From positions 310,001 to 374,000 of the forward strand of contig NZ_JAMZFY010000002.1 in NCBI RefSeq assembly GCF_025457605.1: 64,000 nt of DNA, in the 5' to 3' direction. The translations under genes and the position numbers were made by a program. The notes beneath the pieces are model-generated. The model made no database searches, was not told the DNA's origin, and worked only from the letters and a program-made list of their open reading frames with translations. This document shows, piece by piece, positions 1-64,000 of this stretch (positions are counted from its first letter, which is position 1; each line of letters starts with the position of its first letter). The DNA comes from Haloarcula laminariae. GTDB taxonomy: Archaea > Halobacteriota > Halobacteria > Halobacteriales > Haloarculaceae.

Positions 1-160
1 CGACGCCCCGGCCCGGCGTGACGCGGACGGGGGCGAGCCCGTCGGGGAGCAGACTGCCGACGGCGTCGCTGTCAGCGGGGAGCACGAGCCCGGTTACCGT
101 CGCCGCCGTCTCCAGCGGAACCGTCACCGTCTGGCCCGTCGAGAGCGTGGTGTGGCTCAT
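1..160 (-). CDS. Acetoacetate decarboxylase-like protein, N-terminal fragment
   Basis: The gene starts at 160 with ATG and runs off the left edge, so only about 53 residues are visible. The fragment begins MSHTTLSTGQTVTVPL and continues with a beta-rich stretch holding LLPDGLAPVRVTPG. That resembles the start of haloarchaeal acetoacetate-decarboxylase-family proteins, but no catalytic lysine is in view. The start overlaps the stop of the upstream SDR gene by one base (TGATG), so the two are very likely co-transcribed and translationally coupled. The family name is recalled from the N-terminal pattern only. Confidence 0.5.
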   Translation of the reverse strand, partial: MSHTTLSTGQTVTVPLETAATVTGLVLPADSDAVGSLLPDGLAPVRVTPGRGV

Positions 161-1002
161 CACAACCACCTGTCGAGCCGCGCGGTCACGCGGCCGAACC
201 GGCGCGTTATCGGGTCGACGACCCGCTGGGGGAGCCACTCGGTCCACCGGACGAACTTCGCGAACCGGCCCACCGGATAGCGAGCGCTGGGGTTCTCGTC
301 CGTCGCCGCGTCGAGAACCGCCGCCGCGACGGCCTCGGGCGCCGCGGCCAGCGGGCCGCCGTCGAGGGTCCACCCGTCTTCCAGCGACTCGTACACCCCG
401 TCGTAGTCGGGCGTCCGGTCGTCGGGGAGCCCCGAGCGCGCGCTGTCTGCGAAGGCCGTCTCGACCCACGCCGGCTCGACGAGCGCCACGTGGACCGGCG
501 TGTCCGCCAGCTCCATCCGGAGCGCGTCGCTCATCGACGACAGCGCGGCCTTGCCGCCGCTGTAGGCGCCCAGCCCCGGACAGGCCCGCCGCGCGAGGAC
601 GCTGGAGACGTTGACGATGCGGCCGCCGCCGTCGCGCATCTCCGGCAGGACGGCCCGAGAAAGCCGGTGTGGGCCGTGAACGAGCACGTCGAAGACGTCC
701 CGGCCCGCCTCGACCGGCACGTCCTCCAGCGGTCCCGACGCCGCGTAGCCGGCGTTGTTGACCAGACAGTCGAGTCGCCCCGCCTCGGCCAGTATCCCGT
801 CGACGACAGCCTGGCACTGCTCGTCGCTGGTCACGTCGAGCGCCCGCGTCCGACAGCGCTCGCTCACCCGGTCCGGGAGCGGCGTCTCGATATCGGTCGC
901 GTAAACGGTCCACCCGTCGTCGGCGAAGGCGAGCGCCGTCGCCGCGCCGATGCCGGAGCCGGCACCGGTCACCAGGACGACGGGGTCGGCGTCGGCTGTC
1001 AT
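160..1002 (-). CDS. Short-chain dehydrogenase/reductase (SDR) family oxidoreductase
   Basis: A 280-residue classical SDR, predicted to be a cytoplasmic NAD(P)-dependent oxidoreductase. It shows the glycine-rich nucleotide-binding motif TGAGSGIG (residues 12-19), the NNAG motif (82-85), the catalytic serine region VSSV (about 132-135) and the YxxxK pair (Y147, K151). I chose the ATG at 1002 because the reading frame upstream adds only nine residues and the glycine motif then sits at the usual distance from the N-terminus. A decarboxylase-like gene follows with a one-base overlap, which suggests a shared small-molecule pathway. The substrate is unknown. Confidence 0.9.
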   Translation of the reverse strand: MTADADPVVLVTGAGSGIGAATALAFADDGWTVYATDIETPLPDRVSERCRTRALDVTSDEQCQAVVDGILAEAGRLDCLVNNAGYAASGPLEDVPVEAGRDVFDVLVHGPHRLSRAVLPEMRDGGGRIVNVSSVLARRACPGLGAYSGGKAALSSMSDALRMELADTPVHVALVEPAWVETAFADSARSGLPDDRTPDYDGVYESLEDGWTLDGGPLAAAPEAVAAAVLDAATDENPSARYPVGRFAKFVRWTEWLPQRVVDPITRRFGRVTARLDRWL

Positions 1003-1077
1003 ACCCGGACCGAGTCCCGGCCGACACAAGAATCCATCTCCGTCACCGGCCGCGACCGCCCCCCGCAGCCGACGTGA

Positions 1078-1728
1078 CTACCGCCGGTCGAGACAGTAGT
1101 CGACGTAGTTCTGGAGAATCCGCAGCCCCGTCTCCCCCGATTTCTCGGGGTGGAACTGGGTCCCGAAGACGTTGCCCTCCTCGTTGGCGACGATGGAGGC
1201 GAAGTCGGTCCCGTAGTCGGTGGTGGCGACGACCGCCTCGTCGTCCTCGGGGACCGCGTAGTAGGAGTGGACGAAGTAGGCGTACTCCCCGTCGACGCCC
1301 TCGACGAGGGGGTGGTCCCGTTGCACGTCGAGCTCGTTCCAGCCCATGTGCGGGACCGTCTGGTCCCGCGAGAAGCGGACGTTCTTCCCGGGGACGAGGT
1401 CGAGACCCTCCGCGTCGCCCTGGCCCTCGTGGTCCGCCTCCTCGCTCGTCGTCAGCAGCATCTGCATCCCGAGACAGATGCCGAACAGGGGCGTCCCCGC
1501 CTCGGCCTCCGCTTCCAGTGCCTCGCGGAAGGGGCCGGCGTTGTCCATCCCCTCGGCGAAGGCCCCGACGCCGGGCAGGACGATGCCGTCGGCGCTGTCG
1601 AACTCCTCGGGGTCCGCCGAGAGCGTCACCTCGGCGCCGGCCCGTTCCAGCCCGCGGGTCACGCTCCGGAGGTTCCCGAGCCCGTAGTCGACGACGACCA
1701 CCTCCGCGGCCGTCTGTCTGGCGTTCAT
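1078..1728 (-). CDS. hisH: Imidazole glycerol phosphate synthase subunit HisH
   Basis: Glutamine amidotransferase subunit of imidazole glycerol phosphate synthase, which supplies ammonia to HisF in histidine biosynthesis. The 216 residues match the usual length. The class I amidotransferase triad is visible: C85 in GICLGMQ, H193 and E195 in FHPEKSG. The N-terminal VVVDYGLGNL motif is typical of HisH. The gene stands alone: the other histidine gene in the window, hisG, lies about 30 kb away, so the pathway is dispersed as is usual in haloarchaea. Confidence 0.96.
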   Translation of the reverse strand: MNARQTAAEVVVVDYGLGNLRSVTRGLERAGAEVTLSADPEEFDSADGIVLPGVGAFAEGMDNAGPFREALEAEAEAGTPLFGICLGMQMLLTTSEEADHEGQGDAEGLDLVPGKNVRFSRDQTVPHMGWNELDVQRDHPLVEGVDGEYAYFVHSYYAVPEDDEAVVATTDYGTDFASIVANEEGNVFGTQFHPEKSGETGLRILQNYVDYCLDRR

Positions 1729-1800
1729 GCGCGTAGGTACGCCGAGGCCGGCTAAGTGGCTTCCCCTTCGGACAGCACTTGCAGTGCGCCGTCGACCCGT

Positions 1801-1929
1801 TTAGCACGCAGTCGATTCGACGACTTCGACGGTCCGGTCGCCGTCTGGCTGGTTGCACCCAGCCACCACGGCCAGCCCGACCGGGAGCAGCAAGCGGAGA
1901 AGCTGCCGGCGGGAGTGTGTGGTCCTCAT
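1801..1929 (-). CDS. Very small predicted Tat lipoprotein (42 aa)
   Basis: A 42-codon gene encoding a twin-arginine signal (HSRRQLLR) followed by a hydrophobic stretch and the lipobox VAGC. The predicted mature lipid-anchored part is only 18 residues, CNQPDGDRTVEVVESTAC. A TATA-like box at 1951-1960 sits about 26 bases upstream of the ATG, consistent with a leaderless transcript. No family is recognised. It could be a genuine short lipoprotein or the surviving 5' end of a longer one. The mature part carries an N-terminal and a C-terminal cysteine. Confidence 0.6.
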   Translation of the reverse strand: MRTTHSRRQLLRLLLPVGLAVVAGCNQPDGDRTVEVVESTAC

Positions 1930-1950
1930 ATACCGGACAGTGACACGGTG

Positions 1951-1960
1951 AGAATATGTC
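1951..1960 (-). promoter_or_regulatory. TATA-like box of the small lipoprotein gene
   Basis: AT-rich motif (GACATATTCT on the minus strand) in GC-rich surroundings, about 26 bases upstream of the ATG at 1929. This is the spacing expected for a leaderless haloarchaeal promoter. Confidence 0.4.
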
Positions 1961-2058
1961 TTCTTGCGGGGCGAATCCAGCACGTAGCGGTGGACGGTAC
2001 GTCTGCTTACTGCCCGAAACAGATGACTAACGATATTCGCCGGTGCCGAGTGGAGGGT

Positions 2059-2208
2059 ATGGCGATTCGAACGACGATAGGATGGTCGCTCATCACGTCC
2101 GGAATCGTGACGCTCCTGCTCGCGTATCTGCCGTACCCGTCCGTCTATTGGGGTATCGGCCTCCTCGTCGTCGGCATCTTCATCTTCGTCACCCGCCGGC
2201 TCTACTGA
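2059..2208 (+). CDS. Small two-helix membrane protein (49 aa)
   Basis: A 49-residue protein starting MAIRTTIGWSLITSG. It has two hydrophobic segments (about residues 7-24 and 29-44) separated by the short turn LPYPSVY and ends in basic RRLY. This is the layout of many small haloarchaeal membrane proteins of unknown function. The reading frame is open further upstream, but the ATG at 2059 gives the natural membrane-protein N-terminus. It lies between the divergent lipoprotein gene and the convergent uracil-DNA glycosylase gene. Confidence 0.7.
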   Translation: MAIRTTIGWSLITSGIVTLLLAYLPYPSVYWGIGLLVVGIFIFVTRRLY

Positions 2209-2276
2209 CAGCGGGTGAACGGACTCGGAGAACGGCCGCACGGTCCGTCCCACGGACCCCGTCTCGACGCCTGGGC

Positions 2277-2864
2277 TCAGAAGTCCCCGAGCCGCTTCTG
2301 TCCGCTCTCCCCGTCGGTGAACTCCGCGGCCTTCTCCAGGGTCGAGCGGAACGTCTCCTTCTGGCTCGGGTCGTACAGCGTCGCGGCCGGGTGGACACAG
2401 ACCATCACCGGCTGCGGGCACCCGGCGACGGTCATATCCGTCACGTCGCCGGCCTCGCCCGTGACCGCCACGTCCCGCTCCAGCAGGTGTTCGCCGGGGA
2501 CTTTCCCGAGCGTGACGACGAGTTCGGGGTCGACCCGCTCTATCTCTGTTTCGAGGTAGCCCCGGCAGTTCGCCAGCTCCTCCTTGTGGGGGTCGCGGTT
2601 CTCCGGCGGACGACAGCGGACGCAGTTGGTGATGCGCACGTCGCCTCGGTCCAGCCCCACGTCCCGGAGCGTCTCGTCCAGTACGTCGCCGCTCCGGCCG
2701 ACGAACGGCTCGCCCTGCTCGTCCTCGTTGGCGCCGGGGGCCTCGCCGACGAACAGCAGGTCGGCGTCGGCGGGACCGACGCCGTTGACGATGCGCGAGC
2801 GCGACTCACACAGCGCCTCGCAGCGCCGGCACTCGGTCACGGTCAGCCCGTCCATGTTGCTCAT
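2277..2864 (-). CDS. udg: Type-4 (Fe-S) uracil-DNA glycosylase
   Basis: Removes uracil from DNA in base excision repair. The 195-residue protein has motif 1 GEAPGANEDEQG (residues 40-51), followed by PFVGRSG, and motif 2 CVHPAA with the active-site histidine H158. Four cysteines in the type-4 spacing (C12, C15, C84, C100) should bind the [4Fe-4S] cluster of this family. Length and motif order are standard. The DUF99 gene ends 55 bases from its start on the same strand, so they may share a transcript. Confidence 0.95.
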   Translation of the reverse strand: MSNMDGLTVTECRRCEALCESRSRIVNGVGPADADLLFVGEAPGANEDEQGEPFVGRSGDVLDETLRDVGLDRGDVRITNCVRCRPPENRDPHKEELANCRGYLETEIERVDPELVVTLGKVPGEHLLERDVAVTGEAGDVTDMTVAGCPQPVMVCVHPAATLYDPSQKETFRSTLEKAAEFTDGESGQKRLGDF

Positions 2865-2918
2865 GGGTGGCGGTTGGGGCCGGGCGGTATCAAGCTCCCG
2901 GGAACGTTACAGGCGCTC

Positions 2919-3473
2919 TCAGCGCTCGCGCTCCGCCGCCGCCCGCGCCGCCAGCCGGGCCACCCGGAGCGGTTCCGGCCGCCCGCCCTCGGGCGTGTAG
3001 GCTCGCACGATATCTGCTGTCTCCTCCGGGTCGAGACCGACGCTGCGGACGAACACCGCCTCGCCGTTGACCGACAGCTCGCGGCGGTCGGGCAGGGCGC
3101 GGTAGGTCGCCAGCCGGTCCTCGACGACCGCGTCGCTGTCGAAGGCGTCGCGAATCGCGTCGGCGAGCCCCGGCGAGGGCTCGAAGGATACCGACACTAC
3201 CGGCAGTCCGGTGTGGTCGGCGACGGCGTCGAGGTCGAACAGGTTGAACCACGCCGGCGCGATGCCGGCCAGGAACACGTAGCGCAGGTCCTCGCGGTCG
3301 AGGCGGTCGAAAAGCTCACAGACGGCGGCCGTGGCGTCGCTCCCGCCGACGGCGCAGGTCCCGAAACGGAAGCCGTCGACTACCCGGTCGGCCCGGACGA
3401 CGGCCCCGGCGAGGTGACTCAGCCGCTCCCGGTCCGACGCCGCGATGCCCAGCGCGCGTCGGCCCGGTTTCAC
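2919..3473 (-). CDS. DUF99 family protein (endonuclease V-like fold)
   Basis: A 184-residue member of the archaeal DUF99/UPF0215 family, which is distantly related to endonuclease V and the RNase H fold; its biochemical role is not established. The N-terminal RALGIAASDR, the segment VDGFRFGTCAVGGSDAT and the FLAGIAPAWFN stretch are typical of the family. The start overlaps the stop of the upstream acidic DUF5786 gene by four bases, indicating an operon. The neighbouring uracil-DNA glycosylase gene fits loosely with a nucleic-acid role. Confidence 0.85.
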   Translation of the reverse strand: MKPGRRALGIAASDRERLSHLAGAVVRADRVVDGFRFGTCAVGGSDATAAVCELFDRLDREDLRYVFLAGIAPAWFNLFDLDAVADHTGLPVVSVSFEPSPGLADAIRDAFDSDAVVEDRLATYRALPDRRELSVNGEAVFVRSVGLDPEETADIVRAYTPEGGRPEPLRVARLAARAAAERER

Positions 3474-3661
3474 GTGTTCGTCGTTTCGTCCTCCTTGATG
3501 TCCTTCAGCCGGTCGAGCAGTTCGTCGTTCGACGCGGTGAACTCGAACTCGACGTCCCCTTGATGGGCGTCGCCCTCCGTGTCGAGCCCATCGTCATCGT
3601 CGAAGTCCGTGTCGTACTCCTGGTTTTCCTGTTCCGACTCGTCGTAGCTCCCGAACCCCAT
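3470..3661 (-). CDS. Haloarchaeal DUF5786 family small acidic protein
   Basis: A 63-residue, very acidic protein beginning MGFGSYDESEQENQE and ending with a helical segment FTASNDELLDRLKDIKEDE. This matches the short haloarchaeal DUF5786 family of unknown function. An ATG ten codons upstream exists, but the MGFGSYDESE start is the family N-terminus. Its stop overlaps the ATG of DUF99 by four bases, so the genes are probably translationally coupled. Confidence 0.85.
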   Translation of the reverse strand: MGFGSYDESEQENQEYDTDFDDDDGLDTEGDAHQGDVEFEFTASNDELLDRLKDIKEDETTNT

Positions 3662-3788
3662 TGCATGTACAACTATGCAGTTCAGGGTCAAAAATCGCTC
3701 GCCGAACCGCCTGACGGCGCTCGCGTGTGCGCACGCGGACGCGAGCGGCCGCCGCCGAACGACCGGACTACCCCGTCGAATGGGCGGA

Positions 3789-4508
3789 CTACCGCGACTC
3801 CGGGGCCTCGACGTTCCGGTTGCCGCCGTGGGCGTCGGCGCCCTCGCTCGGCGCGGCCCAGCGGACGGCGTTGTCCAGTACCGTCTGGATGTCCTCGCGG
3901 TGGTAGATGGGGTAGGTCTCGTGGCCCGGTCGGAGGTAGAACAGCTTCCCGCGGCCGCGGCGGTACGTACAGCCGCTGCGGAACACCTCGCCGCCCTCGA
4001 ACCAGGAGGTGAAGACGAGCCGGTCCGGTTCCGGGACGCCGAAGGGTTCGCCGTAGGTCTCGGTCTCCTCGATGACGACGGACTCGCCGAGCCCGTCGAC
4101 GATGGGGTGGCCGGGGTCGGTCACCCAGAGCCGCTCGCGCTCGTCGCCCTCGCGCCAGGTCAGGTCACAGGGCGTCCCGAGCAGGCGTCTGAAGGGTTTT
4201 GAGGCGTGGGCCGAGTGGAGGACGAGCAGCCCCATCCCCCCGTTGACGCGCTCGACGACCCGGTCGACGACGGCGTCGTCGACGGCATCGTGGGCGGTGT
4301 GGCCCCACCAGACCAGCACGTCGGTGTCGGCGAGCACCGACTCGGTGAGACCGTGTTCGGGCTCGTCGAGCGTCGCCGTCCGCGTATCGTGGCCCCGCTC
4401 GGCGAGTGCGTCCGCTATCGCCATGTGGATGCCGTCGGGGTAGACCTCGGCGACCGCGTCGTCCTCGCGCTCGTGGATGTACTCGTTCCAGACTGTGACT
4501 GATGGCAT
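3789..4508 (-). CDS. ThuA domain protein (trehalose utilisation-like)
   Basis: A 239-residue ThuA-fold protein related to class I glutamine amidotransferases without an obvious catalytic cysteine-histidine triad. Family signatures are [13 protein letters not shown] at the N-terminus, [12 protein letters not shown] (about 64-75), [14 protein letters not shown] (about 92-105) and the C-terminal [20 protein letters not shown]. ThuA relatives act in trehalose or keto-sugar metabolism in bacteria; the substrate here is unknown. The gene is monocistronic, with a gene-poor 0.5 kb region upstream. Confidence 0.9.
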
Positions 4509-4650
4509 GGCTACGCTTGGGCCGGTGTGTGGCTAAAGGTAGTGCTTGCCTGTGGTGGCAGCTACTGTGACACTCGGCCCTACTCGCTTGCTTGTAACTG
4601 TCTGTGACCGCAACGCTACGCTTCCTTCTCTCTCGGAAGCCCTCACCCGC

Positions 4651-4711
4651 TCGGCGCGGCTGTGCGGGATATCCTCGCGGCGCTCGGATAGGGCCCGCGC
4701 AGCCGCGCCGA
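4651..4711. repeat. Imperfect palindrome, 18-base arms
   Basis: The left arm TCGGCGCGGCTGTGCGGG (4651-4668) is the reverse complement of the right arm at 4694-4711 except at one position, which would be a G-U pair in RNA. The 25-base spacer has its own weak symmetry (ATATCC against GGATAG). There is no coding signal. Confidence 0.7.
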
Positions 4712-4718
4712 CCGCGTT

Positions 4719-4861
4719 CGCCCTTCCAGTCCGCCAGGCACAGCGGGCCTGCCCTTCCCCGACTCAGCCGATGAAACGGCTTCGCGGCCGGGAGTGCGCT
4801 CCGTCGCACGACTCGGGGAAAGGCAGGCTATCGGGGTCGTCCCTGGCGGACTGAAAGGGCG
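4719..4861. repeat. Long nested imperfect palindrome
   Basis: Outer arms at 4719-4738 and 4842-4861 (CGCCCTTCCAGTCCGCCAGG against its near-perfect reverse complement) enclose middle arms at 4747-4765 and 4810-4828 (GCCTGCCCTTCCCCGACTC and its reverse complement with one change). Inside these lies a small hairpin, AGCCG-ATGAAA-CGGCT, at 4766-4781. Together they fold into one stem-loop of about 143 bases with internal bulges. Confidence 0.75.
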
Positions 4862-5066
4862 AGACGGCTGGCGGGCGCTGTGGCGGCACTACCGAGCGAG
4901 GTATCCGTCACAGCGCCCGCGAGCTGTCGAGGGCTTTCTAGCGGTAAGTAATCGCAGTATCGACTGAGGCTACGTCGGTTCCTAGCGAGCAGTCGGGAGT
5001 CCGAACAGCCACGAGCGCCCCGAGACGTGCTAGACACTCAAGCGCGTCCCGCCACACGGATTGGAC

Positions 5067-5675
5067 ATGGAGGTCCACAACGTCACCGCCGACGCAGAGA
5101 CGTTCACCTGTAACGCTTACCTCGCGCTGGGCGAGCGGACCACGCTGGTCGACGCGGGGGCCTGGGGCGGCGTCGTCGACGCCGTCCGCGACCACACCGA
5201 CGACCTCGACGCGGTCGTCCTGACCCACCAGCACGGCGACCACGTCCAGGAACTCGACGGCGTCCTTTCGGCCTTCGACGCGGAGCTGTACGCCTACGCC
5301 GAGCACCCGCGCCGGGACCGCGCTATCGACGACGGCGACGAACTGCTCGTGGGCGACGAGACCTGCGAGGTGGTGTACACGCCCGGCCACGCCGACGACC
5401 ACGTCTCGCTGGTCTCGGCGAACTCGCTGTTCTCGGGCGACGTGGTGGTCCACGACGACGGCGCCTTCGAGGGCGGGTCCTTCGGCCGGACCGACCGGCC
5501 GGGCCAGTCGCGCGAACGCGAGATAGAGAGCATCGAGCGGCTGCTCGACCGGATGCCCGACGGCGTCGAGGGGATGTACTCGGGCCACGGCGGCGTCTTC
5601 CACGGCGACGTCCGGGGCATCGTCGAGAAAGCGCTGGAGCGGGCCCAGCGCCGCGAGCCGAAGTACCCCGAGTGA
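5067..5675 (+). CDS. MBL-fold metallo-hydrolase (glyoxalase II-like)
   Basis: A 202-residue metallo-beta-lactamase-fold hydrolase. The metal-binding motif THQHGDH (about 52-58) is intact, followed by YTPGHADDH (about 113-121), LFSGDVVV with the bridging aspartate (about 130-137) and the final ligand in YSGHGGVF. It resembles glyoxalase II-type hydrolases of thioesters. I chose the ATG at 5067; a TTG two codons upstream is in frame but less likely. The physiological substrate is unknown. Confidence 0.9.
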   Translation: MEVHNVTADAETFTCNAYLALGERTTLVDAGAWGGVVDAVRDHTDDLDAVVLTHQHGDHVQELDGVLSAFDAELYAYAEHPRRDRAIDDGDELLVGDETCEVVYTPGHADDHVSLVSANSLFSGDVVVHDDGAFEGGSFGRTDRPGQSREREIESIERLLDRMPDGVEGMYSGHGGVFHGDVRGIVEKALERAQRREPKYPE

Positions 5676-5726
5676 CGGCTCGATATCGGCGTAAGCTTCT
5701 ACATATCGGAAGAGAAGGGTCGCCCA

Positions 5727-5971
5727 TGTATCGGCGGACACTCGCCGGCTCGGGCCTGGCCGCCGCCGGGCTCGTCCTGGCCGATATCCAGCTCGTCCAC
5801 GCTATACAGCGGACGGACATCGCGGTCGACGCCGCCCCCCTTCGCCGCGATGGGGCTGGCCTACGCCGGCTACTGGCTGGCGCGCGAGACACCGTCGAGG
5901 AGACGGCGGCGCGGGTCGTCGCTCACGCGACGGTTCGGCTGGGCGAGCTCGCCGCTCGGCCGGAGGGGTAG
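5727..5971 (+). pseudogene. Truncated, frameshifted relic of a membrane sensor N-terminus
   Basis: The frame beginning MYRRTLAGSGLAAAGL is open for 81 codons. After DIAVDAAP, however, the membrane-like sequence continues in the +1 frame (PFAAMGLAYAGYWLARE), then returns to the first frame at DTVEETAARVVAHATV. Read with two compensating shifts, near 5835-5841 (a run of six C) and near 5888, it looks like the N-terminal membrane part of a haloarchaeal histidine-kinase-type sensor. The whole downstream signalling part is missing. A short intact protein in the first frame remains possible. Confidence 0.5.
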
Positions 5972-5993
5972 CGGGAAACAGAGAACGGGAAAA

Positions 5994-6173
<180 letters not shown>

Positions 6174-6193
6174 TTTGAGTTTCGGGCCGACGC

Positions 6194-6203
6194 AGTTTTT
6201 TAC
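6194..6203 (+). promoter_or_regulatory. TATA-like box of the enolase-superfamily gene
   Basis: T-rich element (GTTTTTTACC) about 30 bases upstream of the ATG at 6228, on the opposite strand from the rpl40e promoter and about 25 bases from it. The two genes share a compact divergent promoter region. Confidence 0.4.
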
Positions 6204-6227
6204 CCGGTCGGTCCCTCTCTCCTGGCT

Positions 6228-7292
6228 ATGTACGACCGCGTTTCGGACCTCCCCCTGACCGTCCGGGACTGTGCCTTCGAACTGCGCGAGCGGGCGACCT
6301 CCAGCGGGTTCGACCGCGCGACGACCACTATCGCGCTCTCGGGCGACGGCGAGACGGGGCGGGGCGAGGACGTGACCTACACGAACGAGGCCCACCACGC
6401 GCTGGCCGACCACGCGGTCGACCTCTCGGGCGAGTACACGTTCGACGAGTTCTCCGATACGCTCGACGACGCCGACCTCTGGCCCGAGCCGCCCGACGAG
6501 GAGCGCTTCCGTCACTACCGCCGCTGGGGCTTCGAGAGCGCGGCGCTGGACCTGGCGCTCAAACAGGCCGACACGTCGCTGGGCGAGGCGCTCGGGCGGG
6601 CCTACGACCCCGTCGACTTCGTTGTCTCGACGCGTCTGTCGAACCCACAGGACGACGAGCCACCGACGACCGACCGGCTCGACGCCCTGCGCCGGATTCA
6701 CGACGACCTGGCGTTCAAGCTGGACCCGACGCCCGACTGGGACGGCGACCTGCTCGCCTCGCTGGCCGACTACGACGTTCGCGTGCTGGACCTGAAGGGG
6801 CTCTACGAGGGGACCGAGGTCGACATCGAGCCGGACCCCGATTTCTACCGCCGGGTCGCCGACGCACTGCCCGACGCGCTGCTGGAGGACCCGAACCTGA
6901 CCGACGACACCCGCCCCGTCTTCGAGGGCCGGGAGGAACGCGTCACGTGGGACGTGCCCATCACCGGCGTCGAGAGCATCGAGGCGCTCCCGTTCGAGCC
7001 GTCGGTCCTCAACATGAAACCGTCCCGCTGTGGCACCGTCGAGTCCGTACTCGACACCATCGCCTACTGCGAGCGCGAGGGCATCCAGCTGTACGGCGGC
7101 GGGCAGTTCGAACTCGGCGTCGGCCGGGACCACATCCAGGCGCTGGCGTCGCTTTGCTACCCGGACTCGCCGAACGACGTCGCCCCGGGCGGCTACAACG
7201 ACCCCGAGGCGGGCGCGGGGCTGCCGTCCAGTCCGCTGGCACCGCCGGCCTCCCCCAGGGGTATCGGGACCGGTTTCGGCCCTGACACGTGA
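6228..7292 (+). CDS. Enolase-superfamily-like protein
   Basis: A 354-residue protein with an enolase-superfamily-like C-terminal barrel. The motifs FKLDPTPDW, VLDLKGLYEG, LEDPN, WDVPITG, LNMKPSRCG and the glycine-rich YGGGQFELGVGRDHIQALA appear in the order expected for the KxK, metal-ligand and second acid/base positions of the superfamily. It is unlike any characterised sub-family that I can name, so no reaction is assigned. I used the internal ATG at 6228 because the TATA box and the divergent L40e gene lie upstream of it. Confidence 0.8.
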   Translation: MYDRVSDLPLTVRDCAFELRERATSSGFDRATTTIALSGDGETGRGEDVTYTNEAHHALADHAVDLSGEYTFDEFSDTLDDADLWPEPPDEERFRHYRRWGFESAALDLALKQADTSLGEALGRAYDPVDFVVSTRLSNPQDDEPPTTDRLDALRRIHDDLAFKLDPTPDWDGDLLASLADYDVRVLDLKGLYEGTEVDIEPDPDFYRRVADALPDALLEDPNLTDDTRPVFEGREERVTWDVPITGVESIEALPFEPSVLNMKPSRCGTVESVLDTIAYCEREGIQLYGGGQFELGVGRDHIQALASLCYPDSPNDVAPGGYNDPEAGAGLPSSPLAPPASPRGIGTGFGPDT

Positions 7293-7331
7293 TGGGTGGG
7301 TTACATTACTTCCGGCGTGGTACTGTCTCAC

Positions 7332-7439
7332 ATGTACTGTCCAGACTGCGACAGGAAAATCGAGGACGAACTCGAAGCCCACGCCCGCCACGCGTGTCCG
7401 TACTGCGGCGCGGGGCTGCTCGAACCGACGGCGCGATAG
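7332..7439 (+). CDS. Small zinc-ribbon protein (35 aa)
   Basis: A 35-residue protein starting MYCPDCDRKIEDELEAHARHACPYCG. Two CxxC knuckles (C3/C6 and C22/C25) are separated by a short charged helix, so it should bind one zinc ion. It ends LLEPTAR. The ATG is 40 bases downstream of the enolase-like gene. Such short zinc-finger proteins are common in haloarchaea and their targets are mostly unknown. Confidence 0.75.
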   Translation: MYCPDCDRKIEDELEAHARHACPYCGAGLLEPTAR

Positions 7440-7451
7440 CCCAGCGGGCGG

Positions 7452-7967
7452 CTACTCCTCGACGAGGTAGTCGTCCTGCACCGCGACGACCTCGGCCGAG
7501 TCCGCGCAGTCGGCGTACCGTTTGAGGGGCTCCTCGTTGAGTTCGAGGAAGGTGTGGCCCCAGGAGAACTTCGAGAGTATCTCCTCGGCCTGGGCCCGCT
7601 CGCCGAGGATACAGAGCGCGCCGGCGAACGCCTCGACGGTGTTTAGCTGGAACGGGGTCCCGTAGTTGACGGGGTTGCCCGCGACGAGGAAGGGCAGCGA
7701 CCGGTGGACGCCCTGGAGGTCGAACGCCTCCCGCTCGGCGGTCTCCCAGGAGCAGTCCAGCGCGACCAGCCGCCCGTGGCGGGCGCCGTCGCCCGCGGTC
7801 GGCGCGTCGGCGGGCGAGAGCGCCTGGTCGGCGAAGGGGTTGAGGACGATGCCCGGCGGCGTCGAGCGGGTCGCTCGGTGGAGTTCGGCCAGGTCGAACC
7901 GGGCCAGCTTCCGGGCGCTGCATTTGTCGGGGTCGTCGTCGCCCTCGTAGCGAACGTGCAGGTCCAC
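7452..7967 (-). CDS. tsr3: rRNA aminocarboxypropyltransferase Tsr3 (DUF367)
   Basis: Tsr3 transfers an aminocarboxypropyl group from S-adenosylmethionine to a modified uridine of small-subunit rRNA during ribosome maturation. The 171-residue protein has the DUF367 signatures [10 protein letters not shown] (about 15-24), [23 protein letters not shown] (about 75-83) and [14 protein letters not shown] start it at the GTG at 7967 ([12 protein letters not shown]) because the open frame further upstream has low-complexity shadow composition. It converges with the zinc-ribbon gene and is divergent from the redoxin gene. Confidence 0.92.
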
Positions 7968-8094
7968 GGTGGCCCTACTGCGGCGGCGGGCAAAAGCCGC
8001 TCGGTACCCCGACGGCCGCCCAGCGCCGTCGAGGACCGTTTTCTCGCTCGATTTCGCACCAGCGCTTAAGTGTCGACGGACCGATTGTCGTCGT

Positions 8095-9681
8095 GTGCTT
8101 TCCGAGGGGGCGGACGCTCCGGGGTTCGAGCTGCCGGCACTCGTCGACGGCGAGGAGCGACGCGTCGCGCTGTCGGAGTATCTCGGCGACGACGCCGTCA
8201 TCCTCGCGTTCTACCCGGCCGATTTCAACCCCGCCTGCGACGAGGAGTCCTGTGACCTGGACCGGCTCGACCTCTTTACGATGCAGAAGGACGTACGCAT
8301 CCTCGGTATCAGTCCGGACTCGGTGTACAGCCACCGGGCCTTCACGGCCCAGTACGACCTCACGGTCCCGCTGCTGGCCGACACGGACGGCGAGGTCGCA
8401 AAGCGCTACGACGTCGACTTCGTCGACGACATCGGCCAGTCGCTCATCGAGCGGGCCGTCGCCGTCGTCGGCCACGACGGGACCATCACGTACAGCTGGT
8501 CCACCGACGACATGACGGAGCTGCCCGCGGTCGAGGAGATAACGGACGCGCTGGCGGAGACGGGCGGCGACGACACCGCCTTCGCCCGTTATCGGGTCGG
8601 CCACGCCCACTACACGGAGGGGCGTCGGGCCTTCACATCGGCGATGGAGGCCTTCCGGCAGACGGAGTGGGTGATGGCCCAGCACGACTTCCAGCAGGCC
8701 CGCGAGGAGTTCGAGGCGGCCGCCGACCGGTTCGACACCGCCGTCCGCTTCGTCGACGACGGGTCGCTGACCCCCATCTACGAGGGGGCACACGAGAAGG
8801 CCACCGCCCTGTGGCAGGCCGCCGACTGGCTGGTCCAGTCGGCCAGCGCCTACTCCAGCGGCAGCGGCAGCGAGGGCGAGGAGCTACGAGACGACGCCGA
8901 GATTCCCCTCTCGACGGTCCGGGAGTACCGGGAACCCCCCGACCCCGACGGCGAGTGGCCCCCCGAGATGGAGACTCTGGAGAAAGACGAGCCCGACGAC
9001 GCCACCGTCCTGCCGACGGAGGCCGACGACGAGGACGCCGCGCTGACGGTCGACATCGACGCGGCGGCCGAGGCGACCGACGCCGAGGCGACCAGCGACG
9101 AGACGGGAGCCGAGCCGGCGCCGGACCGGCGGCGCGAGCCCGGGACCGCCGACGGCGCGCCGACAGCCGCAGCCGACGGCGAGCCGGTCGAGGACGACAT
9201 CGACGACGAGGAACTGGCCGAGATTCAGGCCGAACTCGCCGCCAACCACCCCGACTCGGAGCCCTCGGCGGCGGAGGTGACCGAGGAGTCGACCGCCATC
9301 GTCGAGGCGCCGCCGATGGGCGACGCCGACGACGAGACTGACGAGAGCGACGGCGTCCCCGAGAAATCCACGTCTATCGTGGACCCGCCCGCGGGCGCGT
9401 CGGCCGACGAGGCGGATACGGCGTCGGAGCATGGCGACGAGCCCGGGGCGGCCGGCGACACGACTGACGGCCCGGCTCCCGACGCCGGGGACGGCCGCGC
9501 CGACGAAGCCACTGCGATGGAGTCCGAGGGGCCGGACACCGACGACGCGCCCGACCTCTCGCTCGAACTGGCCGAGCCCGACCCCGAGCCCATCGACGCT
9601 GACGACCCGCCGGCCGACGAGTCGGAGGCGGCGTCGGACGAACCGAGCGAGGCCGACGGGGGAGCCGGCGCCGATGAGTGA
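8095..9681 (+). CDS. Redoxin (peroxiredoxin-like) protein with long acidic C-terminal region
   Basis: A 528-residue protein. Residues 1-160 form an AhpC/TSA-type thioredoxin fold with [15 protein letters not shown]: the peroxidatic-type cysteine is C48 and a second one is C53. The usual PxxxTxxC threonine is replaced by N45. Residues about 170-280 are helical and rich in aromatic and charged residues. From about 300 to the end it is disordered and highly acidic with repeated short motifs (STAIVEAPP and STSIVDPP). I chose the GTG at 8095, which fits the redoxin N-terminus [11 protein letters not shown]. The next gene overlaps its stop by eight bases. Confidence 0.85.
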
Positions 9682-10060
9682 CCCGCCGACGGCGCCGACC
9701 GCCCAGGCCCGGGCGTACTACCGCGCGCTGGACGAGGCCGACTACGACCTGCTCGCGGCCCTGCTCGCCGAGGAGTTCGTCCACGACCGACCCGACCGCA
9801 CTATCGAGGGCCGGGAGCGGTTCGTCCGGTTCATGCGCGAGGAGCGGCCCCAGACCGACACCACCCACCCCATCGACGCGGTGTTCGAGGCCGAGGGCGC
9901 CGGGCGCGGACCGGGCGACCACTCCGACCGACGGCCGGACGGCACCGTCGCAGTGCGCGGGCGCCTGCTCGATGCCGACGGCGTGCCCATCGTCGGCTTC
10001 GTCGACGTCTTCGCGTTCGCCGCCGGGGGGATTAGGCGGGTCGAGACCTACACGCGGTGA
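9674..10060 (+). CDS. NTF2-like / SnoaL-like fold protein
   Basis: A 128-residue protein beginning [25 protein letters not shown]. The pattern ARAYYRALDEADYDLLAALLAEEFVHDRP followed by a charged helix and beta strands ending VDVFAFAAGGIRRVETYTR is characteristic of the NTF2/SnoaL cone-shaped fold used by small hydrolases, isomerases and binding proteins. The start overlaps the redoxin stop by eight bases, so the two are co-translated. The function is unassigned. Confidence 0.85.
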   Translation: MSDPPTAPTAQARAYYRALDEADYDLLAALLAEEFVHDRPDRTIEGRERFVRFMREERPQTDTTHPIDAVFEAEGAGRGPGDHSDRRPDGTVAVRGRLLDADGVPIVGFVDVFAFAAGGIRRVETYTR

Positions 10061-10211
10061 CGGGGACAAGACATATATCGGACTGGCCGCGATTTCAGAC
10101 ACCACATACCATGCGTACCGACAGCATACCCCGCTCGGTAGGGGGACGATGGCGGCGGCTGCGGTCGTTCAGGCTCCCAATAACTATCTCCTACTCCCCG
10201 GAGTAACGGCC

Positions 10212-10661
10212 ATGGTGAACGGGTCCGCGTCGCGACAGATGGGTGAGCCACTCGCCGGGCGGTTCGAGCCGCGAACGGGCGCGAAGGCGCTGGTGACCGC
10301 TGAGGACGCCGTGTTGCTCGTACAGGAGCGCCACGCCGACGGCTCGCCGTTCTGGACGCTCCCCGGCGGCGGCGTCTGCGACCACGAGTGCCCCGCCGAG
10401 GGACTCGAGCGGGAGCTGGCGGAGGAACTCGACTGTCGGGCGCGAATCGACGACCCCGTCTCGACGTTCTGGTACGCCCACGACAGCCTGGCCGCGCCGC
10501 TGTCGGTGTACACGGTGTTCGACTGCTCGCTGCTCTCCGAGCCGGCGCCAAACCCCGACGAGGGGGTCTTCGAGGCCAAGTGGGTCGAGCCCGAGGCGCT
10601 GCCGCCGGCGACGCTCCCGCAGGTCCGCTATCTCTGTTCGGACGCCGTCGCGAGCGACTAG
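10212..10661 (+). CDS. NUDIX hydrolase
   Basis: A 149-residue NUDIX hydrolase, which cleaves nucleoside diphosphates linked to another group. The Nudix box spans residues 53-75, with G53, E59, R67, E68, E71 and E72 at the expected positions; the normally conserved glycine after EE is D74. The catalytic glutamates are intact. The specific substrate cannot be told. I used the ATG at 10212; an in-frame ATG at 10149 would add 21 uncharacteristic residues. The stop shares bases with the convergent serS stop. Confidence 0.88.
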
Positions 10662-12040
10662 TCCCGCTCGCCCGACCCGACGGCGCTCTCGCCGATTGGC
10701 GCCGACCCCTCGATTACTTCCTGACCGCCCATGTAGGGCCGGAGCGCCTCCGGGACGGTGACGGTGCCGTCCTCGTTCTGGTAGTACTCCAGAATCGCGA
10801 CCATCACGCGGGGCACGGCCAGCCCGGAGCCGTTGAGCGTGTGGAGGTAGTCGGCCGACTCGTGGCGCTCGGGCCGGTAGCGCAGGCCGGCCCGCCGGGC
10901 CTGGAACCCCTCGAAATTCGACACGGAGGAGACCTCGAGCCAGCGCCCGCCCACGTCGGGCCCGTCGTCCATGTCGTCGCCGGGCGCCCACACCTCGATG
11001 TCGTACTTCTTGGCCTGGGTGAAGCCCATGTCGCCGGTACACATGTCCAGCACGCGGTAGGGCAGGTCGAGTTCGTCCAGCACGGCGCTCGCTTCGTCGA
11101 GCAGCCCCTCCAGGCGGTCGTAGCTGTCCTCGGGTCGGACGAAGTTGACGAGTTCGACCTTGTGGAACTGGTGGACCCGGACGTAGCCGCGGGTCTCGGT
11201 GCCGTGTTCGCCGGCCTCCCGCCGGAAGTTCGGCGAGAAGGCCTGGTGTTTCACCGGCAGGTCGTCGTCCAGCAGAATCTCGTCGCGGTACATGTTGGTG
11301 ACCGGGACCTCCGCCGTCGGCAGCAGCCAGAGGTCGTCCTCGTCGATGTCGTCGTCCTGGCGGGCGCCGACGCGGTAGGCGTCCTCGTCGAACTTCGGGA
11401 GCTGGCCGGTCCCCTCCATCGACGCGGAGTTGACGGGAATCGGCGGCAACACGTCCGAGTACCCCTGCTCGCGGTGCACGTCGAGCATGAACTGGACCAG
11501 CGCGTGTTCCAACCGGGCGCCCTCGCCCTTGACGAACTGGAAGCCGCCGCCGCTGACCTTCGCGCCCCGCTCGAAGTCGAGGATGTCGAGCTCCTCGCCG
11601 AGGTCGTAGTGGGGAACCACGTCCTCGGGCAGGTCGCGCAGGTCGGCAAAGCCCTCGCGGTAGCGCTCGACGTTGTCGCTCTCGTCCTCGCCCGTCGGCA
11701 CCGACTCGTGTGGGACGTTGGGAATCTCAAGTAGCGCGTCTTCGAGTCGCGATTCGAGTTCGTCCGCCCGCTCCTCGACCTGCTGTAGCTCCTCTTTCAG
11801 CTCGCTGGACCGTTCGATGGCCTCCTGGGCGGCCTCCTCCTCGCCCTCCTGTTTCAGCTCCCCGATTTTCGAGGACACTTCGTTGCGTTCCTGTCGCAGC
11901 CCGTCGCCTTTCGCCTTCAGTTCGCGCCACTCTTCGTCGATGGCCAGAACCTCGTCGAGGTCCACGCCCGTGACGCCCTTGCGCTCGATGGCGTCACGCA
12001 CCGTCTCGGGGTTCTCCCGGACGAACTGTCTCGATAACAT
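10658..12040 (-). CDS. serS: Seryl-tRNA synthetase
   Basis: Class II aminoacyl-tRNA synthetase that charges tRNA-Ser. The 460 residues comprise an N-terminal coiled-coil tRNA-binding arm (about 25-110, rich in E, K and Q) and a class II catalytic core with [45 protein letters not shown] (motif 2), [15 protein letters not shown] and [17 protein letters not shown] (motif 3). It is the bacterial-like SerRS used by haloarchaea, not the methanogen type. The ATG at 12040 gives [17 protein letters not shown], the typical start. Confidence 0.97.
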
Positions 12041-12211
12041 GGTCGCCGGTTCTCGACGGTCGAAATTAGGCGTGTCGGTCCTAGCAGGAGCCGTGTGAGT
12101 CGGCCGTGCTCCCGGATTCGTTTGTTGCCTCTGATGGTGGCACTCGGCCGCCGTCGCACGCAGCCCCAAACCGGATACGTCTGGCCGTCGACTGTTCACC
12201 GGAAACGTTCA

Positions 12212-12457
12212 ATGAGTGTACTGGATTCGTTCGGTGCGTTGGTCAGTAGTATCATCGCGTCAATCGTCCTGCTGGTGTTTGCCATCGTGAGCTTCTTCGT
12301 CACGGTGTTTATCGTCCAGGTCGGCGCCGGGCTGGCCGGCTACTCGCCGAGTGGCGACTTCATCGTTCTCTCCGCGGCGATTCTGGCGACCGGCGCCATC
12401 GTCGCCGGTGCGACGCCGATGTCGAGCCTCGCCGGCGTTGAAGAGAGCGAGCGGTAA
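12212..12457 (+). CDS. Small membrane protein (81 aa)
   Basis: An 81-residue protein starting MSVLDSFGALVSSIIAS, with two or three hydrophobic segments (about 13-38, then 51-68). It ends in the soluble acidic tail VEESER. It lies between the divergent serS gene and an MBL-fold hydrolase gene on the same strand, 68 bases downstream. No function is recognised; it looks like a haloarchaeal conserved membrane protein. Confidence 0.75.
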   Translation: MSVLDSFGALVSSIIASIVLLVFAIVSFFVTVFIVQVGAGLAGYSPSGDFIVLSAAILATGAIVAGATPMSSLAGVEESER

Positions 12458-12525
12458 CGGCCGACGCTCCCGCCGGAGTGCTGGCGGGACACAACCGTTT
12501 TCCACCCCGGCAGCCACGTTTCGGT

Positions 12526-13428
12526 ATGGCAATCGGTGACGTGTACGACGCCGAGGACTGTGCGGACGTCCACTACGTCGACACAGGGATGTACGACGCG
12601 CCCGAATACGGCTCGGTGTATATTATCGACGCCGAGCGGCCGGCGCTCGTCGATACGGGTATCGGCACCAACTACGAGACCATCCTCGATGCGATGGACG
12701 AGGTCGGTATCGCCCCCGAAGCGCTCGACGTGATGGCGCTGACACACGTCCACCTCGACCACGCCGGCGGGGCGGGCTACCTGGCGGAGGCGTGTCCGAA
12801 CGCGACGGCGTACATCCACGAGTTCGGCGCCTCCCACCTGGCGGACCCGACGCGGCTCTGGGAGGGGACCAAGGAGGCCGTCGGCGACCAGGTGCAGTAC
12901 TACGCCGAGCCGAAACCGGTGCCCGAGGACCGCATCGTCGAACTCACTGACGGCGACGAAATCGACCTGGGCGACCACACGCTCGAAGCCCACCACGCGC
13001 CGGGCCACGCGCCGCATCAGGTGATATATCACGACCCCGCCATCGACGGCGTGTTCGCGGCCGACGCCGCCGGCCTCTTTACCCCCTCGGTGGGCGAGAT
13101 AAACGTAACGAGCCCGCCGGTGAACTTCGACCTCGACGGGGCGCTCGCCGATATCGAGACGATTCGGGAGCTCGACCCGTCGACGCTGCTGTACGGCCAC
13201 TTCGGGGCCGAGCGGACGGGCGACCGGCTCGACGAGTACGCCGAGAAGCTGGACGCGTGGGTCAGTGCCGTCCGCGAGAAACGCGCCGAACTCGGCGACG
13301 ACGCGGCGGTCGTCGACCACTTCATCGAGACCCTGGAGATGCCCGCCGTCTGGGGCGACCACAAGGCCCGCGAGGAAATCGCGTTGAACGTCCGCGGCGT
13401 GCTCGTGATGCTCGACCGCGCGGAGTGA
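12526..13428 (+). CDS. MBL-fold metallo-hydrolase
   Basis: A 300-residue metallo-beta-lactamase-fold protein. The metal motif THVHLDHAGG (about 75-84), the HHAPGHAPHQ histidine (about 155-164), the FAADAAG aspartate (about 180-186) and YGHFGAER are all present, so a dinuclear metal site is expected. The C-terminal helical extension of about 80 residues is typical of haloarchaeal members. The protein is probably a cytoplasmic hydrolase; its substrate is unknown. Confidence 0.9.
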   Translation: MAIGDVYDAEDCADVHYVDTGMYDAPEYGSVYIIDAERPALVDTGIGTNYETILDAMDEVGIAPEALDVMALTHVHLDHAGGAGYLAEACPNATAYIHEFGASHLADPTRLWEGTKEAVGDQVQYYAEPKPVPEDRIVELTDGDEIDLGDHTLEAHHAPGHAPHQVIYHDPAIDGVFAADAAGLFTPSVGEINVTSPPVNFDLDGALADIETIRELDPSTLLYGHFGAERTGDRLDEYAEKLDAWVSAVREKRAELGDDAAVVDHFIETLEMPAVWGDHKAREEIALNVRGVLVMLDRAE

Positions 13429-13540
13429 CCGCCGGCCCCTGATTCGTCCTGGCGGTTTCTGCGACACTGACGTGGGCGACCGTGGGATACTCCCAGCACG
13501 AGCCCTGTCGCTGGGTTTCGGGTTACCGGAAGTGAGTGCG

Positions 13541-13548
13541 TTTATAAG
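13541..13548 (+). promoter_or_regulatory. TATA box of the antiporter gene
   Basis: TTTATAAG, a near-consensus haloarchaeal TATA box, 45 bases before the GTG chosen as the start of the antiporter gene. It argues against the longer open frame that begins at 13472. Confidence 0.55.
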
Positions 13549-13585
13549 TTCCGCTGCCGTTGGGCCGAACAGATGGAGGACAGTA

Positions 13586-15532
13586 GTGGCTGGTAGTTCC
13601 GGACTCCTGATTCCGCTGGTAGCCGGCATCATCGGCCTGGGCGTGGTGGCGCAGGTGCTGGCCGCACGCCTGCAGGTGCCGAGCATCATCTTCTACCTGC
13701 TGGTCGGTGTCACTATCGGGCAGCCGGGTCTGGGTATCATCGGTCGGGGCACCTTCGGCAACGCCTTGCCAGGTATCGTCGGGCTGGCGGTCGCTATCAT
13801 CGTCTTCGAGGGGGCCTACCACCTCCGCTTCGAGCGGATTCGTGAGGCCCCGGCGGCGACCTTTCGGCTGGTGACGCTGGGCGCGGCCATCGCGCTCGTC
13901 GGCACCGCGGTCGCCGTCTACTTCGCCTTCGACTCCCCCGCGGTCACCTGGGAACTGGCCTTCCTCATCGGCGCCCTGCTGGTCGCGACGGGGCCGACGG
14001 TCATCACGCCAATCCTGCAGGTCGTCCCGGTGCGGGACCGCGTGGCGACGGCGCTGGAGACCGAGGGTATCGTCAACGACGTGACCGCCGCCATCATCGC
14101 CGTCGTCGTCTTCGAGACTATCAACCCCGCCACCGAGAGCGACGGCCTCCTGCTCGCCTTTACCGAACGGCTGGGGACCGGGCTGCTCATCGGTCTCATC
14201 GTCGCCGGCGTCCTCTACTACGCGCTGCAGTACGTCGACCTCTCGCCGGGCGACGCGCCCCGCAACGCCCGCTTGCTGACGCTCGCCGGCGCGCTCATCG
14301 CCTACGCCGCCGCAAACACCCTGGCGACCGAGGCGGGCGTCGCGGCGGTCGCGACCGCCGGCATCGCCCTCGGCAACACCGACCACCCCTACGAGGCCGA
14401 CATCGAGTCGTTCAAGGGCGACATCACGCTGCTTGTCCTCTCTTTCGTCTTCATCGCGCTGGCGGCCCAGCTCAGCCTCCAGTCGCTCATCGACGTGGGG
14501 CTTGCGGGTATCATCGTCGTCGTCGCGGTGGCGCTGGTGATACGCCCGCTGCTCGTCTTCGTCTCGACCGTCGGTGACCGCTTTACCCGCCCGGAGAAGC
14601 TGTTCATCAGCTTCGTCGGGCCGCGGGGTATCATCCCCGCGTCGGTCGCGACGCTGTTCGCCGTGGAGCTGAACGACGAGGCCGCCGTGCTTCGCGAGGA
14701 GGCGGCGGAACTGAGCGGTGCGGAGGCGGCGCGGCTCACGGCCGAGGCCAGCACGCTGTCGAGCCAGGCGGATATCCTGCTCGGGACCGTCTTCCTGGTC
14801 ATCTTCGCGACGGCGATGCTGGAGGGCGGGCTGGCGCGGACGATCGCGGAAAAACTGGATGTAATACCAATGCGAGTCATCATCGTCGGCGGCGGAAAGG
14901 TGGGCCGGTCGCTCGCCACGCGCCTCGAAGACCGGGGCGAAAACGTCGTCATCATCGAGGAGGACGAACAGGCAGTCGAACGCGCCCGCAACGAGGGGTT
15001 CGCCGTCGAAATCGGCGACGGCACGGACACCGACGTCCTCCGCTCGGCCGGGGCGGAAAACGCAAAGACAGTCGTGGCCGCGACCGGCGACGACGACGCG
15101 AACCTGCTGGTCTCGCAGCTGGCCAGCTCGAAGTTCGACGTCGAGCGGATCATCGCCCGCGCGAACAACCCGGACAACGTCGAGGCCTTCGAGGACCTCG
15201 GCGTCCGTACCATCTCCTCCGCCATGGCGACGGCGTGGGCCATCGACAACCAGATCGAACGCCCCGCCATCGCCCAGTGGATGACCGACGTCGGACGCAC
15301 CGGCGACGTCCAGGAGGTCGAGGTGAAAAACCCCGACCTGCTGGGGAAGCCGGTCCGCGAGGTCGGGCCGATGCTGCCCGAGGCCTGTCTCATCGCCCTG
15401 GTCAGCGGCGACGACCACGAGGAAGCCGAGGTCCCCACCGCCGACTACGTCCTGCAGGAGGGCGACATGGTGACGCTGCTGGGCCGTCGCGAGTCGGTGC
15501 GTGACGGCATGACGCTGGTCTCACAGACGTAG
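13586..15532 (+). CDS. Cation:proton antiporter fused to TrkA (RCK) domains
   Basis: A 648-residue membrane transporter. The first 425 residues hold about 12 hydrophobic segments of the CPA1/NhaP type, with GALLVATGPTVITPIL and ALETEGIVNDVTAAIIA containing the conserved ion-binding aspartate region. From residue 429 a TrkA-N NAD-binding domain begins (MRVIIVGGGKVGRSLA), followed by a TrkA-C domain (about 570-648). It should exchange Na+ or K+ for H+ under ligand control, a central task in a halophile. I prefer the GTG at 13586 because the TATA box lies at 13541-13548. Confidence 0.9.
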   Translation: MAGSSGLLIPLVAGIIGLGVVAQVLAARLQVPSIIFYLLVGVTIGQPGLGIIGRGTFGNALPGIVGLAVAIIVFEGAYHLRFERIREAPAATFRLVTLGAAIALVGTAVAVYFAFDSPAVTWELAFLIGALLVATGPTVITPILQVVPVRDRVATALETEGIVNDVTAAIIAVVVFETINPATESDGLLLAFTERLGTGLLIGLIVAGVLYYALQYVDLSPGDAPRNARLLTLAGALIAYAAANTLATEAGVAAVATAGIALGNTDHPYEADIESFKGDITLLVLSFVFIALAAQLSLQSLIDVGLAGIIVVVAVALVIRPLLVFVSTVGDRFTRPEKLFISFVGPRGIIPASVATLFAVELNDEAAVLREEAAELSGAEAARLTAEASTLSSQADILLGTVFLVIFATAMLEGGLARTIAEKLDVIPMRVIIVGGGKVGRSLATRLEDRGENVVIIEEDEQAVERARNEGFAVEIGDGTDTDVLRSAGAENAKTVVAATGDDDANLLVSQLASSKFDVERIIARANNPDNVEAFEDLGVRTISSAMATAWAIDNQIERPAIAQWMTDVGRTGDVQEVEVKNPDLLGKPVREVGPMLPEACLIALVSGDDHEEAEVPTADYVLQEGDMVTLLGRRESVRDGMTLVSQT

Positions 15533-15611
15533 CGGCCGGAGTTTTCTGCCGTCGCCCGCGGCTTGCATATCCAGCCACAGGGTTATCAGGTTGGGAATCC
15601 AAAAGTTCAGG

Positions 15612-16199
15612 ATGGCAGACAATAAAGACGGGCGAGACAAGCAGGCCGACGACGAGCGGCGACGACAGCGCAAGCGCGACATCGTCGCGGAGCTGGAACG
15701 GGGCGACGAGACGGAGCCGCCGCTGGAACCCGAGGCGCTCGACGAACTCGAACCGGAGCTGGAGACGCTGACGTTCCCGGCGACGGGGGCCGACGTTGTC
15801 GACGCGGTGGGGGACCGACCGCTCGGACCCGCGACTATCGCGGACTTCCTCCCCGAGACCGACACCGAGACGTTCGAGGACCCCGAGGCGGTGCAACTGC
15901 GTCTCCAGCGCCCCACCATCGCGGGCGCGATGAAGCGGGTCATCGAGGCCAACGCGACCGTCTCGAACGACCGGCTGCCCGACTCCCAGCGGGAGGCCTA
16001 CGAGCGGACCTTCCGGGAGCTCAGGGACATCGACGCCGTCGACGAGGACGAGGCCATCGGGACCGTCGCGGACTGGGCCGTCGAGCAGATAGACGAGAAG
16101 GGGAAAACCCCCGGGTCGCGGGCGGTCCGCCGGCAGGCCGCGAAGGTCTGCCGGGCGAACGGTTACGAGGTCCGGAACGACGAGTGGCTGGGCGTCTGA
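15612..16199 (+). CDS. Haloarchaeal DUF5789 family protein
   Basis: A 195-residue, soluble, charged protein beginning MADNKDGRDKQADDERRRQRK. The central LETLTFPATGADVVDAVGDRPL resembles the core of haloarchaeal DUF5789 proteins. The C-terminal half is helical and ends ANGYEVRNDEWLGV. The basic N-terminal tail could contact nucleic acid, but that is inference. It follows the antiporter gene by 79 bases. Confidence 0.75.
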   Translation: MADNKDGRDKQADDERRRQRKRDIVAELERGDETEPPLEPEALDELEPELETLTFPATGADVVDAVGDRPLGPATIADFLPETDTETFEDPEAVQLRLQRPTIAGAMKRVIEANATVSNDRLPDSQREAYERTFRELRDIDAVDEDEAIGTVADWAVEQIDEKGKTPGSRAVRRQAAKVCRANGYEVRNDEWLGV

Positions 16200-16262
16200 G
16201 CCGCGGGCACTCGTCGTAGACTGTTTCGGGCTATCGCCGATTCCGGCGTCGGCGAATAGGTA

Positions 16263-17396
16263 TCAGTTCCGGTGGAACTCGATGGCCGCGCCCTGTCCGA
16301 AGCCGACGCACTCGGTCGCCAGTCCGAGTTCGGCGTCCCGCCTGTTCATCTCGTGGACCAGCGTCACCGGGAGCCGCGCGCCCGAGGCCCCCAGCGGGTG
16401 GCCGATGGCGATGGCGCCGCCGTTGACGTTGAAGCTGTCGTCGTCGAACCCCAACTCACGCTGGCAGTAGACGGTCTGGGCGGCGAAGGCCTCGTTGAGC
16501 TCGACGAGGTCGTAGTCGCCGGGCGCCCGGCCGGTCCGCTCCGTGAGCTTGCGAACCGCCGGCACCGGGCCGATGCCCATCACCGTCGGGTCGACGCCGA
16601 CGACCTCGTGGGCGCCGACTTCGGCCAGCACGTCCAGCCCGTTCTCGTCGGCGAACGCCCGGCTGGTCACGACCAGGCCGGCCGCGCCGTCCGAGACCTG
16701 CGAGGCGTTGCCCGGCGTCACCGTGCCGTCGGACTTGAATACCGTCGGGAGGCCGGCGAGCGTTTCCAGCGACGTGTCCCGGCGGATGCCCTCGTCCTCG
16801 GTGACTTCGCCCTCGTCCGTCTCGATTTCCACCAGCTCGTCGTCGAAGCGACCCGAGTCCGTCGCGTCGGCGGCCCGCTCGTGGCTGCGTAGCGCGTACT
16901 CGTCCTGGCGCTCCCGGCTCACGGCCTCGGTCTCGGCGACCTTCTCGGCGGTCATCCCCATCTGGAGCTCGCCGACGTTGTAGTGTTCGGCCAGGCGCGG
17001 GTGGACGTTGTGGGTGTTCTCGCCCATCGGGACCCGCGACATCGACTCGACGCCGCCCGCGATGAGCACCTCCCGCTGGCCGGCCGCGATGGCGTCGGCG
17101 GCCCGCATCAGCGCCTCCGCGGAGGAGGCACACCAGCGGTTGATAGTCGACGCGGGGACGCGCTCGCCGAGGTCCGACAGCAGGGCGATGACCCGGGCGA
17201 CGTTGTTGCCCTGTTCGCCCCGCTGCTGGGCACAGCCCCACAGCAGGTCGTCGACGGCGTCGGGGGCGACGCCCGTGCGGTCGAGTAACTCGTTCACCAG
17301 CGGAACCGAGAGGTCCTCGCTGCGGACGCCCGCCAGCGCCCCGTCTTCCTTGCCCTGTGGGGTCCTGGCGGCGGCGACGATAACCGGTGTTGACAT
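16263..17396 (-). CDS. Thiolase family acetyl-CoA acyltransferase
   Basis: A 377-residue thiolase that makes or cleaves beta-ketoacyl-CoA. Catalytic residues are visible: C89 in NRWCASSAEAL, H333 in GHPLGASGAR and C363 in ECVGFGQGAA. LNEAFAAQ and VNGGAIAIGHP are also canonical. Length is standard. It is encoded alone, without fatty-acid oxidation genes nearby; the upstream pyridoxamine-oxidase-fold gene is on the same strand, 74 bases away. Direction (degradative or biosynthetic) cannot be told from sequence. Confidence 0.94.
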   Translation of the reverse strand: MSTPVIVAAARTPQGKEDGALAGVRSEDLSVPLVNELLDRTGVAPDAVDDLLWGCAQQRGEQGNNVARVIALLSDLGERVPASTINRWCASSAEALMRAADAIAAGQREVLIAGGVESMSRVPMGENTHNVHPRLAEHYNVGELQMGMTAEKVAETEAVSRERQDEYALRSHERAADATDSGRFDDELVEIETDEGEVTEDEGIRRDTSLETLAGLPTVFKSDGTVTPGNASQVSDGAAGLVVTSRAFADENGLDVLAEVGAHEVVGVDPTVMGIGPVPAVRKLTERTGRAPGDYDLVELNEAFAAQTVYCQRELGFDDDSFNVNGGAIAIGHPLGASGARLPVTLVHEMNRRDAELGLATECVGFGQGAAIEFHRN

Positions 17397-17470
17397 GGCC
17401 GCTACAACGACCGCGGTCGTGTTAAACCCTCACAAACTCGGCGCCACGGGGGAGCCGTTGTCGGCCCGCC

Positions 17471-17941
17471 TCAAGCGTCCGTGGCCGGGTCGAACCCGGG
17501 CGGGAGCCCGGTGTGTTTGTAGCCGCTCCACTCCTCGACGCCGAACCGGTAGACGGCCACCGCCTCGGTCTCCATGGCGGCCTCGACGACCGCCGGGCGC
17601 CACGCCGTCGCAAGCACCGAGTCGATGTCGTCCCACTCGCTTTCGGGGACGGCCTCGACGGTTCCGGAGAGCAGGACGCTCTCCCAGTTGAACGGGCTCT
17701 CGGCGGCATAGACCAGAAACCCGGCGCGGTCGGTCGCCTCGATGAGCGTCCGCTTGCGGCTGTCGGGACCGCCGACGAACGCGAAGTACAGCGTCGACCC
17801 GTCGTCGTACCTGAACGACATCGGGAGCAGATACGGGGTGCCGTCGGTCGGGAGCCCCAGCACGCCCATCTTTTGGTTCGTCAGGAACGCCCGAATGGCG
17901 CCGTCGTCCATCTCGGTCAGCTGCATCCTTTCAATTGTCAT
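17471..17941 (-). CDS. Pyridoxamine 5'-phosphate oxidase family flavin-binding protein
   Basis: A 156-residue split-barrel protein starting MTIERMQLTEMDDGAIRAFL. The segments MGVLGLPTDGTPYLLPMSFRYDD and LYFAFVGGPDSRKRTLI are typical of the family that binds FMN, F420 or haem. It is not necessarily a pyridoxine-pathway enzyme. The ATG at 17941 gives the expected N-terminal helix. The neighbouring thiolase on the same strand may be coincidental. Confidence 0.88.
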   Translation of the reverse strand: MTIERMQLTEMDDGAIRAFLTNQKMGVLGLPTDGTPYLLPMSFRYDDGSTLYFAFVGGPDSRKRTLIEATDRAGFLVYAAESPFNWESVLLSGTVEAVPESEWDDIDSVLATAWRPAVVEAAMETEAVAVYRFGVEEWSGYKHTGLPPGFDPATDA

Positions 17942-18021
17942 ATGAATGGAACTTCGGCGCAACGGAGAATAAGTGGTTCGGCGGTTCCCGGCCCGCGGGA
18001 GCCGACACCGCAAACGTCGAT

Positions 18022-19584
18022 TTACTCGGACTGCTCGGCGCCGGGCCCGTGGCGCTTGACCCGCTCGATGCTCTCGACGGCGGCGCTTCGCTTCGGGAAC
18101 CCCTGGCCGCCGTCGGCCATGATCTGCCCGTTTCGGTGGCGCAGGCGCCAGCGCCACTTCCCGCCGTTGTCCTCGTATATCTCGAAGGCGGCGTTGCCGA
18201 CGGTCAGCAGGTCCGCGTCGGCGGCGTAGCTCTGGACTCGCTCGACGGCCCTGACGGCCTTGTTACGCTCGGTGTACCCCTCGCCGCTGTCGGCGACGAT
18301 ACCCTCGTCGTCGGTGAGCCGCCAGCGGAACTCCCCGCCGCTGTCCTCGTACACCTCGAAGCCCTCCCCGACGGTCGCGTCGGGGGCGAGCGTCCTGACT
18401 TCGTCGGCGGCGCGGCGGGCCGCGGCCCGCGTCTCGTACCCCTCGCCGCTGTCGCCCAGAATCTCGCCGTTCTTGTGGAGCAGGCGCCAGCGATAGCGGC
18501 CGGCCCTGTCAGCGTACACCTCGAAGGCGACCGGGTCGACTCGCAGGTACGCCGCGCCGGGGACGTAGGCGCGGACGCCCTTGAGCGCCCGCCGGACGTT
18601 GGACTTCGAGGCGTACCCCTCGCTGCCGTCCGCCAGCACGTTCCCGTTGTCGTGACGCAGCCGCCAGCGGAACTCCCCGCCAGCGTCCTCGAACAGTTCG
18701 AAGGTGGCCTGGCTCTCGGGAGCCGGCACTTCGGGGACGTCCTCGACCGTGTCGTCCTCCGTGGCGTCCTCCAGCAGGACGACGGCGCCGCCGGCGGCGT
18801 TGGTCTGGACGCTTCGCAGCCCCTGCATCGCCTTCTGGCGCGAGGCGTACCCCTGTGCGCTGTCGGCGATGACGTTGCCGTTGCGGTGGCGCAGGCGCCA
18901 GCGGTACTTCCCGGCCTTGTCCTCGAACATCTCGAAGGTGGCCTTGCTCTCCATCGCGGCGGCGATGGCCGCCTGTGCGGTGTCGAGTTCGGCCTCGGTC
19001 GCGTCGACCAGCGCCGAGAGGTCCTCCCGGGCCGACTCGCTGGCGGTCAGCTCCTCGGCCAGTTCCGCCCGCTCGACCTCGGACTGGGCGGCCGTCTCAG
19101 TGGCCTGTTCGGCCGCCGCCGTGGCCTCGGCGGCGGTCTCCTGGGCGCGCTCGTAGGCCTCCGCTCGCCCTGTCAGCAGGGGCGCGACGACGGCGCCGAC
19201 CGCCGCCAGCGCCAGCCCGCCGATGTACAGCGTGACCGCGGGGTTCCCCTCCGGGCCGGACCAGCCGGCCGGGTAGATGAGAGAGAACCACAGCGTCGCG
19301 GCCAGACAGACCAGCGCGGCCGTATACGAGACGAACAGCGCCGTCCGCGACAGCGGCAGCCGCATCGTCGGGCCGACGAAGAGCGCGACCACGCCGACCG
19401 CGGCGAAGACGTAGCCGAACTCCCGGAGCCCCGACCGCGAGGGCGAACCGTAGAACAGCGCCAGTCCGAGGACGCCCAGCACGATACCCACCACGAACAG
19501 CCAGTAACCGTACACTTCGTCGTCCGTGGTCGGTGTCCCGATACGACCGCGATACACCCTAGATAACGGTCCATCTGATGCCAT
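18022..19584 (-). CDS. Membrane-anchored protein with five DUF1508 (YegP-like) repeats
   Basis: A 520-residue protein. Four hydrophobic segments occupy about residues 25-135. A coiled-coil rich in A, E and T follows (about 145-215). Five copies of a DUF1508 unit of about 45 residues come next, each with the core F-E-(x)-(Y/F)-(E/A)-D, RWRL and a G-(Y/F)-x-x-(R/K) turn. Two are tandem near 220 and 295 and three are packed from about 345 to the C-terminus. DUF1508 is known from bacterial YegP, usually as a tandem pair without membrane segments; its function is unknown. A TATA-like box lies about 26 bases upstream. Confidence 0.88.
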   Translation of the reverse strand: MASDGPLSRVYRGRIGTPTTDDEVYGYWLFVVGIVLGVLGLALFYGSPSRSGLREFGYVFAAVGVVALFVGPTMRLPLSRTALFVSYTAALVCLAATLWFSLIYPAGWSGPEGNPAVTLYIGGLALAAVGAVVAPLLTGRAEAYERAQETAAEATAAAEQATETAAQSEVERAELAEELTASESAREDLSALVDATEAELDTAQAAIAAAMESKATFEMFEDKAGKYRWRLRHRNGNVIADSAQGYASRQKAMQGLRSVQTNAAGGAVVLLEDATEDDTVEDVPEVPAPESQATFELFEDAGGEFRWRLRHDNGNVLADGSEGYASKSNVRRALKGVRAYVPGAAYLRVDPVAFEVYADRAGRYRWRLLHKNGEILGDSGEGYETRAAARRAADEVRTLAPDATVGEGFEVYEDSGGEFRWRLTDDEGIVADSGEGYTERNKAVRAVERVQSYAADADLLTVGNAAFEIYEDNGGKWRWRLRHRNGQIMADGGQGFPKRSAAVESIERVKRHGPGAEQSE

Positions 19585-19606
19585 AGTTCCTTTTTCACAC
19601 ACCAGG

Positions 19607-19613
19607 GATATAA
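19607..19613 (-). promoter_or_regulatory. TATA-like box of the DUF1508 repeat gene
   Basis: TTATATC on the minus strand about 26 bases upstream of the ATG at 19584, consistent with a leaderless transcript. It lies in the 117-base divergent region shared with the AAA+ ATPase gene. Confidence 0.5.
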
Positions 19614-19701
19614 CTACTACTGTTGTCATGTCAACACAAAATACTGTTCGCGCGGGACGCTTCGAGTCACTTATGCCCATCCCGGGGTAACATGCGTGGG
19701 A

Positions 19702-21051
19702 ATGAGCAATCCGGAACTGGACGTCGTGGAGTTCCTGCTGACGACGACTATCTACAGCGAGCGACGGGACCTCGACCCCGACGACCTGCCGCCGGCCTAC
19801 CGGGCGGTGTTCTGGAGCGACGGCGACATCGAGCGGCCGCTGTCGGCGACGACGTCGACGGCGCGGGAAGCCACCGGCGTCGAGCGGCCCTGGAGCGCCG
19901 TCTCCGGGCTGATGTTCACCGACCGGGACGACTTCTCCGGCACGCTCTCTTTCACCGACCGGGACCTCGCCGAGGAGTGGTTCTTGGAGCGGGCGGACGC
20001 GGCCGCTATCGAGGCGAATCCGGTGCTCGCGGCCGAGTACGGCGACGACTACGACATCGACTACGATGCCGCCCGCCAGGGGAACCGCCCCGCGCGAGCG
20101 GACCGCGCCTTCATCGACGCGATGCTCGAAGAGGCCTTCGACAGCGACGACGAGGACGACGAGGAGATGCTGGACCTCGTCGACGTCCGCGCTCCCGCTG
20201 AGGTCGAGACCACGCTGCACGACCTCGTCCTGACTCCCGACCAGGAGGGCGAGATACAGAAGATCGTCAAGGCCATCGAACACCGCGACTACCTGGCCCG
20301 TATCGGCCTGCGCGAGATCGGCAAGCTCCTCTTTGTCGGCCCGCCGGGCACCGGCAAGACCAGCGTCGCGCGGGCGCTGGCCCACGACCTCGACCTCCCC
20401 TTCGTCGAGGTGAAGCTGTCGATGATTACGAGCCAGTACCTCGGCGAGACGGCGAAAAACGTCGAGAAGGTCTTCGAGGTGGCAAAGCGGCTCTCGCCCT
20501 GCATCCTGTTCATGGACGAGTTCGACTTCGTCGCCAAGACCCGCTCGTCGGACGAACACGCCGCCATCAAGCGCGCGGTCAACACCCTACTGAAGAGCAT
20601 CGACGAGATATCGCTGATTCAGGACGAGGTCCTGCTCATCGGCGCGACGAACCACCCCGACCAGCTCGACGCCGCGGCGTGGCGCCGCTTCGACGAGATC
20701 GTCAACTTCCCCAAACCGGACCGCGACATGCGCGCCGACATCCTCCGCATCGTCACCCGGCAGATGGACATCACCGACTTCGACCCGAAGACGCTGGCCG
20801 ACCTCACCGAGGGCCTGACCGGCAGCGACCTCCGGATGGTGCTGCGCGAGGCGGTGCTGGAGGCCCTGACCGAGGAGCGGACCACGCTCACCCAGGCGGA
20901 CCTGGAGGACGCCATCAAGGACTTCGAGGAGCGTGACAACCTCAAGAACATGGACATGATAGACGGTGACCACGACGCCCTGGTCGCGGGCGGGGACTTC
21001 ACCGACGGGGAGGGCGCGGCCTCCGACGGCGGACACGACCACGACCACTGA
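19702..21051 (+). CDS. AAA+ ATPase, haloarchaeal type
   Basis: A 449-residue protein. An N-terminal domain of about 165 residues with no recognised fold precedes an acidic linker and one AAA+ module. Walker A is GPPGTGKT (213-220); Walker B is LFMDEFD with D272/E273. GATNHPD supplies sensor 1 and AAWRRFDEIVNF the arginine-finger region. The lid domain ends near 420, followed by an acidic, histidine-rich tail (GGHDHDH). It resembles the CDC48/proteasomal-ATPase class, but with a single ring and a unique N-domain, so it probably remodels proteins. The ATG at 19702 follows an in-frame GTG two codons upstream. Confidence 0.9.
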   Translation: MSNPELDVVEFLLTTTIYSERRDLDPDDLPPAYRAVFWSDGDIERPLSATTSTAREATGVERPWSAVSGLMFTDRDDFSGTLSFTDRDLAEEWFLERADAAAIEANPVLAAEYGDDYDIDYDAARQGNRPARADRAFIDAMLEEAFDSDDEDDEEMLDLVDVRAPAEVETTLHDLVLTPDQEGEIQKIVKAIEHRDYLARIGLREIGKLLFVGPPGTGKTSVARALAHDLDLPFVEVKLSMITSQYLGETAKNVEKVFEVAKRLSPCILFMDEFDFVAKTRSSDEHAAIKRAVNTLLKSIDEISLIQDEVLLIGATNHPDQLDAAAWRRFDEIVNFPKPDRDMRADILRIVTRQMDITDFDPKTLADLTEGLTGSDLRMVLREAVLEALTEERTTLTQADLEDAIKDFEERDNLKNMDMIDGDHDALVAGGDFTDGEGAASDGGHDHDH

Positions 21052-21069
21052 CGGCGATACCGACCGTCG

Positions 21070-21504
21070 CTACTTGCTTCTGACCAGAACCACATCGTAG
21101 CTGCTGTCGGTGGCGATGCGGTTGCCGACGCTCGACGCCGTCGTCGTGAGGCGGCCGGCGCTGTCGGAACCGACGAACACCATGTCGGCGCCGTTTCGCT
21201 TGGCTATCTTCCGGACCGGCTTTGCGATGCGGTTGGCCGTGACGCTCCGGCTGCAGCTCTCGTACTCGAAGGCCGCGTCGGGCGCGATATCGGCGACCTG
21301 CTCGCGCAGCGCCGTCACGACCGTCGCCATATCGAAGGGCTCGCCGGCGGCCAGCCAGCCGCGCTCCCGGGCGTAGGCGGCGTTGTTCTGTGGGATGACG
21401 CTCACCACGAGCAGGTCCTCCCCGAGCGCGTCGGCGAACTCGCGGGCGCGTTCGAGCGCGGCGACGGTGCGCGGCGCGCCGTCGAAGGGCACGACGAAGG
21501 TCAT
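21070..21504 (-). CDS. Universal stress protein (UspA family)
   Basis: A 144-residue UspA-fold protein starting MTFVVPFDGAPRTVAALERA. The C-terminal GADMVFVGSDSAGRLTTTASSVGNRIATDSSYDVVLV keeps a G-x-S-x-G-R-x5-S-V-x-x pattern close to the ATP-binding G-2x-G-9x-G(S/T) motif, with substitutions, so nucleotide binding is uncertain. I used the ATG seven codons inside the open frame because it starts at the first beta strand. It converges with the AAA+ ATPase gene. Confidence 0.88.
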   Translation of the reverse strand: MTFVVPFDGAPRTVAALERAREFADALGEDLLVVSVIPQNNAAYARERGWLAAGEPFDMATVVTALREQVADIAPDAAFEYESCSRSVTANRIAKPVRKIAKRNGADMVFVGSDSAGRLTTTASSVGNRIATDSSYDVVLVRSK

Positions 21505-21609
21505 ATTCGCCGGCACGGCGAGCACCGAAATATATCCCTCGGCTCGCGCCGTGGCGGCTGTGTGCTCGCCTCAGTCGTAGCTTATCTCCCCCCGCGACGA
21601 AATACTGGT

Positions 21610-21897
21610 ATGACAGACGACGCAGCGACCGAGGACGTGTTCACGGAGCCCGACGACACCAGCGACGACTGGGTCGACGTGCGCATGACCGACCCCGAGA
21701 CCGGCGAGTGGGACATCGACGTGGTCGTCGCCGAGGGGCGGGTGGCGTTTGTCGACCTCCGAATCGAACCGTCGCTGCTCGCCGGCTTTATCGACTGCCT
21801 CGTCGACGACGTCTCCGACGCGCGTGCCCGGGAGATTCTGGTCGAGGCGGTCCGAAAGCGCGGTATCGAGCCGGCCGACCTGGCGACCGAGGAGTGA
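21610..21897 (+). CDS. Small acidic haloarchaeal protein (95 aa)
   Basis: A 95-residue protein starting MTDDAATEDVFTEPDDTSDDW. After an acidic head come two beta strands (WVDVRMTDPETGEWDIDVVVAEGRVAFVDLRI) and a helical C-terminus. The family is not recognised. The gene has its own ATG 32 bases from the window of divergent transcription with uspA, and is followed by a PhnP-like hydrolase gene 85 bases downstream. Confidence 0.75.
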   Translation: MTDDAATEDVFTEPDDTSDDWVDVRMTDPETGEWDIDVVVAEGRVAFVDLRIEPSLLAGFIDCLVDDVSDARAREILVEAVRKRGIEPADLATEE

Positions 21898-21982
21898 CCA
21901 TGGAGAATCCGCCCGCCAGGCGGACGTTTCCACGAGCGTACAGCCGGCAGTATTAGGGGCGTCGCCCCGGGAGTGTCCACCG

Positions 21983-22858
21983 ATGGAGGTCACGCTGTTG
22001 GGCACCGGCGACACGACGGGCACGCCGACCGTCGGCTGTGACTGTGACACCTGCGAGCGCGCTCGCGACCCCGACGACCGGCTCCGCGACGCGCTGGCCG
22101 CCCGGGGCGTGGACGCGAGCGACGGCGTCGAGCGGTCGCGCTTTTCGGTCTACGTCGAGAACGAGGCGACCGGCGAGACGCTGCTCGTCGATGTCGGCCC
22201 CGACTTCCGCCACCAGTTCCTGCGGGAGGGGGTCGCCCTGCCCGACGCCGCCGTCGTCACGCATGTCCACTTCGACCACCTCGACGGGCTGGGCAACGCC
22301 TATCGGCTGTTCGACGACCTGCCGGTGTACGCGGCCGACGAGACCGACCCCGTGACCGGCGAGAGCGTCGCCGGCGGTATCAGAAGCCGCTACGACTACC
22401 TCGACACCGTCTCGGTTCACCCACAGACCCCGTACGAGCCCTTCGAGGTGGCCGGCTTCGAGGTGACGCTCGTCCCCGTGGCCCACCCGCCGCTGCTGTG
22501 TTACGGCCTGCGCATCGAGGAGCCCGGGACCGGCGCCGTCCTGGCCATCTCGGGCGATACCTGCTACGACGTGCCCGACCGCTCCCGCGAACTGCTGTCG
22601 GGCGCCGACCTGGCCCTGGTCGAGGGACTGATTCACGCCGAGGCCTGCGACCACCACCCGAAAGGCGGTGCCCACCACGACGAGAACGGGGTCCCGCGGA
22701 CTTTCGGCACGAAACACATGACCCTTGAGGGCGCCCGCGACTTCGCCACCGGTATCGCGCCAGACGACTACCGCATCGTCCACACGGCCCACTTCGTCCC
22801 GGCCGAACGGGCCTTCGCCGACGACATCGCCGTCGACGGCGAGCGCTTCTCGCTGTGA
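21983..22858 (+). CDS. MBL-fold phosphodiesterase, PhnP/RNase Z-like
   Basis: A 291-residue metallo-beta-lactamase-fold protein resembling PhnP-type cyclic phosphodiesterases. It begins MEVTLLGTGDTTGTPTVGCDCDTC; the cysteines C19, C21 and C24 with a further ligand form the structural zinc site typical of PhnP. The catalytic THVHFDHLDG motif (about 92-101), AISGDTCYD and a C-terminal VHTAHF are present. It is not part of a phosphonate cluster here, so a general role in cyclic phosphodiester hydrolysis is more likely. Confidence 0.9.
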   Translation: MEVTLLGTGDTTGTPTVGCDCDTCERARDPDDRLRDALAARGVDASDGVERSRFSVYVENEATGETLLVDVGPDFRHQFLREGVALPDAAVVTHVHFDHLDGLGNAYRLFDDLPVYAADETDPVTGESVAGGIRSRYDYLDTVSVHPQTPYEPFEVAGFEVTLVPVAHPPLLCYGLRIEEPGTGAVLAISGDTCYDVPDRSRELLSGADLALVEGLIHAEACDHHPKGGAHHDENGVPRTFGTKHMTLEGARDFATGIAPDDYRIVHTAHFVPAERAFADDIAVDGERFSL

Positions 22859-22936
22859 CTCCGGCCACCGGACCGGTCGTATCGGTCGGTGAGCCGTCCC
22901 CGGCACCTTTGTACGATGCTCGGTAAACACCACGCC

Positions 22937-23239
22937 ATGGAACGCCGTGGAATCGCGGAGGCGGGCGGTGCGGCGCTTGTAAGTGCGCTACTCGCCATCG
23001 CGGCGCTGTGGCTAGCCGTCGGCTACGTCGACTGGGTACTGGTCGCCAGCACCGCCATCGGGGTCGCCATCGCGGCCGCGGCCAACTACCGCGCCCGGAC
23101 CGGCCACGCCGACGCCGTCGCAACGGAGGCGCCCGAGGTGACCGCCGACAACTTCGAGGACCACACCCCGGTCACGGCCGGCGACGGCGGTACCGAGGGA
23201 ATCGAAGCGGAGCCGTCGGTCGAGGACGGCCGCACGTAG
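22937..23239 (+). CDS. Small membrane protein with acidic tail (100 aa)
   Basis: A 100-residue protein starting MERRGIAEAGGAALVSALL. Two closely spaced hydrophobic segments (about 11-30 and 33-51) are followed by a basic turn NYRARTG and an acidic, unstructured C-terminal half. An in-frame ATG seven codons upstream exists. The gene converges directly on the DUF5787 gene. No function can be assigned. Confidence 0.7.
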   Translation: MERRGIAEAGGAALVSALLAIAALWLAVGYVDWVLVASTAIGVAIAAAANYRARTGHADAVATEAPEVTADNFEDHTPVTAGDGGTEGIEAEPSVEDGRT

Positions 23240-24184
23240 TCAGGTGAACCGGTCCAGCCCCGACTGCCGACGCCGGAACCCGTCGGGGTCGGGCTCCCAC
23301 GGCGAGCGCTGGGCCCGTAGCTCGTCGGCGTCGACCGCCGGCGGGTCGGCCGCCTCGTACCCGCCACAGTCGGCGCCACACTCCTCGCTCGCCCGGACGG
23401 GGCGGCCCTTCCACGCACACTGCGGGAGCCCGTCCCCGTCGGGCGAACACTGGGCACACGCCGGATAGTCGAAGGTCCGCCACCCCTTCGCGTAGGCCCG
23501 CTCGGCCAGCCGCGTCCGGGCGCTCGCTTTCTCCGCAGTGGTCACCGGGCGCACGTCGGTCCGGCCGGGGTGGCCCTCGATGCGCTCGACGCCCGGCCCG
23601 TCGGTCGGGAGCTGCGTCGCCTCCCGGACCACCTCCCGCTCGCCGCTGTCGGGGTCGAACCGCCAGATGCCGACTTCCTCGGGGATGCGGTTGAGGTGGG
23701 CGCGGGTGACGTAGTCGGCCGTCGCCAGCACCACCGAATCGACCAGCGCCAGCGACACGTCGGTCCGGAGCTGGGCTTCGAGGTCGCCCGGGCGGTCGAG
23801 GTCGGGCTTGTTCTCGACGGCGGTGACGCGGTCGACCCAGTCCGGGTAGCGGGCGGTCTGGCGGACGTACGTCCGCCCTCCGCGACGCTCCCGCTCGAAA
23901 AAGCCCCGCTCGACGGCGAGTTCGACGGCCCGCTCGGCCCGGTCGGGGTGGCAGTCGAAGGCCGCCTTCCAGTACCGGGCCCGCCCCGTCCCCGCGTCGG
24001 ACTCGATGGCCGCCGTCGGGATGCGGTCGGGCGTGATGGCGGCCCGTGCCGGAACGTCGCCCTCGACGACGACGGTGTCGAGGATGCGCCGCCCGTGGAC
24101 GTGGCCGCCGAGCTGGCGACTCACCAGCCGCTCGTCCCTTTCGAGGGACGCACACAACGCCAGCTCGAATCCGAACTCCCGCAC
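23240..24184 (-). CDS. Haloarchaeal DUF5787 family protein
   Basis: A 314-residue protein of a haloarchaea-specific family. The start VREFGFELALCASLER at the GTG at 24184 is the family N-terminus. The core contains LDTVVVEG, YWKAAFDCHPDRAERAVELAVERGFFER and RVTAVENKPDL, an arrangement reminiscent of nuclease-like folds (ENKPD). The C-terminus has a four-cysteine cluster (CAQC, CAWKG, CGADCGGY) that may bind metal. The role is unknown; a DNA-related function is speculative. Confidence 0.82.
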   Translation of the reverse strand: MREFGFELALCASLERDERLVSRQLGGHVHGRRILDTVVVEGDVPARAAITPDRIPTAAIESDAGTGRARYWKAAFDCHPDRAERAVELAVERGFFERERRGGRTYVRQTARYPDWVDRVTAVENKPDLDRPGDLEAQLRTDVSLALVDSVVLATADYVTRAHLNRIPEEVGIWRFDPDSGEREVVREATQLPTDGPGVERIEGHPGRTDVRPVTTAEKASARTRLAERAYAKGWRTFDYPACAQCSPDGDGLPQCAWKGRPVRASEECGADCGGYEAADPPAVDADELRAQRSPWEPDPDGFRRRQSGLDRFT

Positions 24185-24304
24185 GGGGGGAGAGAGGGGC
24201 CGCCCGGGCAAAAGCTGTGCGCTCACCCCGCCGACCGCACGCAGTTTCAGCGCGTGAATGCGCCGGGGACGGTTTATACTTCCACGCTCCCGACCCCCGA
24301 ACGA

Positions 24305-24709
24305 ATGGGGGAGAGCGGACAGGCGGACGGGACACAGGCGGCCCCGGCGCACCGCGTGCTGGTCGTCGACGACAGCGAGGCGCTCGCGGCCGCCGTCGCG
24401 GAGTCGCTGGAACACGTCGACGGCGGGCTCCGGACCGCCTACACCACCGAGCCGGCGGCGGCGGTGTCGCGGCTCCGGGAGGGCCGTTTCGACTGTCTCG
24501 TCACGGACTACGAGATGGGCGACACCGACGGGCTGGCGCTCGTCGACCGGGACACGACCGACACGCCCTTCGTCGTCTTCACGCAGCGCCGCGATGAGCG
24601 CCTCCGGACTGCCGTCGCGGACCGCGGGGGCGCCTACCTGCAGAAGGGGGCCGGCCGCGAGCAGTTCCGCCGTCTGGCGACGCTGGTCCGCGGGCAGCTT
24701 CCGGACTGA
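24305..24709 (+). CDS. Response regulator receiver-domain protein
   Basis: A stand-alone 134-residue receiver domain. The acidic pocket D22/D23, the phosphoacceptor D68 in LVTDYEMGDTDG, the threonine T93 in VVFTQRR and the lysine K114 in YLQKG are all in place, so it should be phosphorylated by a histidine kinase. There is no output domain, which is common in haloarchaea. It is divergent from the DUF5787 gene and no kinase is adjacent. Confidence 0.92.
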   Translation: MGESGQADGTQAAPAHRVLVVDDSEALAAAVAESLEHVDGGLRTAYTTEPAAAVSRLREGRFDCLVTDYEMGDTDGLALVDRDTTDTPFVVFTQRRDERLRTAVADRGGAYLQKGAGREQFRRLATLVRGQLPD

Positions 24710-24735
24710 CCCCGAACGGCGGGGCGAAACAGCAG

Positions 24736-24742
24736 GTTTATC
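24736..24742 (+). promoter_or_regulatory. TATA-like box of the aIF2-gamma operon
   Basis: GTTTATC, 40 bases before the ATG at 24782. It would drive the five-gene operon that starts with aIF2-gamma, with a leader of about 15-20 bases. Confidence 0.45.
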
Positions 24743-24781
24743 AGTCGCACGGGGCGAATCTCCACCAAGATTACTCCCGAG

Positions 24782-26014
24782 ATGACATCAAACAACCAAC
24801 CGGAGGTGAACATCGGACTCGTCGGCCACGTCGACCACGGGAAGACGACCCTGGTACAGGCGCTGTCCGGCGAATGGACCGACCAGCACTCCGAGGAGAT
24901 GAAGCGCGGAATCTCTATCCGGCTCGGCTACGCCGACGCCACTTTCCGTCGCTGTCCCGAGGAGGACGAACCCGAGGCGTTCACCGTCTCCGAACACTGC
25001 GAGGACCACGACGTCGACACCGACCATCTCCGGACGGTGTCGTTCGTGGACGCGCCCGGCCACGAGACGCTGATGGCGACGATGCTGTCGGGGGCCGCTA
25101 TCATGGACGGCGCCGTACTCGTCGTCTCCGCGACCGAGCCCGTCCCGCAGGCCCAGACCGAGGAACACCTCTCGGCGCTGGACATCATCGGCATCGACAA
25201 CATCGTCATCGCCCAGAACAAGGTCGACCTCGTCGACGAGGAGCGGGCGATGCAGAACTACGAGCAGATTCAGGAGTTCGTCGAGGGCACCGTCGCCGAA
25301 GGCGCGCCGGTCGTCCCCATCAGCGCGGGCCAGGAGGCCAACATCGACCTGCTCATCGACGCCATCCAGCGGGAGATTCCCACCCCCGAGCGCGACCCCG
25401 ACGCGGACGCCCGCATGATGGTCGCCCGCTCGTTCGACATCAACCGCCCGGGCACCACCTACGAGGACCTGCTGGGCGGCGTACTGGGCGGCTCGCTCGT
25501 CGCCGGCAAACTCGAAGTCGAGGACGAACTCGAACTCCGCCCCGGCCGCGAGGTCGACGAGGGCGGCAAGACGGAGTGGCGCCCGGTCGAGACGGACGTC
25601 CGCTCCCTGCAGGCCGGCGGCGACTTCGTCGACGAGGTCACGCCCGGCGGACTGCTCGGCGTCGGGACCGGGCTCGACCCCTCGATTACGAAAGGCGACG
25701 CGCTGGCCGGTCAGGTCGCCGGCCCGCCCGGCAGCCTGCCGCCGACCCACGAGCAGTTCACGATGGACGTCGACCTGCTCGAACGCATCGTCGGCGACGA
25801 CGGCGGCGAGGTCGAGAAGATATCGACCGGCGAGCCGCTGATGCTCACCATCGGCACCGCGACGACCGTGGGCTCGGTCACGAGCGCCCGCGACGAGGAG
25901 TGTGAGGTCGCGCTCAAACGGCCGGTGTGTGCCGAGCCGGGCGCGAAAATCGCTATCAACCGTCGCGTCGGCACCCGGTGGCGGCTCATCGGCGTCGGCA
26001 CACTGCGTGGATGA
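24782..26014 (+). CDS. eif2g: Translation initiation factor aIF2 subunit gamma
   Basis: GTPase subunit of archaeal initiation factor 2, which delivers initiator Met-tRNA to the small ribosomal subunit. The 410 residues include the P-loop GHVDHGKT (15-22), switch II DAPGHE, NKVD and the C-terminal EF-Tu-like beta barrels with [13 protein letters not shown] and [20 protein letters not shown]. Length and motifs are standard. Its stop overlaps the PIN-domain gene by four bases (ATGA), starting a compact information-processing operon. Confidence 0.97.
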
Positions 26015-26388
26015 TAGTGCTGGACACGAACGCACTCATGATGCCGGTCGAAAGCGAGGTTCGTCTCTTCGACGAACTCGACCGGCTGCTGCCCACCGCC
26101 GACGGCTATCTCGCTCCCGAAGCGGTCCGTGACGAACTCGACAAACTGGCCGACGGGGCCGGGAAAGAGGCGACGGCGGCGTCGGTCGGTCGGGACCTGC
26201 TCGACCGCTGTACGCTCGCCGCGACCGGGGCCGACTACGCCGACGACGCCGTGCTCGAACTCGCACGGCGAGACGACGTGACACACGCCGTAACGAACGA
26301 TAACCCCCTCAAACGCCGCCTGCTCGACGCGGGGATTCCAGTAATTAGTTTAAGGGGCCGGAACAAACTGGATATCACTCAACCATAA
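26011..26388 (+). CDS. PIN-domain ribonuclease-like protein
   Basis: A 125-residue PIN domain starting [16 protein letters not shown], with the catalytic acid D5 and further acids in [10 protein letters not shown] and [36 protein letters not shown] carries the final D. The acidic quartet looks intact, so a metal-dependent RNase is likely. It resembles the archaeal PIN proteins of the Fcf1/Utp24 type linked to rRNA processing, and sits in an operon with translation and transcription genes. Confidence 0.9.
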
Positions 26389-26389
26389 T

Positions 26390-26968
26390 ATGTACAAACG
26401 GGTACGCCTACGCGATACAGTCGAAGTGCCGCCGCGCCACCTCGCGGACGTCAGTCCGGGGATGGTCAAGAAGCTCCTGCAGGACAAACTGGAGGGTCGG
26501 ATGGACGAGGACGTCGGCAGCGTCGTCTCCGTCATCGAGGTCCACGACATCGGTGACGGCGCGGTCCTGCCGAACAAGCCCGGCGTCTACTACGAGGCCG
26601 AGTTCGACGCCCTGACCTTCGACCCGCAGATGCAGGAGGTCGTCGACGGCGAGGTCGTCGAGGTCGTCAACTTCGGGGCCTTCGTCGGCATCGGTCCCGT
26701 CGACGGCCTGCTCCACGTCTCCCAGATTTCCGACGAGTATCTGGCCTACGACGAGGAGAACCAGCAACTCGCCTCCAGAGAGTCCAACCGCACGCTCGGC
26801 GTCGGCGACGCCGTCCGGGCCCGCATCGTCACCAAGAGTATCGACGAGCGCAACCCGCGGGACTCCAAGATCGGCCTCACGGCAAAGCAGGTCGGCCTGG
26901 GCAAGCACGGCTGGCTCAAGGAGGAGCGCAAGAAGCGAGAGGGCCCAGCGGAAGCCGGTGATAGCTGA
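26390..26968 (+). CDS. rpoE1: DNA-directed RNA polymerase subunit E' (Rpo7, Rpb7-like)
   Basis: The 192-residue Rpb7 homologue of the RNA polymerase stalk. It has the N-terminal tip domain (MYKRVRLRDTVEVPPRHL to about residue 80) and a C-terminal S1/OB domain (VVDGEVVEVVNFGAFVGIGPVDGLLHVSQIS). It begins one base after the PIN stop and its own stop overlaps the spt4 ATG by one base, so it is co-translated with both. Confidence 0.96.
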   Translation: MYKRVRLRDTVEVPPRHLADVSPGMVKKLLQDKLEGRMDEDVGSVVSVIEVHDIGDGAVLPNKPGVYYEAEFDALTFDPQMQEVVDGEVVEVVNFGAFVGIGPVDGLLHVSQISDEYLAYDEENQQLASRESNRTLGVGDAVRARIVTKSIDERNPRDSKIGLTAKQVGLGKHGWLKEERKKREGPAEAGDS

Positions 26969-27165
26969 TGGCCGATAGATTGGTCTGTCGCGACTGTCAC
27001 CGCGTCCAGGGCGCCGAAATCGAGAGCCAGTGCGAGGCCTGTGGCGGCACCTCGCTCACGGAGGACTGGGCGGGATACGTCGTCATCGCCCACCCCGAGG
27101 AGTCCGACATCGCCGCCGAGATGGAAGTGACGAAACCGGGCCAGTACGCGCTGAAAGTCCGCTAA
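26968..27165 (+). CDS. spt4: Transcription elongation factor Spt4 (RNA polymerase subunit E'')
   Basis: A 65-residue zinc-binding protein and partner of Spt5. Two CxxC knuckles are present, CRDC (8-11) and CEAC (23-26), followed by WAGYVVIAHPEESDIAAEM, the family signature. The length is typical. The start overlaps the end of rpoE1 and the stop is directly followed by the GTG of the dephospho-CoA kinase gene. Confidence 0.96.
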   Translation: MADRLVCRDCHRVQGAEIESQCEACGGTSLTEDWAGYVVIAHPEESDIAAEMEVTKPGQYALKVR

Positions 27166-27166
27166 C

Positions 27167-27721
27167 GTGGCCGACGTTCTCCTCGACCTGCCCCGCGAGC
27201 TTCGGAGCGAACTCAAGGAGCCGATGGGCGACATCTACACCGACACAGCGGCGCTGCTTTCCGATGCCGGCGCCCCGCTCGTGGCCGTGGGGGACATGGT
27301 CACGTATCACCTCCTGGAGGCCGGGCGAGTCCCCGACCTCGCCTTGGTCGACGAGCGGACCAAGCGGTCGGCGGTCGAGGACGACGTGACCGCCGCCATC
27401 ACCGGCTTCGACCGGACCGTCGCGGTCGACAACCCGGCGGGGACGCTGACCCACGAACTCCTGGCGGCGATGCGCGACGGCCTGGACGGCGACGGGACGA
27501 CGCTCGTCGACGTGGAGGGCGAGGAGGACCTGGCGGCGCTGCCGGCCGTCCTCATGGCCCCGGGGACGGCCAGCGTCGTCTACGGACAGCCCGACGAGGG
27601 GATGGTGCTGGTCGCGCCCGACGGGGGCGTTCGTGAGCGTGCGCGGTCGATTCTGTCGCGGATGGACGGGGACCCGGACGCCGTTTTCGAACTGGTCGAG
27701 CGGGCCGGCGAGGACTCCTAG
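27167..27721 (+). CDS. GTP-dependent dephospho-CoA kinase (DUF359)
   Basis: Archaeal enzyme for the last step of coenzyme A synthesis, unrelated to bacterial CoaE. The 184-residue protein has PMGDIYTD (about 20-27), LVAVGDMVTYHLLEAG (about 38-53), VVDER-type segment LALVDERTKRS, VAVDNPAGTLTHEL and VVYGQPDEGMVLV, all characteristic of DUF359. The start is a GTG one base after the spt4 stop. Its place at the end of a transcription-translation operon is conserved in archaea. Confidence 0.94.
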   Translation: MADVLLDLPRELRSELKEPMGDIYTDTAALLSDAGAPLVAVGDMVTYHLLEAGRVPDLALVDERTKRSAVEDDVTAAITGFDRTVAVDNPAGTLTHELLAAMRDGLDGDGTTLVDVEGEEDLAALPAVLMAPGTASVVYGQPDEGMVLVAPDGGVRERARSILSRMDGDPDAVFELVERAGEDS

Positions 27722-27837
27722 CCGCGGTTGTCCGCCCACCGATGGGGACTGCTTTTCCACTTAGCGGGGCTTCCGGCGGATAGCGTAGGTAGAGCGCAAA
27801 AACTTCGGGAGAACCGGGCGACCGGAAACGGGTCCGA

Positions 27838-27993
27838 TTACTGCGGGCGGGGGACCGAGAGGTTCTGCATCTCGACCCCACACCGGTCACAGCTCACCGT
27901 CGAGCGCTCGCTACAGAGCCGACTGCCGCAGTCCGGGCATTCGAACAGCTGTTCCTCGTCGTCACAGGGAGCGGGGTCTGACCACCGTGGCAT
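27838..27993 (-). CDS. Rubrerythrin-like zinc-ribbon protein (51 aa)
   Basis: A 51-residue protein starting MPRWSDPAPCDDEEQLFECPDC. Two CxxC knuckles (C19/C22 and C35/C38) form a rubredoxin/zinc-ribbon-like site, and the C-terminus is EMQNLSVPRPQ. This pattern is that of short haloarchaeal rubrerythrin-like domain proteins. A TATA-like box lies 32 bases upstream. The metal may be zinc or iron; no partner gene is adjacent. Confidence 0.82.
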   Translation of the reverse strand: MPRWSDPAPCDDEEQLFECPDCGSRLCSERSTVSCDRCGVEMQNLSVPRPQ

Positions 27994-28021
27994 ACTCACT
28001 CACACATGTCCGGTCCGGAAG

Positions 28022-28029
28022 CTTAAACA
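28022..28029 (-). promoter_or_regulatory. TATA-like box of the rubrerythrin-like gene
   Basis: GTTTAAGC on the minus strand, about 32 bases before the ATG at 27993. Confidence 0.45.
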
Positions 28030-28109
28030 TTGTTACCATTCCGCAACGGTGGACGTTCGTCCAGGAAAATTGAACGGACGGTCACTCCCGGCCGCCGGCG
28101 GCCGTGTAA

Positions 28110-29141
28110 TCACGCCAGCACGTGGACGTGCCTGACCAGCGACCGGTGGACGCGGCGTTCGAACCGGTCGGTGACGGTCCAGCCGGCCTCGCGCGCGAGG
28201 TGGGACCAGTCGCGGTCGGCCACCAGCACGCACCGGGGAGCGATTCGTCGGGATTCGGCGAGCGCGCCGGAGACGAGGGGGGCGAGGTCCCCCTCGATGC
28301 GGGACTGGCGGCCGTAGGGGGCGTCGAAGACGACGGCGTCCGCGGCGCCGTCGGCGAGGGGCAGGCGGGCGGCGTCCGCGCGGACGAGGTCCCAGCCGCC
28401 CGGGTCCGGATACGCGCCGCCGGGATGGCCCGGACCGTCGAGGACATGCCGGAGGTTCTCCCGGGCGCCGCGGACCATCTTGGCCTGTGCGTCGCCGCCG
28501 ACCGCGCGGGCGCCGACGAGGCCGGCCTCCAGCAGGAGCCCGCCGGTGCCACACATCGGGTCGACGACGGTCGCCCCCGGTCGCGCGCCGGCGACGTTCA
28601 CGAGCGCCCGGGCCTCCAGCGGGGCCATGCTGCCGGGCTGGAAGAAGGGGCGGTCGGTGGGCCGGCGGCTCCCGAAGTCCCGGCGCGACTCGACGGCCTG
28701 CCAGCCGAGCGCACAGCAGGGCCCGCCCGCGTCGCCGGTCTCGTCGTCGCCGGCGGGGTCCGCGAAGTACGCGTAGAGGGTGTGGTCGGGGCGCTCCAGG
28801 TCGACGGCGAAGCCGCGGTCGGTGAGGACGCCGCCCAGCGCTCGCTCGGCCCGCTGGGTGTCGATACCCGCGCTGGCCCGCACGTCGACGGCCCGGACCG
28901 CGACGGTGCCCTCGCGGTCGAGCGCGGCCGCTTCGAGGACGGCTTCCGCGCTCCCGATATCGGGGTCGCCGGTCCCGACGAGCTCGCAGGCCCGGTGTGT
29001 GTAGGCGAGGTGGCGGGCGCGGTCGGTGACGCCGCGGGCGGTGGCGAGGCCGGGCGCGAGCGGGGCCACGTCGCTCGCCGCGCTCGCGGCCTCGCGTCGC
29101 GCGAAGGGGTCGTCCTGTCCGCCGAGTTCGAGGACGTACAC
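28110..29141 (-). CDS. tRNA (guanine10-N2)-dimethyltransferase-like SAM methyltransferase
   Basis: A 343-residue methyltransferase of the archaeal Trm-G10 type (TIGR01177-like). The N-terminal half is a THUMP-like RNA-binding region (about 1-150). The C-terminal Rossmann half has motif I DPMCGTGGLLLEAGL (about 185-199) and the catalytic FDAPYGRQS in place of (N/D)PPYG. I start at the GTG at 29141 (VYVLELGGQDD), the family N-terminus; the open frame upstream has no family similarity. It is divergent from tbp, with a leader of about 110 bases if the AT-rich box at 29275-29284 is its promoter. Confidence 0.88.
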   Translation of the reverse strand: MYVLELGGQDDPFARREAASAASDVAPLAPGLATARGVTDRARHLAYTHRACELVGTGDPDIGSAEAVLEAAALDREGTVAVRAVDVRASAGIDTQRAERALGGVLTDRGFAVDLERPDHTLYAYFADPAGDDETGDAGGPCCALGWQAVESRRDFGSRRPTDRPFFQPGSMAPLEARALVNVAGARPGATVVDPMCGTGGLLLEAGLVGARAVGGDAQAKMVRGARENLRHVLDGPGHPGGAYPDPGGWDLVRADAARLPLADGAADAVVFDAPYGRQSRIEGDLAPLVSGALAESRRIAPRCVLVADRDWSHLAREAGWTVTDRFERRVHRSLVRHVHVLA

Positions 29142-29274
29142 GCTCTGGCACTGTTCCCGGGGCGGTATCAGCGTGCCGGTCCGCCGCGGTCGGCGCCCGA
29201 ACCCGGGGACGGCGCGTGGTCCAGCCGACGGGACGGCCCGTCTGCCGACGTGGCACCGGCCGGAATGACTGTCG

Positions 29275-29284
29275 TATTTAAAAC
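29275..29284 (-). promoter_or_regulatory. TATA-like box facing the tRNA methyltransferase gene
   Basis: GTTTTAAATA on the minus strand in the divergent region between the methyltransferase gene and tbp. It would give a transcript with a leader of roughly 110 bases before the GTG at 29141. Confidence 0.35.
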
Positions 29285-29329
29285 GATTTATTATAGGGGA
29301 TACCCTGATAACTGGCAATCCATGCCATG

Positions 29330-29345
29330 AACCTTTATAAAGGTT
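29330..29345 (+). promoter_or_regulatory. Perfectly palindromic TATA box of tbp
   Basis: AACCTTTATAAAGGTT is a perfect 16-base palindrome centred on a TATA box 32 bases before the tbp ATG (29369). It fits a TATA box for a leader of a few bases and at the same time a symmetric site where a dimer, or TBP in either orientation, could bind. Confidence 0.65.
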
Positions 29346-29368
29346 AAATACGTGTTTTAAGTCGAGAT

Positions 29369-29929
29369 ATGGTTGACCCCAAGGAGACCATCAACATCGA
29401 AAACGTCGTCGCCTCGACCGGTATCGGCCAGGAGCTCGACCTACAGAGCGTGGCGATGGACCTCGAGGGTGCCGACTACGACCCTGAGCAGTTCCCCGGA
29501 CTCGTCTACCGCACGCAGGACCCCAAATCCGCGGCGCTAATCTTCCGTTCGGGCAAAATCGTCTGTACCGGTGCGAAGTCGACGGACGACGTCCACCAGA
29601 GCCTGCGCATCGTCTTCGACAAGCTCCGTGAGCTACAGATTCAGGTCGACGACGACCCCGAAATCGTCGTCCAGAACATCGTCACGAGCGCGGACCTGGG
29701 TCGGAATCTGAACCTCAACGCCATCGCCATCGGGCTGGGCCTGGAGAACATCGAGTACGAGCCCGAGCAGTTCCCCGGCCTCGTCTATCGACTCGACGAG
29801 CCCGACGTGGTCGCCCTGCTCTTCGGTTCGGGCAAACTCGTCATCACCGGCGGCAAGAAGCCCGACGACGCCAAGGAGGCCGTCGACAAGATCGTCTCCC
29901 GGCTCGAAGAGCTCGGCCTGCTGGACTGA
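29369..29929 (+). CDS. tbp: TATA-box-binding protein
   Basis: General transcription factor TBP, 186 residues. Two direct repeats of the saddle fold are clear: residues about 8-92 (NIENVVASTGIGQELDL, QFPGLVYRTQDPKSAALIFRSGKIV) and about 98-183 (VQNIVTSADLGRNLNL, QFPGLVYRLDEPDVVALLFGSGKLV). The acidic surface and length are those of the main haloarchaeal TBP (TbpE type). It is transcribed from a palindromic TATA box, which raises the possibility of autoregulation. Confidence 0.98.
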   Translation: MVDPKETINIENVVASTGIGQELDLQSVAMDLEGADYDPEQFPGLVYRTQDPKSAALIFRSGKIVCTGAKSTDDVHQSLRIVFDKLRELQIQVDDDPEIVVQNIVTSADLGRNLNLNAIAIGLGLENIEYEPEQFPGLVYRLDEPDVVALLFGSGKLVITGGKKPDDAKEAVDKIVSRLEELGLLD

Positions 29930-30026
29930 GACCGCGAGACGCCACGACGGACGACGCCACACGGTGCGCGGCGTCAGTCGGCGCCGTAGCACAACGCACA
30001 AACACTGGCGTGCCCAACCGTCGGGT

Positions 30027-30416
30027 ATGCTCCAGGCCGGAACGCCGAGTCTGACGGGCGGCGGCGTCCTCGCAGTCATCGTCACACTCCTGCTGACGTG
30101 GCTGTTCTACGCCGTCACCCTCCATCTGGCGGCGACTTTCTTTATCGGGGAGACACCGACACAGCTGGCTGCGAAAGCCGCCCTCGTCCCCGCCGTCGTC
30201 TCGATGTTGCTCCAGCAGTGGGGCGTCGCCTCGGGACTGGTCTCGCCCAGCGTCGGCGTGCTCGTGGTCGTCGTCGCCACGCTCGTCGCCGACGGCATCG
30301 CTATCAGCCTCTCCTATCGGCTCTCGACGAGTTCGACGGCGCCGCTCGTCGCGCTCCACCTGGCCTTCGCCGCGGTGCTTGGCTTCGCACTGAACAACAT
30401 CTTCGGGCTCATATAA
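30027..30416 (+). CDS. Four-helix membrane protein (129 aa)
   Basis: A 129-residue membrane protein starting MLQAGTPSLTGGGVLAVIV, with four hydrophobic segments (about 12-35, 48-62, 70-92, 105-125). Its TAA stop is immediately followed by the ATG of an MFS transporter with no gap, so the two are probably co-translated and may work together. The family is not recognised beyond being haloarchaeal-like. Confidence 0.8.
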   Translation: MLQAGTPSLTGGGVLAVIVTLLLTWLFYAVTLHLAATFFIGETPTQLAAKAALVPAVVSMLLQQWGVASGLVSPSVGVLVVVVATLVADGIAISLSYRLSTSSTAPLVALHLAFAAVLGFALNNIFGLI

Positions 30417-31694
30417 ATGGACAGCAACGACCGCGCTATCGTCTCGTTCACCGGGCTGGCCCACGCGCTGGTCCACACCTACGAGCTCTCCGTCCCAATC
30501 TTCGTCGTCGTCTGGCTCACCGAGTTCCCCGTGACGACCGCCACGCTGGGCACCGCCGTCGCCGTCGGCTACGGCCTGTTCGGCGTGGGGGCGCTACCCG
30601 GCGGCGTGCTGGCGGACCGCTACGGCTCGAACACGCTCGTCACCGCCTGTCTGGTCGGGATGGGCGCCTCGTTCCTGTTGCTCTCCGTCGCGCCCTCGGT
30701 CCCGGTCATCGCCGTCGCGCTCGGCCTGTGGGGCCTCGCGGCCAGCGTCTACCACCCGGCCGGGCTGGCGCTCATCTCGAAGGGCGTCGAGGCCCGGGGG
30801 ACCGGCTTCGCCTACCACGGGATGGCCGGCAACGCCGGCATCGCGCTGGGACCGCTCGTCACCGCCCTGCTCCTGCTGGTGGTCGACTGGCGCGTCGTCG
30901 CCGCCCTGCTCGTCCTCCCGGCGGTCGCCGCCGTGGCCTACGCCCGCACCGCCGAGTTCGACGAGACGGCCGCCGTCGACGCGGCCCCGGAACCCGCGAG
31001 CGACGGCGGCGACTCGACGACCGGCGCCCCGGACTCGCTCGCGGAGTTTCTGACCGACAGCCGCGCGCTCTTCACCGCGGGCTTTACCCTCGCGATGCTG
31101 GTCGTGATAGCCAACGGGCTGTTCTATCGCGGCGTGCTCACCTTCCTCCCGGACGTGCTCGGGGACTTCCTCCCGCCACTGGGCGACGTGGTCGGGCTGT
31201 TCGCCGACAGCCCGCTCGCCGCGGAGTTCGACCTCGCCTCGTACCTGTACGTGGCGCTGTTGACCGTCGGTATCGGCGGCCAGTACGCGGGCGGGAAGCT
31301 CACCGACCGCATTCCGACGGCCGCCGGGATGGTGGCTGTCTTCGCCGGTCTCGCGGTGGTCGCTGTGTCCTTCGTCCCCGCCGCTCGGATCGGGGTGGGG
31401 CCGCTGCTCGCGGTCAGCGCCGTGCTTGGCTTCCTGCTCTTCGCCCTCCAGCCGCTCTATCAGGCGACCATCGCCGAGAACAGCCCGCCGGGCGGCCGGG
31501 GGCTCTCCTACGGCTACACCTACCTCTGTTCGTTCGGGGTGGGCGCGGCCGGCGCGGCCGTCTCGGGATATCTGCTGTCGACCGTCGGCGTGAACGGGAC
31601 CTTCCTCGGGCTCGCGGTGTTCCCCGCGCTCGGGTTCGGCTTCGCGCTGGCGCTGTGGCGGCTGGGCCGGCGCGACACCGGGCGCTCAGCCTGA
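30417..31694 (+). CDS. Major facilitator superfamily transporter
   Basis: A 425-residue MFS protein with 12 predicted membrane segments. The loop 2-3 signature is GALPGGVLADRYGS (about 60-73), and the central loop after segment 6 is an acidic stretch (about 178-200). GGQYAGGKLTDRI repeats the motif in the second half. The substrate is unknown. It is coupled to the preceding four-helix membrane protein and converges with hisG 26 bases downstream. Confidence 0.9.
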   Translation: MDSNDRAIVSFTGLAHALVHTYELSVPIFVVVWLTEFPVTTATLGTAVAVGYGLFGVGALPGGVLADRYGSNTLVTACLVGMGASFLLLSVAPSVPVIAVALGLWGLAASVYHPAGLALISKGVEARGTGFAYHGMAGNAGIALGPLVTALLLLVVDWRVVAALLVLPAVAAVAYARTAEFDETAAVDAAPEPASDGGDSTTGAPDSLAEFLTDSRALFTAGFTLAMLVVIANGLFYRGVLTFLPDVLGDFLPPLGDVVGLFADSPLAAEFDLASYLYVALLTVGIGGQYAGGKLTDRIPTAAGMVAVFAGLAVVAVSFVPAARIGVGPLLAVSAVLGFLLFALQPLYQATIAENSPPGGRGLSYGYTYLCSFGVGAAGAAVSGYLLSTVGVNGTFLGLAVFPALGFGFALALWRLGRRDTGRSA

Positions 31695-31720
31695 GTCCCG
31701 GACCGGGGCGACAGGCGCCG

Positions 31721-32569
31721 TCACTCGACTAAGCGTTCGATTTCGGTCACCAGCACGTCGCGCGCGCCGACCTGCTTGAGGTCGTTGATGGTCTCGAAGA
31801 CGTGGCTGTCGTCGACGACGGCGTGGACGGCCACGTCGTCGCTGCCGGCGATGTCCATCACCGTCGGGCCGCCCATCCCCGGGAGGACCTCCTTCACGTC
31901 CGACAGCGCCGACTCGGGGACGTTCATCATCAGGTACCGCTTGCCCTCCGCCGACAGCACCGACTGCAGCGCCATCCGGACCTGCTCGACCTTCTCGTCG
32001 TCGGCCACGTCCTCGCGGGCGAACAGCCGCACGGAAGAGGCGAGCACCTCGTCGATGATGCCCAGCTTGTTCATCCGCAGGGTCGTCCCCGTCGAGGTGA
32101 TGTCGATGATGGCGTCGGCGATGTCGACGTGGGGCGTCAGCTCCGTCGCGCCGGAGACCTCGGTGAGTTCGACCGACACGTCGAGGTCGTCGAAGTAGCG
32201 CCGGGCGATGTTGGGGAACTCCGTGGCGACGGTGCCGCCGTCCAGGTCGTAGACGGTCTCGATGTCGCCCTCCTCCGGCGCGGCCAGGACGAGCCGACAG
32301 CTCCCGAACTCCAGGTCCAGCAGCTCCGCCAGGTCGCCGACCTCGGACTCCCTGACCTGGTCCAGCCCGGTGATGCCGATGTCGGCGGCGCCGTCCGAGA
32401 CGTACTCCGGGATGTCGGCGGCGCGGGCGTACAGTATCGTCACCTCGGGGTCGACGGTGTCGGCGTACAGTTGACGGTCGGCCCCGTCGACGATGTGGAG
32501 GCCGGCCCGTTCGAGCAACTCTTCGGCCGGCTCGTGCAAGCGACCCTTGTTGGGGACGGCGATTCGCAT
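31721..32569 (-). CDS. hisG: ATP phosphoribosyltransferase HisG (long form)
   Basis: First enzyme of histidine biosynthesis, joining ATP and PRPP. The 282-residue length is that of the long form with a C-terminal regulatory ACT-like domain (about 205-282, ending [16 protein letters not shown]). The catalytic part has [36 protein letters not shown] and [19 protein letters not shown], the PRPP-binding loop. Feedback inhibition by histidine through the C-terminal domain is expected for the family. Confidence 0.97.
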
Positions 32570-32612
32570 ACTGTGACTGGGAGGGGGCGGGTCTACTGTC
32601 TTTCCCTCTCCG

Positions 32613-33812
32613 CTAGTCGCGCCGCGGCAACAGGAGAAAGAGCCCGCCGGCCAGCAGCGTCAGCCCGGCCATCACGTAGAACGAGAGGTCGAACAGCCCG
32701 CGGTCGGCAAAGAGGCCCACGAGCGTCGACCCGGTCGCACCCACCGAGAAGAAGCCCGTTCGCAGAAGCCCCCAGCCGGTGCCCTCCACGGCGTCGGGGA
32801 GCAAATCGACGATGTAGGCGTTGGTCAGCGGTCCCGAACACATCCGGACGCCGATAGCCGCGGCGGCCAGGCTCAGGACGGCCCGCCCCGAAAGCAGGGG
32901 CAAGAGCGCCAGCGGGACGGCGCTGACCACCGCGATGCCGACGAGGACCCTGGGCGAGCCGTAGCGGTCGGACAGCCGGCCGGCCACTGGCTGGGAGACG
33001 GCGCCGCCGACGAACAGCCCGGAGAGAATCGCCCCGGCGGTCCCCTGCGTGAGACCGTGCGTAGTGACGAGATACGTCGTCAGAAACGCCGTGACGGCCT
33101 GAAAGACGAGCAACATCACCATCGCGCCGCCGACGGCCAGCGCCAGCCGCCGGTCGCCGAGGCCGGCGACGACCGCCCGGAGGTCGGCCCACAGCGACCG
33201 TTGCTCCGTGGCCGTCTCCCGGTCCGAGACGCTGAGCCACAGCGCGCCGGCGACGAGCAGAAAGAGCGGGGCGACGGCCGCCAGCCCGGCCCGCCAGCCG
33301 TAGCGGGTCGTGACGACGGCGGCGGCGAGCGGGAGGACGGCCGAGCCGACGGAGCCGGCGGCCATCACGGTCCCGAAGGCGACCCCCTCGCGGGCGTCGA
33401 AGGTCCGAGAGAGCAGGGTCCCGCGGGGCGGCCCGTAGAGCCCGGTCCCGATGCCGAAGCCGGCGGTGGCGAGGACGAACAGCGCGTACGTCGGCGCGAC
33501 CAGATAGCCAAGCAGTCCGATGCCGGACAGCAGCGCCGACCCGACCAGCAGCGTCCGCTCGCCGACGCGGTCGATGTACACCCCCGCCGGGAACTGCATC
33601 GCCGCGTAGGTGAGCCAGAGGACGGTGACCGCGATGCCGGCCCGCGTGTTCGAGATGCCGAACTCCGCGCGGATGGTCGGGAGGACGGCGGGGACGACAA
33701 AGCGCATCCCCAGCACGAGGAACCACCCGGCGGAGACGGCCGCGAGCAGGCGGTAGGGGTTGCCGGCCCGCGAGTCGCTGACGACGCCACGAACTCGGTC
33801 GGTGACACCCAT
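32613..33812 (-). CDS. Major facilitator superfamily transporter
   Basis: A 399-residue MFS protein with 12 hydrophobic segments. The N-terminal half has [22 protein letters not shown] (loop 2-3 motif) and the second half [26 protein letters not shown]. It starts [31 protein letters not shown]. It is not close to the other MFS protein in this window. The gene lies 43 bases upstream of hisG on the same strand; a functional link is not evident. Confidence 0.9.
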
Positions 33813-33917
33813 CGGATAGCCACGGGGCTTCGACCGGAAAGACGCTGACGAAAGGGACGTGACGCCGACAGCGCGGAACCCGGCCGAACTAAGAGCGGCC
33901 GTTCCCAACCTCGCCCC

Positions 33918-35222
33918 ATGACGGAGCTCCTCGTCACCGGCGGCCAGGTCCTCAGACCGGATATGACCGTAGAGCGCGCGGACGTACTCGTCGACCAGGA
34001 CCGCGGCGACATCGTCGCCGTCGACGACCCCGGAGAACTGTCCGGCGACGACGAACTCGACGCCGGCGACGGCCTCGTCGTCCCCGGGCTGGTCAACGCC
34101 CACACCCACGTCGCGATGACCCTGCTTCGGGGCTACGCCGACGACAAGCCGCTCGACGCCTGGCTCCAGGAGGACATCTGGCCCGTCGAGGCCGAACTGA
34201 CGGCCGAGGACGTCCGCGTCGGCGCGGAACTCGGCCTGGTCGAGATGATTCGGTCGGGGACGACGGCCCTCTCGGACATGTACTTCCACGTCGACGAGAT
34301 AGCGGCGGCCGTCGAGGACGCGGGCCTGCGGGCCTTGCTGGGCCACACCGCCGTCACCGTCGCCAAGGACGACGAGGGGGCGCGGGCGGACATGCAGGCG
34401 AGTCTCGATACGGCGCTGGAACTCGACGGCGCGGCCGGCGGCCGCATCAGGACCACGTTCCAGCCCCACAGCCTGACGACCGTCGGGGAGGAGTACCTCC
34501 GGGAGTTCGTCCCGGAGGCCGTCGAGGCCGGTCTGCCCATCCACCTGCACGCCAACGAGACGACCGACGAGGTCGACCCGCTCGTCGACGACCACGGCGT
34601 TCGGCCGCTCGAATACGCCGACGACGTGGGGCTCATGGGGGCGGACACCTTCCTCGCCCACTGCGTCCACGTCGACGAGACGGAAATCGACCTGCTGACC
34701 GATACCGGGACGGGGGCGGTCCACTGTCCGGCCTCGAACATGAAACTCGCGAGCGGGATGGCGCCGGTTCAGGAGCTGCTCGACGCCGGCGTCACCGTCG
34801 GGCTGGGAACCGACGGCGCGGCCTCGAACAACGACCTCGACATGTTCGACGAGATGCGCGACGCCGCGATGGTCGGCAAGCTCGCCGCCGACGACGCGAG
34901 CGCCGTCCCCGCCGAGACGGCCGTCGAGATGGCGACCGCAAACGGTGCCGACCTGCTCGGCTTCGACTCGGGGCGCATCGAGGCCGGCGCGAACGCCGAC
35001 CTCGCGGTCGTCGACCTCGACGCCACGCACCTGACGCCGGCCCACGACCTCGTCTCGCATCTGGCCTACGCCGCCCGCGGCAGCGACGTGTGCCACACGG
35101 TGTGTGACGGCACCGTGCTCATGCGGGACCGCGAGGTCACCGTCCTCGACGAGCGGGCGGTCCGCGAGCGGGCGAGCGACCACGCCGCGGCGCTGGTCGA
35201 GCGGGCGGCCGAGGAAGGTTAA
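33918..35222 (+). CDS. Amidohydrolase, 5'-methylthioadenosine / S-adenosylhomocysteine deaminase type
   Basis: A 434-residue metal-dependent deaminase of the amidohydrolase superfamily. Metal ligands include H62 and H64 in NAHTHVAM, the histidine in IHLHANET and the aspartate in GLGTDGAASNN; FLAHCVHVDETE is also typical. The closest characterised group deaminates methylthioadenosine, S-adenosylhomocysteine or 5'-deoxyadenosine. The S-adenosylhomocysteinase gene lies 1 kb downstream on the same strand, which supports a role in recycling SAM by-products. The exact substrate is inferred. Confidence 0.9.
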   Translation: MTELLVTGGQVLRPDMTVERADVLVDQDRGDIVAVDDPGELSGDDELDAGDGLVVPGLVNAHTHVAMTLLRGYADDKPLDAWLQEDIWPVEAELTAEDVRVGAELGLVEMIRSGTTALSDMYFHVDEIAAAVEDAGLRALLGHTAVTVAKDDEGARADMQASLDTALELDGAAGGRIRTTFQPHSLTTVGEEYLREFVPEAVEAGLPIHLHANETTDEVDPLVDDHGVRPLEYADDVGLMGADTFLAHCVHVDETEIDLLTDTGTGAVHCPASNMKLASGMAPVQELLDAGVTVGLGTDGAASNNDLDMFDEMRDAAMVGKLAADDASAVPAETAVEMATANGADLLGFDSGRIEAGANADLAVVDLDATHLTPAHDLVSHLAYAARGSDVCHTVCDGTVLMRDREVTVLDERAVRERASDHAAALVERAAEEG

Positions 35223-35305
35223 ACGCTCATAACTGTCGATAAACGCTCTAACGGCTTTTGAACGGTTCATACCTGGACGGCAAACCGGGTGAACGGACTG
35301 AACGG
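35221..35305 (+). promoter_or_regulatory. Repeated short motifs upstream of the surface protein gene
   Basis: AAACGCTC occurs at 35221-35228 and 35241-35248, exactly 20 bases apart (two helical turns). GAACGG occurs at 35260, 35291 and 35300. The spacing suggests an operator, but no known regulator motif is recognised. Confidence 0.3.
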
Positions 35306-35323
35306 GATTGGGGGTTTAATCAG

Positions 35324-36139
35324 ATGTCCGTCCAGCGTAGACGTGTGATGCATACCAGACTGTTCGCAGTTATGGCCACGATGGGGTTGGTCCTGTTCGC
35401 GCTGGGACCGGGGGCGGCGACCGTCGCGGCCGACACCGCCGGCAACGACGCGCTCGACGTGTCGGTCGACCAGACCGACGCCGAGCCGACCGTGACGGTG
35501 ACCGACAACGGCACCGCGGTCGAGAACGCCACCGTGACCGTCGAGGCGCTCGACAACGGTACGTACGAGGGCACCAGCGGTAACTACTCGACCGACGCGA
35601 ACGGGACGGCGACACTTCCCGAGCCGACGGAGAACGTCTCCGTCGAAGTGACTGCGACTGCCGAGGGGGCGACCGGCTCGACGACGGCCGACCTGACCGT
35701 CTCTGCGGGCAACGAATCCGTCGGCTTCGGCGCCCAGGTCTCGGCGTTCGTCGAGTCGCTGCTCGCGGGCAACACGACCGGCGTCGGCCAGCAGGTCGCC
35801 GACTACGTGACCGAGAACAACCCGGGCAACGCGCCGGCGTGGGCCGGCCCGCCCGTCGATGACGACAAGCGCGGCCCGCCCGAGCACGCCGGTGGGAACG
35901 ACAACGAGACCGAGGGCGACAAGCGCGGCCCGCCCGAACACGCCGGTCCGTCCGAAGATAGCGACGACGCGGACGACAACGAGACCGAGGGCGACGAGCG
36001 CGGTCCGCCCGAGCACGCCGGCCCGTCCGAAGATAGCGACGACGCGGACGACAACGAGACGGATGCTGACGACGACAGCGGGACGGAAGACGACGACAGC
36101 GGCGGGCCGCCGGAACAGGCTCGCGGCAACGGCAACTGA
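35324..36139 (+). CDS. Secreted acidic protein with RGPPEHAG repeats
   Basis: A 271-residue exported protein. A Sec-type signal (MHTRLFAVMATMGLVLF...) is visible, with cleavage likely near ATVAA. Residues about 45-130 form an Ig-like beta domain rich in N-x-T sequons, which are potential N-glycosylation sites. The C-terminal third is an acidic repeat region with three copies of (D/K)(E/K)RGPPEHAG, two of them in 25-residue, 75-base units, ending GGPPEQARGNGN. There is no transmembrane anchor at the end. An alternative start is the ATG at 35348. The function is unknown; a cell-surface role is inferred. Confidence 0.75.
   Translation: MSVQRRRVMHTRLFAVMATMGLVLFALGPGAATVAADTAGNDALDVSVDQTDAEPTVTVTDNGTAVENATVTVEALDNGTYEGTSGNYSTDANGTATLPEPTENVSVEVTATAEGATGSTTADLTVSAGNESVGFGAQVSAFVESLLAGNTTGVGQQVADYVTENNPGNAPAWAGPPVDDDKRGPPEHAGGNDNETEGDKRGPPEHAGPSEDSDDADDNETEGDERGPPEHAGPSEDSDDADDNETDADDDSGTEDDDSGGPPEQARGNGN
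35862..36072 (+). repeat. 75-base direct repeats inside the surface protein gene
   Basis: Near-identical in-frame repeats, with the same 20-base core CGTCCGAAGATAGCGACGAC starting about 35949 and again 75 bases later. They encode units such as GPSEDSDDADDNETEGDERGPPEHA. The high identity at the DNA level points to recent duplication or gene conversion. Confidence 0.7.
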
Positions 36140-36152
36140 CTGGCTTCGGTAG

Positions 36153-36160
36153 CGTTTTAC
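36153..36160 (+). promoter_or_regulatory. TATA-like box of ahcY
   Basis: CGTTTTAC about 27 bases before the ATG at 36184, the spacing for a leaderless transcript, placed just after the stop of the surface-protein gene. Confidence 0.45.
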
Positions 36161-36183
36161 GAACTCTCTCCTTCCTTCCGGGC

Positions 36184-37461
36184 ATGACAGCGCCCATCTC
36201 TGAGCGACTCGACGACGTCGACGCGGCCCGCGAGTCGGGCCGTCGGAAGATGGACTGGGCAGCCCAGCACATGCCCATCTGCGACGCACTCGCCGCCGAG
36301 TTCGAGGCCGACCAGCCCTTCGCCGGCGAGCGAATCGGCATGGCGATGCACGTCGAGGCGAAGACGGCCATCCTGGCCGAGCTCCTGGCCGCCGGCGGCG
36401 CGGAGGTCGCCATCACCGGCTGTAACCCCCTCTCGACGCACGACGACGTGAGCGCCGCGCTCGACGCCGTCGACGGCGTCACCTCCTACGCCGAGCGCGG
36501 CGTCGACGACGAGGCCTACTACGACGCTATCAAGGCCGTCATCGACCACGAGCCGACCATCACCGTCGACGACGGGATGGACCTCGTCGCGGCCATCCAC
36601 GAGGAGTACCCCGAGCTCATCGACACCATCGTCGGCGGCGCGGAGGAGACGACGACCGGCGTCCACCGCCTGCGTGCGATGGACGAGGACGGCCAGCTCG
36701 ACTACCCCGTCTTCGCCGTCAACGACACGCCGATGAAGCGCCTCTTCGACAACGTCCACGGCACCGGCGAGTCCTCGCTGGCGTCGATTGCGATGACGAC
36801 GAACCTCTCGTGGGCCGGCAAGACCGTCGTCGTCGCCGGCTACGGCCACTGCGGCAAGGGCGTCGCCAAGAAGGCGAGCGGCCAGAACGCCGACGTCGTC
36901 GTCACGGAGGTCGAGCCCCGCCGCGCCCTGGAGGCGCACATGGAGGGGTACGACGTCATGCCGATGGCCGAGGCCGCCGCCGAGGGCGACGTGTTCATCA
37001 CGACGACGGGCAACCGCGACGTCATCGTCGAGGAGCACTTCGAGGCGATGCAGGACGGCGTCCTGCTGGCCAACGCCGGCCACTTCGACGTGGAGATTGA
37101 CCTCGACGCCCTCTCGGACCTCGCGGTCGACAGCTACGAGGCCCGCGACGGCGTCCAGGCCTACGAGCTGGAAGACGGCCGGCGGCTGAACGTGCTCGCC
37201 GAGGGCCGACTCGTGAACCTGGCGACCCCCATCGCGCTCGGTCACCCGGTCGAGGTGATGGACCAGAGTTTCGGCGTCCAGGCCGTCGTGGTGCGCGAAC
37301 TGGTCGAGAACGGCGGGGCCTACGAGGCCGGCGTCCACGACGTGCCCGACCGGCTGGACAAGGAGGTCGCGGAGATCAAGCTGGAGGCCGAGGGCGTCGA
37401 GTTCGACGCGCTGACCGACACGCAGGCGGAGTACATGGACTCCTGGCAGCACGGGACGTAG
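36184..37461 (+). CDS. ahcY: S-adenosylhomocysteinase
   Basis: Hydrolyses S-adenosylhomocysteine to adenosine and homocysteine, relieving inhibition of methyltransferases. The 425 residues include CNPLSTHDDVSAAL, HRLRAMDEDGQLDYPVFAVNDTPMKRLFDN, the NAD-binding GYGHCGKGVAKKA and the C-terminal GVEFDALTDTQAEYM. This is the shorter archaeal form without the eukaryotic insertion. A 10-base-pair hairpin directly follows the stop. The deaminase gene upstream belongs to the same recycling process. Confidence 0.97.
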   Translation: MTAPISERLDDVDAARESGRRKMDWAAQHMPICDALAAEFEADQPFAGERIGMAMHVEAKTAILAELLAAGGAEVAITGCNPLSTHDDVSAALDAVDGVTSYAERGVDDEAYYDAIKAVIDHEPTITVDDGMDLVAAIHEEYPELIDTIVGGAEETTTGVHRLRAMDEDGQLDYPVFAVNDTPMKRLFDNVHGTGESSLASIAMTTNLSWAGKTVVVAGYGHCGKGVAKKASGQNADVVVTEVEPRRALEAHMEGYDVMPMAEAAAEGDVFITTTGNRDVIVEEHFEAMQDGVLLANAGHFDVEIDLDALSDLAVDSYEARDGVQAYELEDGRRLNVLAEGRLVNLATPIALGHPVEVMDQSFGVQAVVVRELVENGGAYEAGVHDVPDRLDKEVAEIKLEAEGVEFDALTDTQAEYMDSWQHGT

Positions 37462-37484
37462 GTGCTCGCGCTTGGCGCGAGCAC
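37462..37484 (+). terminator. Perfect 10-bp hairpin immediately after ahcY
   Basis: GTGCTCGCGC-TTG-GCGCGAGCAC forms a perfect stem-loop starting one base after the ahcY stop codon. There is no T-tract, so it may stabilise the 3' end or act as a boundary element instead of a simple terminator. Confidence 0.45.
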
Positions 37485-37614
37485 CGAACAGCCGAACGGG
37501 AACAGCGTGACCCGCGGAGGGGCCCGGCGAGACGCGCACGGGGAGCGACCGTCTGCCCGTTCAGCGGCGTCGTCGCGGGAACACATACGGTTCGGCGCCC
37601 GACTGAACGTATCA

Positions 37615-37800
37615 ATGGCCGGAAAACTCCTGGTCGAATTCTTCGCGGTCGAGTCCCTCCTGATTATGGGTGGGTTCTTCGTCGCCGCGTTCCTGCTGCC
37701 GCCCGACCCGTACTCACAGCTCCTCTCGACGGTGGTGATTCTGGCGGTGACGCTCCCGCTCTCGTACTGGCTGGTCTACAGGCGAGGAATCCCGTCCTGA
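37615..37800 (+). CDS. Small two-helix membrane protein (61 aa)
   Basis: A 61-residue protein starting MAGKLLVEFFAVESLLIMGG. Two hydrophobic segments (about 7-28 and 35-52) are separated by LPPDPYSQ, and the C-terminus is basic (VYRRGIPS). It lies alone between ahcY and priL. The function is unknown. Confidence 0.75.
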   Translation: MAGKLLVEFFAVESLLIMGGFFVAAFLLPPDPYSQLLSTVVILAVTLPLSYWLVYRRGIPS

Positions 37801-37883
37801 TGTCGCCCCGAAAGCGGACCCGCTGTGCTGACCGCTGACCCCGGGACGGCAATTTTATTCGGCCCGGCGCGCAAGCGGTGTCC

Positions 37884-38960
37884 ATGCAGCCCCTCCACGC
37901 GCGTTACCCGTTCCTGGCCGCCGCCCGCGAGGCCGTCGAGACGGCGGCGGTCGACCTGGGCGAGGTGGTCGCGACCGACGACGCCGTCACCCAGCGGGCC
38001 GTGGAGCGGGTCGAACACGCCATCACCGACGGGACGGTCGGCGAGCCACACCGGCGGACCCGCGTGGAACTGCTCTCCTATCCGGTCGCGCGGGTGCTCG
38101 TCTCGCTCGTCGATACACACGTCTGTACCCGCAAGTACGCCCAGGCCGAGGCCGAGACGGCCCAGGAGCGGTTCAGCGAGGAGTTCGCGGCGACGACGGA
38201 GTTCAAGTCCACGAGCACCGAGCGGGTGAGTCTCGACCAGCTGCTCGCCGAGTTCGACCTCGCCAGCGCCGTCACCGACGCCGACGGCGGCTACTGGGTC
38301 GAGGTGGGGACGTATCTGGACCTGGCGGCCGACCAGCGCGGGGACCGCTGGCGGCTGGTCAACCGGCCGCTGGCCGACGGACGGGTCCGCATCGCCGCCG
38401 ACGAACTCCACGTCCTGTTGAAGCAGGCCATCCGCCACCGGGTCGCGGAGGGGCTCCCGTTCCAGGTGCCCGACCCCATCGCCGACGAGCTCGGCGACGA
38501 GGTCGAACGCTTGAACGAGGTGCTCGCGGAGCTCGACCTCACACGGGAGATAGACACCGTCGTGCCGGAGCTGTTCCCGCCGTGTATGCAGGCGCTGCTG
38601 GACCAGGTCCAGAAGGGCGAACACCTCGAACACCACTCCCGCTTCGCCATCGCCGCCTTCCTGACGAGCATCGGGATGACGACCGACGAGATCGTCGACC
38701 TGTTCAACGTCAACCCCGGGTTCGGCGAGGAGGCGACCCGCTATCAGGTCGACCACATCCGCGGGGACACCAGCCCGACCGAGTACTCCACGCCGGCGTG
38801 TTCGACCATGCAGTCCTACGGCGACTGTGTCAACATGGACGACCTCTGTGAGCAAATCTCACACCCGATGGCGTACTACGAGCGGAAGATAGACGACGCC
38901 GACGACGAGGAACTGGAGGACTGGCGCGACGAGAACAGCGACGACGAGGCCGAAGCTTAG
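37884..38960 (+). CDS. priL: DNA primase large subunit PriL
   Basis: Regulatory subunit of the archaeal primase, needed with PriS to make RNA primers. The 358-residue protein has the helical N-terminal domain and the C-terminal iron-sulfur domain, with four cysteines visible in FPPCMQALL, PACSTMQSYGDC and MDDLC. HHSRFAIAAFLTSIGM is a strong family signature. I chose the ATG at 37884; an in-frame GTG lies two codons upstream. PriS is not in this window. The stop overlaps the convergent small-membrane-protein stop. Confidence 0.95.
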   Translation: MQPLHARYPFLAAAREAVETAAVDLGEVVATDDAVTQRAVERVEHAITDGTVGEPHRRTRVELLSYPVARVLVSLVDTHVCTRKYAQAEAETAQERFSEEFAATTEFKSTSTERVSLDQLLAEFDLASAVTDADGGYWVEVGTYLDLAADQRGDRWRLVNRPLADGRVRIAADELHVLLKQAIRHRVAEGLPFQVPDPIADELGDEVERLNEVLAELDLTREIDTVVPELFPPCMQALLDQVQKGEHLEHHSRFAIAAFLTSIGMTTDEIVDLFNVNPGFGEEATRYQVDHIRGDTSPTEYSTPACSTMQSYGDCVNMDDLCEQISHPMAYYERKIDDADDEELEDWRDENSDDEAEA

Positions 38961-39166
38961 AACTGCTGGCGTTCCAGCCAGATACCCGCTCCGAGCATCA
39001 CGACGACGAAGAGCCCGATAGCGCCGACCAGTGCGGTGCCGCCCTGCGGAGTCAGCCCCCCGTTCGCCGAGTAGGTCGAGGCGACGTAGACGGTTGCGCC
39101 GACGAACGTCACGAGGGCGATGGCCGAGATGACGACCTGTACGATTGCCTCCCGCTCGATTTCCAT
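38957..39166 (-). CDS. Small two-helix membrane protein (69 aa)
   Basis: A 69-residue protein starting MEIEREAIVQVVISAIALV. Hydrophobic segments occupy about 8-29 and 42-62, with a glycine- and serine-rich loop between them. It ends in WLERQQF. The stop codon shares bases with the priL stop, so the two genes converge with zero spacing. No function is known. Confidence 0.8.
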   Translation of the reverse strand: MEIEREAIVQVVISAIALVTFVGATVYVASTYSANGGLTPQGGTALVGAIGLFVVVMLGAGIWLERQQF

Positions 39167-39300
39167 ATCCGGCGATATCCCCGGGGCGGGCAAAAGGGTG
39201 TCGAAGCGCCCGACCCCTCCGTACCGCCGAGAGATTTAGGGTCGTTCGGGCCCTACGTTTCGACTGGACACACCGCGAAAAACAGCCGTGTCCGCCCGCT

Positions 39301-39933
39301 ATGACCCTGATTCACCCCTCGGACGACACCGAGCCGACTGCACTGGCACCCGACCCCGAGAGACTCGACGCCCGGTCCCGCCGCGCCTGGACCGAGCGGA
39401 TGGCCGTCGACCGTCGCGAGGACGACACGTACGCCGTCACCACCGAGAGCGGCCACACCTACCGCGTCGACCTGCGCGAGCACAGCTGTAGCTGCCCGGA
39501 CCACCGTATCCGCGGCGAGCAGTGCAAACACCTGCGGCGGGTCGCCATCGAGATAACCGCCCGCAGCGTCGCCCCGCCGGGCCGCGAGCGGGCGCGCTGT
39601 GATGTCTGTGGCCGTGTCACGTTCGTCCCCGAGGCGGCGTCCCCGCCCCACCGCTGCCGGCACTGCCGGCTCGTCGCCGGCGATATCGTCCTCGACCGCG
39701 AGACGGGCAAGCGCCTCGTCGTCGCCCGCGTTCTCGACGAGCGGGCCGACGAGCGCGTCGTCGAGGCCACCGGGGAGACCGTCGCGGAGTACGAGCGAAA
39801 CGACGGTTACCCCGCCGACGACCCAGTCGTCGAGGCGACGTATCTGAGCGACGCCCGGGGCTCGAACCCCTCCCGGCGCTACGCGTTCCCGCGGTCGCGG
39901 CTGGAGCGGACCGACGAACAGCGCATCGAGTGA
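39301..39933 (+). CDS. SWIM zinc-finger domain protein
   Basis: A 210-residue protein. The SWIM motif CxCx(n)CxH is CSCPDHRIRGEQCKH (about 64-78). A second zinc-binding cluster, CDVCGRV and CRHCRL (about 100-125), follows. SWIM domains bind DNA or protein and are common in haloarchaeal single-domain proteins. The C-terminal third is beta-rich with a basic region. It lies upstream of hjc on the opposite strand; no catalytic domain is present. Confidence 0.85.
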   Translation: MTLIHPSDDTEPTALAPDPERLDARSRRAWTERMAVDRREDDTYAVTTESGHTYRVDLREHSCSCPDHRIRGEQCKHLRRVAIEITARSVAPPGRERARCDVCGRVTFVPEAASPPHRCRHCRLVAGDIVLDRETGKRLVVARVLDERADERVVEATGETVAEYERNDGYPADDPVVEATYLSDARGSNPSRRYAFPRSRLERTDEQRIE

Positions 39934-40133
39934 TACCGACGGCTGTCTCAAACTGAGGTAAGTCACTACCGATTATCTTCACGAGCCGCCAGCATGACCG
40001 CTCGACACGGGGACGCCGCCGTCGGCGCGTCGACGCTTCTGGGCGGTTCGACGCACCACGAGTCGGTTCGGCCCACCCCCGCGACGGCGGCATGCGTTCT
40101 GGCACCGGTATCCCGGATAAACCTTCGTCGGCG

Positions 40134-40652
40134 CTACAGCATCTCGGCCGCCTCGTCCTTCGAGAGGTCGCCCCGCTCGAACGCCGAGAGGACGTCCAGG
40201 ACGGCCTGGTCCGGGCCGCTCTCCTCGGCCACCTCGTCGAGCGTGACCTTCTCCGTGTTGCCGACGAACTCCTCGAAGTCGGTGCCGTCGGCCAGCGCCG
40301 TCTCCTTCTTGACCCGGTAGTTCCCGCCGTCGGTCGTGTAGAGCTCGCCCGGGTGGAAGAAATACCAGTCCTCGCGGTCGAAGCGGGCGGCGACGCGGGG
40401 TTTCGCGCCGAAGTTCCGCGCGAAAAAGAGCAGCGCCTCTATCTCCTCCCCGTCCAGGTAGATGGGGTCGCCGGCGCTTGATTTCGCCTCGATAGCGTAG
40501 AACGTCTCCCCGTCGCCGGTCAGCACATCGGGCAGTTCCCGCTCGGTGGCGCTGCCGCTCGCCGGCGCCCGCATCACCGCGAAGCCGGCCTCGTCGAGTG
40601 CGTTGACCAGTTCCCGCTCGCGGCGGTCCCCCTTCGCGTTCGAGTTTGCCAT
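40134..40652 (-). CDS. hjc: Holliday junction resolvase Hjc
   Basis: Archaeal endonuclease that resolves four-way DNA junctions. The 172-residue protein has the N-terminal nuclease core: [49 protein letters not shown] with the catalytic E/D-x-K pattern, and [35 protein letters not shown]. The C-terminal 50 residues are an acidic helical extension typical of haloarchaeal Hjc. The gene is followed 140 bases away by the SWIM gene on the other strand. Confidence 0.95.
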
Positions 40653-40703
40653 TGCCCGTCGTTTCGTCGTGGCACGTAAAAACGCCTCGCGGTTCCGTCC
40701 GGC

Positions 40704-41354
40704 CTACGACGGTCCGTCCGCGTCGTCGCTGTCCCGCTCCGACCGGAGTCCCGCCCGGGACTCCAGTTCCCGAATCACCTGCTCACTCTCGCCGCCGTCG
40801 CTGCGAATCGCCGCCGCGTAGCGCTGGTACTCCTCGCGGGAGACGGTCACGGTCTTCGACTCGCCCCGGCGGGTCAGCTCCAGCCGGACCATCCCCTGTG
40901 GGTTGTTCCGGGTGCGGAAACTCGCCATCGCGGTGAAGACGAACCAGAACGCCAGGGCGGCCCCGAGGAAGTACGCCATCGCCGTCTCGAAGGCGAGCGT
41001 CTCCGCGCCGGTGGTCCATCGCTCCGGGTAGGCCACCTGGAAGAGGGCGACGCCGACCAGACAGAGCCCGGCGCCGACGAGGACGCCAACGTTTTCGCGC
41101 CGCGAGGACGGGAGGACGGCCACGACGCCGAGAAACATCGCCGGGATGCCCAGCCCGCCCAGCGTCCCGGCGAGCTTCTCGGCGGCCCGGAGGTCGCTCG
41201 CGCCCAGCCACCCGCCGACGGGCGTCGTCACGACCAGCAGGCCGAACACGACCGCGAGCGCCCCCACGACACAGAGCGTGGCCCCGGCGAAGACGCGACG
41301 CGGGTCCCGCCCCTCCCAGCGGCGGCCGCCGTACGCGTCTCCGAGCTGCTCCAT
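40704..41354 (-). CDS. Polytopic membrane protein with cytoplasmic C-terminal domain
   Basis: A 216-residue protein starting MEQLGDAYGGRRWEGRD. Five hydrophobic segments lie between about residue 20 and 145. A soluble, charged tail follows (RNNPQGMVRLELTRRGESKTVTVSREEYQRY) that resembles domains of haloarchaeal membrane permease-like proteins. It is next to hjc on the same strand, 51 bases upstream of it. The function is not assigned. Confidence 0.78.
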   Translation of the reverse strand: MEQLGDAYGGRRWEGRDPRRVFAGATLCVVGALAVVFGLLVVTTPVGGWLGASDLRAAEKLAGTLGGLGIPAMFLGVVAVLPSSRRENVGVLVGAGLCLVGVALFQVAYPERWTTGAETLAFETAMAYFLGAALAFWFVFTAMASFRTRNNPQGMVRLELTRRGESKTVTVSREEYQRYAAAIRSDGGESEQVIRELESRAGLRSERDSDDADGPS

Positions 41355-41390
41355 GCGAATTCGTTGTGTCCCATCCCACAAAACGGTACG

Positions 41391-42263
41391 TCAGACGGGC
41401 GTCGGACCCCGGAGCGCGCGCCCCGCGGCCAGACAGAGCGTCCCCAGGTGGTCGCTGTCGACCCGTTCGAGCGTGGCGTCGGGGAGCCGGTCGGCGAGTG
41501 CCTCGCCGGTGGCCGGGGCGACGTTGGTGTCCCGCCGGCCCTGCAAGACGGCGACCGGGACCGAGACCGCGTCGAGTTCGAACGGCCACGGCTCGGCGAG
41601 CAGACCGAGTTCACGGACGACGCCGCCCGGCCCGCGGCTCGTCGCCGCCAGCACGTCGGCCTGGACCAGCTCGGCGACCTCGTCGGTCGTGAGCGCCTCG
41701 GTTTCGGGCGGCGTGTCCGCGACGAGGTCCAGCGCCGCGTCGGGGCCCTGTCGACCGAGCGCCCACCGCTGGAGCCGGACGAGCGGCGCACACAGCCGCG
41801 GGACGTGTCGGGCCAGTGCCCCCATCGCTCGCTGTGCCCGGCCCCTGTCCCCGACGCCGGGCGGCCCGCTCCCGCTGACCACCGTCACCGACTCGACGGC
41901 GTCCAGCCGGTGACAGGCAAGCGCGAAGGGAGCCCCGCCGGAGAAGCCCACCACCCCGGCCGCGTCGGCGTCGAGACGGGCCAGCAGCGCGGCGGCGTCG
42001 TCGGGCCAGTCGGCGATGCCCCTATCGGCGTTGTCGGAGTCGCCGATACCCGGCCGGTCGGGGGCGATGAGGCAAACGCCGCGCTCGGCGGCGGGGGCGT
42101 CGAGCAGCCGCCCGAGCAGCCGCGAGCCGGGCGTCCCGTGACAGAAGAGGACGGGGCGGCCGGTCGGGTCGCCGTAGGTCTCGTAGGCGAGCCGCCGGCC
42201 GTCGAGAGCGAGATACTGTGGGTCGGTCGACCAGTCGCCGGCAGTCGGTTCGGCGGGGACCAT
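41391..42263 (-). CDS. Alpha/beta-fold hydrolase
   Basis: A 290-residue alpha/beta hydrolase. The nucleophile elbow is GFSGGAP (about 94-100), the oxyanion-hole segment HGTPGSR lies about 44-50, and VAVLQGRRDTNVAPATGEALA and VDSDHLGTLC supply the acid and histidine. This pattern is found in proline-iminopeptidase-like and esterase-like enzymes. The substrate is unknown. It is downstream of the PCNA gene on the same strand. Confidence 0.9.
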   Translation of the reverse strand: MVPAEPTAGDWSTDPQYLALDGRRLAYETYGDPTGRPVLFCHGTPGSRLLGRLLDAPAAERGVCLIAPDRPGIGDSDNADRGIADWPDDAAALLARLDADAAGVVGFSGGAPFALACHRLDAVESVTVVSGSGPPGVGDRGRAQRAMGALARHVPRLCAPLVRLQRWALGRQGPDAALDLVADTPPETEALTTDEVAELVQADVLAATSRGPGGVVRELGLLAEPWPFELDAVSVPVAVLQGRRDTNVAPATGEALADRLPDATLERVDSDHLGTLCLAAGRALRGPTPV

Positions 42264-42315
42264 ACGTCGTCGTACCGGAGAGCCGCGGAAAAAGCCTGAG
42301 CCTCGGTGGTGCGGG

Positions 42316-43059
42316 TTACTCGCTCTGGATGCGCGGCGCGAGCATGTAGGTGACCCGCCCCTGGCCCTCGGCGAAGTCGAAGTGCATCTTGACGGGGAAC
42401 TCCTCGCCCAGTTCCATCTCGACCTCGGCGTCTTTCGGGATGGCCTTGTTCATGTTCTTCAGGTAGTCAAGGGAGAACAGCGAGTGGGCGTCACCGGGCG
42501 TGAGGTCGATGAGGTCCTCCTGTGTGAGTTCGAGGTGGACGTCGTCGGTGTCGCCCTCGGCGTCGACGTAGAACAGCTCGTCGGTCGCGTCGACGCCCAG
42601 CGCGATGTGGTCGCTGACCATGTCCGCGGCGGTCACCGAGCGGTTGATGTCTTTCCCCTCGATGACGATGTGGGCGGAGAGGTCGAGGTCGGGGAGGTCG
42701 GGCTCCTGGCGGATGGAGTCGGGGTCGATGAGTGCGAGCGTGTACTCCAGGCCGTCGATGGCGATGTGGAGCTTGCGCGTCTCCTCGTCGAGTTCGAGGT
42801 GGACGAGCTGGCCCGAGTCAGCCATCCCGGCGATGTCCTCCAGCCGGGAGAGGTTGACCCCGATGAGGCCGCCGTCGGTCTCGTAGGACTCGAAGGCCGC
42901 CGCGTCGAGTCGCAGATCGACCATGCCGACGTTGGCCGGGTCGACCGCCCGAATCTCCAGCCCGTCGTCTTCGAGGTGGATCTTGCACTCGTCCACCAGC
43001 ACGCTCACTGAGTCGAGAGCCGACTTGAGCGTGTCCGCACTCACGATGGCGTTGAACAT
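42316..43059 (-). CDS. pcn: DNA polymerase sliding clamp (PCNA)
   Basis: Homotrimeric sliding clamp for replicative polymerases and repair factors. The 247-residue protein starts [19 protein letters not shown] and shows the two-domain repeat with [27 protein letters not shown], the interdomain region [12 protein letters not shown] and the C-terminal [25 protein letters not shown]. The surface is highly acidic, as in other haloarchaeal PCNAs. The ATG at 43059 is about 28 bases from a TATA-like box. Confidence 0.98.
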
Positions 43060-43083
43060 CTTGAACCGGGCTACGCCCCCATG

Positions 43084-43093
43084 CATTAAAAAG
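43084..43093 (-). promoter_or_regulatory. TATA-like box of pcn
   Basis: ACTTTTTAATG on the minus strand about 28 bases upstream of the pcn ATG, consistent with leaderless transcription. Confidence 0.5.
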
Positions 43094-43203
43094 TCCCTCA
43101 TTGAATCCGCGTGCGCGCGGGGGCGGGCCGGACACAGCGGGCGACGGGGTGGTTGCGACTGCAGGCACCGCCCGTATCCGACCGGCACGACAAGCGAGAG
43201 TGA

Positions 43204-43815
43204 ATGACCGACCCAGTCGACGAGAGGACGCGCCGGTGGAGCCGTCGGGCAGTGCTCCGGTCAGTCGCTGTCGGCGCTGGGGCGCTCGGAACTGCCGGCC
43301 TCGCCGCGGGCCAGACGGAGACGGACGGCGGCGGCGACCAGGGCGGGCAGCAACGGGCCGTCATCCCCGAACAGCAGCAGTACGACCAGACGGTGACGGG
43401 CTTTTTCATCCACATCGGTCCCGGCGTCGACCCGACGGAGGCCGGCGTCGCCGACCAGTGCGATTTCGTCGACTGGGCCGACGACGAGACGCTGGCCTAC
43501 GACGCCCAGCTCATCGACCGGAAGGCCGACCCCGAACAGACGCAGATAACGCTGTATCTCCACGAGCGCGTCGAGGTCGAGCCCGGGGCGCTGTTTATCA
43601 TCAACAACCGCGAGCAGTGCCGGAGCGGGTACCTCGGCATCTACCTCGAACCGGTCGGTATCAACCTGGCACAGCTCCGGAGCCGGGACTTCACGCCGAA
43701 CCCCGAGACCCAAGATGGCGGGGGCGGTGTCGGCGCCGCAGGCCCCGGCATGGGCGTCGCCAGCGGGCTGGCGGGACTGCTCGGGACGGGCTGGCTGCTG
43801 GGTCGGCGGCGCTGA
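43204..43815 (+). CDS. Tat-exported protein with C-terminal membrane anchor
   Basis: A 203-residue exported protein. The N-terminus has a Tat signal ([21 protein letters not shown], about 12-32). The folded part (about 50-165) is beta-rich with two cysteines (DQCDF and EQCRS). The C-terminus is a glycine-rich linker, PGMGV, a hydrophobic stretch and RRR, which is the layout of archaeosortase-processed PGF-CTERM-like anchors, although the PGF motif itself is not exact. The role at the cell surface is unknown. Confidence 0.8.
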
Positions 43816-44075
43816 CACCGGCGAAGCGACACCGAGAGCAGAGTATGATACTCCCCTGGCCCGCCGGGGGCGACGGCCACTGTTTGCGAACAGAAAGCTG
43901 AGGTTTGTTATGTCAGCTCCCACTCACTAACTGGCGTTCTCAGCCGGTAGGCGTTTGTTTTTATCAGTAAATCTAGTGCAAACAGTAATATCTAAGCCGA
44001 TGATTTTCCACCAACTATCCGCAGACGAGTACCGAACCGCATGCAAGCGGTACGTACATAGATAAGATACGTATC

Positions 44076-45056
44076 ATGACTCGACGAAGTTCCACGACGG
44101 ACGAGAATAGTCTCAAACGACGGACATTCTTTACGACGGCTGGGGCCGCAGCGATATTCGGCCTCGCCGGGTGCAGCGGCAGCAGCCCCGACGAGACCGG
44201 TTCCGACTCCGGCGACGGTGACAGCAGCGGCGGCGACGGAAGTACCGACGCCCGCGCTGACGGTCCGTTCGGCGATATCGGGTTCGAGGACGGCGAACTG
44301 ACCGTCGGTATCAGCGACGACGCGGTCGCCGCGGTGAACGCGTTCTGGGAAGACGAGCTAATCGGGAGCGAGGAGGTCCCCACGGGTGCCTCCGAAATCA
44401 CGGTTTTCAGTGCCGACCGGACCTTCCACGGCGAAGCGGTCAGACTGGTCGCCGTCGACGACGAGGACAACGAAATCGACTCGACGACCGAGTCTTTCGC
44501 CGCCGACCCGTCGGTGAGCCGCGTGCGGTCGCAGGCAGCCAAGAACGACCGTCCGATGACCGAGGAGGCCGCCAACGAGTACAGCGGGGAGTTCACTACC
44601 GCGCTTGTCACCATAGAGAACGCGGGCGACGGCCCCCTGTTCGTTCCACAGTGGGGCTTCAAACCGGACACGAGCGTCTACCTCACCGACGGTGTCGCGA
44701 CCGTCGCGCCCGCCGGCGCGGCCGACGACCGGCTGTCGGACCCCTCCGACCACGTGCTCGTTCCCGCCGGCGGCACCGCCGAAGTCGTGCCGTTCTTCCC
44801 GAACCCCCGACACCTCTACTTCGAGCCCGACAGTGGCGGGGAGAACGAGGAGTGGCCCGAGTCCATCCGGAGTATGGGCGAGTGGCCGGACGGGTATGCC
44901 GACGGCGACGAGGTCGACGTCCCGGTGACCATCGAGGACGACCGCGGCGAGCGAGTCACGGACACCGTGACCGTGACCTACAGCGGCGGGATGTTCGACA
45001 TCGGCGGCCCGGCCGCAGCGGCGTATACGCCCGGAAGCGTCACCACCAGTAACTGA
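44076..45056 (+). CDS. Predicted Tat lipoprotein (326 aa)
   Basis: A 326-residue lipoprotein starting MTRRSSTTDENSLKRRTFF. The Tat motif KRRTFFTTAG precedes the hydrophobic core, and the lipobox LAGC places the lipidated cysteine near residue 33. A serine-, glycine- and aspartate-rich linker follows. The mature part is beta-rich, with an internal segment (ALVTIENAGDGPLFVPQWGFKP) resembling ligand-binding or Ig-like domains. No enzymatic motif is visible. An AT-rich promoter region of about 250 bases precedes the gene. Confidence 0.8.
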   Translation: MTRRSSTTDENSLKRRTFFTTAGAAAIFGLAGCSGSSPDETGSDSGDGDSSGGDGSTDARADGPFGDIGFEDGELTVGISDDAVAAVNAFWEDELIGSEEVPTGASEITVFSADRTFHGEAVRLVAVDDEDNEIDSTTESFAADPSVSRVRSQAAKNDRPMTEEAANEYSGEFTTALVTIENAGDGPLFVPQWGFKPDTSVYLTDGVATVAPAGAADDRLSDPSDHVLVPAGGTAEVVPFFPNPRHLYFEPDSGGENEEWPESIRSMGEWPDGYADGDEVDVPVTIEDDRGERVTDTVTVTYSGGMFDIGGPAAAAYTPGSVTTSN

Positions 45057-45098
45057 CTCCGTTTTGCACGGGTCCCGACGGCCCGTCCCGCAATCGTA

Positions 45099-45119
45099 GC
45101 AGGGAACGCCCGTCCCTGC
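45099..45119 (+). terminator. Hairpin downstream of the lipoprotein gene
   Basis: GCAGGGA (45099-45105) pairs with TCCCTGC (45113-45119) across a 7-base loop, 43 bases after the stop. There is no T-tract; it is a weak candidate for a 3'-end structure. Confidence 0.3.
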
Positions 45120-45250
45120 CGTGTTGCCCCGCTCACGTTCGGAGTTGAGCGCCAGCCCCCATCCGATGTACCTTTCCGGTTCCGCGGCGTCATCTCCAGT
45201 ATGAACTGGAATTCGCCAGCAGTTTCGACAGGGGATTCGGTGAAGTAACG

Positions 45251-46045
45251 ATGTCCGGTAAGGACGAATACTACAACAAAGCCAAACAGCAGGGGTACCG
45301 CGCCCGGTCGGCCTACAAGCTCCAGCAGCTGGACGACACCGCCGGCCTGCTCGGCGAGGGCCGCACGGTCGTCGACCTCGGCGCGGCTCCCGGGGGCTGG
45401 CTGCAGGTCGCCGCCGAACGCGTCGGCGAACGCGGCACCGTCGTCGGCGTCGACCGCCAGCGCATCGAGGACCTGGAGAACCCGGAGCCGACCGTCGAAT
45501 ACGTCCGCGGGGACATGACGGAAGAGTCGACGAAACAGAAGGTCCGCGACGCTGTCGGCGGCAGTTCGGACGAACTCGGCGGTCCCGTCGACGTGGTCGT
45601 CTCGGACATGGCGCCGAACATGAGCGGCGACTACGACCTGGACCACGCCCGCTCGGTCCACCTGGTCCGACAGGCCTTCGAGGTCGCGACCGACCTGCTC
45701 GGCTCGGGCGGGGACTTCGCGGCGAAGGTGTTCGACGGGCAGGACCTGCAGGACCTGAAGGCCGACATCGAACCGGAGTTCGAGTACGTCCGCGAAGTGC
45801 GCCCGGACGCCTCGCGTGACTCCTCTTCGGAGCTGTATCTCGTCGCCAAACACCGACTGACCGCGCCGGTCCGGGCCGGCGACGTGGTCGAGGTGACCAT
45901 CGACGACATCGGCGAGGAGGGCGACGGCATCGCGAAGGTCGAGGACTTTACCGTCTTCGTCAGCGGCGTCGAGGAGGGCGAGACGGTCGAGGTGCGCATC
46001 GACGACGTGAAACCGCGCTTTGCCTTCGCGCAGCCGGCAGAATAG
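45251..46045 (+). CDS. rlmE: 23S rRNA (uridine-2'-O)-methyltransferase RlmE with TRAM domain
   Basis: RrmJ/FtsJ-family 2'-O-methyltransferase of 264 residues. The SAM motif is VVDLGAAPGGWLQVAAERV (about 38-56). The K-D-K-E tetrad is represented by the lysine in YRARSAYKLQQLD, the aspartate in VVSDMAPNMSG, the lysine in AAKVFDG and the glutamate near SSSELYLVAKH. Residues about 205-264 form a C-terminal TRAM RNA-binding domain, absent from bacterial RlmE. The ATG at 45251 follows a possible 15-codon upstream ORF. Confidence 0.95.
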   Translation: MSGKDEYYNKAKQQGYRARSAYKLQQLDDTAGLLGEGRTVVDLGAAPGGWLQVAAERVGERGTVVGVDRQRIEDLENPEPTVEYVRGDMTEESTKQKVRDAVGGSSDELGGPVDVVVSDMAPNMSGDYDLDHARSVHLVRQAFEVATDLLGSGGDFAAKVFDGQDLQDLKADIEPEFEYVREVRPDASRDSSSELYLVAKHRLTAPVRAGDVVEVTIDDIGEEGDGIAKVEDFTVFVSGVEEGETVEVRIDDVKPRFAFAQPAE

Positions 46046-46122
46046 TCTCGCCACTTCTCTGCGGTCCGTTATCGAGGGTCTTCGCTACTGCTCGCGGGTC
46101 GCTTCGCTCCCCGCTCGCAATC

Positions 46123-46151
46123 CGAGACATCTCCCTCCGGTCGATGTCTCG
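46123..46151. terminator. 9-bp hairpin between convergent rlmE and the VUT transporter gene
   Basis: CGAGACATC (46123-46131) pairs perfectly with GATGTCTCG (46143-46151) across an 11-base loop. It sits between the rlmE end and the transporter stop (46153), and could serve both convergent transcripts. Confidence 0.45.
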
Positions 46152-46152
46152 C

Positions 46153-46839
46153 TTACCACGGCGACGGGCGGGCGGCCTGGTCGCGGGCACGGGCCGCGGC
46201 GACGACGGCGTAGACGAAGGGGGTGTCACCCAGCGCGATGGCGAGTTTCAGGAGGTACTGGCCGACGACGAGCGACAGCGCCGCCGGGAGCGAGAGCCCC
46301 TGTAGCAGCACGAACCCCACGCCGACGAAGATGACCGTATCGACCAGCTGGCTGGTCGCCGTCGAGCCGATGTTGCGCAGCCAGAGGTGGTCACCGCCCG
46401 TCGCGTCGCCCAGCGCGTGAAAGAGGACGACGTCGAGGTTCTGGCTGACGACGTAGGCGGCGAGGCTGGCGGCGACGATGGCGGTGCTCGAACCCAGCAC
46501 CGCGCGGAACGCCGCGGGGTCGACCTGCTGGCCCGGCAGCCCTGGCGCGAGGATGGTGGACCAGACCAGCGCCAGCAGGACGAAGTTCATCGCGAAGCCG
46601 ACGTTGACGACGATGGTCGCGGCCCGTCGCCCGTACAGCTCCGCGTAGCAGTCCGACGCGAAAAACGTCAGCGCGTACGCCAGCGCCGCCCCCGGAAGGA
46701 CCAGCCCGTCGCCGACGACCGGCAGCGCGACGGGCAGCGAGAAGGCGAGCAGCTTCGAGGCGGTGACCTGGGCGACCACCAGCGACGTGACGAAGAGGCC
46801 GACCAGGCCCACGCGCAGGGGGTCCTCACTGCTCGTCAT
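46153..46839 (-). CDS. VUT-family (queuosine-precursor type) transporter
   Basis: A 228-residue protein with six hydrophobic segments of the YhhQ/VUT family, whose bacterial members import queuosine precursors. SKLLAFSLPVALPVVGDGLVLPGAALAYALTFFASDCYAELYG and RNIGSTATSQLVDTVIFVGVGF are strong signatures. In archaea such proteins could supply preQ0 for archaeosine. Its start overlaps the stop of the upstream RHH gene by 14 bases, so it is translationally coupled to a small DNA-binding protein. Confidence 0.9.
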   Translation of the reverse strand: MTSSEDPLRVGLVGLFVTSLVVAQVTASKLLAFSLPVALPVVGDGLVLPGAALAYALTFFASDCYAELYGRRAATIVVNVGFAMNFVLLALVWSTILAPGLPGQQVDPAAFRAVLGSSTAIVAASLAAYVVSQNLDVVLFHALGDATGGDHLWLRNIGSTATSQLVDTVIFVGVGFVLLQGLSLPAALSLVVGQYLLKLAIALGDTPFVYAVVAAARARDQAARPSPW

Positions 46840-47002
46840 CGAGGCGCCCCTGTCGCTCGTCGATGTCGTCTAGCAGGTCCAGCGTCTTGCGGACGGAGGC
46901 CCGAATCGCCTCGCTGCGGTTGACGAACTTCCCGTCCTCGCCGACGTGGCCGTCCAGGTCCTCGAGGAGTTCAGCGGGCACTTCGACGCTTATCTTGGGC
47001 AT
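46826..47002 (-). CDS. Ribbon-helix-helix (CopG-like) DNA-binding protein (58 aa)
   Basis: A 58-residue protein starting MPKISVEVPAELLEDLD. The N-terminal beta strand (KISVEVP) and two helices with NRSEAIRASVRKTLDLL between are the ribbon-helix-helix fold; a charged tail follows. It probably acts as a dimeric repressor. The stop overlaps the ATG of the VUT-family transporter by 14 bases, which makes that transporter its likely target or partner. Confidence 0.85.
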   Translation of the reverse strand: MPKISVEVPAELLEDLDGHVGEDGKFVNRSEAIRASVRKTLDLLDDIDERQGRLDDEQ

Positions 47003-47046
47003 ATCTGGAGAATACTGCCGGCCGGCTTAAATCAGTCGAAGCGGTC

Positions 47047-49257
47047 CTAATCGGCCGGTTCGCCCCGTCCCTTCGGGGTCCGGCGACCGCCCAGCGTGTA
47101 CACCCACAGGATTGCCAGGCCGAGCAGGTACGCGAGCGAGACGGGGATGCCGACCAGGAACATGGTGAAGATGCCTTTCGGCGAGAACAGCGCCGAGAGC
47201 GTGACGATGCCGATGACGACCTCGCGCCAGCGGTCGTACATCAGGCTAAAGGGGACGATTCCGCCGCGGTGGAACAGGAACATCGTGATGGGTATCTCCG
47301 CGAGCAGACCGATGCCGACCGTGAGGAAGAACACGAGCCAGCCGAAGCTGCTGATGCGGTAGGAGATTATCATGTTGGCCTGCAGCTGGTCGCGGGCGAT
47401 TGCCGAGATAGTCACCGGCGCGACGTAGAGGAAGCCGACGAGGCTGCCGACGGCGAGCGCGCCGAAGAGCGACCCGCCCCAGACCAGCAGTATCTTCCGG
47501 TCGCCGACGACGAACCCGCGCTCTTTCAGCGCCGGCCACGCGAAGTAGGCCACGAGCGGGATTATCGAGACGGCCCCGACGATGGTCGAGAACTTCACGA
47601 TGAAGACCAGATGTTCGACCGGGTGCAGCGTCACGATGTTCACGCCGGCCTGCATCTCCTCGGGGAGGCGGCCGACGAACACTTCCCGGATGACCCCGAT
47701 GCCGCCCTGGTAGAGAAAGAGGAAGACGCCGGCCAGCACGGCGCCGAACAGCCCCAGTATCCAGAACGCCTTCGAGAGCAGCGAGTCGAGGATGAAGCGG
47801 ATGTCGTAGTAGTAGCCGCCGATGTCGTCCTCGGTGGTCTCCTCCTCGGTGAAGGCGTCGGCCATCCCCGCCGTGGTCGAAGCGAGGACGTTGTCGCTGT
47901 CCTCGGACTGGTCGTCCGCCGTGTCCCCTTCGCCGCCCGTCTCGGGCGCGTCGGGCCCGCCGTCCTCGTGGACGGCGTCCCAGCGGTCGAGGACCGCCTG
48001 GGCCTTCTCCTCGTCACCGCTCGACAGCGCCCGGTCGGCGTGGCCCAGCGCTTCCTCCTCAGTCATGACCTCGAAGGCCTCCTCGGGGGCGACCCTGACC
48101 GCCGAGGCGTCAAGTTCGCCGATGTCGATGGCGGTCGGGTCGCCGTGGCGCCGGCCGGCGGGGACGGCGCTTTCCGAGAGCGCCTGCAGGACGTGGTAGT
48201 ACAGCACGACCGCCGCGCCGGCGAGCCCGATCACGGCGCCGATGGCGACCGCGGTCTCCGCCGTCGAGAGGCCGAGCAGGTCGGGCCTGGCGAGGTTCCC
48301 TTTCAGGCTCTCCGAGTAGGGCGCGGCGGCGGCGTCGATGGCCCGGAGCGCGTCGAAGGCCGACGTGGTCAACAGGAGGTATATCCCGCCGCCGACGGCC
48401 ACGAACGCGCCCAGGATGGTGTTCCACTGCTCGCGGGCGACCCGGCGGGTGCTGATGAGGTCGCCCGACCGTTTGACCGTCACCGCGAGCTTCGAGAGCG
48501 CGAGGCTGAAGCCGTAGAGGCCACACAGCGGCATGGCCCACATAATCTGCGTGAAGGGGTCCGGCGGGGAGAAAAGCGCCCCGAACCCGAAGATAGCGAG
48601 GACGGCCAGGCGCCACTTCTCCCGGAACGTCTCGTAGGGGACGATACCCGTGTACGAGAGGATGGTCATCATCAGGGGGAGCTGGGCCGCCAGGCCGAAC
48701 GAAACCGCGAGCAGGAAAACGAACTGGAACCACTTGACGATGGAGTACTGCGGGGTGAACCCGGCGGCCAGCGCGTTGCCGGCCAGGAAGTTGAACATTA
48801 TCGGGAAGAACAGCTCGTAGGCGTAGGCGACGCCGACGGCGAACAGCCCAAGGCTGATGACGACGAACAGCGCGCCCTTCCAGGCGGGGATATGTTCGGT
48901 GGGCCACCAGCCCCGGCGTCGGAGCCCGTCGCGGCCGAAGAATATCAACAGCGGCACCGCCATGAGAATCCCGATGACGGCCCCGATTTTCACCTGCAAA
49001 AGGATGACGTCGAAGGGCGTGATAGCGGCCGTGCTGGTAGCCTCCCGGGTCGCTGCGTTCATCTGGGAGTACAGCAGGTCCGAACGGAGTCTCTCCCACC
49101 CCCCGTACTGCAGGGCCATGATGGTCCCTATCATGCCGACGACGAAGACGATGAACACCTTCTGGAGGTTCGACTGGGCGGCCGATAGCATCGAACCCAG
49201 CGTCTCACGGCCGCTCTGGACCGTGCGAACGGTGTCCTCGTCGATAGCGCTCGACAT
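47047..49257 (-). CDS. tatCt: Twin TatC protein TatCt (two fused TatC domains)
   Basis: A 736-residue, 14-helix type Tat translocase component found in haloarchaea. The first TatC domain covers about residues 20-300, with two extra helices near 300 and 350. An acidic cytoplasmic linker (about 385-500) with EEALGHADRALSSGDEEKAQ joins it to the second TatC domain (about 500-730). TatC forms the substrate-binding core of the twin-arginine pathway. I started at the second methionine (MSSAIDEDTVRTVQ), which fits the family. It is divergent from tatCo, 108 bases away. Confidence 0.94.
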   Translation of the reverse strand: MSSAIDEDTVRTVQSGRETLGSMLSAAQSNLQKVFIVFVVGMIGTIMALQYGGWERLRSDLLYSQMNAATREATSTAAITPFDVILLQVKIGAVIGILMAVPLLIFFGRDGLRRRGWWPTEHIPAWKGALFVVISLGLFAVGVAYAYELFFPIMFNFLAGNALAAGFTPQYSIVKWFQFVFLLAVSFGLAAQLPLMMTILSYTGIVPYETFREKWRLAVLAIFGFGALFSPPDPFTQIMWAMPLCGLYGFSLALSKLAVTVKRSGDLISTRRVAREQWNTILGAFVAVGGGIYLLLTTSAFDALRAIDAAAAPYSESLKGNLARPDLLGLSTAETAVAIGAVIGLAGAAVVLYYHVLQALSESAVPAGRRHGDPTAIDIGELDASAVRVAPEEAFEVMTEEEALGHADRALSSGDEEKAQAVLDRWDAVHEDGGPDAPETGGEGDTADDQSEDSDNVLASTTAGMADAFTEEETTEDDIGGYYYDIRFILDSLLSKAFWILGLFGAVLAGVFLFLYQGGIGVIREVFVGRLPEEMQAGVNIVTLHPVEHLVFIVKFSTIVGAVSIIPLVAYFAWPALKERGFVVGDRKILLVWGGSLFGALAVGSLVGFLYVAPVTISAIARDQLQANMIISYRISSFGWLVFFLTVGIGLLAEIPITMFLFHRGGIVPFSLMYDRWREVVIGIVTLSALFSPKGIFTMFLVGIPVSLAYLLGLAILWVYTLGGRRTPKGRGEPAD

Positions 49258-49365
49258 CTCTCGTGTGGGTAGCCGACTGACCGTTATCAATTTGTTCATG
49301 GCCCGCGCGGGCCGGCTTCGCTCGAAAAGAAAGTTTACAACGACCTCCCGCTAAACGCGTCCCAG

Positions 49366-50778
49366 ATGGGTAACGACGTGGACCGCTCGGGCTTCGACGG
49401 GGACATCTCACGCCACGAGAGCGATATCTACCCGAGCCTGGACCCCCGCGGGGCCCCGGCGCCCGCCGGCGACGCGGGAGCGACCGGCCCCGAACCTGCG
49501 CCGGAACCGGGCGCGTCGGACGGGGCCTTCGACGGCGCCCCGGACGACGAGGAGATGCCCCTTGCGGACCACGTCGAGGAGATGGCGACCCGGCTGTTCA
49601 TCGTGCTCGCCGTGATGGCCGGGGTTGCCGTGCTCGCCCTGCCGGCCTCGGACGAGCTCATCAACTTCCTGTGGTACTCCTTCCTCGACGGGCCGGCCGA
49701 GAACTGCGCCCGCGTCGCCGTCGACGCCCAGCCGGGCGGTCAGGCGGCCGGTCCCGCCGGCGCCGACTGCCCGCACGTCTACAGTCCGCTCGCGCTCATC
49801 CTCGCGCGGCTGAAGGTGGCCTCGCTGGTGGGGCTCGTCGTCGGGCTGCCGGTGTTCGTCTACGAGACGTATCTGTTCATGCGCCCGGGGCTGTACCCCA
49901 ACGAGCGCCGCTACTACCTGGCCGCGGTGCCCACGAGCCTGGTGCTCGCGGCCGTCGGCGTCGCGTTCGCGTACTTCCTCGTCCTGCGGGCGATGTTCGA
50001 CTACTTCATCACCTACTCCGACCGGGCGGCCGACCTCGCGTTCGGCCTGGGTGAGACGTTCAACCTCATCATCCTGATGCTGGGCTTCTTCGCCATCGTC
50101 TTCCAGATTCCGCTGTTCGTCATGCTGGCCATCATGATGGGTATCGTGACCCGCCGGTGGCTGGTCCAGCGCCGGCTCTACTTCTGGGGCGCCTTCGCGG
50201 CCATCGCCTTCGTCTTCAGCCCGGACCCGACCGGGATGGCGCCGCTGATGGTCGCGGTGACGATGATCGGCCTCTTCGAGGGGACTCTGCTCCTGTTGAA
50301 GTGGACCGGCACCAGCTCCCCGATGCCGACCGCCGGGGACGTGGCCAAGCGCCGGCCCTACGCCTATCTCCTCTTTGCCCTCGTCGGCTACGTCCTCAGC
50401 CCGCTCCCGGTGCCGACGGGCTACTACGGCGCCCTGCCGAGCTCGGTCACGGGCCCGCTCGCCGAGGTCGGCTTCGCGCCCTCCATCCTGGTCGGCGGCG
50501 GGCTCATCCTCCTCTTCGAGCTGACGGCCTACCTCAACAAGAACTACTACGGCAGCGCGCGGCTGTGGCGGGGCCTCCGCCGGGTCCGCCTGCCGGTCTG
50601 GACGGTCGCCATCGTCGTCGGCTACCTCTCGACGCCGGACCCGACCCTGTTCCGGCTCGTCGACCAGTTCGGCCTGGCGCCGACCGCGGCCGCCGGGGTC
50701 GCCCTGGCGCTGCTCCTCGTCTTCGAGGGCGGCCTGCTGGTCGCCCGGCGCAGGTCGAGCGGGGGCGCCGAGCGATGA
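49366..50778 (+). CDS. tatCo: Sec-independent translocase TatC (TatCo) with C-terminal extension
   Basis: A 470-residue TatC. After an acidic, proline-rich cytoplasmic head (about 1-70), the six-helix TatC core starts at PLADHVEEMATRLFIV (about 65-80) and runs to about residue 320; GLVVGLPVFVYETYLFMRPGLYPNERRYYLA is the most conserved block. A further hydrophobic extension of about 130 residues with three to four segments follows. It is divergent from the twin TatC, and the histidine-phosphatase gene overlaps its stop by four bases. Confidence 0.95.
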   Translation: MGNDVDRSGFDGDISRHESDIYPSLDPRGAPAPAGDAGATGPEPAPEPGASDGAFDGAPDDEEMPLADHVEEMATRLFIVLAVMAGVAVLALPASDELINFLWYSFLDGPAENCARVAVDAQPGGQAAGPAGADCPHVYSPLALILARLKVASLVGLVVGLPVFVYETYLFMRPGLYPNERRYYLAAVPTSLVLAAVGVAFAYFLVLRAMFDYFITYSDRAADLAFGLGETFNLIILMLGFFAIVFQIPLFVMLAIMMGIVTRRWLVQRRLYFWGAFAAIAFVFSPDPTGMAPLMVAVTMIGLFEGTLLLLKWTGTSSPMPTAGDVAKRRPYAYLLFALVGYVLSPLPVPTGYYGALPSSVTGPLAEVGFAPSILVGGGLILLFELTAYLNKNYYGSARLWRGLRRVRLPVWTVAIVVGYLSTPDPTLFRLVDQFGLAPTAAAGVALALLLVFEGGLLVARRRSSGGAER

Positions 50779-51386
50779 CGACGCTGCTGCTCGTGCGCCA
50801 CGGCGAGACCCCCTGGAACCGCGAGGGGCGGGTCCAGGGGTGGGCCGCTACGGGGCTGACCGACCGGGGCCACGAGCAGGCCCAGGCGCTGGGGGCGTGG
50901 CTGGCCGACGAGTACGACGTGGACCGCGTCGTCGCCTCGGACCTGCGACGGACCCGCGAGACGACCGACCACCTGCGTGCGGCCGGCGACGGCCTGCCGG
51001 ACCCGACCGTCGACCGGGCGTGGCGTGAACGGGGCTTTGGCGTCTACCAGGGCTTTCTCGCCGAGGAGCTGTTCGAGCGCGAACCGGACCACGCGTCCGG
51101 CGACAGCGTCTCCGCGCTCGCCGCCGCCCCCGAGGGCGCCGAGGGCATCGACGAGTTCTGTGCCCGCGTCGAGTCGGCGTGGGCGGGACTCCGGGAGCGG
51201 GTCGACGACGGCGAGACCGCCCTGCTGGTGACCCACGGCGGCGTCGTCAAGGTCGTGCTGTCGCTCGTCACCGGACGCTCGCGGGCCGCGGCGCTGACCG
51301 CCCACTCCCCGCCGAACTGCTCCGTGACGGAGATACGATTAGACGACGGGGACGCATCTGTCAGTCCAGTACGGAACGGTTTCTAG
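50775..51386 (+). CDS. Histidine phosphatase family protein
   Basis: A 203-residue phosphoglycerate-mutase-like phosphatase. The catalytic RHG lies in LLLVRHGETPWN (about 4-15), followed by GWAATGLTDRGHEQAQALG and VVASDLRRTRETTDH. The acid ERGFGVYQG and the second histidine in LLVTHGGVVK complete the site. The substrate is unknown; the family includes cofactor-dependent sugar-phosphate phosphatases. The start overlaps the tatCo stop (ATGA), so the genes share an operon. Confidence 0.92.
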   Translation: MTTLLLVRHGETPWNREGRVQGWAATGLTDRGHEQAQALGAWLADEYDVDRVVASDLRRTRETTDHLRAAGDGLPDPTVDRAWRERGFGVYQGFLAEELFEREPDHASGDSVSALAAAPEGAEGIDEFCARVESAWAGLRERVDDGETALLVTHGGVVKVVLSLVTGRSRAAALTAHSPPNCSVTEIRLDDGDASVSPVRNGF

Positions 51387-51629
51387 GAGCAAGCACGGTG
51401 TCACGGGACGACAAACGGGTTGACGTGTGCTACCGGTCTCGCTTCGCAAAGATGGTAGAATTACAGCTTTGTTGTCATCTATGCGCTTGTTGTTCAGCTT
51501 GTGACAAATGATGTGTTCAGCGACGAATCCGATGCGGTGTAAAACCGAACTAGCGACTCACTTCTGTACGCAGATTATCCACAAACTATACCCAAACGAA
51601 ATCATTTTGATTATACACAGCGCGACTGA
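51387..51629. other. AT-rich intergenic region, left part of a low-GC island
   Basis: This stretch is far less GC-rich than the chromosome around it and holds no convincing gene. It contains several TATA-like AT runs. It leads directly into the AT-rich gene at 51630-52442, and the composition suggests acquired DNA. Confidence 0.5.
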
Positions 51630-52442
51630 TTACTCCTCTTTGGCTTCCCAGACGGCGTTGTCCTTGTTCTGTCCAGTATCGAGGTTGACGCTCAGGCCGG
51701 CGGCGCTAATGCCTATATTACTGATACCTTCTAGGTTGGCGATAGAACGCGTGTGGGTCCAGTCTGCAAATATCCGACGCGTTTCGACATCGTCGTCGTC
51801 AATGTTCATATTACAACCGACCGTCACCTCCCATCCGTCACCGACTGGGTCACCAGCGTTGTCCTCGTTGTGAGCGACATCGTCATATTCGACTGCGACA
51901 CCATTTCCACTGATGTCTCCCTTCGTCGGGTTATCCGTCGGCGTGTAAATGTACGTAAGCGGATAGCCGTACTCACTTTCGGGCACCCGGTCGAAGTGAT
52001 CGGTCGGCCAGTACAGACCAATAACGTCGTTAGGTGGCTCGGCTTCCCCCGCATATCCGTCTTCGTGAATCGTTAGTTCCAAATCACACCACGCGTCGTC
52101 TGTCGACTCATACGTGTAGAGGTCGAGATCACCATGACATTTAGTCAGGTCGTAGCTTTCGCGGTCGATTTCTTTCTCCGAGTCGCTTTTCGTGGGCTGA
52201 ACCTCTTTGGTTGCACTAGTGTTGTAACCCTTGAATCCGCGTTCTTTCAGGTACTCGTCGAACTTTTCGCTGTCGCCGGTCTCTTTTCGCAGTTCTAGTG
52301 CTTCTTTATAGATCTCTTCTGGCTTTTTCGAAGTTTGGCGACGTCGGCCAAACGCCGAACCTGCAGGAACCGTAACAGTCGCTGCACCGACTCCGAGACC
52401 TTTGATGAACTGTCGTCGATAACTCTTGCCCTTATCGGACAT
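51630..52442 (-). CDS. Tat-exported protein of unknown function in an AT-rich island
   Basis: A 270-residue protein starting MSDKGKSYRRQFIKGLGVG. The Tat signal (YRRQFIKG) and the cleavage region AGSAFG are clear. The mature part is rich in K, D, E, Y and T with few alanines, unlike its neighbours. The segments DAWCDLELTIHEDGYAGEAEPP and GWEVTVGCNMNIDDD suggest a beta-sandwich, and three cysteines may form disulfides outside the cell. Codon choice is more AT-rich than in the surrounding genes. No family is recognised. A TATA-like box lies about 30 bases upstream. Confidence 0.8.
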   Translation of the reverse strand: MSDKGKSYRRQFIKGLGVGAATVTVPAGSAFGRRRQTSKKPEEIYKEALELRKETGDSEKFDEYLKERGFKGYNTSATKEVQPTKSDSEKEIDRESYDLTKCHGDLDLYTYESTDDAWCDLELTIHEDGYAGEAEPPNDVIGLYWPTDHFDRVPESEYGYPLTYIYTPTDNPTKGDISGNGVAVEYDDVAHNEDNAGDPVGDGWEVTVGCNMNIDDDDVETRRIFADWTHTRSIANLEGISNIGISAAGLSVNLDTGQNKDNAVWEAKEE

Positions 52443-52467
52443 TGCAATTACATTATGAGATAGAATG

Positions 52468-52477
52468 TTATTTAAAA
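52468..52477 (-). promoter_or_regulatory. TATA-like box of the AT-rich island gene
   Basis: TTTTAAATAA on the minus strand about 30 bases before the ATG at 52442. The spacing and sequence fit a haloarchaeal promoter. Confidence 0.5.
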
Positions 52478-52644
52478 CTTACTGTGAAAAATACAATTAA
52501 TACACGATAACATATATACTACCGTCTTTGATAGACTAATTTTACGGTGTAGAACACTGTAACAATCTACGTTCAACAGATAGGGGAAGTCGAAAACGGC
52601 TACAGTCAGAGACGAGAAATTGTGGTTGGCTGGCAGTTGGTTCA

Positions 52645-53505
52645 CTACTCCGCGCTCGGATACTCCTGGCCGAACACGTCGCTCACCACGTCCTCGCCTC
52701 GCTGCTCGTCCGCCGGACTGACACTTCCCGTCCGATAGCCGTGCAGGTCCAGCGTCACGTGGTCGAACCCGCAGTCTTCAATGTGGTCGCGGGCGGCACG
52801 GACGAAGTCGGGGTCGAGCGCGGCCTCCAGCTCGCTTTCCCCCACTTCGATACGGGCCAGCCCGTCGTGGTCCCGGACCCGGAACTGCTCGAATCCCCAC
52901 GTTCGCAGCAGGCGCTCGGCCTTCTCGACGCGGGAGAGGCGTTCCTCGGTCACGTCCAGCCCCGTGGGGATGCGCGAGGAGAGACAGGCCATCGAGGGTT
53001 TGTCGGCGACCGAGAGGTCGTACTCGCGAGCGATTTCCCGGACCTCGTCTTTCGCGATACCGTGTTCCAGCAGCGGGGAGTACGCGTCCAGTTCCTCGAC
53101 GGCGCGCAGGCCCGGCCGGTGGCCCTCGCCGGCGTCGGAGGCGTTGGTGCCGTCACAGACCACGTCGATGCCGAGTTCGCGGGCGCGGTCGTACATCGCG
53201 CCCAGCCGCATCGAGCGGCAGTGATAGCAGCGCTGGTCGTCGTTGGCGACGAAATCGTCGCTGTCCAGCTCCGAGAACTCCACGAGCTCGTGGCGGATGC
53301 CTATCTCCTCGGCGACCCGCACCGCGTCGTCGAGCTCCGCGGCCGGCAGCGTCTCGGACTTGGCGGTACAGGCGACGGCGTCGTCGCCGAGGGCGTCGTG
53401 GGCCAGCGCCGCCACCACGCTGGAGTCGACGCCCCCGGAGAAGGCTATCAGGACACCGTCCCGGGCGGCGAGGTCCTCACACACGGTCTCGGCGACAGCA
53501 GTCAT
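52645..53505 (-). CDS. larE: LarE-like sulfur transferase (PP-loop ATPase)
   Basis: A 286-residue ATP-dependent PP-loop enzyme. The P-loop is SGGVDSS (23-29), and CDGTNASDAGEGHRPG with RCYHCR are typical LarE segments. C174 in MACLSSRIP corresponds to the cysteine that gives up its sulfur in LarE of Lactiplantibacillus plantarum, so the sacrificial mechanism is plausible. LarE makes part of the nickel-pincer cofactor of lactate racemase. LarB and LarC are not in this window, so the partner pathway here is open. Confidence 0.9.
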   Translation of the reverse strand: MTAVAETVCEDLAARDGVLIAFSGGVDSSVVAALAHDALGDDAVACTAKSETLPAAELDDAVRVAEEIGIRHELVEFSELDSDDFVANDDQRCYHCRSMRLGAMYDRARELGIDVVCDGTNASDAGEGHRPGLRAVEELDAYSPLLEHGIAKDEVREIAREYDLSVADKPSMACLSSRIPTGLDVTEERLSRVEKAERLLRTWGFEQFRVRDHDGLARIEVGESELEAALDPDFVRAARDHIEDCGFDHVTLDLHGYRTGSVSPADEQRGEDVVSDVFGQEYPSAE

Positions 53506-53600
53506 GGGCCACGCTACTCGGCCAACGGCCAAAACGCCTTCGCGTTCGCGGTCGACGCGTCGGGGGCCGTCCCGGCCGGCGAGCGGGCCGTGGGCGACGA

Positions 53601-54863
53601 CTAGGCGTCCTCGGCCGCGATGGCCGAGAGCGTGTCGTTGTAGTTCCCGACGTAGACGACGCCGTCGACGACCGCCGGCGGCGACCGAATCATGTTGCCC
53701 GTGTCGACGGTCCAGCGCTCGGCGCCGTCGCCGGTCGCCAGCGCACGGACCTTCCCGTCGCCACAGCCGGCGTAGACGGTGTCACCGACGACGCTGAGCT
53801 CGGCCATCAGCCAGTCGCCGGGCCGGTATCGCCACTGCTCGCCGGCGGTGGCGGCGTCGAGCGCGAAGATGTTGTCGTGGCTGGTCCCGAGGTACGCGGT
53901 GCCGTCGGCGACCGCGACCGTCGGTCCGTGGGGGGTATAGCTCTGGTAGCGCCACTGCTGGGTCCCGTCGGCGGTGTCGAGCGCGTGTAGCGTCCCTTCG
54001 GTCCGATTCGTCGTGCTGATGTAGACGAGTCCGTCTGCCACCGTCGGCGCGTTGTAGACGTAGCGGCCGGTCCCGAACTCCCACCGCTGGGTCCCGTCGG
54101 CGGCGTCGAGCGCGTACGCCCGCTGGTCGAGGCTACCGACGTAGACGGTGCCGTCGGCGACCGCCGGCGAGGCCTGGACGCGCCCCCGGGTCCGGAAGCG
54201 CCACTGCTGGGTCCCGTCGGCGGCGTCGATAGCGTAGACGTGCCTGTCGTCGCTGCCGACGTAGACGGTGCCGTCGACGACCGCCGGCGAGGACTGGACG
54301 GCGTCGCCCGTCTCGAAGCGCCACTGCTCGGTGCCCTCGGCGGCGTCGATAGCGTAGACGTGCCCGTCGTCGCTGCCGACGTAGACGGTGCCGTCGACGA
54401 CCGCCGGCGAGGACTGGACGACGGTGCCCGCGCCGAAGCGCCACTGCTCGGTGCCCTCGGCGGCGTCGACGGCGTAGACGTTCCCGTCGTAGCTCCCGAC
54501 GTAGACCGTGTTGTCGACGACCGCCGGCGACGTCGCGATGATGTTGTCGGCCCGGAACTCCCACCGCGTGGTGACGGGCGCCGTGGGCCCCGTCTCCCCG
54601 GCCGCCGCCCGGGTACGCGCGGGGTCGGCGCCGAACATCGGCCACCCGCTTATCGTCGCCTCGTCGATGGGCCCTGGCTCCGGCGTCTCCTCCGGGGGGT
54701 CGGTCGGTCCCTCGGTCGGCGTCTCGGGTCCCGACGATGTCGCGGTGCCGGCATCGGTCCCCGACGGCGTCCCCGTCTCGGTCGTGTTACAGCCCGCGAG
54801 CCCTGCCCCGCCGGCGACGCCCAGCGATAGCAGATATTCGCGCCTCGTCGGTCGTCGTGCCAT
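53601..54863 (-). CDS. PQQ-type beta-propeller Tat lipoprotein
   Basis: A 420-residue surface lipoprotein. The Tat signal TRREYLLSLG leads to the lipobox LAGC (about residue 24), then a proline- and threonine-rich linker. From about residue 75 there are seven to eight WD-like PQQ blades, each with the pattern AVVDGTVYVGS(D/Y)D and YAIDAAEGTEQWRF. Blades of this type form a beta-propeller that often scaffolds protein interactions; enzymatic PQQ residues are not evident. Several blades are nearly identical at the DNA level. Confidence 0.88.
   Translation of the reverse strand: MARRPTRREYLLSLGVAGGAGLAGCNTTETGTPSGTDAGTATSSGPETPTEGPTDPPEETPEPGPIDEATISGWPMFGADPARTRAAAGETGPTAPVTTRWEFRADNIIATSPAVVDNTVYVGSYDGNVYAVDAAEGTEQWRFGAGTVVQSSPAVVDGTVYVGSDDGHVYAIDAAEGTEQWRFETGDAVQSSPAVVDGTVYVGSDDRHVYAIDAADGTQQWRFRTRGRVQASPAVADGTVYVGSLDQRAYALDAADGTQRWEFGTGRYVYNAPTVADGLVYISTTNRTEGTLHALDTADGTQQWRYQSYTPHGPTVAVADGTAYLGTSHDNIFALDAATAGEQWRYRPGDWLMAELSVVGDTVYAGCGDGKVRALATGDGAERWTVDTGNMIRSPPAVVDGVVYVGNYNDTLSAIAAEDA
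54061..54540 (-). repeat. 120-base tandem repeats encoding propeller blades
   Basis: Four units in tandem with an exact 120-base period, each one propeller blade. The 60 bases at 54241-54300 differ from those at 54361-54420 at a single position. The flanking blades are more diverged. Confidence 0.75.
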
Positions 54864-55049
54864 GCGGGCCCTCAGTCGGCCGCCCGCTTAAACTATCTGT
54901 CTAGAAATAGATATTATCCCGCGCTCGGCGGCACCCCCTCGCATCCACTGCCCGTCAGTCCGACGCTCACGGCAGCGAACACCGACGAATCGTTCCACTG
55001 GCGCCCGTCACGCGAGGTTTTTTCTCGTCGGCCGCGAATGGCCCGACAG

Positions 55050-57029
55050 ATGGAGCTCGAATCGGTACCGGGGGTCGGGGCGAAGACGGCCGAGGCGTTG
55101 CGCGAACTCGACGACCCCGAACGCGCACTCAGCGAGGGCGACGTGGCCGCGCTCTCGCGGGCGCCGGGCATCAGCGAGGGGCGGGCCGCCCACATCGCCC
55201 GGGGCGCGATTCGGGCCGAACACGACGACCCCGGCGGCTTCGCCGCCACGCCGCGGGCCCGGGAGCTGTACGAGACGGCGCTTTCCCTGTTACAGGAGCG
55301 CACCGTCACCGACTACGGCGCCAAGCGCCTGGAGACGCTGTATCCCAGCGGCGCCCGGAGCCGCATCGACGAGGTCCGCGCGTTCACCGAGCGGGCGCTC
55401 GCCCGCGAGCCGACGCCCGCGGTCCGCGAGGCCCTCGCCGGCGTGGCACCGCTCGCAGAGCCCGGCGACGTGCGGGTCCGGGACCGCTGTCTGGCGACCG
55501 GCGACGCCGAGACCTACGCCGCCGCCCAGTCCGCGATTCCGGAGGTGAGCGTCGAACTCGTCGACGACGCCCGCCAGCTCGCCGAACTGGCCCGCTCGTA
55601 CGCGACCGTGGTGGTGCTGGACGAGGCCTTCGCCGGCGTCGACGTCGAGGGGGACGTACGCGTCGAACCAGACGCGCTGGAGGAGCCGGCCTCGGTCGTC
55701 CCCGAGCGCGTGCTCACGTTCTTCGCCCGGAACCGCGACGCGGTGCGGGCGGCCATCGCGGTCCACCGCGCGGCCGCCCTCGAACCGCCCTGTGACCTCG
55801 ACGCGCTCGACGACGCGCTGGACCAGCTCGACGCCGACGGGAGCGTCCGGGGCGACGAGGAACTGGACCGGCTCTCGACGGCAGTCGACGACCTGGACGC
55901 CGCCGTCTCGACCGCCGAGAGCGTCGCCAACGACTACCTTCGGGAGGCCATCGAGGAGCGGGACGTGACCATCGAGGGGACGGACCTGCTGTCGCTGGTC
56001 GAACGCGGCGCGGGCGTGGACTCGCTGCTCGACCGGGAGCTGGCCGACGAGTACGCCGCCGCCGTCTCCCGGGCCCGAGACCACCTCGTCGACGCGCTCG
56101 ACCTCCGGGAGACGGAGTCGATGGCCCGCCGGGCGTTCCCCGACGAGCCTACCTACCCCGTCGAACGCGAGGAGCGCGTCGTCTCGCGGCTGCGCGAGGA
56201 GCTGACGGCAGCGCGTGACCGGCGGGCGACCCAGCGCAAGCGGGAGCTCGCGGACGACCTGGCGGCGCTGCGGCCGGACGCCGAGGCGCTCGTCGAGGCC
56301 GCGCTCGAACTCGACGTGGAGCTCGCGGTCGCCCGCTTCGCCACCGACTTCGACTGCACGATGCCCGAACTGACCGACGAGCCGGGCTTCGCCATCGAGG
56401 GTGGCCGGTCGCCCCTGCTGGATGTCCCCTTCGACGAGGTCGAACCCATCGACTACGGCGTCGACGGCGTCACCGTCCTCTCGGGGGTCAACAGCGGGGG
56501 CAAGACCTCGACGCTCGACCTCGTGGCGCTGGTGACCACGCTGGCCCATATGGGGCTGCCCGTCCCCGCCGAATCGGCCCGAGTCGGACGTATCTCGGAA
56601 CTCCACTACCACGCCAAGACGCAGGGGACACTCGACGCCGGGGCCTTCGAGACCACTCTCAGGGACTTCGGCGAACTCGTCACGGAGATAACGGCCGACC
56701 GCCCCGTCCTCGTACTCGTGGACGAACTCGAATCGATTACGGAGCCCGGCGCCGCGGCGACCATCATCGCCGGCATCCTCGAATCCCTGGCCGAGCGGGA
56801 GGCCGCCGGCGTCTTCGTCTCCCACCTCGCCGAGGACATCCTCGAAGCCGCCGAGGCCGACCTCTCCGTCGACGGCATCCAGGCCAAGGGGCTCGTCGAC
56901 GGCGAGTTGCGCGTCAACCGCTCGCCGGTGAAGGGGGAGCTGGCCCGCTCGACCCCGGAGCTCATCGTCGAGAAACTCGCCGAGGACGGCGACGGGTTCT
57001 ACGGCGGGCTGTTAGAGAAGTTCGAGTAG
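55050..57029 (+). CDS. MutS-family ATPase with N-terminal helix-hairpin-helix region
   Basis: A 659-residue protein of the archaeal MutS-like (MutS5/MutS2-related) group. The N-terminus is a helix-hairpin-helix region (IPGVG-type: VPGVGAKTAEAL and APGISEGRAAHIARGA, about residues 3-55). A long helical clamp region follows. The C-terminal ATPase has Walker A GVNSGGKT (479-486) and Walker B LVLVDELES (D558, E559), then SHLAEDI. The standard MutS mismatch-recognition domain and MutS2 Smr domain are absent. An ATG four codons upstream (55038) is possible. It probably acts on DNA structures. Confidence 0.9.
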   Translation: MELESVPGVGAKTAEALRELDDPERALSEGDVAALSRAPGISEGRAAHIARGAIRAEHDDPGGFAATPRARELYETALSLLQERTVTDYGAKRLETLYPSGARSRIDEVRAFTERALAREPTPAVREALAGVAPLAEPGDVRVRDRCLATGDAETYAAAQSAIPEVSVELVDDARQLAELARSYATVVVLDEAFAGVDVEGDVRVEPDALEEPASVVPERVLTFFARNRDAVRAAIAVHRAAALEPPCDLDALDDALDQLDADGSVRGDEELDRLSTAVDDLDAAVSTAESVANDYLREAIEERDVTIEGTDLLSLVERGAGVDSLLDRELADEYAAAVSRARDHLVDALDLRETESMARRAFPDEPTYPVEREERVVSRLREELTAARDRRATQRKRELADDLAALRPDAEALVEAALELDVELAVARFATDFDCTMPELTDEPGFAIEGGRSPLLDVPFDEVEPIDYGVDGVTVLSGVNSGGKTSTLDLVALVTTLAHMGLPVPAESARVGRISELHYHAKTQGTLDAGAFETTLRDFGELVTEITADRPVLVLVDELESITEPGAAATIIAGILESLAEREAAGVFVSHLAEDILEAAEADLSVDGIQAKGLVDGELRVNRSPVKGELARSTPELIVEKLAEDGDGFYGGLLEKFE

Positions 57030-57031
57030 TG

Positions 57032-57060
57032 CGAGGGATTGAGCGAAGCGAAATCCCTCG
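57032..57060 (+). terminator. 9-bp hairpin after the MutS-like gene
   Basis: CGAGGGATT (57032-57040) pairs with AATCCCTCG (57052-57060) around an 11-base purine-rich loop, starting three bases after the stop. A second small hairpin, GCGGCGAAGCCGC, follows at 57070-57082. Confidence 0.4.
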
Positions 57061-57253
57061 GATGAGCGAGCGGCGAAGCCGCGAGCAGACCGAGGAATCT
57101 CCCTGCGGTTGATTCTTCCAAAACGACCCGGTGAGCGACCCGCGGGACCGACGCCACGCATTCCTCGCGCAGACGACGTTGCCCGGACGGCAGGCCCGGC
57201 TCCTTGGGACCCCGCTGCCCCCCATCAGCGCCACGTTCTCGTTCGGTGGCAAA

Positions 57254-57261
57254 TGGTTAAG
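57254..57261 (+). promoter_or_regulatory. TATA-like box of orc1
   Basis: TGGTTAAG, about 29 bases before the ATG at 57287. It supports the internal start over the longer frame opening at 57131. Confidence 0.4.
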
Positions 57262-57286
57262 TGGGCAGCGAAGCTCGGTGAAAGTG

Positions 57287-58414
57287 ATGAGCGACAATCC
57301 TGAGGAGGACATGCTCGGGTGGGACGAGTCCGTCTTCAGGGACGAACACGTCTTCGAGATAGACTGGGTACCGGAGACGTTCAGACACCGCGAGACGCAG
57401 ATGGAGACGCTGAAGTACGCGCTCCGTCCGGCGGTCCGCGGGTCCCGTCCGCTGAACGTCATCGCCCGGGGCCCGCCCGGCACCGGCAAGACCACCTCGA
57501 CCCAGATACTCTTCGACGAGCTGACCGCCCAGACTGACGTCCAGGCGGTGCGGGTCAACTGCCAGGTCGACTCGACGCGCTATGCCGTCTTCTCCCGCCT
57601 GTTCGCGGAGATATTCGACTACGAGCCCCCCTCCTCGGGCATCTCGTTCAAGAAGCTCTTCTCCCAGATAACGGACAAGCTCGTCGAGCGCGACGAGGTG
57701 CTCGTCGTGGCGCTGGACGACGTGAACTACCTGTTCTACGAATCGGAGGCCAGCGACACGCTGTACTCGCTGCTGCGCGCACACGAGGCCCACTCGGGCG
57801 CCCGCGTCGGCGTCATCTGTGTCTCCTCGGACCTCGAACTCGACGTCATCGAGGAACTGGACACCCGCGTGCAGTCCGTCTTCCGCCCCGAGGAGGTCTA
57901 CTTCAACAAGTACGGCCAGGCCGAGATCGTCGACATCCTCGACGAGCGGGTCGAGCGCGGCTTCAACGAGGGCGTCGTCGGACCCACGGTGCTCGACCGC
58001 GTGGCCGAACTCACCGAGCAGCAGGGCGGCGACCTGCGGGTCGGTATCGACCTCCTCCGGCGGGCCGGGATGAACGCCGAGATGCGCGCCTCCCGTTCCG
58101 TCGAACTGGAGGACGTGGAATCGGCCTACGACAAATCGAAGTACGTCCACCTCTCGCGCCGACTGCGGGAACTGTCGGACTCGGAGCGGGCCTTGGTCGA
58201 GGTCATCGCCGACCACGACGGCAAGCAGGCCGGCGACATCTACGACGCGTTCAACGACAAAAGCGGGCTGGGCTACACCCGCTACTCCGAGATAATCAAC
58301 AAGCTCGACCAGCTCGGCATCATCGACGCCGACTACACCGAGGTGGAGGGGCGCGGCCGCTCGCGCCAGCTGACGCTCAACTACGACGCCGACGCCGTGC
58401 TGGAACGACTCTGA
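57287..58414 (+). CDS. orc1: Orc1/Cdc6-family replication initiation protein
   Basis: A 375-residue AAA+ initiator-type ATPase with a C-terminal winged helix. Walker A is GPPGTGKT (62-69); the Walker B region is VVALDDVNYLF with D144/D145, so DD replaces the usual DE. The ARGPPGTGKTTSTQILFDEL and VDSTRYAVFSRLF stretches are typical. The C-terminal residues about 295-375 (LGYTRYSEIINKLDQLGIIDADY) form the winged helix. Haloarchaea carry several Orc1 paralogues; without origin repeats I cannot say whether this one fires an origin. Confidence 0.93.
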   Translation: MSDNPEEDMLGWDESVFRDEHVFEIDWVPETFRHRETQMETLKYALRPAVRGSRPLNVIARGPPGTGKTTSTQILFDELTAQTDVQAVRVNCQVDSTRYAVFSRLFAEIFDYEPPSSGISFKKLFSQITDKLVERDEVLVVALDDVNYLFYESEASDTLYSLLRAHEAHSGARVGVICVSSDLELDVIEELDTRVQSVFRPEEVYFNKYGQAEIVDILDERVERGFNEGVVGPTVLDRVAELTEQQGGDLRVGIDLLRRAGMNAEMRASRSVELEDVESAYDKSKYVHLSRRLRELSDSERALVEVIADHDGKQAGDIYDAFNDKSGLGYTRYSEIINKLDQLGIIDADYTEVEGRGRSRQLTLNYDADAVLERL

Positions 58415-58417
58415 GAA

Positions 58418-58433
58418 CGTACATTTAAGTACG
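58418..58433 (+). promoter_or_regulatory. TATA-like box flanked by inverted repeats
   Basis: CGTAC-ATTTAA-GTACG: five-base inverted arms around a TATA-like core, 36 bases before the lipoprotein ATG at 58459. It could combine a promoter with a symmetric operator. Confidence 0.4.
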
Positions 58434-58458
58434 ATACCGCGGCCAAGCCCGGCCCACC

Positions 58459-59289
58459 ATGGACCGGCGAACGTATCTCACCGCGCTGGGCGCAACCGTA
58501 GCGGCCGTCAGCGGCTGTAGCGAGGGAAACAGTACGGAGACGCCAGACGGGGACACGGCGGCCGACGGGACACCGACCGAACGGGGAACGCCCCAGCCCG
58601 ACCCGGCGCCGACCGTGACCGACGCGGGACTCCTGCTCGACCGCGGGGAGTACGACTCCCTCGGCGATGTCGACAGCGTCGGTCGGGGCGCCCCGCTCGT
58701 CGTCGGCGTGGAGTACGACCTCCCGGCCAGCGGGGGCAGCGCCCGCGGACTCGCCGAAGCGCGTATCTTCGACGCCGACGGCACCCGTCTCGACACCTCC
58801 ACGAACGAGGTGGACATCGTCGCCGACGGCGACAGCGTGAGCCGCCGGGCCTGGTTCAGCTTCGGCACCGCTGACTGGGAGCTGGGCAGCTACACCGCGG
58901 AGGTGGTCGTCAACTCCGAGAACTACGGAACCTCGACCTCGACCGAGGTGGCCGCCGAACTCGTCGAGCCGCTCGGCGAGGGGGAGGTCGAGATGGCCAT
59001 CGCCGAGTTCCCGGACGACGCCGCCGCCGCAGAGGAGTTCGACTGGACGCTCGAGTTCCGGAACCTGAGCGACCGCGACAGCAGCGTCGTCACCGATACC
59101 GTCACGGTCGGCCCCGTCGGGGCTGACCCCGTCGACCTCGATATCTCGTACCGCGAGACCGTTCCGGCCGGCGGGGCGACACAGGTCGAGCGGGCGGCTG
59201 TCCGAATCAACTATCCGGGCACGTACACCTATCGCATCGACGCACTCGACGCCGAAGTCAGTTTCACCCTCCAGCCGCCGGAGGAGTGA
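58459..59289 (+). CDS. Predicted Tat lipoprotein (276 aa)
   Basis: A 276-residue lipoprotein starting MDRRTYLTALGATVAAVSGC. The Tat motif (DRRTYLTA) and the lipobox VSGC (lipidated cysteine near residue 20) are clear. A threonine- and glycine-rich linker leads to a beta-sandwich-like mature part with two Ig-like halves (about 55-165 and 170-275). There are no catalytic motifs. It is separate from the Orc1 gene upstream, which ends 44 bases away. Confidence 0.82.
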   Translation: MDRRTYLTALGATVAAVSGCSEGNSTETPDGDTAADGTPTERGTPQPDPAPTVTDAGLLLDRGEYDSLGDVDSVGRGAPLVVGVEYDLPASGGSARGLAEARIFDADGTRLDTSTNEVDIVADGDSVSRRAWFSFGTADWELGSYTAEVVVNSENYGTSTSTEVAAELVEPLGEGEVEMAIAEFPDDAAAAEEFDWTLEFRNLSDRDSSVVTDTVTVGPVGADPVDLDISYRETVPAGGATQVERAAVRINYPGTYTYRIDALDAEVSFTLQPPEE

Positions 59290-59290
59290 C

Positions 59291-60076
59291 CTACTCCAGC
59301 TGTTCGAAGGTCTTCTCGGCCCACCGGACGGCGTAGTCGGCCCCGTGGTCGTCGTAGGCCGCGGTGTCCAGCGCCGCGAAGGGGGCGGGAATCTCCAGTC
59401 CGTGTTTGACGGCGCTACAGGCCAGCTCCGCGGCGGCGGCGAAGTCGGTCCGGCCCTGGGCCAGCTCCGTCGGCAGGTCCGACAGTCGGGGCTTCAGGCG
59501 CTCGCCGGCGTCGACCCAGGCGTCGTGCAGATCGGGGTAGTCCTCGGTCCACGTCTCGAAGGCCGCCCGCGTCTGTCGCCCGAGGTAGGCGTCGTACAGC
59601 GCCACCGCGAGCTGGTAGGTGCCGCTGGGGCCCAGCCGGGAGTCGGTGAGCGCTGCGAGCTCCTGATACCGGTCGCCGAAGAACTCGATGAACTGCTCGG
59701 GCTCGCCGAGGCTCGCCTCCACGATGGCCTCCGCGACGAGGAAGTCCACGAAGGCGTCGGGGGACGTTTCGAGGCGGGGCTTGACGATGACACAGGCCGG
59801 CTCGGTCTGGGTCGTCCAGGCGACGCCGCCGTCGCCGGGCAGCCCGATAGTGAAGTCGCTCCCGGCGTAGCGATGGAGCTGGTCCGGGGCGCTCTCGGGG
59901 ACCCACGACGGGTCGAGCGCGAGCGGGTCGACCGAGTCGGTCACCAACAGCAGGTCCTCGGCGGCCCCGGGGTCCAGCGTCTCGAAGTCCGTCGCACTGT
60001 TCAGGACGACGGTCTCGGGCGCGTAGGCGTCACGGACAGCGGCCACGTCCCCGTCGAGGGCGCGCTCGCTGAACAT
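59291..60076 (-). CDS. Haloarchaeal hypothetical protein (261 aa, DUF7089-like)
   Basis: A 261-residue, soluble, acidic protein starting MFSERALDGDVAAVRDAYAPETVVLNSATD. It has an alternating helix-strand pattern with a central helical bundle (about 100-235) and ends AVRWAEKTFEQLE. The family is haloarchaeal; I recall it as DUF7089 but am not certain. A 31-residue membrane protein gene lies immediately upstream with no gap, so the pair forms a small operon. Confidence 0.78.
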   Translation of the reverse strand: MFSERALDGDVAAVRDAYAPETVVLNSATDFETLDPGAAEDLLLVTDSVDPLALDPSWVPESAPDQLHRYAGSDFTIGLPGDGGVAWTTQTEPACVIVKPRLETSPDAFVDFLVAEAIVEASLGEPEQFIEFFGDRYQELAALTDSRLGPSGTYQLAVALYDAYLGRQTRAAFETWTEDYPDLHDAWVDAGERLKPRLSDLPTELAQGRTDFAAAAELACSAVKHGLEIPAPFAALDTAAYDDHGADYAVRWAEKTFEQLE

Positions 60077-60172
60077 CTACGCCGAGAACACGACGAGGTT
60101 CGCGACGATGGCGACCGAGAGCAGTGCGGCGATAGCGATGGTACCCAAGACGATTTTCGTTGCCGTACTCAT
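60077..60172 (-). CDS. Single-helix membrane microprotein (31 aa)
   Basis: A 31-residue protein starting MSTATKIVLGTIAIAALLSVAIVANLVVFSA. One hydrophobic helix covers nearly the whole chain. The stop is directly next to the ATG of the 261-residue gene, and a TATA-like run (CATTAAAC) lies about 25-32 bases upstream. Too short for most gene finders, it is supported by the tight operon layout. Confidence 0.6.
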   Translation of the reverse strand: MSTATKIVLGTIAIAALLSVAIVANLVVFSA

Positions 60173-60293
60173 GTGGATGGCTATCGCAGGCCGGACATTA
60201 AACCTTGAGAAAACCGTCTCCCTTGCGACTGTTCGCAAACGCTCCCTCCCGCGGGACCACAGGCCCCACGACCCTCGCGGAGCCGCTGCCCGC

Positions 60294-61268
60294 TCACTCC
60301 CGTTGCTCTTCGAGCGTCCCCTGCGGGACGGCGTCGTCGTCGCTGCCGGGCGCGGTGCCCTCGCTGTCGTCGGGGGTCGCGTACTCGCGGACGTACGCGA
60401 GCAGCTCCTCGGGGGTCGTCTCGACGCCCTGGCGGGCGAAGAAGTTCGCGACGTTGCGGCAGTCCCGTTCGAGGAAGTCGTCGGCGTTGGGGTGGTGGAC
60501 GGTGACGGCCTGCCCGAGGTCGATGATGTACAGCTGTCCCTCGTGGAAGACGATGTTGTACTCCGAGAGGTCCCCATGGACCAGCCCGGCGTCGTAGAGC
60601 CGCCGGAGGTACTCCTTGACGACCTCGTAGGCGGTGTCCGGGTTCTCGATGTGGACCTCGCTGAGCCGCTTGGCCCGCCCCGCCTCGGTGCCCAGATACT
60701 CCATGACGAGGACGTTGCGCTCGACGGCAATCGGCTCCGGCGTCCGCACTCCGGCCCGGCGGGCGCGCTTGAGGTTCGAGGACTCCTTGCGGACCCACGC
60801 GGTGACGACCTTCTTCTTGTCCGAGCCGATGCCCTCGAAGCGCGGGTCGCCGTCGAGGTAGCCGCGCATGTCCTTGAAGTCGGAGGCGTTGATGCGGTAG
60901 ACCTTGACCGCGACCTCGTGGCCCTGTGGCTCCTCGCTCTCCCCGTCCGAGGCGCCACGCGCCTGGCTGCCCGCCAGCGCGGTGTAGACGTTGGCTTCCT
61001 TGCCGGTCGAAATCGGGCCCCCGAAGGCGTCGATGTGGCCGTCCTGGACGAGCTTGTACAGCGCGCCGTAGGTGGCGTCGTCGAAGACGCTGGCCTCGAC
61101 CTTGAACTGGTCGGCGTCCTTGATCCGCTCCCGGAACTCGCTGAACTCCCGGTCGCGCTTGCGGGCGATCCGGTCGGCGTCGGTGTCGCTGACATCTATC
61201 TCCTCCCACTCGTCGCCGACGCCGTCGACCTCGTCGGTCTCGAGCAGCCCGAAATCGCTGTCTGTCAC
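60294..61268 (-). CDS. rio1: Serine protein kinase Rio1
   Basis: Atypical kinase of the RIO1 family, required in archaea and eukaryotes for small-subunit maturation. The 324 residues include the ATP-binding loop STGKEANVY (about 88-96), VAVKVYRI with the catalytic lysine, VHGDLSEYNIV and IIDLGQAV with the metal-binding aspartate. The N-terminal winged-helix of Rio2 is absent, which supports Rio1. The gene follows aIF1A by 41 bases on the same strand, matching the conserved archaeal arrangement. Confidence 0.96.
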   Translation of the reverse strand: MTDSDFGLLETDEVDGVGDEWEEIDVSDTDADRIARKRDREFSEFRERIKDADQFKVEASVFDDATYGALYKLVQDGHIDAFGGPISTGKEANVYTALAGSQARGASDGESEEPQGHEVAVKVYRINASDFKDMRGYLDGDPRFEGIGSDKKKVVTAWVRKESSNLKRARRAGVRTPEPIAVERNVLVMEYLGTEAGRAKRLSEVHIENPDTAYEVVKEYLRRLYDAGLVHGDLSEYNIVFHEGQLYIIDLGQAVTVHHPNADDFLERDCRNVANFFARQGVETTPEELLAYVREYATPDDSEGTAPGSDDDAVPQGTLEEQRE

Positions 61269-61309
61269 GTCCGGTCACCCGTCGACGCTGTGGCGCGGTG
61301 CATTCGGCG

Positions 61310-61597
61310 CTACTCCTTGATGTGTCCCTCCTCGCGGAGTTGGTCTGCGTCCTGTTTCTCGTAGCGCCAGGTGATGTCGGCCTTCTCGTCCTGCCAGTCC
61401 CACGGCTCGACGAGGACCACGTCGTCCTCGCGAATCCAGATGCGTTTTTGCATCTTGCCCGGAATCCGGGCTGTGCGTTCCACCCCGTCCATACAGCGCA
61501 CTTTCACGCGGTTCGCCCCGAGCATGTTGGTGACGACGGCGAACACCTCGCTGTCGTCCGGCATCCGCAGGTCCTTCCGGCCCTCGTTGTCACTCAT
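61310..61597 (-). CDS. eif1a: Translation initiation factor aIF1A
   Basis: A 95-residue OB-fold factor that helps ribosomal scanning and start selection. It starts [38 protein letters not shown], with [41 protein letters not shown] completing the domain. Length and sequence are standard. A TATA-like box lies about 28 bases upstream. It is the first gene of a short operon with rio1. Confidence 0.97.
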
Positions 61598-61621
61598 ACG
61601 CGGGTGTTCGGTCCCGGGAGG

Positions 61622-61631
61622 GTTAAGTTTT
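61622..61631 (-). promoter_or_regulatory. TATA-like box of the aIF1A-rio1 operon
   Basis: AAAACTTAAC on the minus strand, about 28 bases upstream of the aIF1A ATG at 61597. Confidence 0.5.
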
Positions 61632-61711
61632 GTACGATTGCGTGTGGCGCCCGCTCGATGGGTCGGCGGGATGTCAAAAGGCCCAAGACCCGGCCAACAG
61701 AACGGCTGTCA

Positions 61712-62125
61712 ATGACACTGACACTGCCGGCTGACGCCGCCGCGTGGGCCGACACGTGGCGCGGCCGCATCAACGACCGGGAGGACTTTGCGGCCGCCGC
61801 CGCCGACTTCGAGGCGACCTTTCTGTTCGAGATACGGGCCGACGACCGCTACGACGGCGACCCCGTTCGCTTCCTCGTCAGGCTCGCGGACGGCGCCTGC
61901 ACCGAGGCGGCGCTGGCTGCGGCGGACGCCGACCACGACTTCGCCATGCGTGGCCCCTACGACGCCTGGGTCGACCTGCTCTCGGGCGAACTCGACGTCT
62001 CCGAGTCCGTCATGGACGGCACCTTCGACGTGGCCGGCAACACGATGACGCTGCTGCGCCGCCAGGACGCCGTCTCGGAGATGGTCGCCGCCGCCCAGTC
62101 AATCGACACCGCCTTCGAGTATTAG
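61712..62125 (+). CDS. SCP2-fold sterol-carrier-like protein
   Basis: A 137-residue protein starting MTLTLPADAAAWADTWRGRIN. FLFEIRADDRYDGDPVRFLVRLADG, ADADHDFAMRGPYDAWVDLLSGELDVSESVMDGTFDVAGNTMTLLRR is the SCP2-like layout, a lipid- or acyl-CoA-binding fold. No partner domain is fused. Function in archaea is unknown, but a role in lipid or acyl-CoA handling is plausible for the family. Confidence 0.85.
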   Translation: MTLTLPADAAAWADTWRGRINDREDFAAAAADFEATFLFEIRADDRYDGDPVRFLVRLADGACTEAALAAADADHDFAMRGPYDAWVDLLSGELDVSESVMDGTFDVAGNTMTLLRRQDAVSEMVAAAQSIDTAFEY

Positions 62126-62240
62126 CGGCGCTTCAGCGCGGCACCGCAGCCGCGCTGAGCCACTGTCCCGTGTGGCTGCCCTGCCGCCCGGACCCGACGC
62201 CCTTCGACGGGCTTTTTCGACCGACGGTCGGAACTCGGGT

Positions 62241-62429
62241 ATGCTTGACAAACTCGGAGTCGCCGGCGTCGCCGGCATCGTCGTCCTGTTTGCGGGTATC
62301 GGTCTCGTCGCCTGGGAGAGCCTGATTCTGGCCGCCGGGCTCGCGCTGGTGGTGAGCGGGCTGGGGCTGGTCGTCTACGGACTGGTGACCAGCCTGCTGT
62401 CCTCGTTCGGGCTGGGCGGGATGCCCTGA
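62241..62429 (+). CDS. Small two-helix membrane protein (62 aa)
   Basis: A 62-residue protein starting MLDKLGVAGVAGIVVLFAG. Two hydrophobic segments (about 6-25 and 28-52) separated by a short turn and a glycine-rich C-terminus (FGLGGMP). This pattern is common among short haloarchaeal membrane proteins of unknown function. It follows the SCP2 gene by 115 bases. Confidence 0.75.
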   Translation: MLDKLGVAGVAGIVVLFAGIGLVAWESLILAAGLALVVSGLGLVVYGLVTSLLSSFGLGGMP

Positions 62430-62511
62430 CGTTCGGTCCCCGTCGCACGCCCCACGGCTCCGGCGGTCGCCGTTCCGCATGGAGGTTCTTCACTGCGTTC
62501 AGAACCTCGCG

Positions 62512-64000
62512 CTACTCGAACAACTCCTCGTACACCTTCTGCTGTGCGGCCCGGAGATGCTGGTGGTAGGTGGGCCGGGAGATATCCATCGCCTCGGCGA
62601 GTTCGTCGCCGTCGACCTCGCGGGGCCAGTCGAAGAAGCCGCCGAGATACGCGGTCCGCAGCGCCGTCTCCTGTCGGTCGGTAAAGCGCTCGGAGAGCGA
62701 GGCCTGGAACTCCTGTTGGGTCTGGACCGGCCGCTCGTGCTCGTGATAGCCGACGAGGTCGGTGCCGTCGTAGTTGTCCTCGACCAGCGAGAACACCTCG
62801 CGGGCGTCGCCCTCGTAGGGGAGTTCGATGGTGTAGCGGGTGACGCCGCTCTCGCCGGTTATCTCCTTTGGCACCGCGCCGTGGTCGACCAGCGTGGCCA
62901 GCAGCGACTCCCCCGTGGTGACCTCGAACAGCGCCGACCCCTCGTGTTCCGCCACCTTCGTCGCGCTGCGGACGGCGCTGTCGTCTTCGAGCGCCGTCAG
63001 GAGGGCCTCGCTCTCGCCGCCCTCGGCGTCGAGATACATCCGCAGCGAGCCGTCGGCCTGCGTGACAGTCCCGACAGAGGTCAACACCGCATCGGTCGAC
63101 GCCGAGAGCCGGCTCAACAGCAGCTCCCGGTCGTTGACGGTGAACTCTAGCTCGATTACCTTGTCCGCCGACAGTATCTTCCCGCTCTCGATGGCGTTGA
63201 TGGCGTTGGCCACGGCCCGCCCCAGCGCCTCCAGGACGACCTGTTCGCGGTCGTCGAAGGCGTCGGGGCGGTCCGAACAGACGAACAACACGCCGTAGGT
63301 CGAGTCGGTGTAGGAAAGCGGGACGGCCATCAGCGACTCGACGCCGGCCTCGCGTGCCCGCGAGACCCACTCGCTGTCGACCGCGCCGAGGTCGTCGATT
63401 ATCTCGCTGTCGCCCTCGGCGAGCGCCGTCGCGCCCGGCGCGCCGTCGTCGAGCGCCAGCGACTCCTCGGCCAGCGTCGCCTCGCCGGCCCACTCGCTGA
63501 CGTCGAGGCGACTGCCCCGCACCGCCGGACGGCCGATACAGGCGAATGTGTACGGCTCCGTCGCGGCGAGTTCCGCACAGACGCCGGCCTCGACGGCCTC
63601 CCGCGTCGTCGCCTCGACCAGCACCTCGACGGTGTTCTCGATGAGGCCGTTGATGCGGTCGAGGACGGTCGCGATGCGCTCTCTGGTCTCCCGGACCTCC
63701 TGTTCGCGCTTCGCGCGGTTGCAGGCGGCCGCGGCGTTGGTCGCAAGCAGCGCGACGACCTGCCGGTCGATGTCGTCGAAGGCGTCCTCGTCGGTCGAGA
63801 ACACGCTCAGGGTCCCGTGGACACCGACCGGCACGTACAGCCCCGAGCCGACGGTCGTCCCGCTCCCGTCGAGTTCGTGGGTCGTCCCGTAGTTCGCCGT
63901 CTCGCCGGAGGCGAACACTTCCCCCGCCTCCCCCTCTTCGAGGCTGTACACCGGCCGCTCACCCAGCGTCTCGACGACCGCGTCGGTGGCCGCTTCCGGC
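62512..64000 (-). CDS. Bat-type GAF/HTH_10 transcriptional regulator, C-terminal part
   Basis: The gene runs off the right edge, so only the C-terminal 495 or so residues are visible. They comprise a GAF domain (segments TVGSGLYVPVGVHGTLSVFS and VALLATNAAAACNRAK), a second GAF-like domain (about residues 110-260 of the visible part, ending VLFVCSDRPDAFDDREQVVL), a beta-rich bacterioopsin-activator region and an HTH_10 domain at the C-terminus (LTDRQETALRTAYLGGFFDWP type). This is the architecture of haloarchaeal Bat-like sensors of light, oxygen or small molecules. The N-terminus and any PAS domain lie outside the window. Confidence 0.88.
   Translation of the reverse strand, partial: PEAATDAVVETLGERPVYSLEEGEAGEVFASGETANYGTTHELDGSGTTVGSGLYVPVGVHGTLSVFSTDEDAFDDIDRQVVALLATNAAAACNRAKREQEVRETRERIATVLDRINGLIENTVEVLVEATTREAVEAGVCAELAATEPYTFACIGRPAVRGSRLDVSEWAGEATLAEESLALDDGAPGATALAEGDSEIIDDLGAVDSEWVSRAREAGVESLMAVPLSYTDSTYGVLFVCSDRPDAFDDREQVVLEALGRAVANAINAIESGKILSADKVIELEFTVNDRELLLSRLSASTDAVLTSVGTVTQADGSLRMYLDAEGGESEALLTALEDDSAVRSATKVAEHEGSALFEVTTGESLLATLVDHGAVPKEITGESGVTRYTIELPYEGDAREVFSLVEDNYDGTDLVGYHEHERPVQTQQEFQASLSERFTDRQETALRTAYLGGFFDWPREVDGDELAEAMDISRPTYHQHLRAAQQKVYEELFE

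Follow-up and report, generated by a model that had tools for sequence, protein, structure and literature searches.

Palindromic repeats without a transposase are numerous in at least one haloarchaeon, Haloquadratum, and are little understood; those treated in the relevant sections of PMC3119063 include the PATEs and SMR-A, the latter an element of ~110 bp with inverted ends that inserts in the palindromes of IS605-type elements and of PATEs. The element reported here lies in a stretch of 64,000 bases from Haloarcula laminariae, hereafter the window. Like these repeats, it is haloarchaeal, palindromic and free of a transposase. Compared by description, its hairpin module, module A, fits SMR-A in size and inverted ends, whereas the PATEs differ in being IS605-related, with near-terminal palindromes similar to those of IS605-type transposons (PMC3119063, same sections). 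With REPINs and REPs, as characterized in the parts of PMC3116915 and PMC3733652 that deal with their layout, it shares two inverted palindromes around a spacer, a mostly extragenic location and a variable copy number; however, module A is about three to five times longer than a REP of 20–40 bp. The IS6-family MITEs, as outlined in the passages of PMC7986276 on their ends, resemble the copies in a relative (genome G058), where the hairpin doublet has IS6-like ends with a GG tip and a TGTT motif as well as 8-bp target duplications. The window copy differs in being without such ends, and the body of the element is a conserved hairpin doublet. No description of this element family was seen in the open-access literature on haloarchaeal palindromes, MITEs, REPs, REPINs and gene conversion, a scope that makes this weak evidence of absence.

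The preliminary description of this DNA reported two large consecutive palindromes at 4651–4711 and 4719–4861, with arms differing by one or two bases, and on both points it was borne out base by base and, for the palindromes, by a scan of the window. The 18-nt arms of the first palindrome (4651–4668 and 4694–4711) have one mismatch, T·G on the + strand; the 20-nt arms of the second (4719–4738 and 4842–4861) also have one, C·A on the + strand and G·T on the − strand; and the 19-nt arms inside the second (4747–4765 and 4810–4828) have two. The scan, for 18-nt inverted arms with at most one mismatch and a loop of at most 130, found exactly two centres in the 64,000 bases, 4651/4711 and 4718/4862, and zero in three first-order Markov control windows. 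Two further features were absent from that description, namely a third hairpin inside 4853–4938, homologous to the first but in inverted orientation, and base pairing between the two outer ends (4635–4644 with 4929–4938), which gives a predicted four-way junction. The predicted RNA fold of 4640–4870 has a z-score of −7.0 (+) or −10.2 (−), matched by none of 200 shuffles, and that of 4625–4950, which unites all three hairpins on either strand, reaches −13.2 (−) and −10.8 (+), equalled by none of 100. Three mechanical ORFs run over the region (4546–4854 +, 4165–4809 − and 4828–5037 −), none of them with a Pfam match at E ≤ 0.01. Both palindromes belong to a single small DNA element that contains no gene and consists of inverted hairpins (Table 1). 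We consider it probable that this element is a mobile palindromic repeat of haloarchaea that is non-autonomous and that IS6-type transposition has moved in one genus. It is best read as REPIN-like in layout and not as a REPIN.

Table 1. Features of the element and its surroundings, in window coordinates; modules A and A' were both in the training set of covariance model R1, and their 113- and 89-bit scores are not independent.
Feature	Position	Strand	Basis
Flanking gene, ThuA family (PF06283)	3789..4508	-	
Whole insertion relative to syntenic genomes without it	4550..5033	.	5 filled vs 9 empty loci; left edge approximate, by eye
5' arm, 44 nt, starts CTTG (CTAG in several relatives)	4591..4634	+	Comparison with other copies
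Hairpin module A, GGAAGCCCTC...CGCCCTTCCAGTCCGCCAGG	4635..4738	+	Alignment of 37; model R1 113 bits, E 4.6e-20
Palindromic core	4739..4841	.	Other core in both G028 copies; relatives of the 3' half stand alone elsewhere
Hairpin module A', inverted homolog of A	4842..4938	-	R1 89 bits, E 6.3e-15, - strand
3' arm, 47 nt, terminal CTAG at 4982-4985	4939..4985	-	
Probable remnant of a further outer arm, terminal CTAG at 5030-5033	4986..5033	.	By eye; tandem arms in several relatives
Insertion right edge	Directly before ACACTCAAGCG		CTAG precedes conserved host sequence in five filled loci
Flanking gene, metallo-beta-lactamase superfamily (PF00753)	5067..5675	+	

Module A, ~105 bp in size, reads from GGAAGCCCTC to CGCCCTTCCAGTCCGCCAGG; between these, the two sides of a stem enclose an inner hairpin, conserved around GGATATCCTCGC...GCTCGGATAGGGCC. 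The doublet layout recurs in 49 module pairs, two of which have a module in common, and among these pairs the core ranges from 28 to 462 bp in length. By eye, several relatives have tandem repeats of the arm, together with the first module bases, on both sides. Nested insertion of the element into the central CTAG of an earlier copy was considered as the source of these tandem arms, but slippage would account for them as well, and we chose neither. CTAG is found 30–49 nt outside 37 of 158 distinct modules, against ~1.4 expected from its rate in the loci. As a general element end, however, it was rejected: just 18 of the 49 pairs have it at a distance of up to 60 nt on one side or both, and 8 have it on both. 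The motif is about tenfold under-represented in the window (19 observed, 185 expected from base composition). As to the core, its 3' half also occurs alone, by eye just 3' of genes in this genus (L041:734-777, L042:685-729, L057:868-921 and L058:798-839); other palindrome-rich sequence follows it there. This standalone half may represent a repeat family of its own or an element resembling a terminator. In the public G028 sequence (L063), the module A hairpin contains NNNNN and a stretch of C, probably an assembly break at the palindrome.

Comparison with syntenic genomes identifies the block as an insertion, with a divergent pair of genes on either side. In a sample of 30 loci around the downstream gene, the upstream ThuA gene was within reach in 15; the element is present in five of these (558–754 nt between the flanking genes) and absent from nine (77–110 nt). 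In the fifteenth (L072, genome G016), which was excluded from the comparison, the two genes are ~1,047 nt apart and the element finds no match. The remaining 15 of the 30 loci are uninformative about the site. In all five filled loci, CTAG stands immediately 5' of ACACTCAAGCG or a variant of it. The H. laminariae genome (G000) has a second copy elsewhere, 90% identical over 381 nt, and the flanks of this locus 2 are common to it, to the second copies of G022, G027 and G028 and to a copy in G032, apparently at the same site. A second copy occupies one shared site in all five filled genomes and is degenerate in one, G031, which has also lost module A' at locus 1. Locus 2 is short in L296, L297, L298, L303 and L305–L307, with 122–349 nt between the flanking genes; among the 20 loci fetched, the second flanking gene was not found in seven (L293–L295, L299, L300, L302 and L304). 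The empty sites are too diverged for a target duplication to be read at either locus. Two other observations were made at locus 2. L301 (516 nt) and L302 have another large hairpin instead of the doublet (GGGACTGAAAGGGGCCGGTCGCTCGG... in L301), and a short conserved reading frame lies 5' of the second flanking gene (L288–L292, L296 and others), which by eye translation ends in about DDGCGCVEVWEHMSE and perhaps encodes a small protein.

The element is widespread. With the locus as query, blastn matched 91 of 146 family genomes at E ≤ 0.001, part of the matches being to the core only. Model R1, built on module A, had matches at E ≤ 0.001 in 133 of the 392 genomes of the order, from 45 of 90 genera, and in 60 of the 392 (counted by hand, under seven family labels) the best E was ≤ 1e-8; these figures come from at most ten matches listed per genome, with rough E-values and with training sequences supplied by some of the matched genomes. 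R1 matches number 6 in the H. laminariae genome and 120, 46, 38, 35, 32, 27, 25, 16 and 11 in nine genomes chosen for high counts. An exact-pattern scan, whose pattern is restricted to GAAAGCCCTCG forms and is unable to match module A of the window, returned 102 stretches from hosts including Halosimplex, Halomicrobium, Haloarcula pellucida, Natronomonas, Natrialba and Natronococcus. A phage collection gave no match to the element, a plasmid collection one partial match (Halorussus) and viral contigs zero matches to one exact pattern. A weaker, single-hairpin relative of module A was seen at L094:1501-1614 (G000:C2:119819-119932), and in many genomes of this genus R1 gives one or two weak matches, possibly one conserved locus.

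As to gene context, 80 modules with called neighbours divide into 38 in tandem, 34 in convergent and 8 in divergent intervals, as opposed to 78 convergent and 91 divergent among the remaining intervals in these loci (Fisher p 5e-5); the contrast is smaller for intervals >200 nt, modules included (60 convergent, 40 divergent). Genes were called by codon-position GC in 102 loci from few genomes, mainly Halosimplex and Halomicrobium, and 5 of the 80 modules lie inside a called ORF. The window copy, between divergent genes, sits in the less usual context; the genes flanking locus 2 are also divergent, and the short reading frame may intervene.

The clearest signs of mobility are in G058. Twenty loci were fetched from this genome of 46 matches and searched for ends with up to 3 mismatches; IS6-like ends, GGTAGTGTTCAGATAAG and its reverse complement, flank the module in 16, are missing at three and are single at one. 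Exact 8-bp target duplications accompany nine of the 16 end pairs, and 7 of 8 bases agree in one; among the others, one is apparently shifted by a single base and five agree at no more than 5 positions. Six more end pairs, from the stretches around unpaired ends, had zero exact duplications. PF13610 (IS6-type transposase) was matched at distances of 82 and 91 bp from two additional copies of the G058 end, although a second end beside these two matches was not found. In the H. laminariae genome itself, a complete 698-bp IS has these ends, with one mismatch each, and an exact 8-bp duplication; its transposase match, at 24.3 bits, is under the Pfam cut-off of 27. It follows from the G058 ends with their 8-bp duplications, the PF13610 neighbours and the IS of the H. 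laminariae genome that a miniature element of IS6 type can have the doublet as its body. The miniature element was among the options of the preliminary description, and the empty sites at the locus together with the target duplications in G058 uphold it; the palindromic repeat scattered through the genome, another of its options, has materialized in the further copies that blastn and the covariance model found in H. laminariae and related genomes.

Two points count against a simple mobile reading of the window copy, however. First, window-type copies have no transposase tied to them; by eye, no IS6-like terminal inverted repeats were seen around the window copy, and no IS6 ends in the printed stretches of G003, G118, G163 and G198. 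Second, such good conservation would not be expected of a dead mobile element. The doublets of G000, G022 and G027 are 89–93% identical, similar to the flanking genes (86–91% from G000), and that of G031 at locus 1 is 88–92% identical to these three over the shorter stretch present; the identity of the G028 doublet with them is lowered to 81–84% because its core has been replaced. The adjacent arms are 45–76% identical between genomes, where 200 shuffles of one arm gave a mean of 49% and a maximum of 59%. The puzzle is that a doublet ~90% identical across three species lies beside arms that are near random.

The two copies of a genome also have changes in common. We counted states shared by both copies of one genome and by no other of eight copies, and found 92 columns in 24 runs for G028 (core replaced), 15 in 7 runs for G000, 2 for G022 and, for G027, 61 columns in 3 runs that represent a 63-nt insertion, which G031 and G032 seem to carry at locus 2; 8 states are shared by locus instead. 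Without G028, the genome-shared states are 62 (G027), 21 (G000) and 2 (G022), against 12 locus-shared. In the tree, within-genome pairing is firm for G028 (100/100), weak for G000 (68/30) and absent for G027 and G022. For Haloferax volcanii, gene conversion is documented between genome copies (PMC11276520); we infer that it can also act between distant loci.

The good preservation of the doublet therefore leaves room for a domesticated role, in which an old mobile doublet would now act as a DNA signal, as a cruciform or as a hairpin bound by a host protein, in chromosome organisation or local transcription. We rate this as unlikely, with the caveat that its odds overlap with those of the mobile reading, a mobile origin being compatible with it. 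The conservation between species, the two loci common to related genomes, the changes shared between copies in some genomes and the keeping of Watson-Crick pairing without overall strand bias all argue for such a role. Against it, G031 is without module A' at locus 1 and degenerate at locus 2, the core is replaced in G028, and most syntenic genomes of the genus have no element at locus 1. Similarly doubtful is the more specific proposal that selection acts on the doublet in the form of folded DNA (or RNA) at two fixed intergenic positions, with gene conversion between the distant loci keeping the copies alike and with a putative cellular role and hairpin-binding protein.

How the arms stay complementary bears on another alternative, a structured non-coding RNA of ~300 nt with a four-way junction that would be kept by selection on RNA folding. 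The very stable predicted folds speak for such an RNA, as does a doublet far better conserved than its arms. Covariation does so too. In 118 model-aligned modules (108 distinct; 100 of the loci searched), 95.8% of cells pair, both sides have changed in 30 of 32 pairs and compensation is seen in 472 cells, as opposed to 111 in shuffles, with the reservation that the model fits its alignment to the structure and thereby favours it; a model-free MAFFT alignment of 37 gives changes on both sides in 23 of 32 pairs. The kind of mismatch is more telling. Selection on RNA should favour G·U, passing through it. Of 3,432 cells, 3,207 are Watson-Crick, 81 G·T, 53 A·C and 91 others; one column contributes 39 of the G·T (T·G in 39 of 108 sequences) and zero A·C, which is in favour of RNA and shows that at least one pair is strand-asymmetric. 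Without this column G·T falls to 42 against 53 A·C, where G·U should dominate. This near balance suggests correction of the arms at the DNA level, since RNA selection passes through G·U, and it points to pairing maintained at the DNA level more than by RNA selection. For comparison, 19 tRNA predictions from the loci have 27 G·T and 0 A·C, as drawn by a program that may not draw A·C. Furthermore, the window has no Rfam family at the gathering threshold (two weak local matches at the locus are far below theirs), the modules are oppositely oriented, so that a single transcript reads just one in sense, and matches per genome range from none to 120. Taken with the mismatch balance, this makes the RNA quite improbable and speaks against the non-coding RNA put forward in the preliminary description. 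The same text had suggested selection on RNA folding or a young repeated element: the repeat stands, with copies that do exist and whose arms still pair in relatives, the RNA selection is not supported, and we read the window copy as old.

A REPIN proper, mobilised by an IS200/IS605-like tyrosine transposase (RAYT), is very improbable: the layout agrees (the 49 pairs are inverted palindrome doublets in extragenic DNA, mostly outside called genes and with many copies in some genomes), but the modules are ~105 bp and not 20–40 bp, 5 of 12 genomes that bear the element (G000, G028, G061, G003 with its 38 element matches, and G163) are without a match to the RAYT-type Y1 transposase (PF01797), and in the other seven none was seen within 10 kb among the element copies listed.

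We therefore return to the non-autonomous mobile repeat and propose how it may work. Two hairpin modules of ~105 bp face each other around a variable core, with short arms outside, and the palindromes would be carried by transposases acting in trans. The border of the window copy is marked by CTAG and not by IS6 ends. Complementarity of the hairpin arms would be kept by DNA processes, that is, by copying one arm from the other and by gene conversion between copies. The window copy is old, present at its site since before the five species split, and in some of the five genomes it has changes in common with its sister at the second locus.

For the haloarchaea, the module is now defined and searchable by covariance model, and it provides a natural test of how long palindromes survive and keep their complementarity. 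Should the domesticated reading be true, the doublet would be a non-coding palindrome pair evolving in concert. The juxtaposition of a conserved doublet and fast-changing arms makes the question of whether it is selfish or domesticated directly testable.
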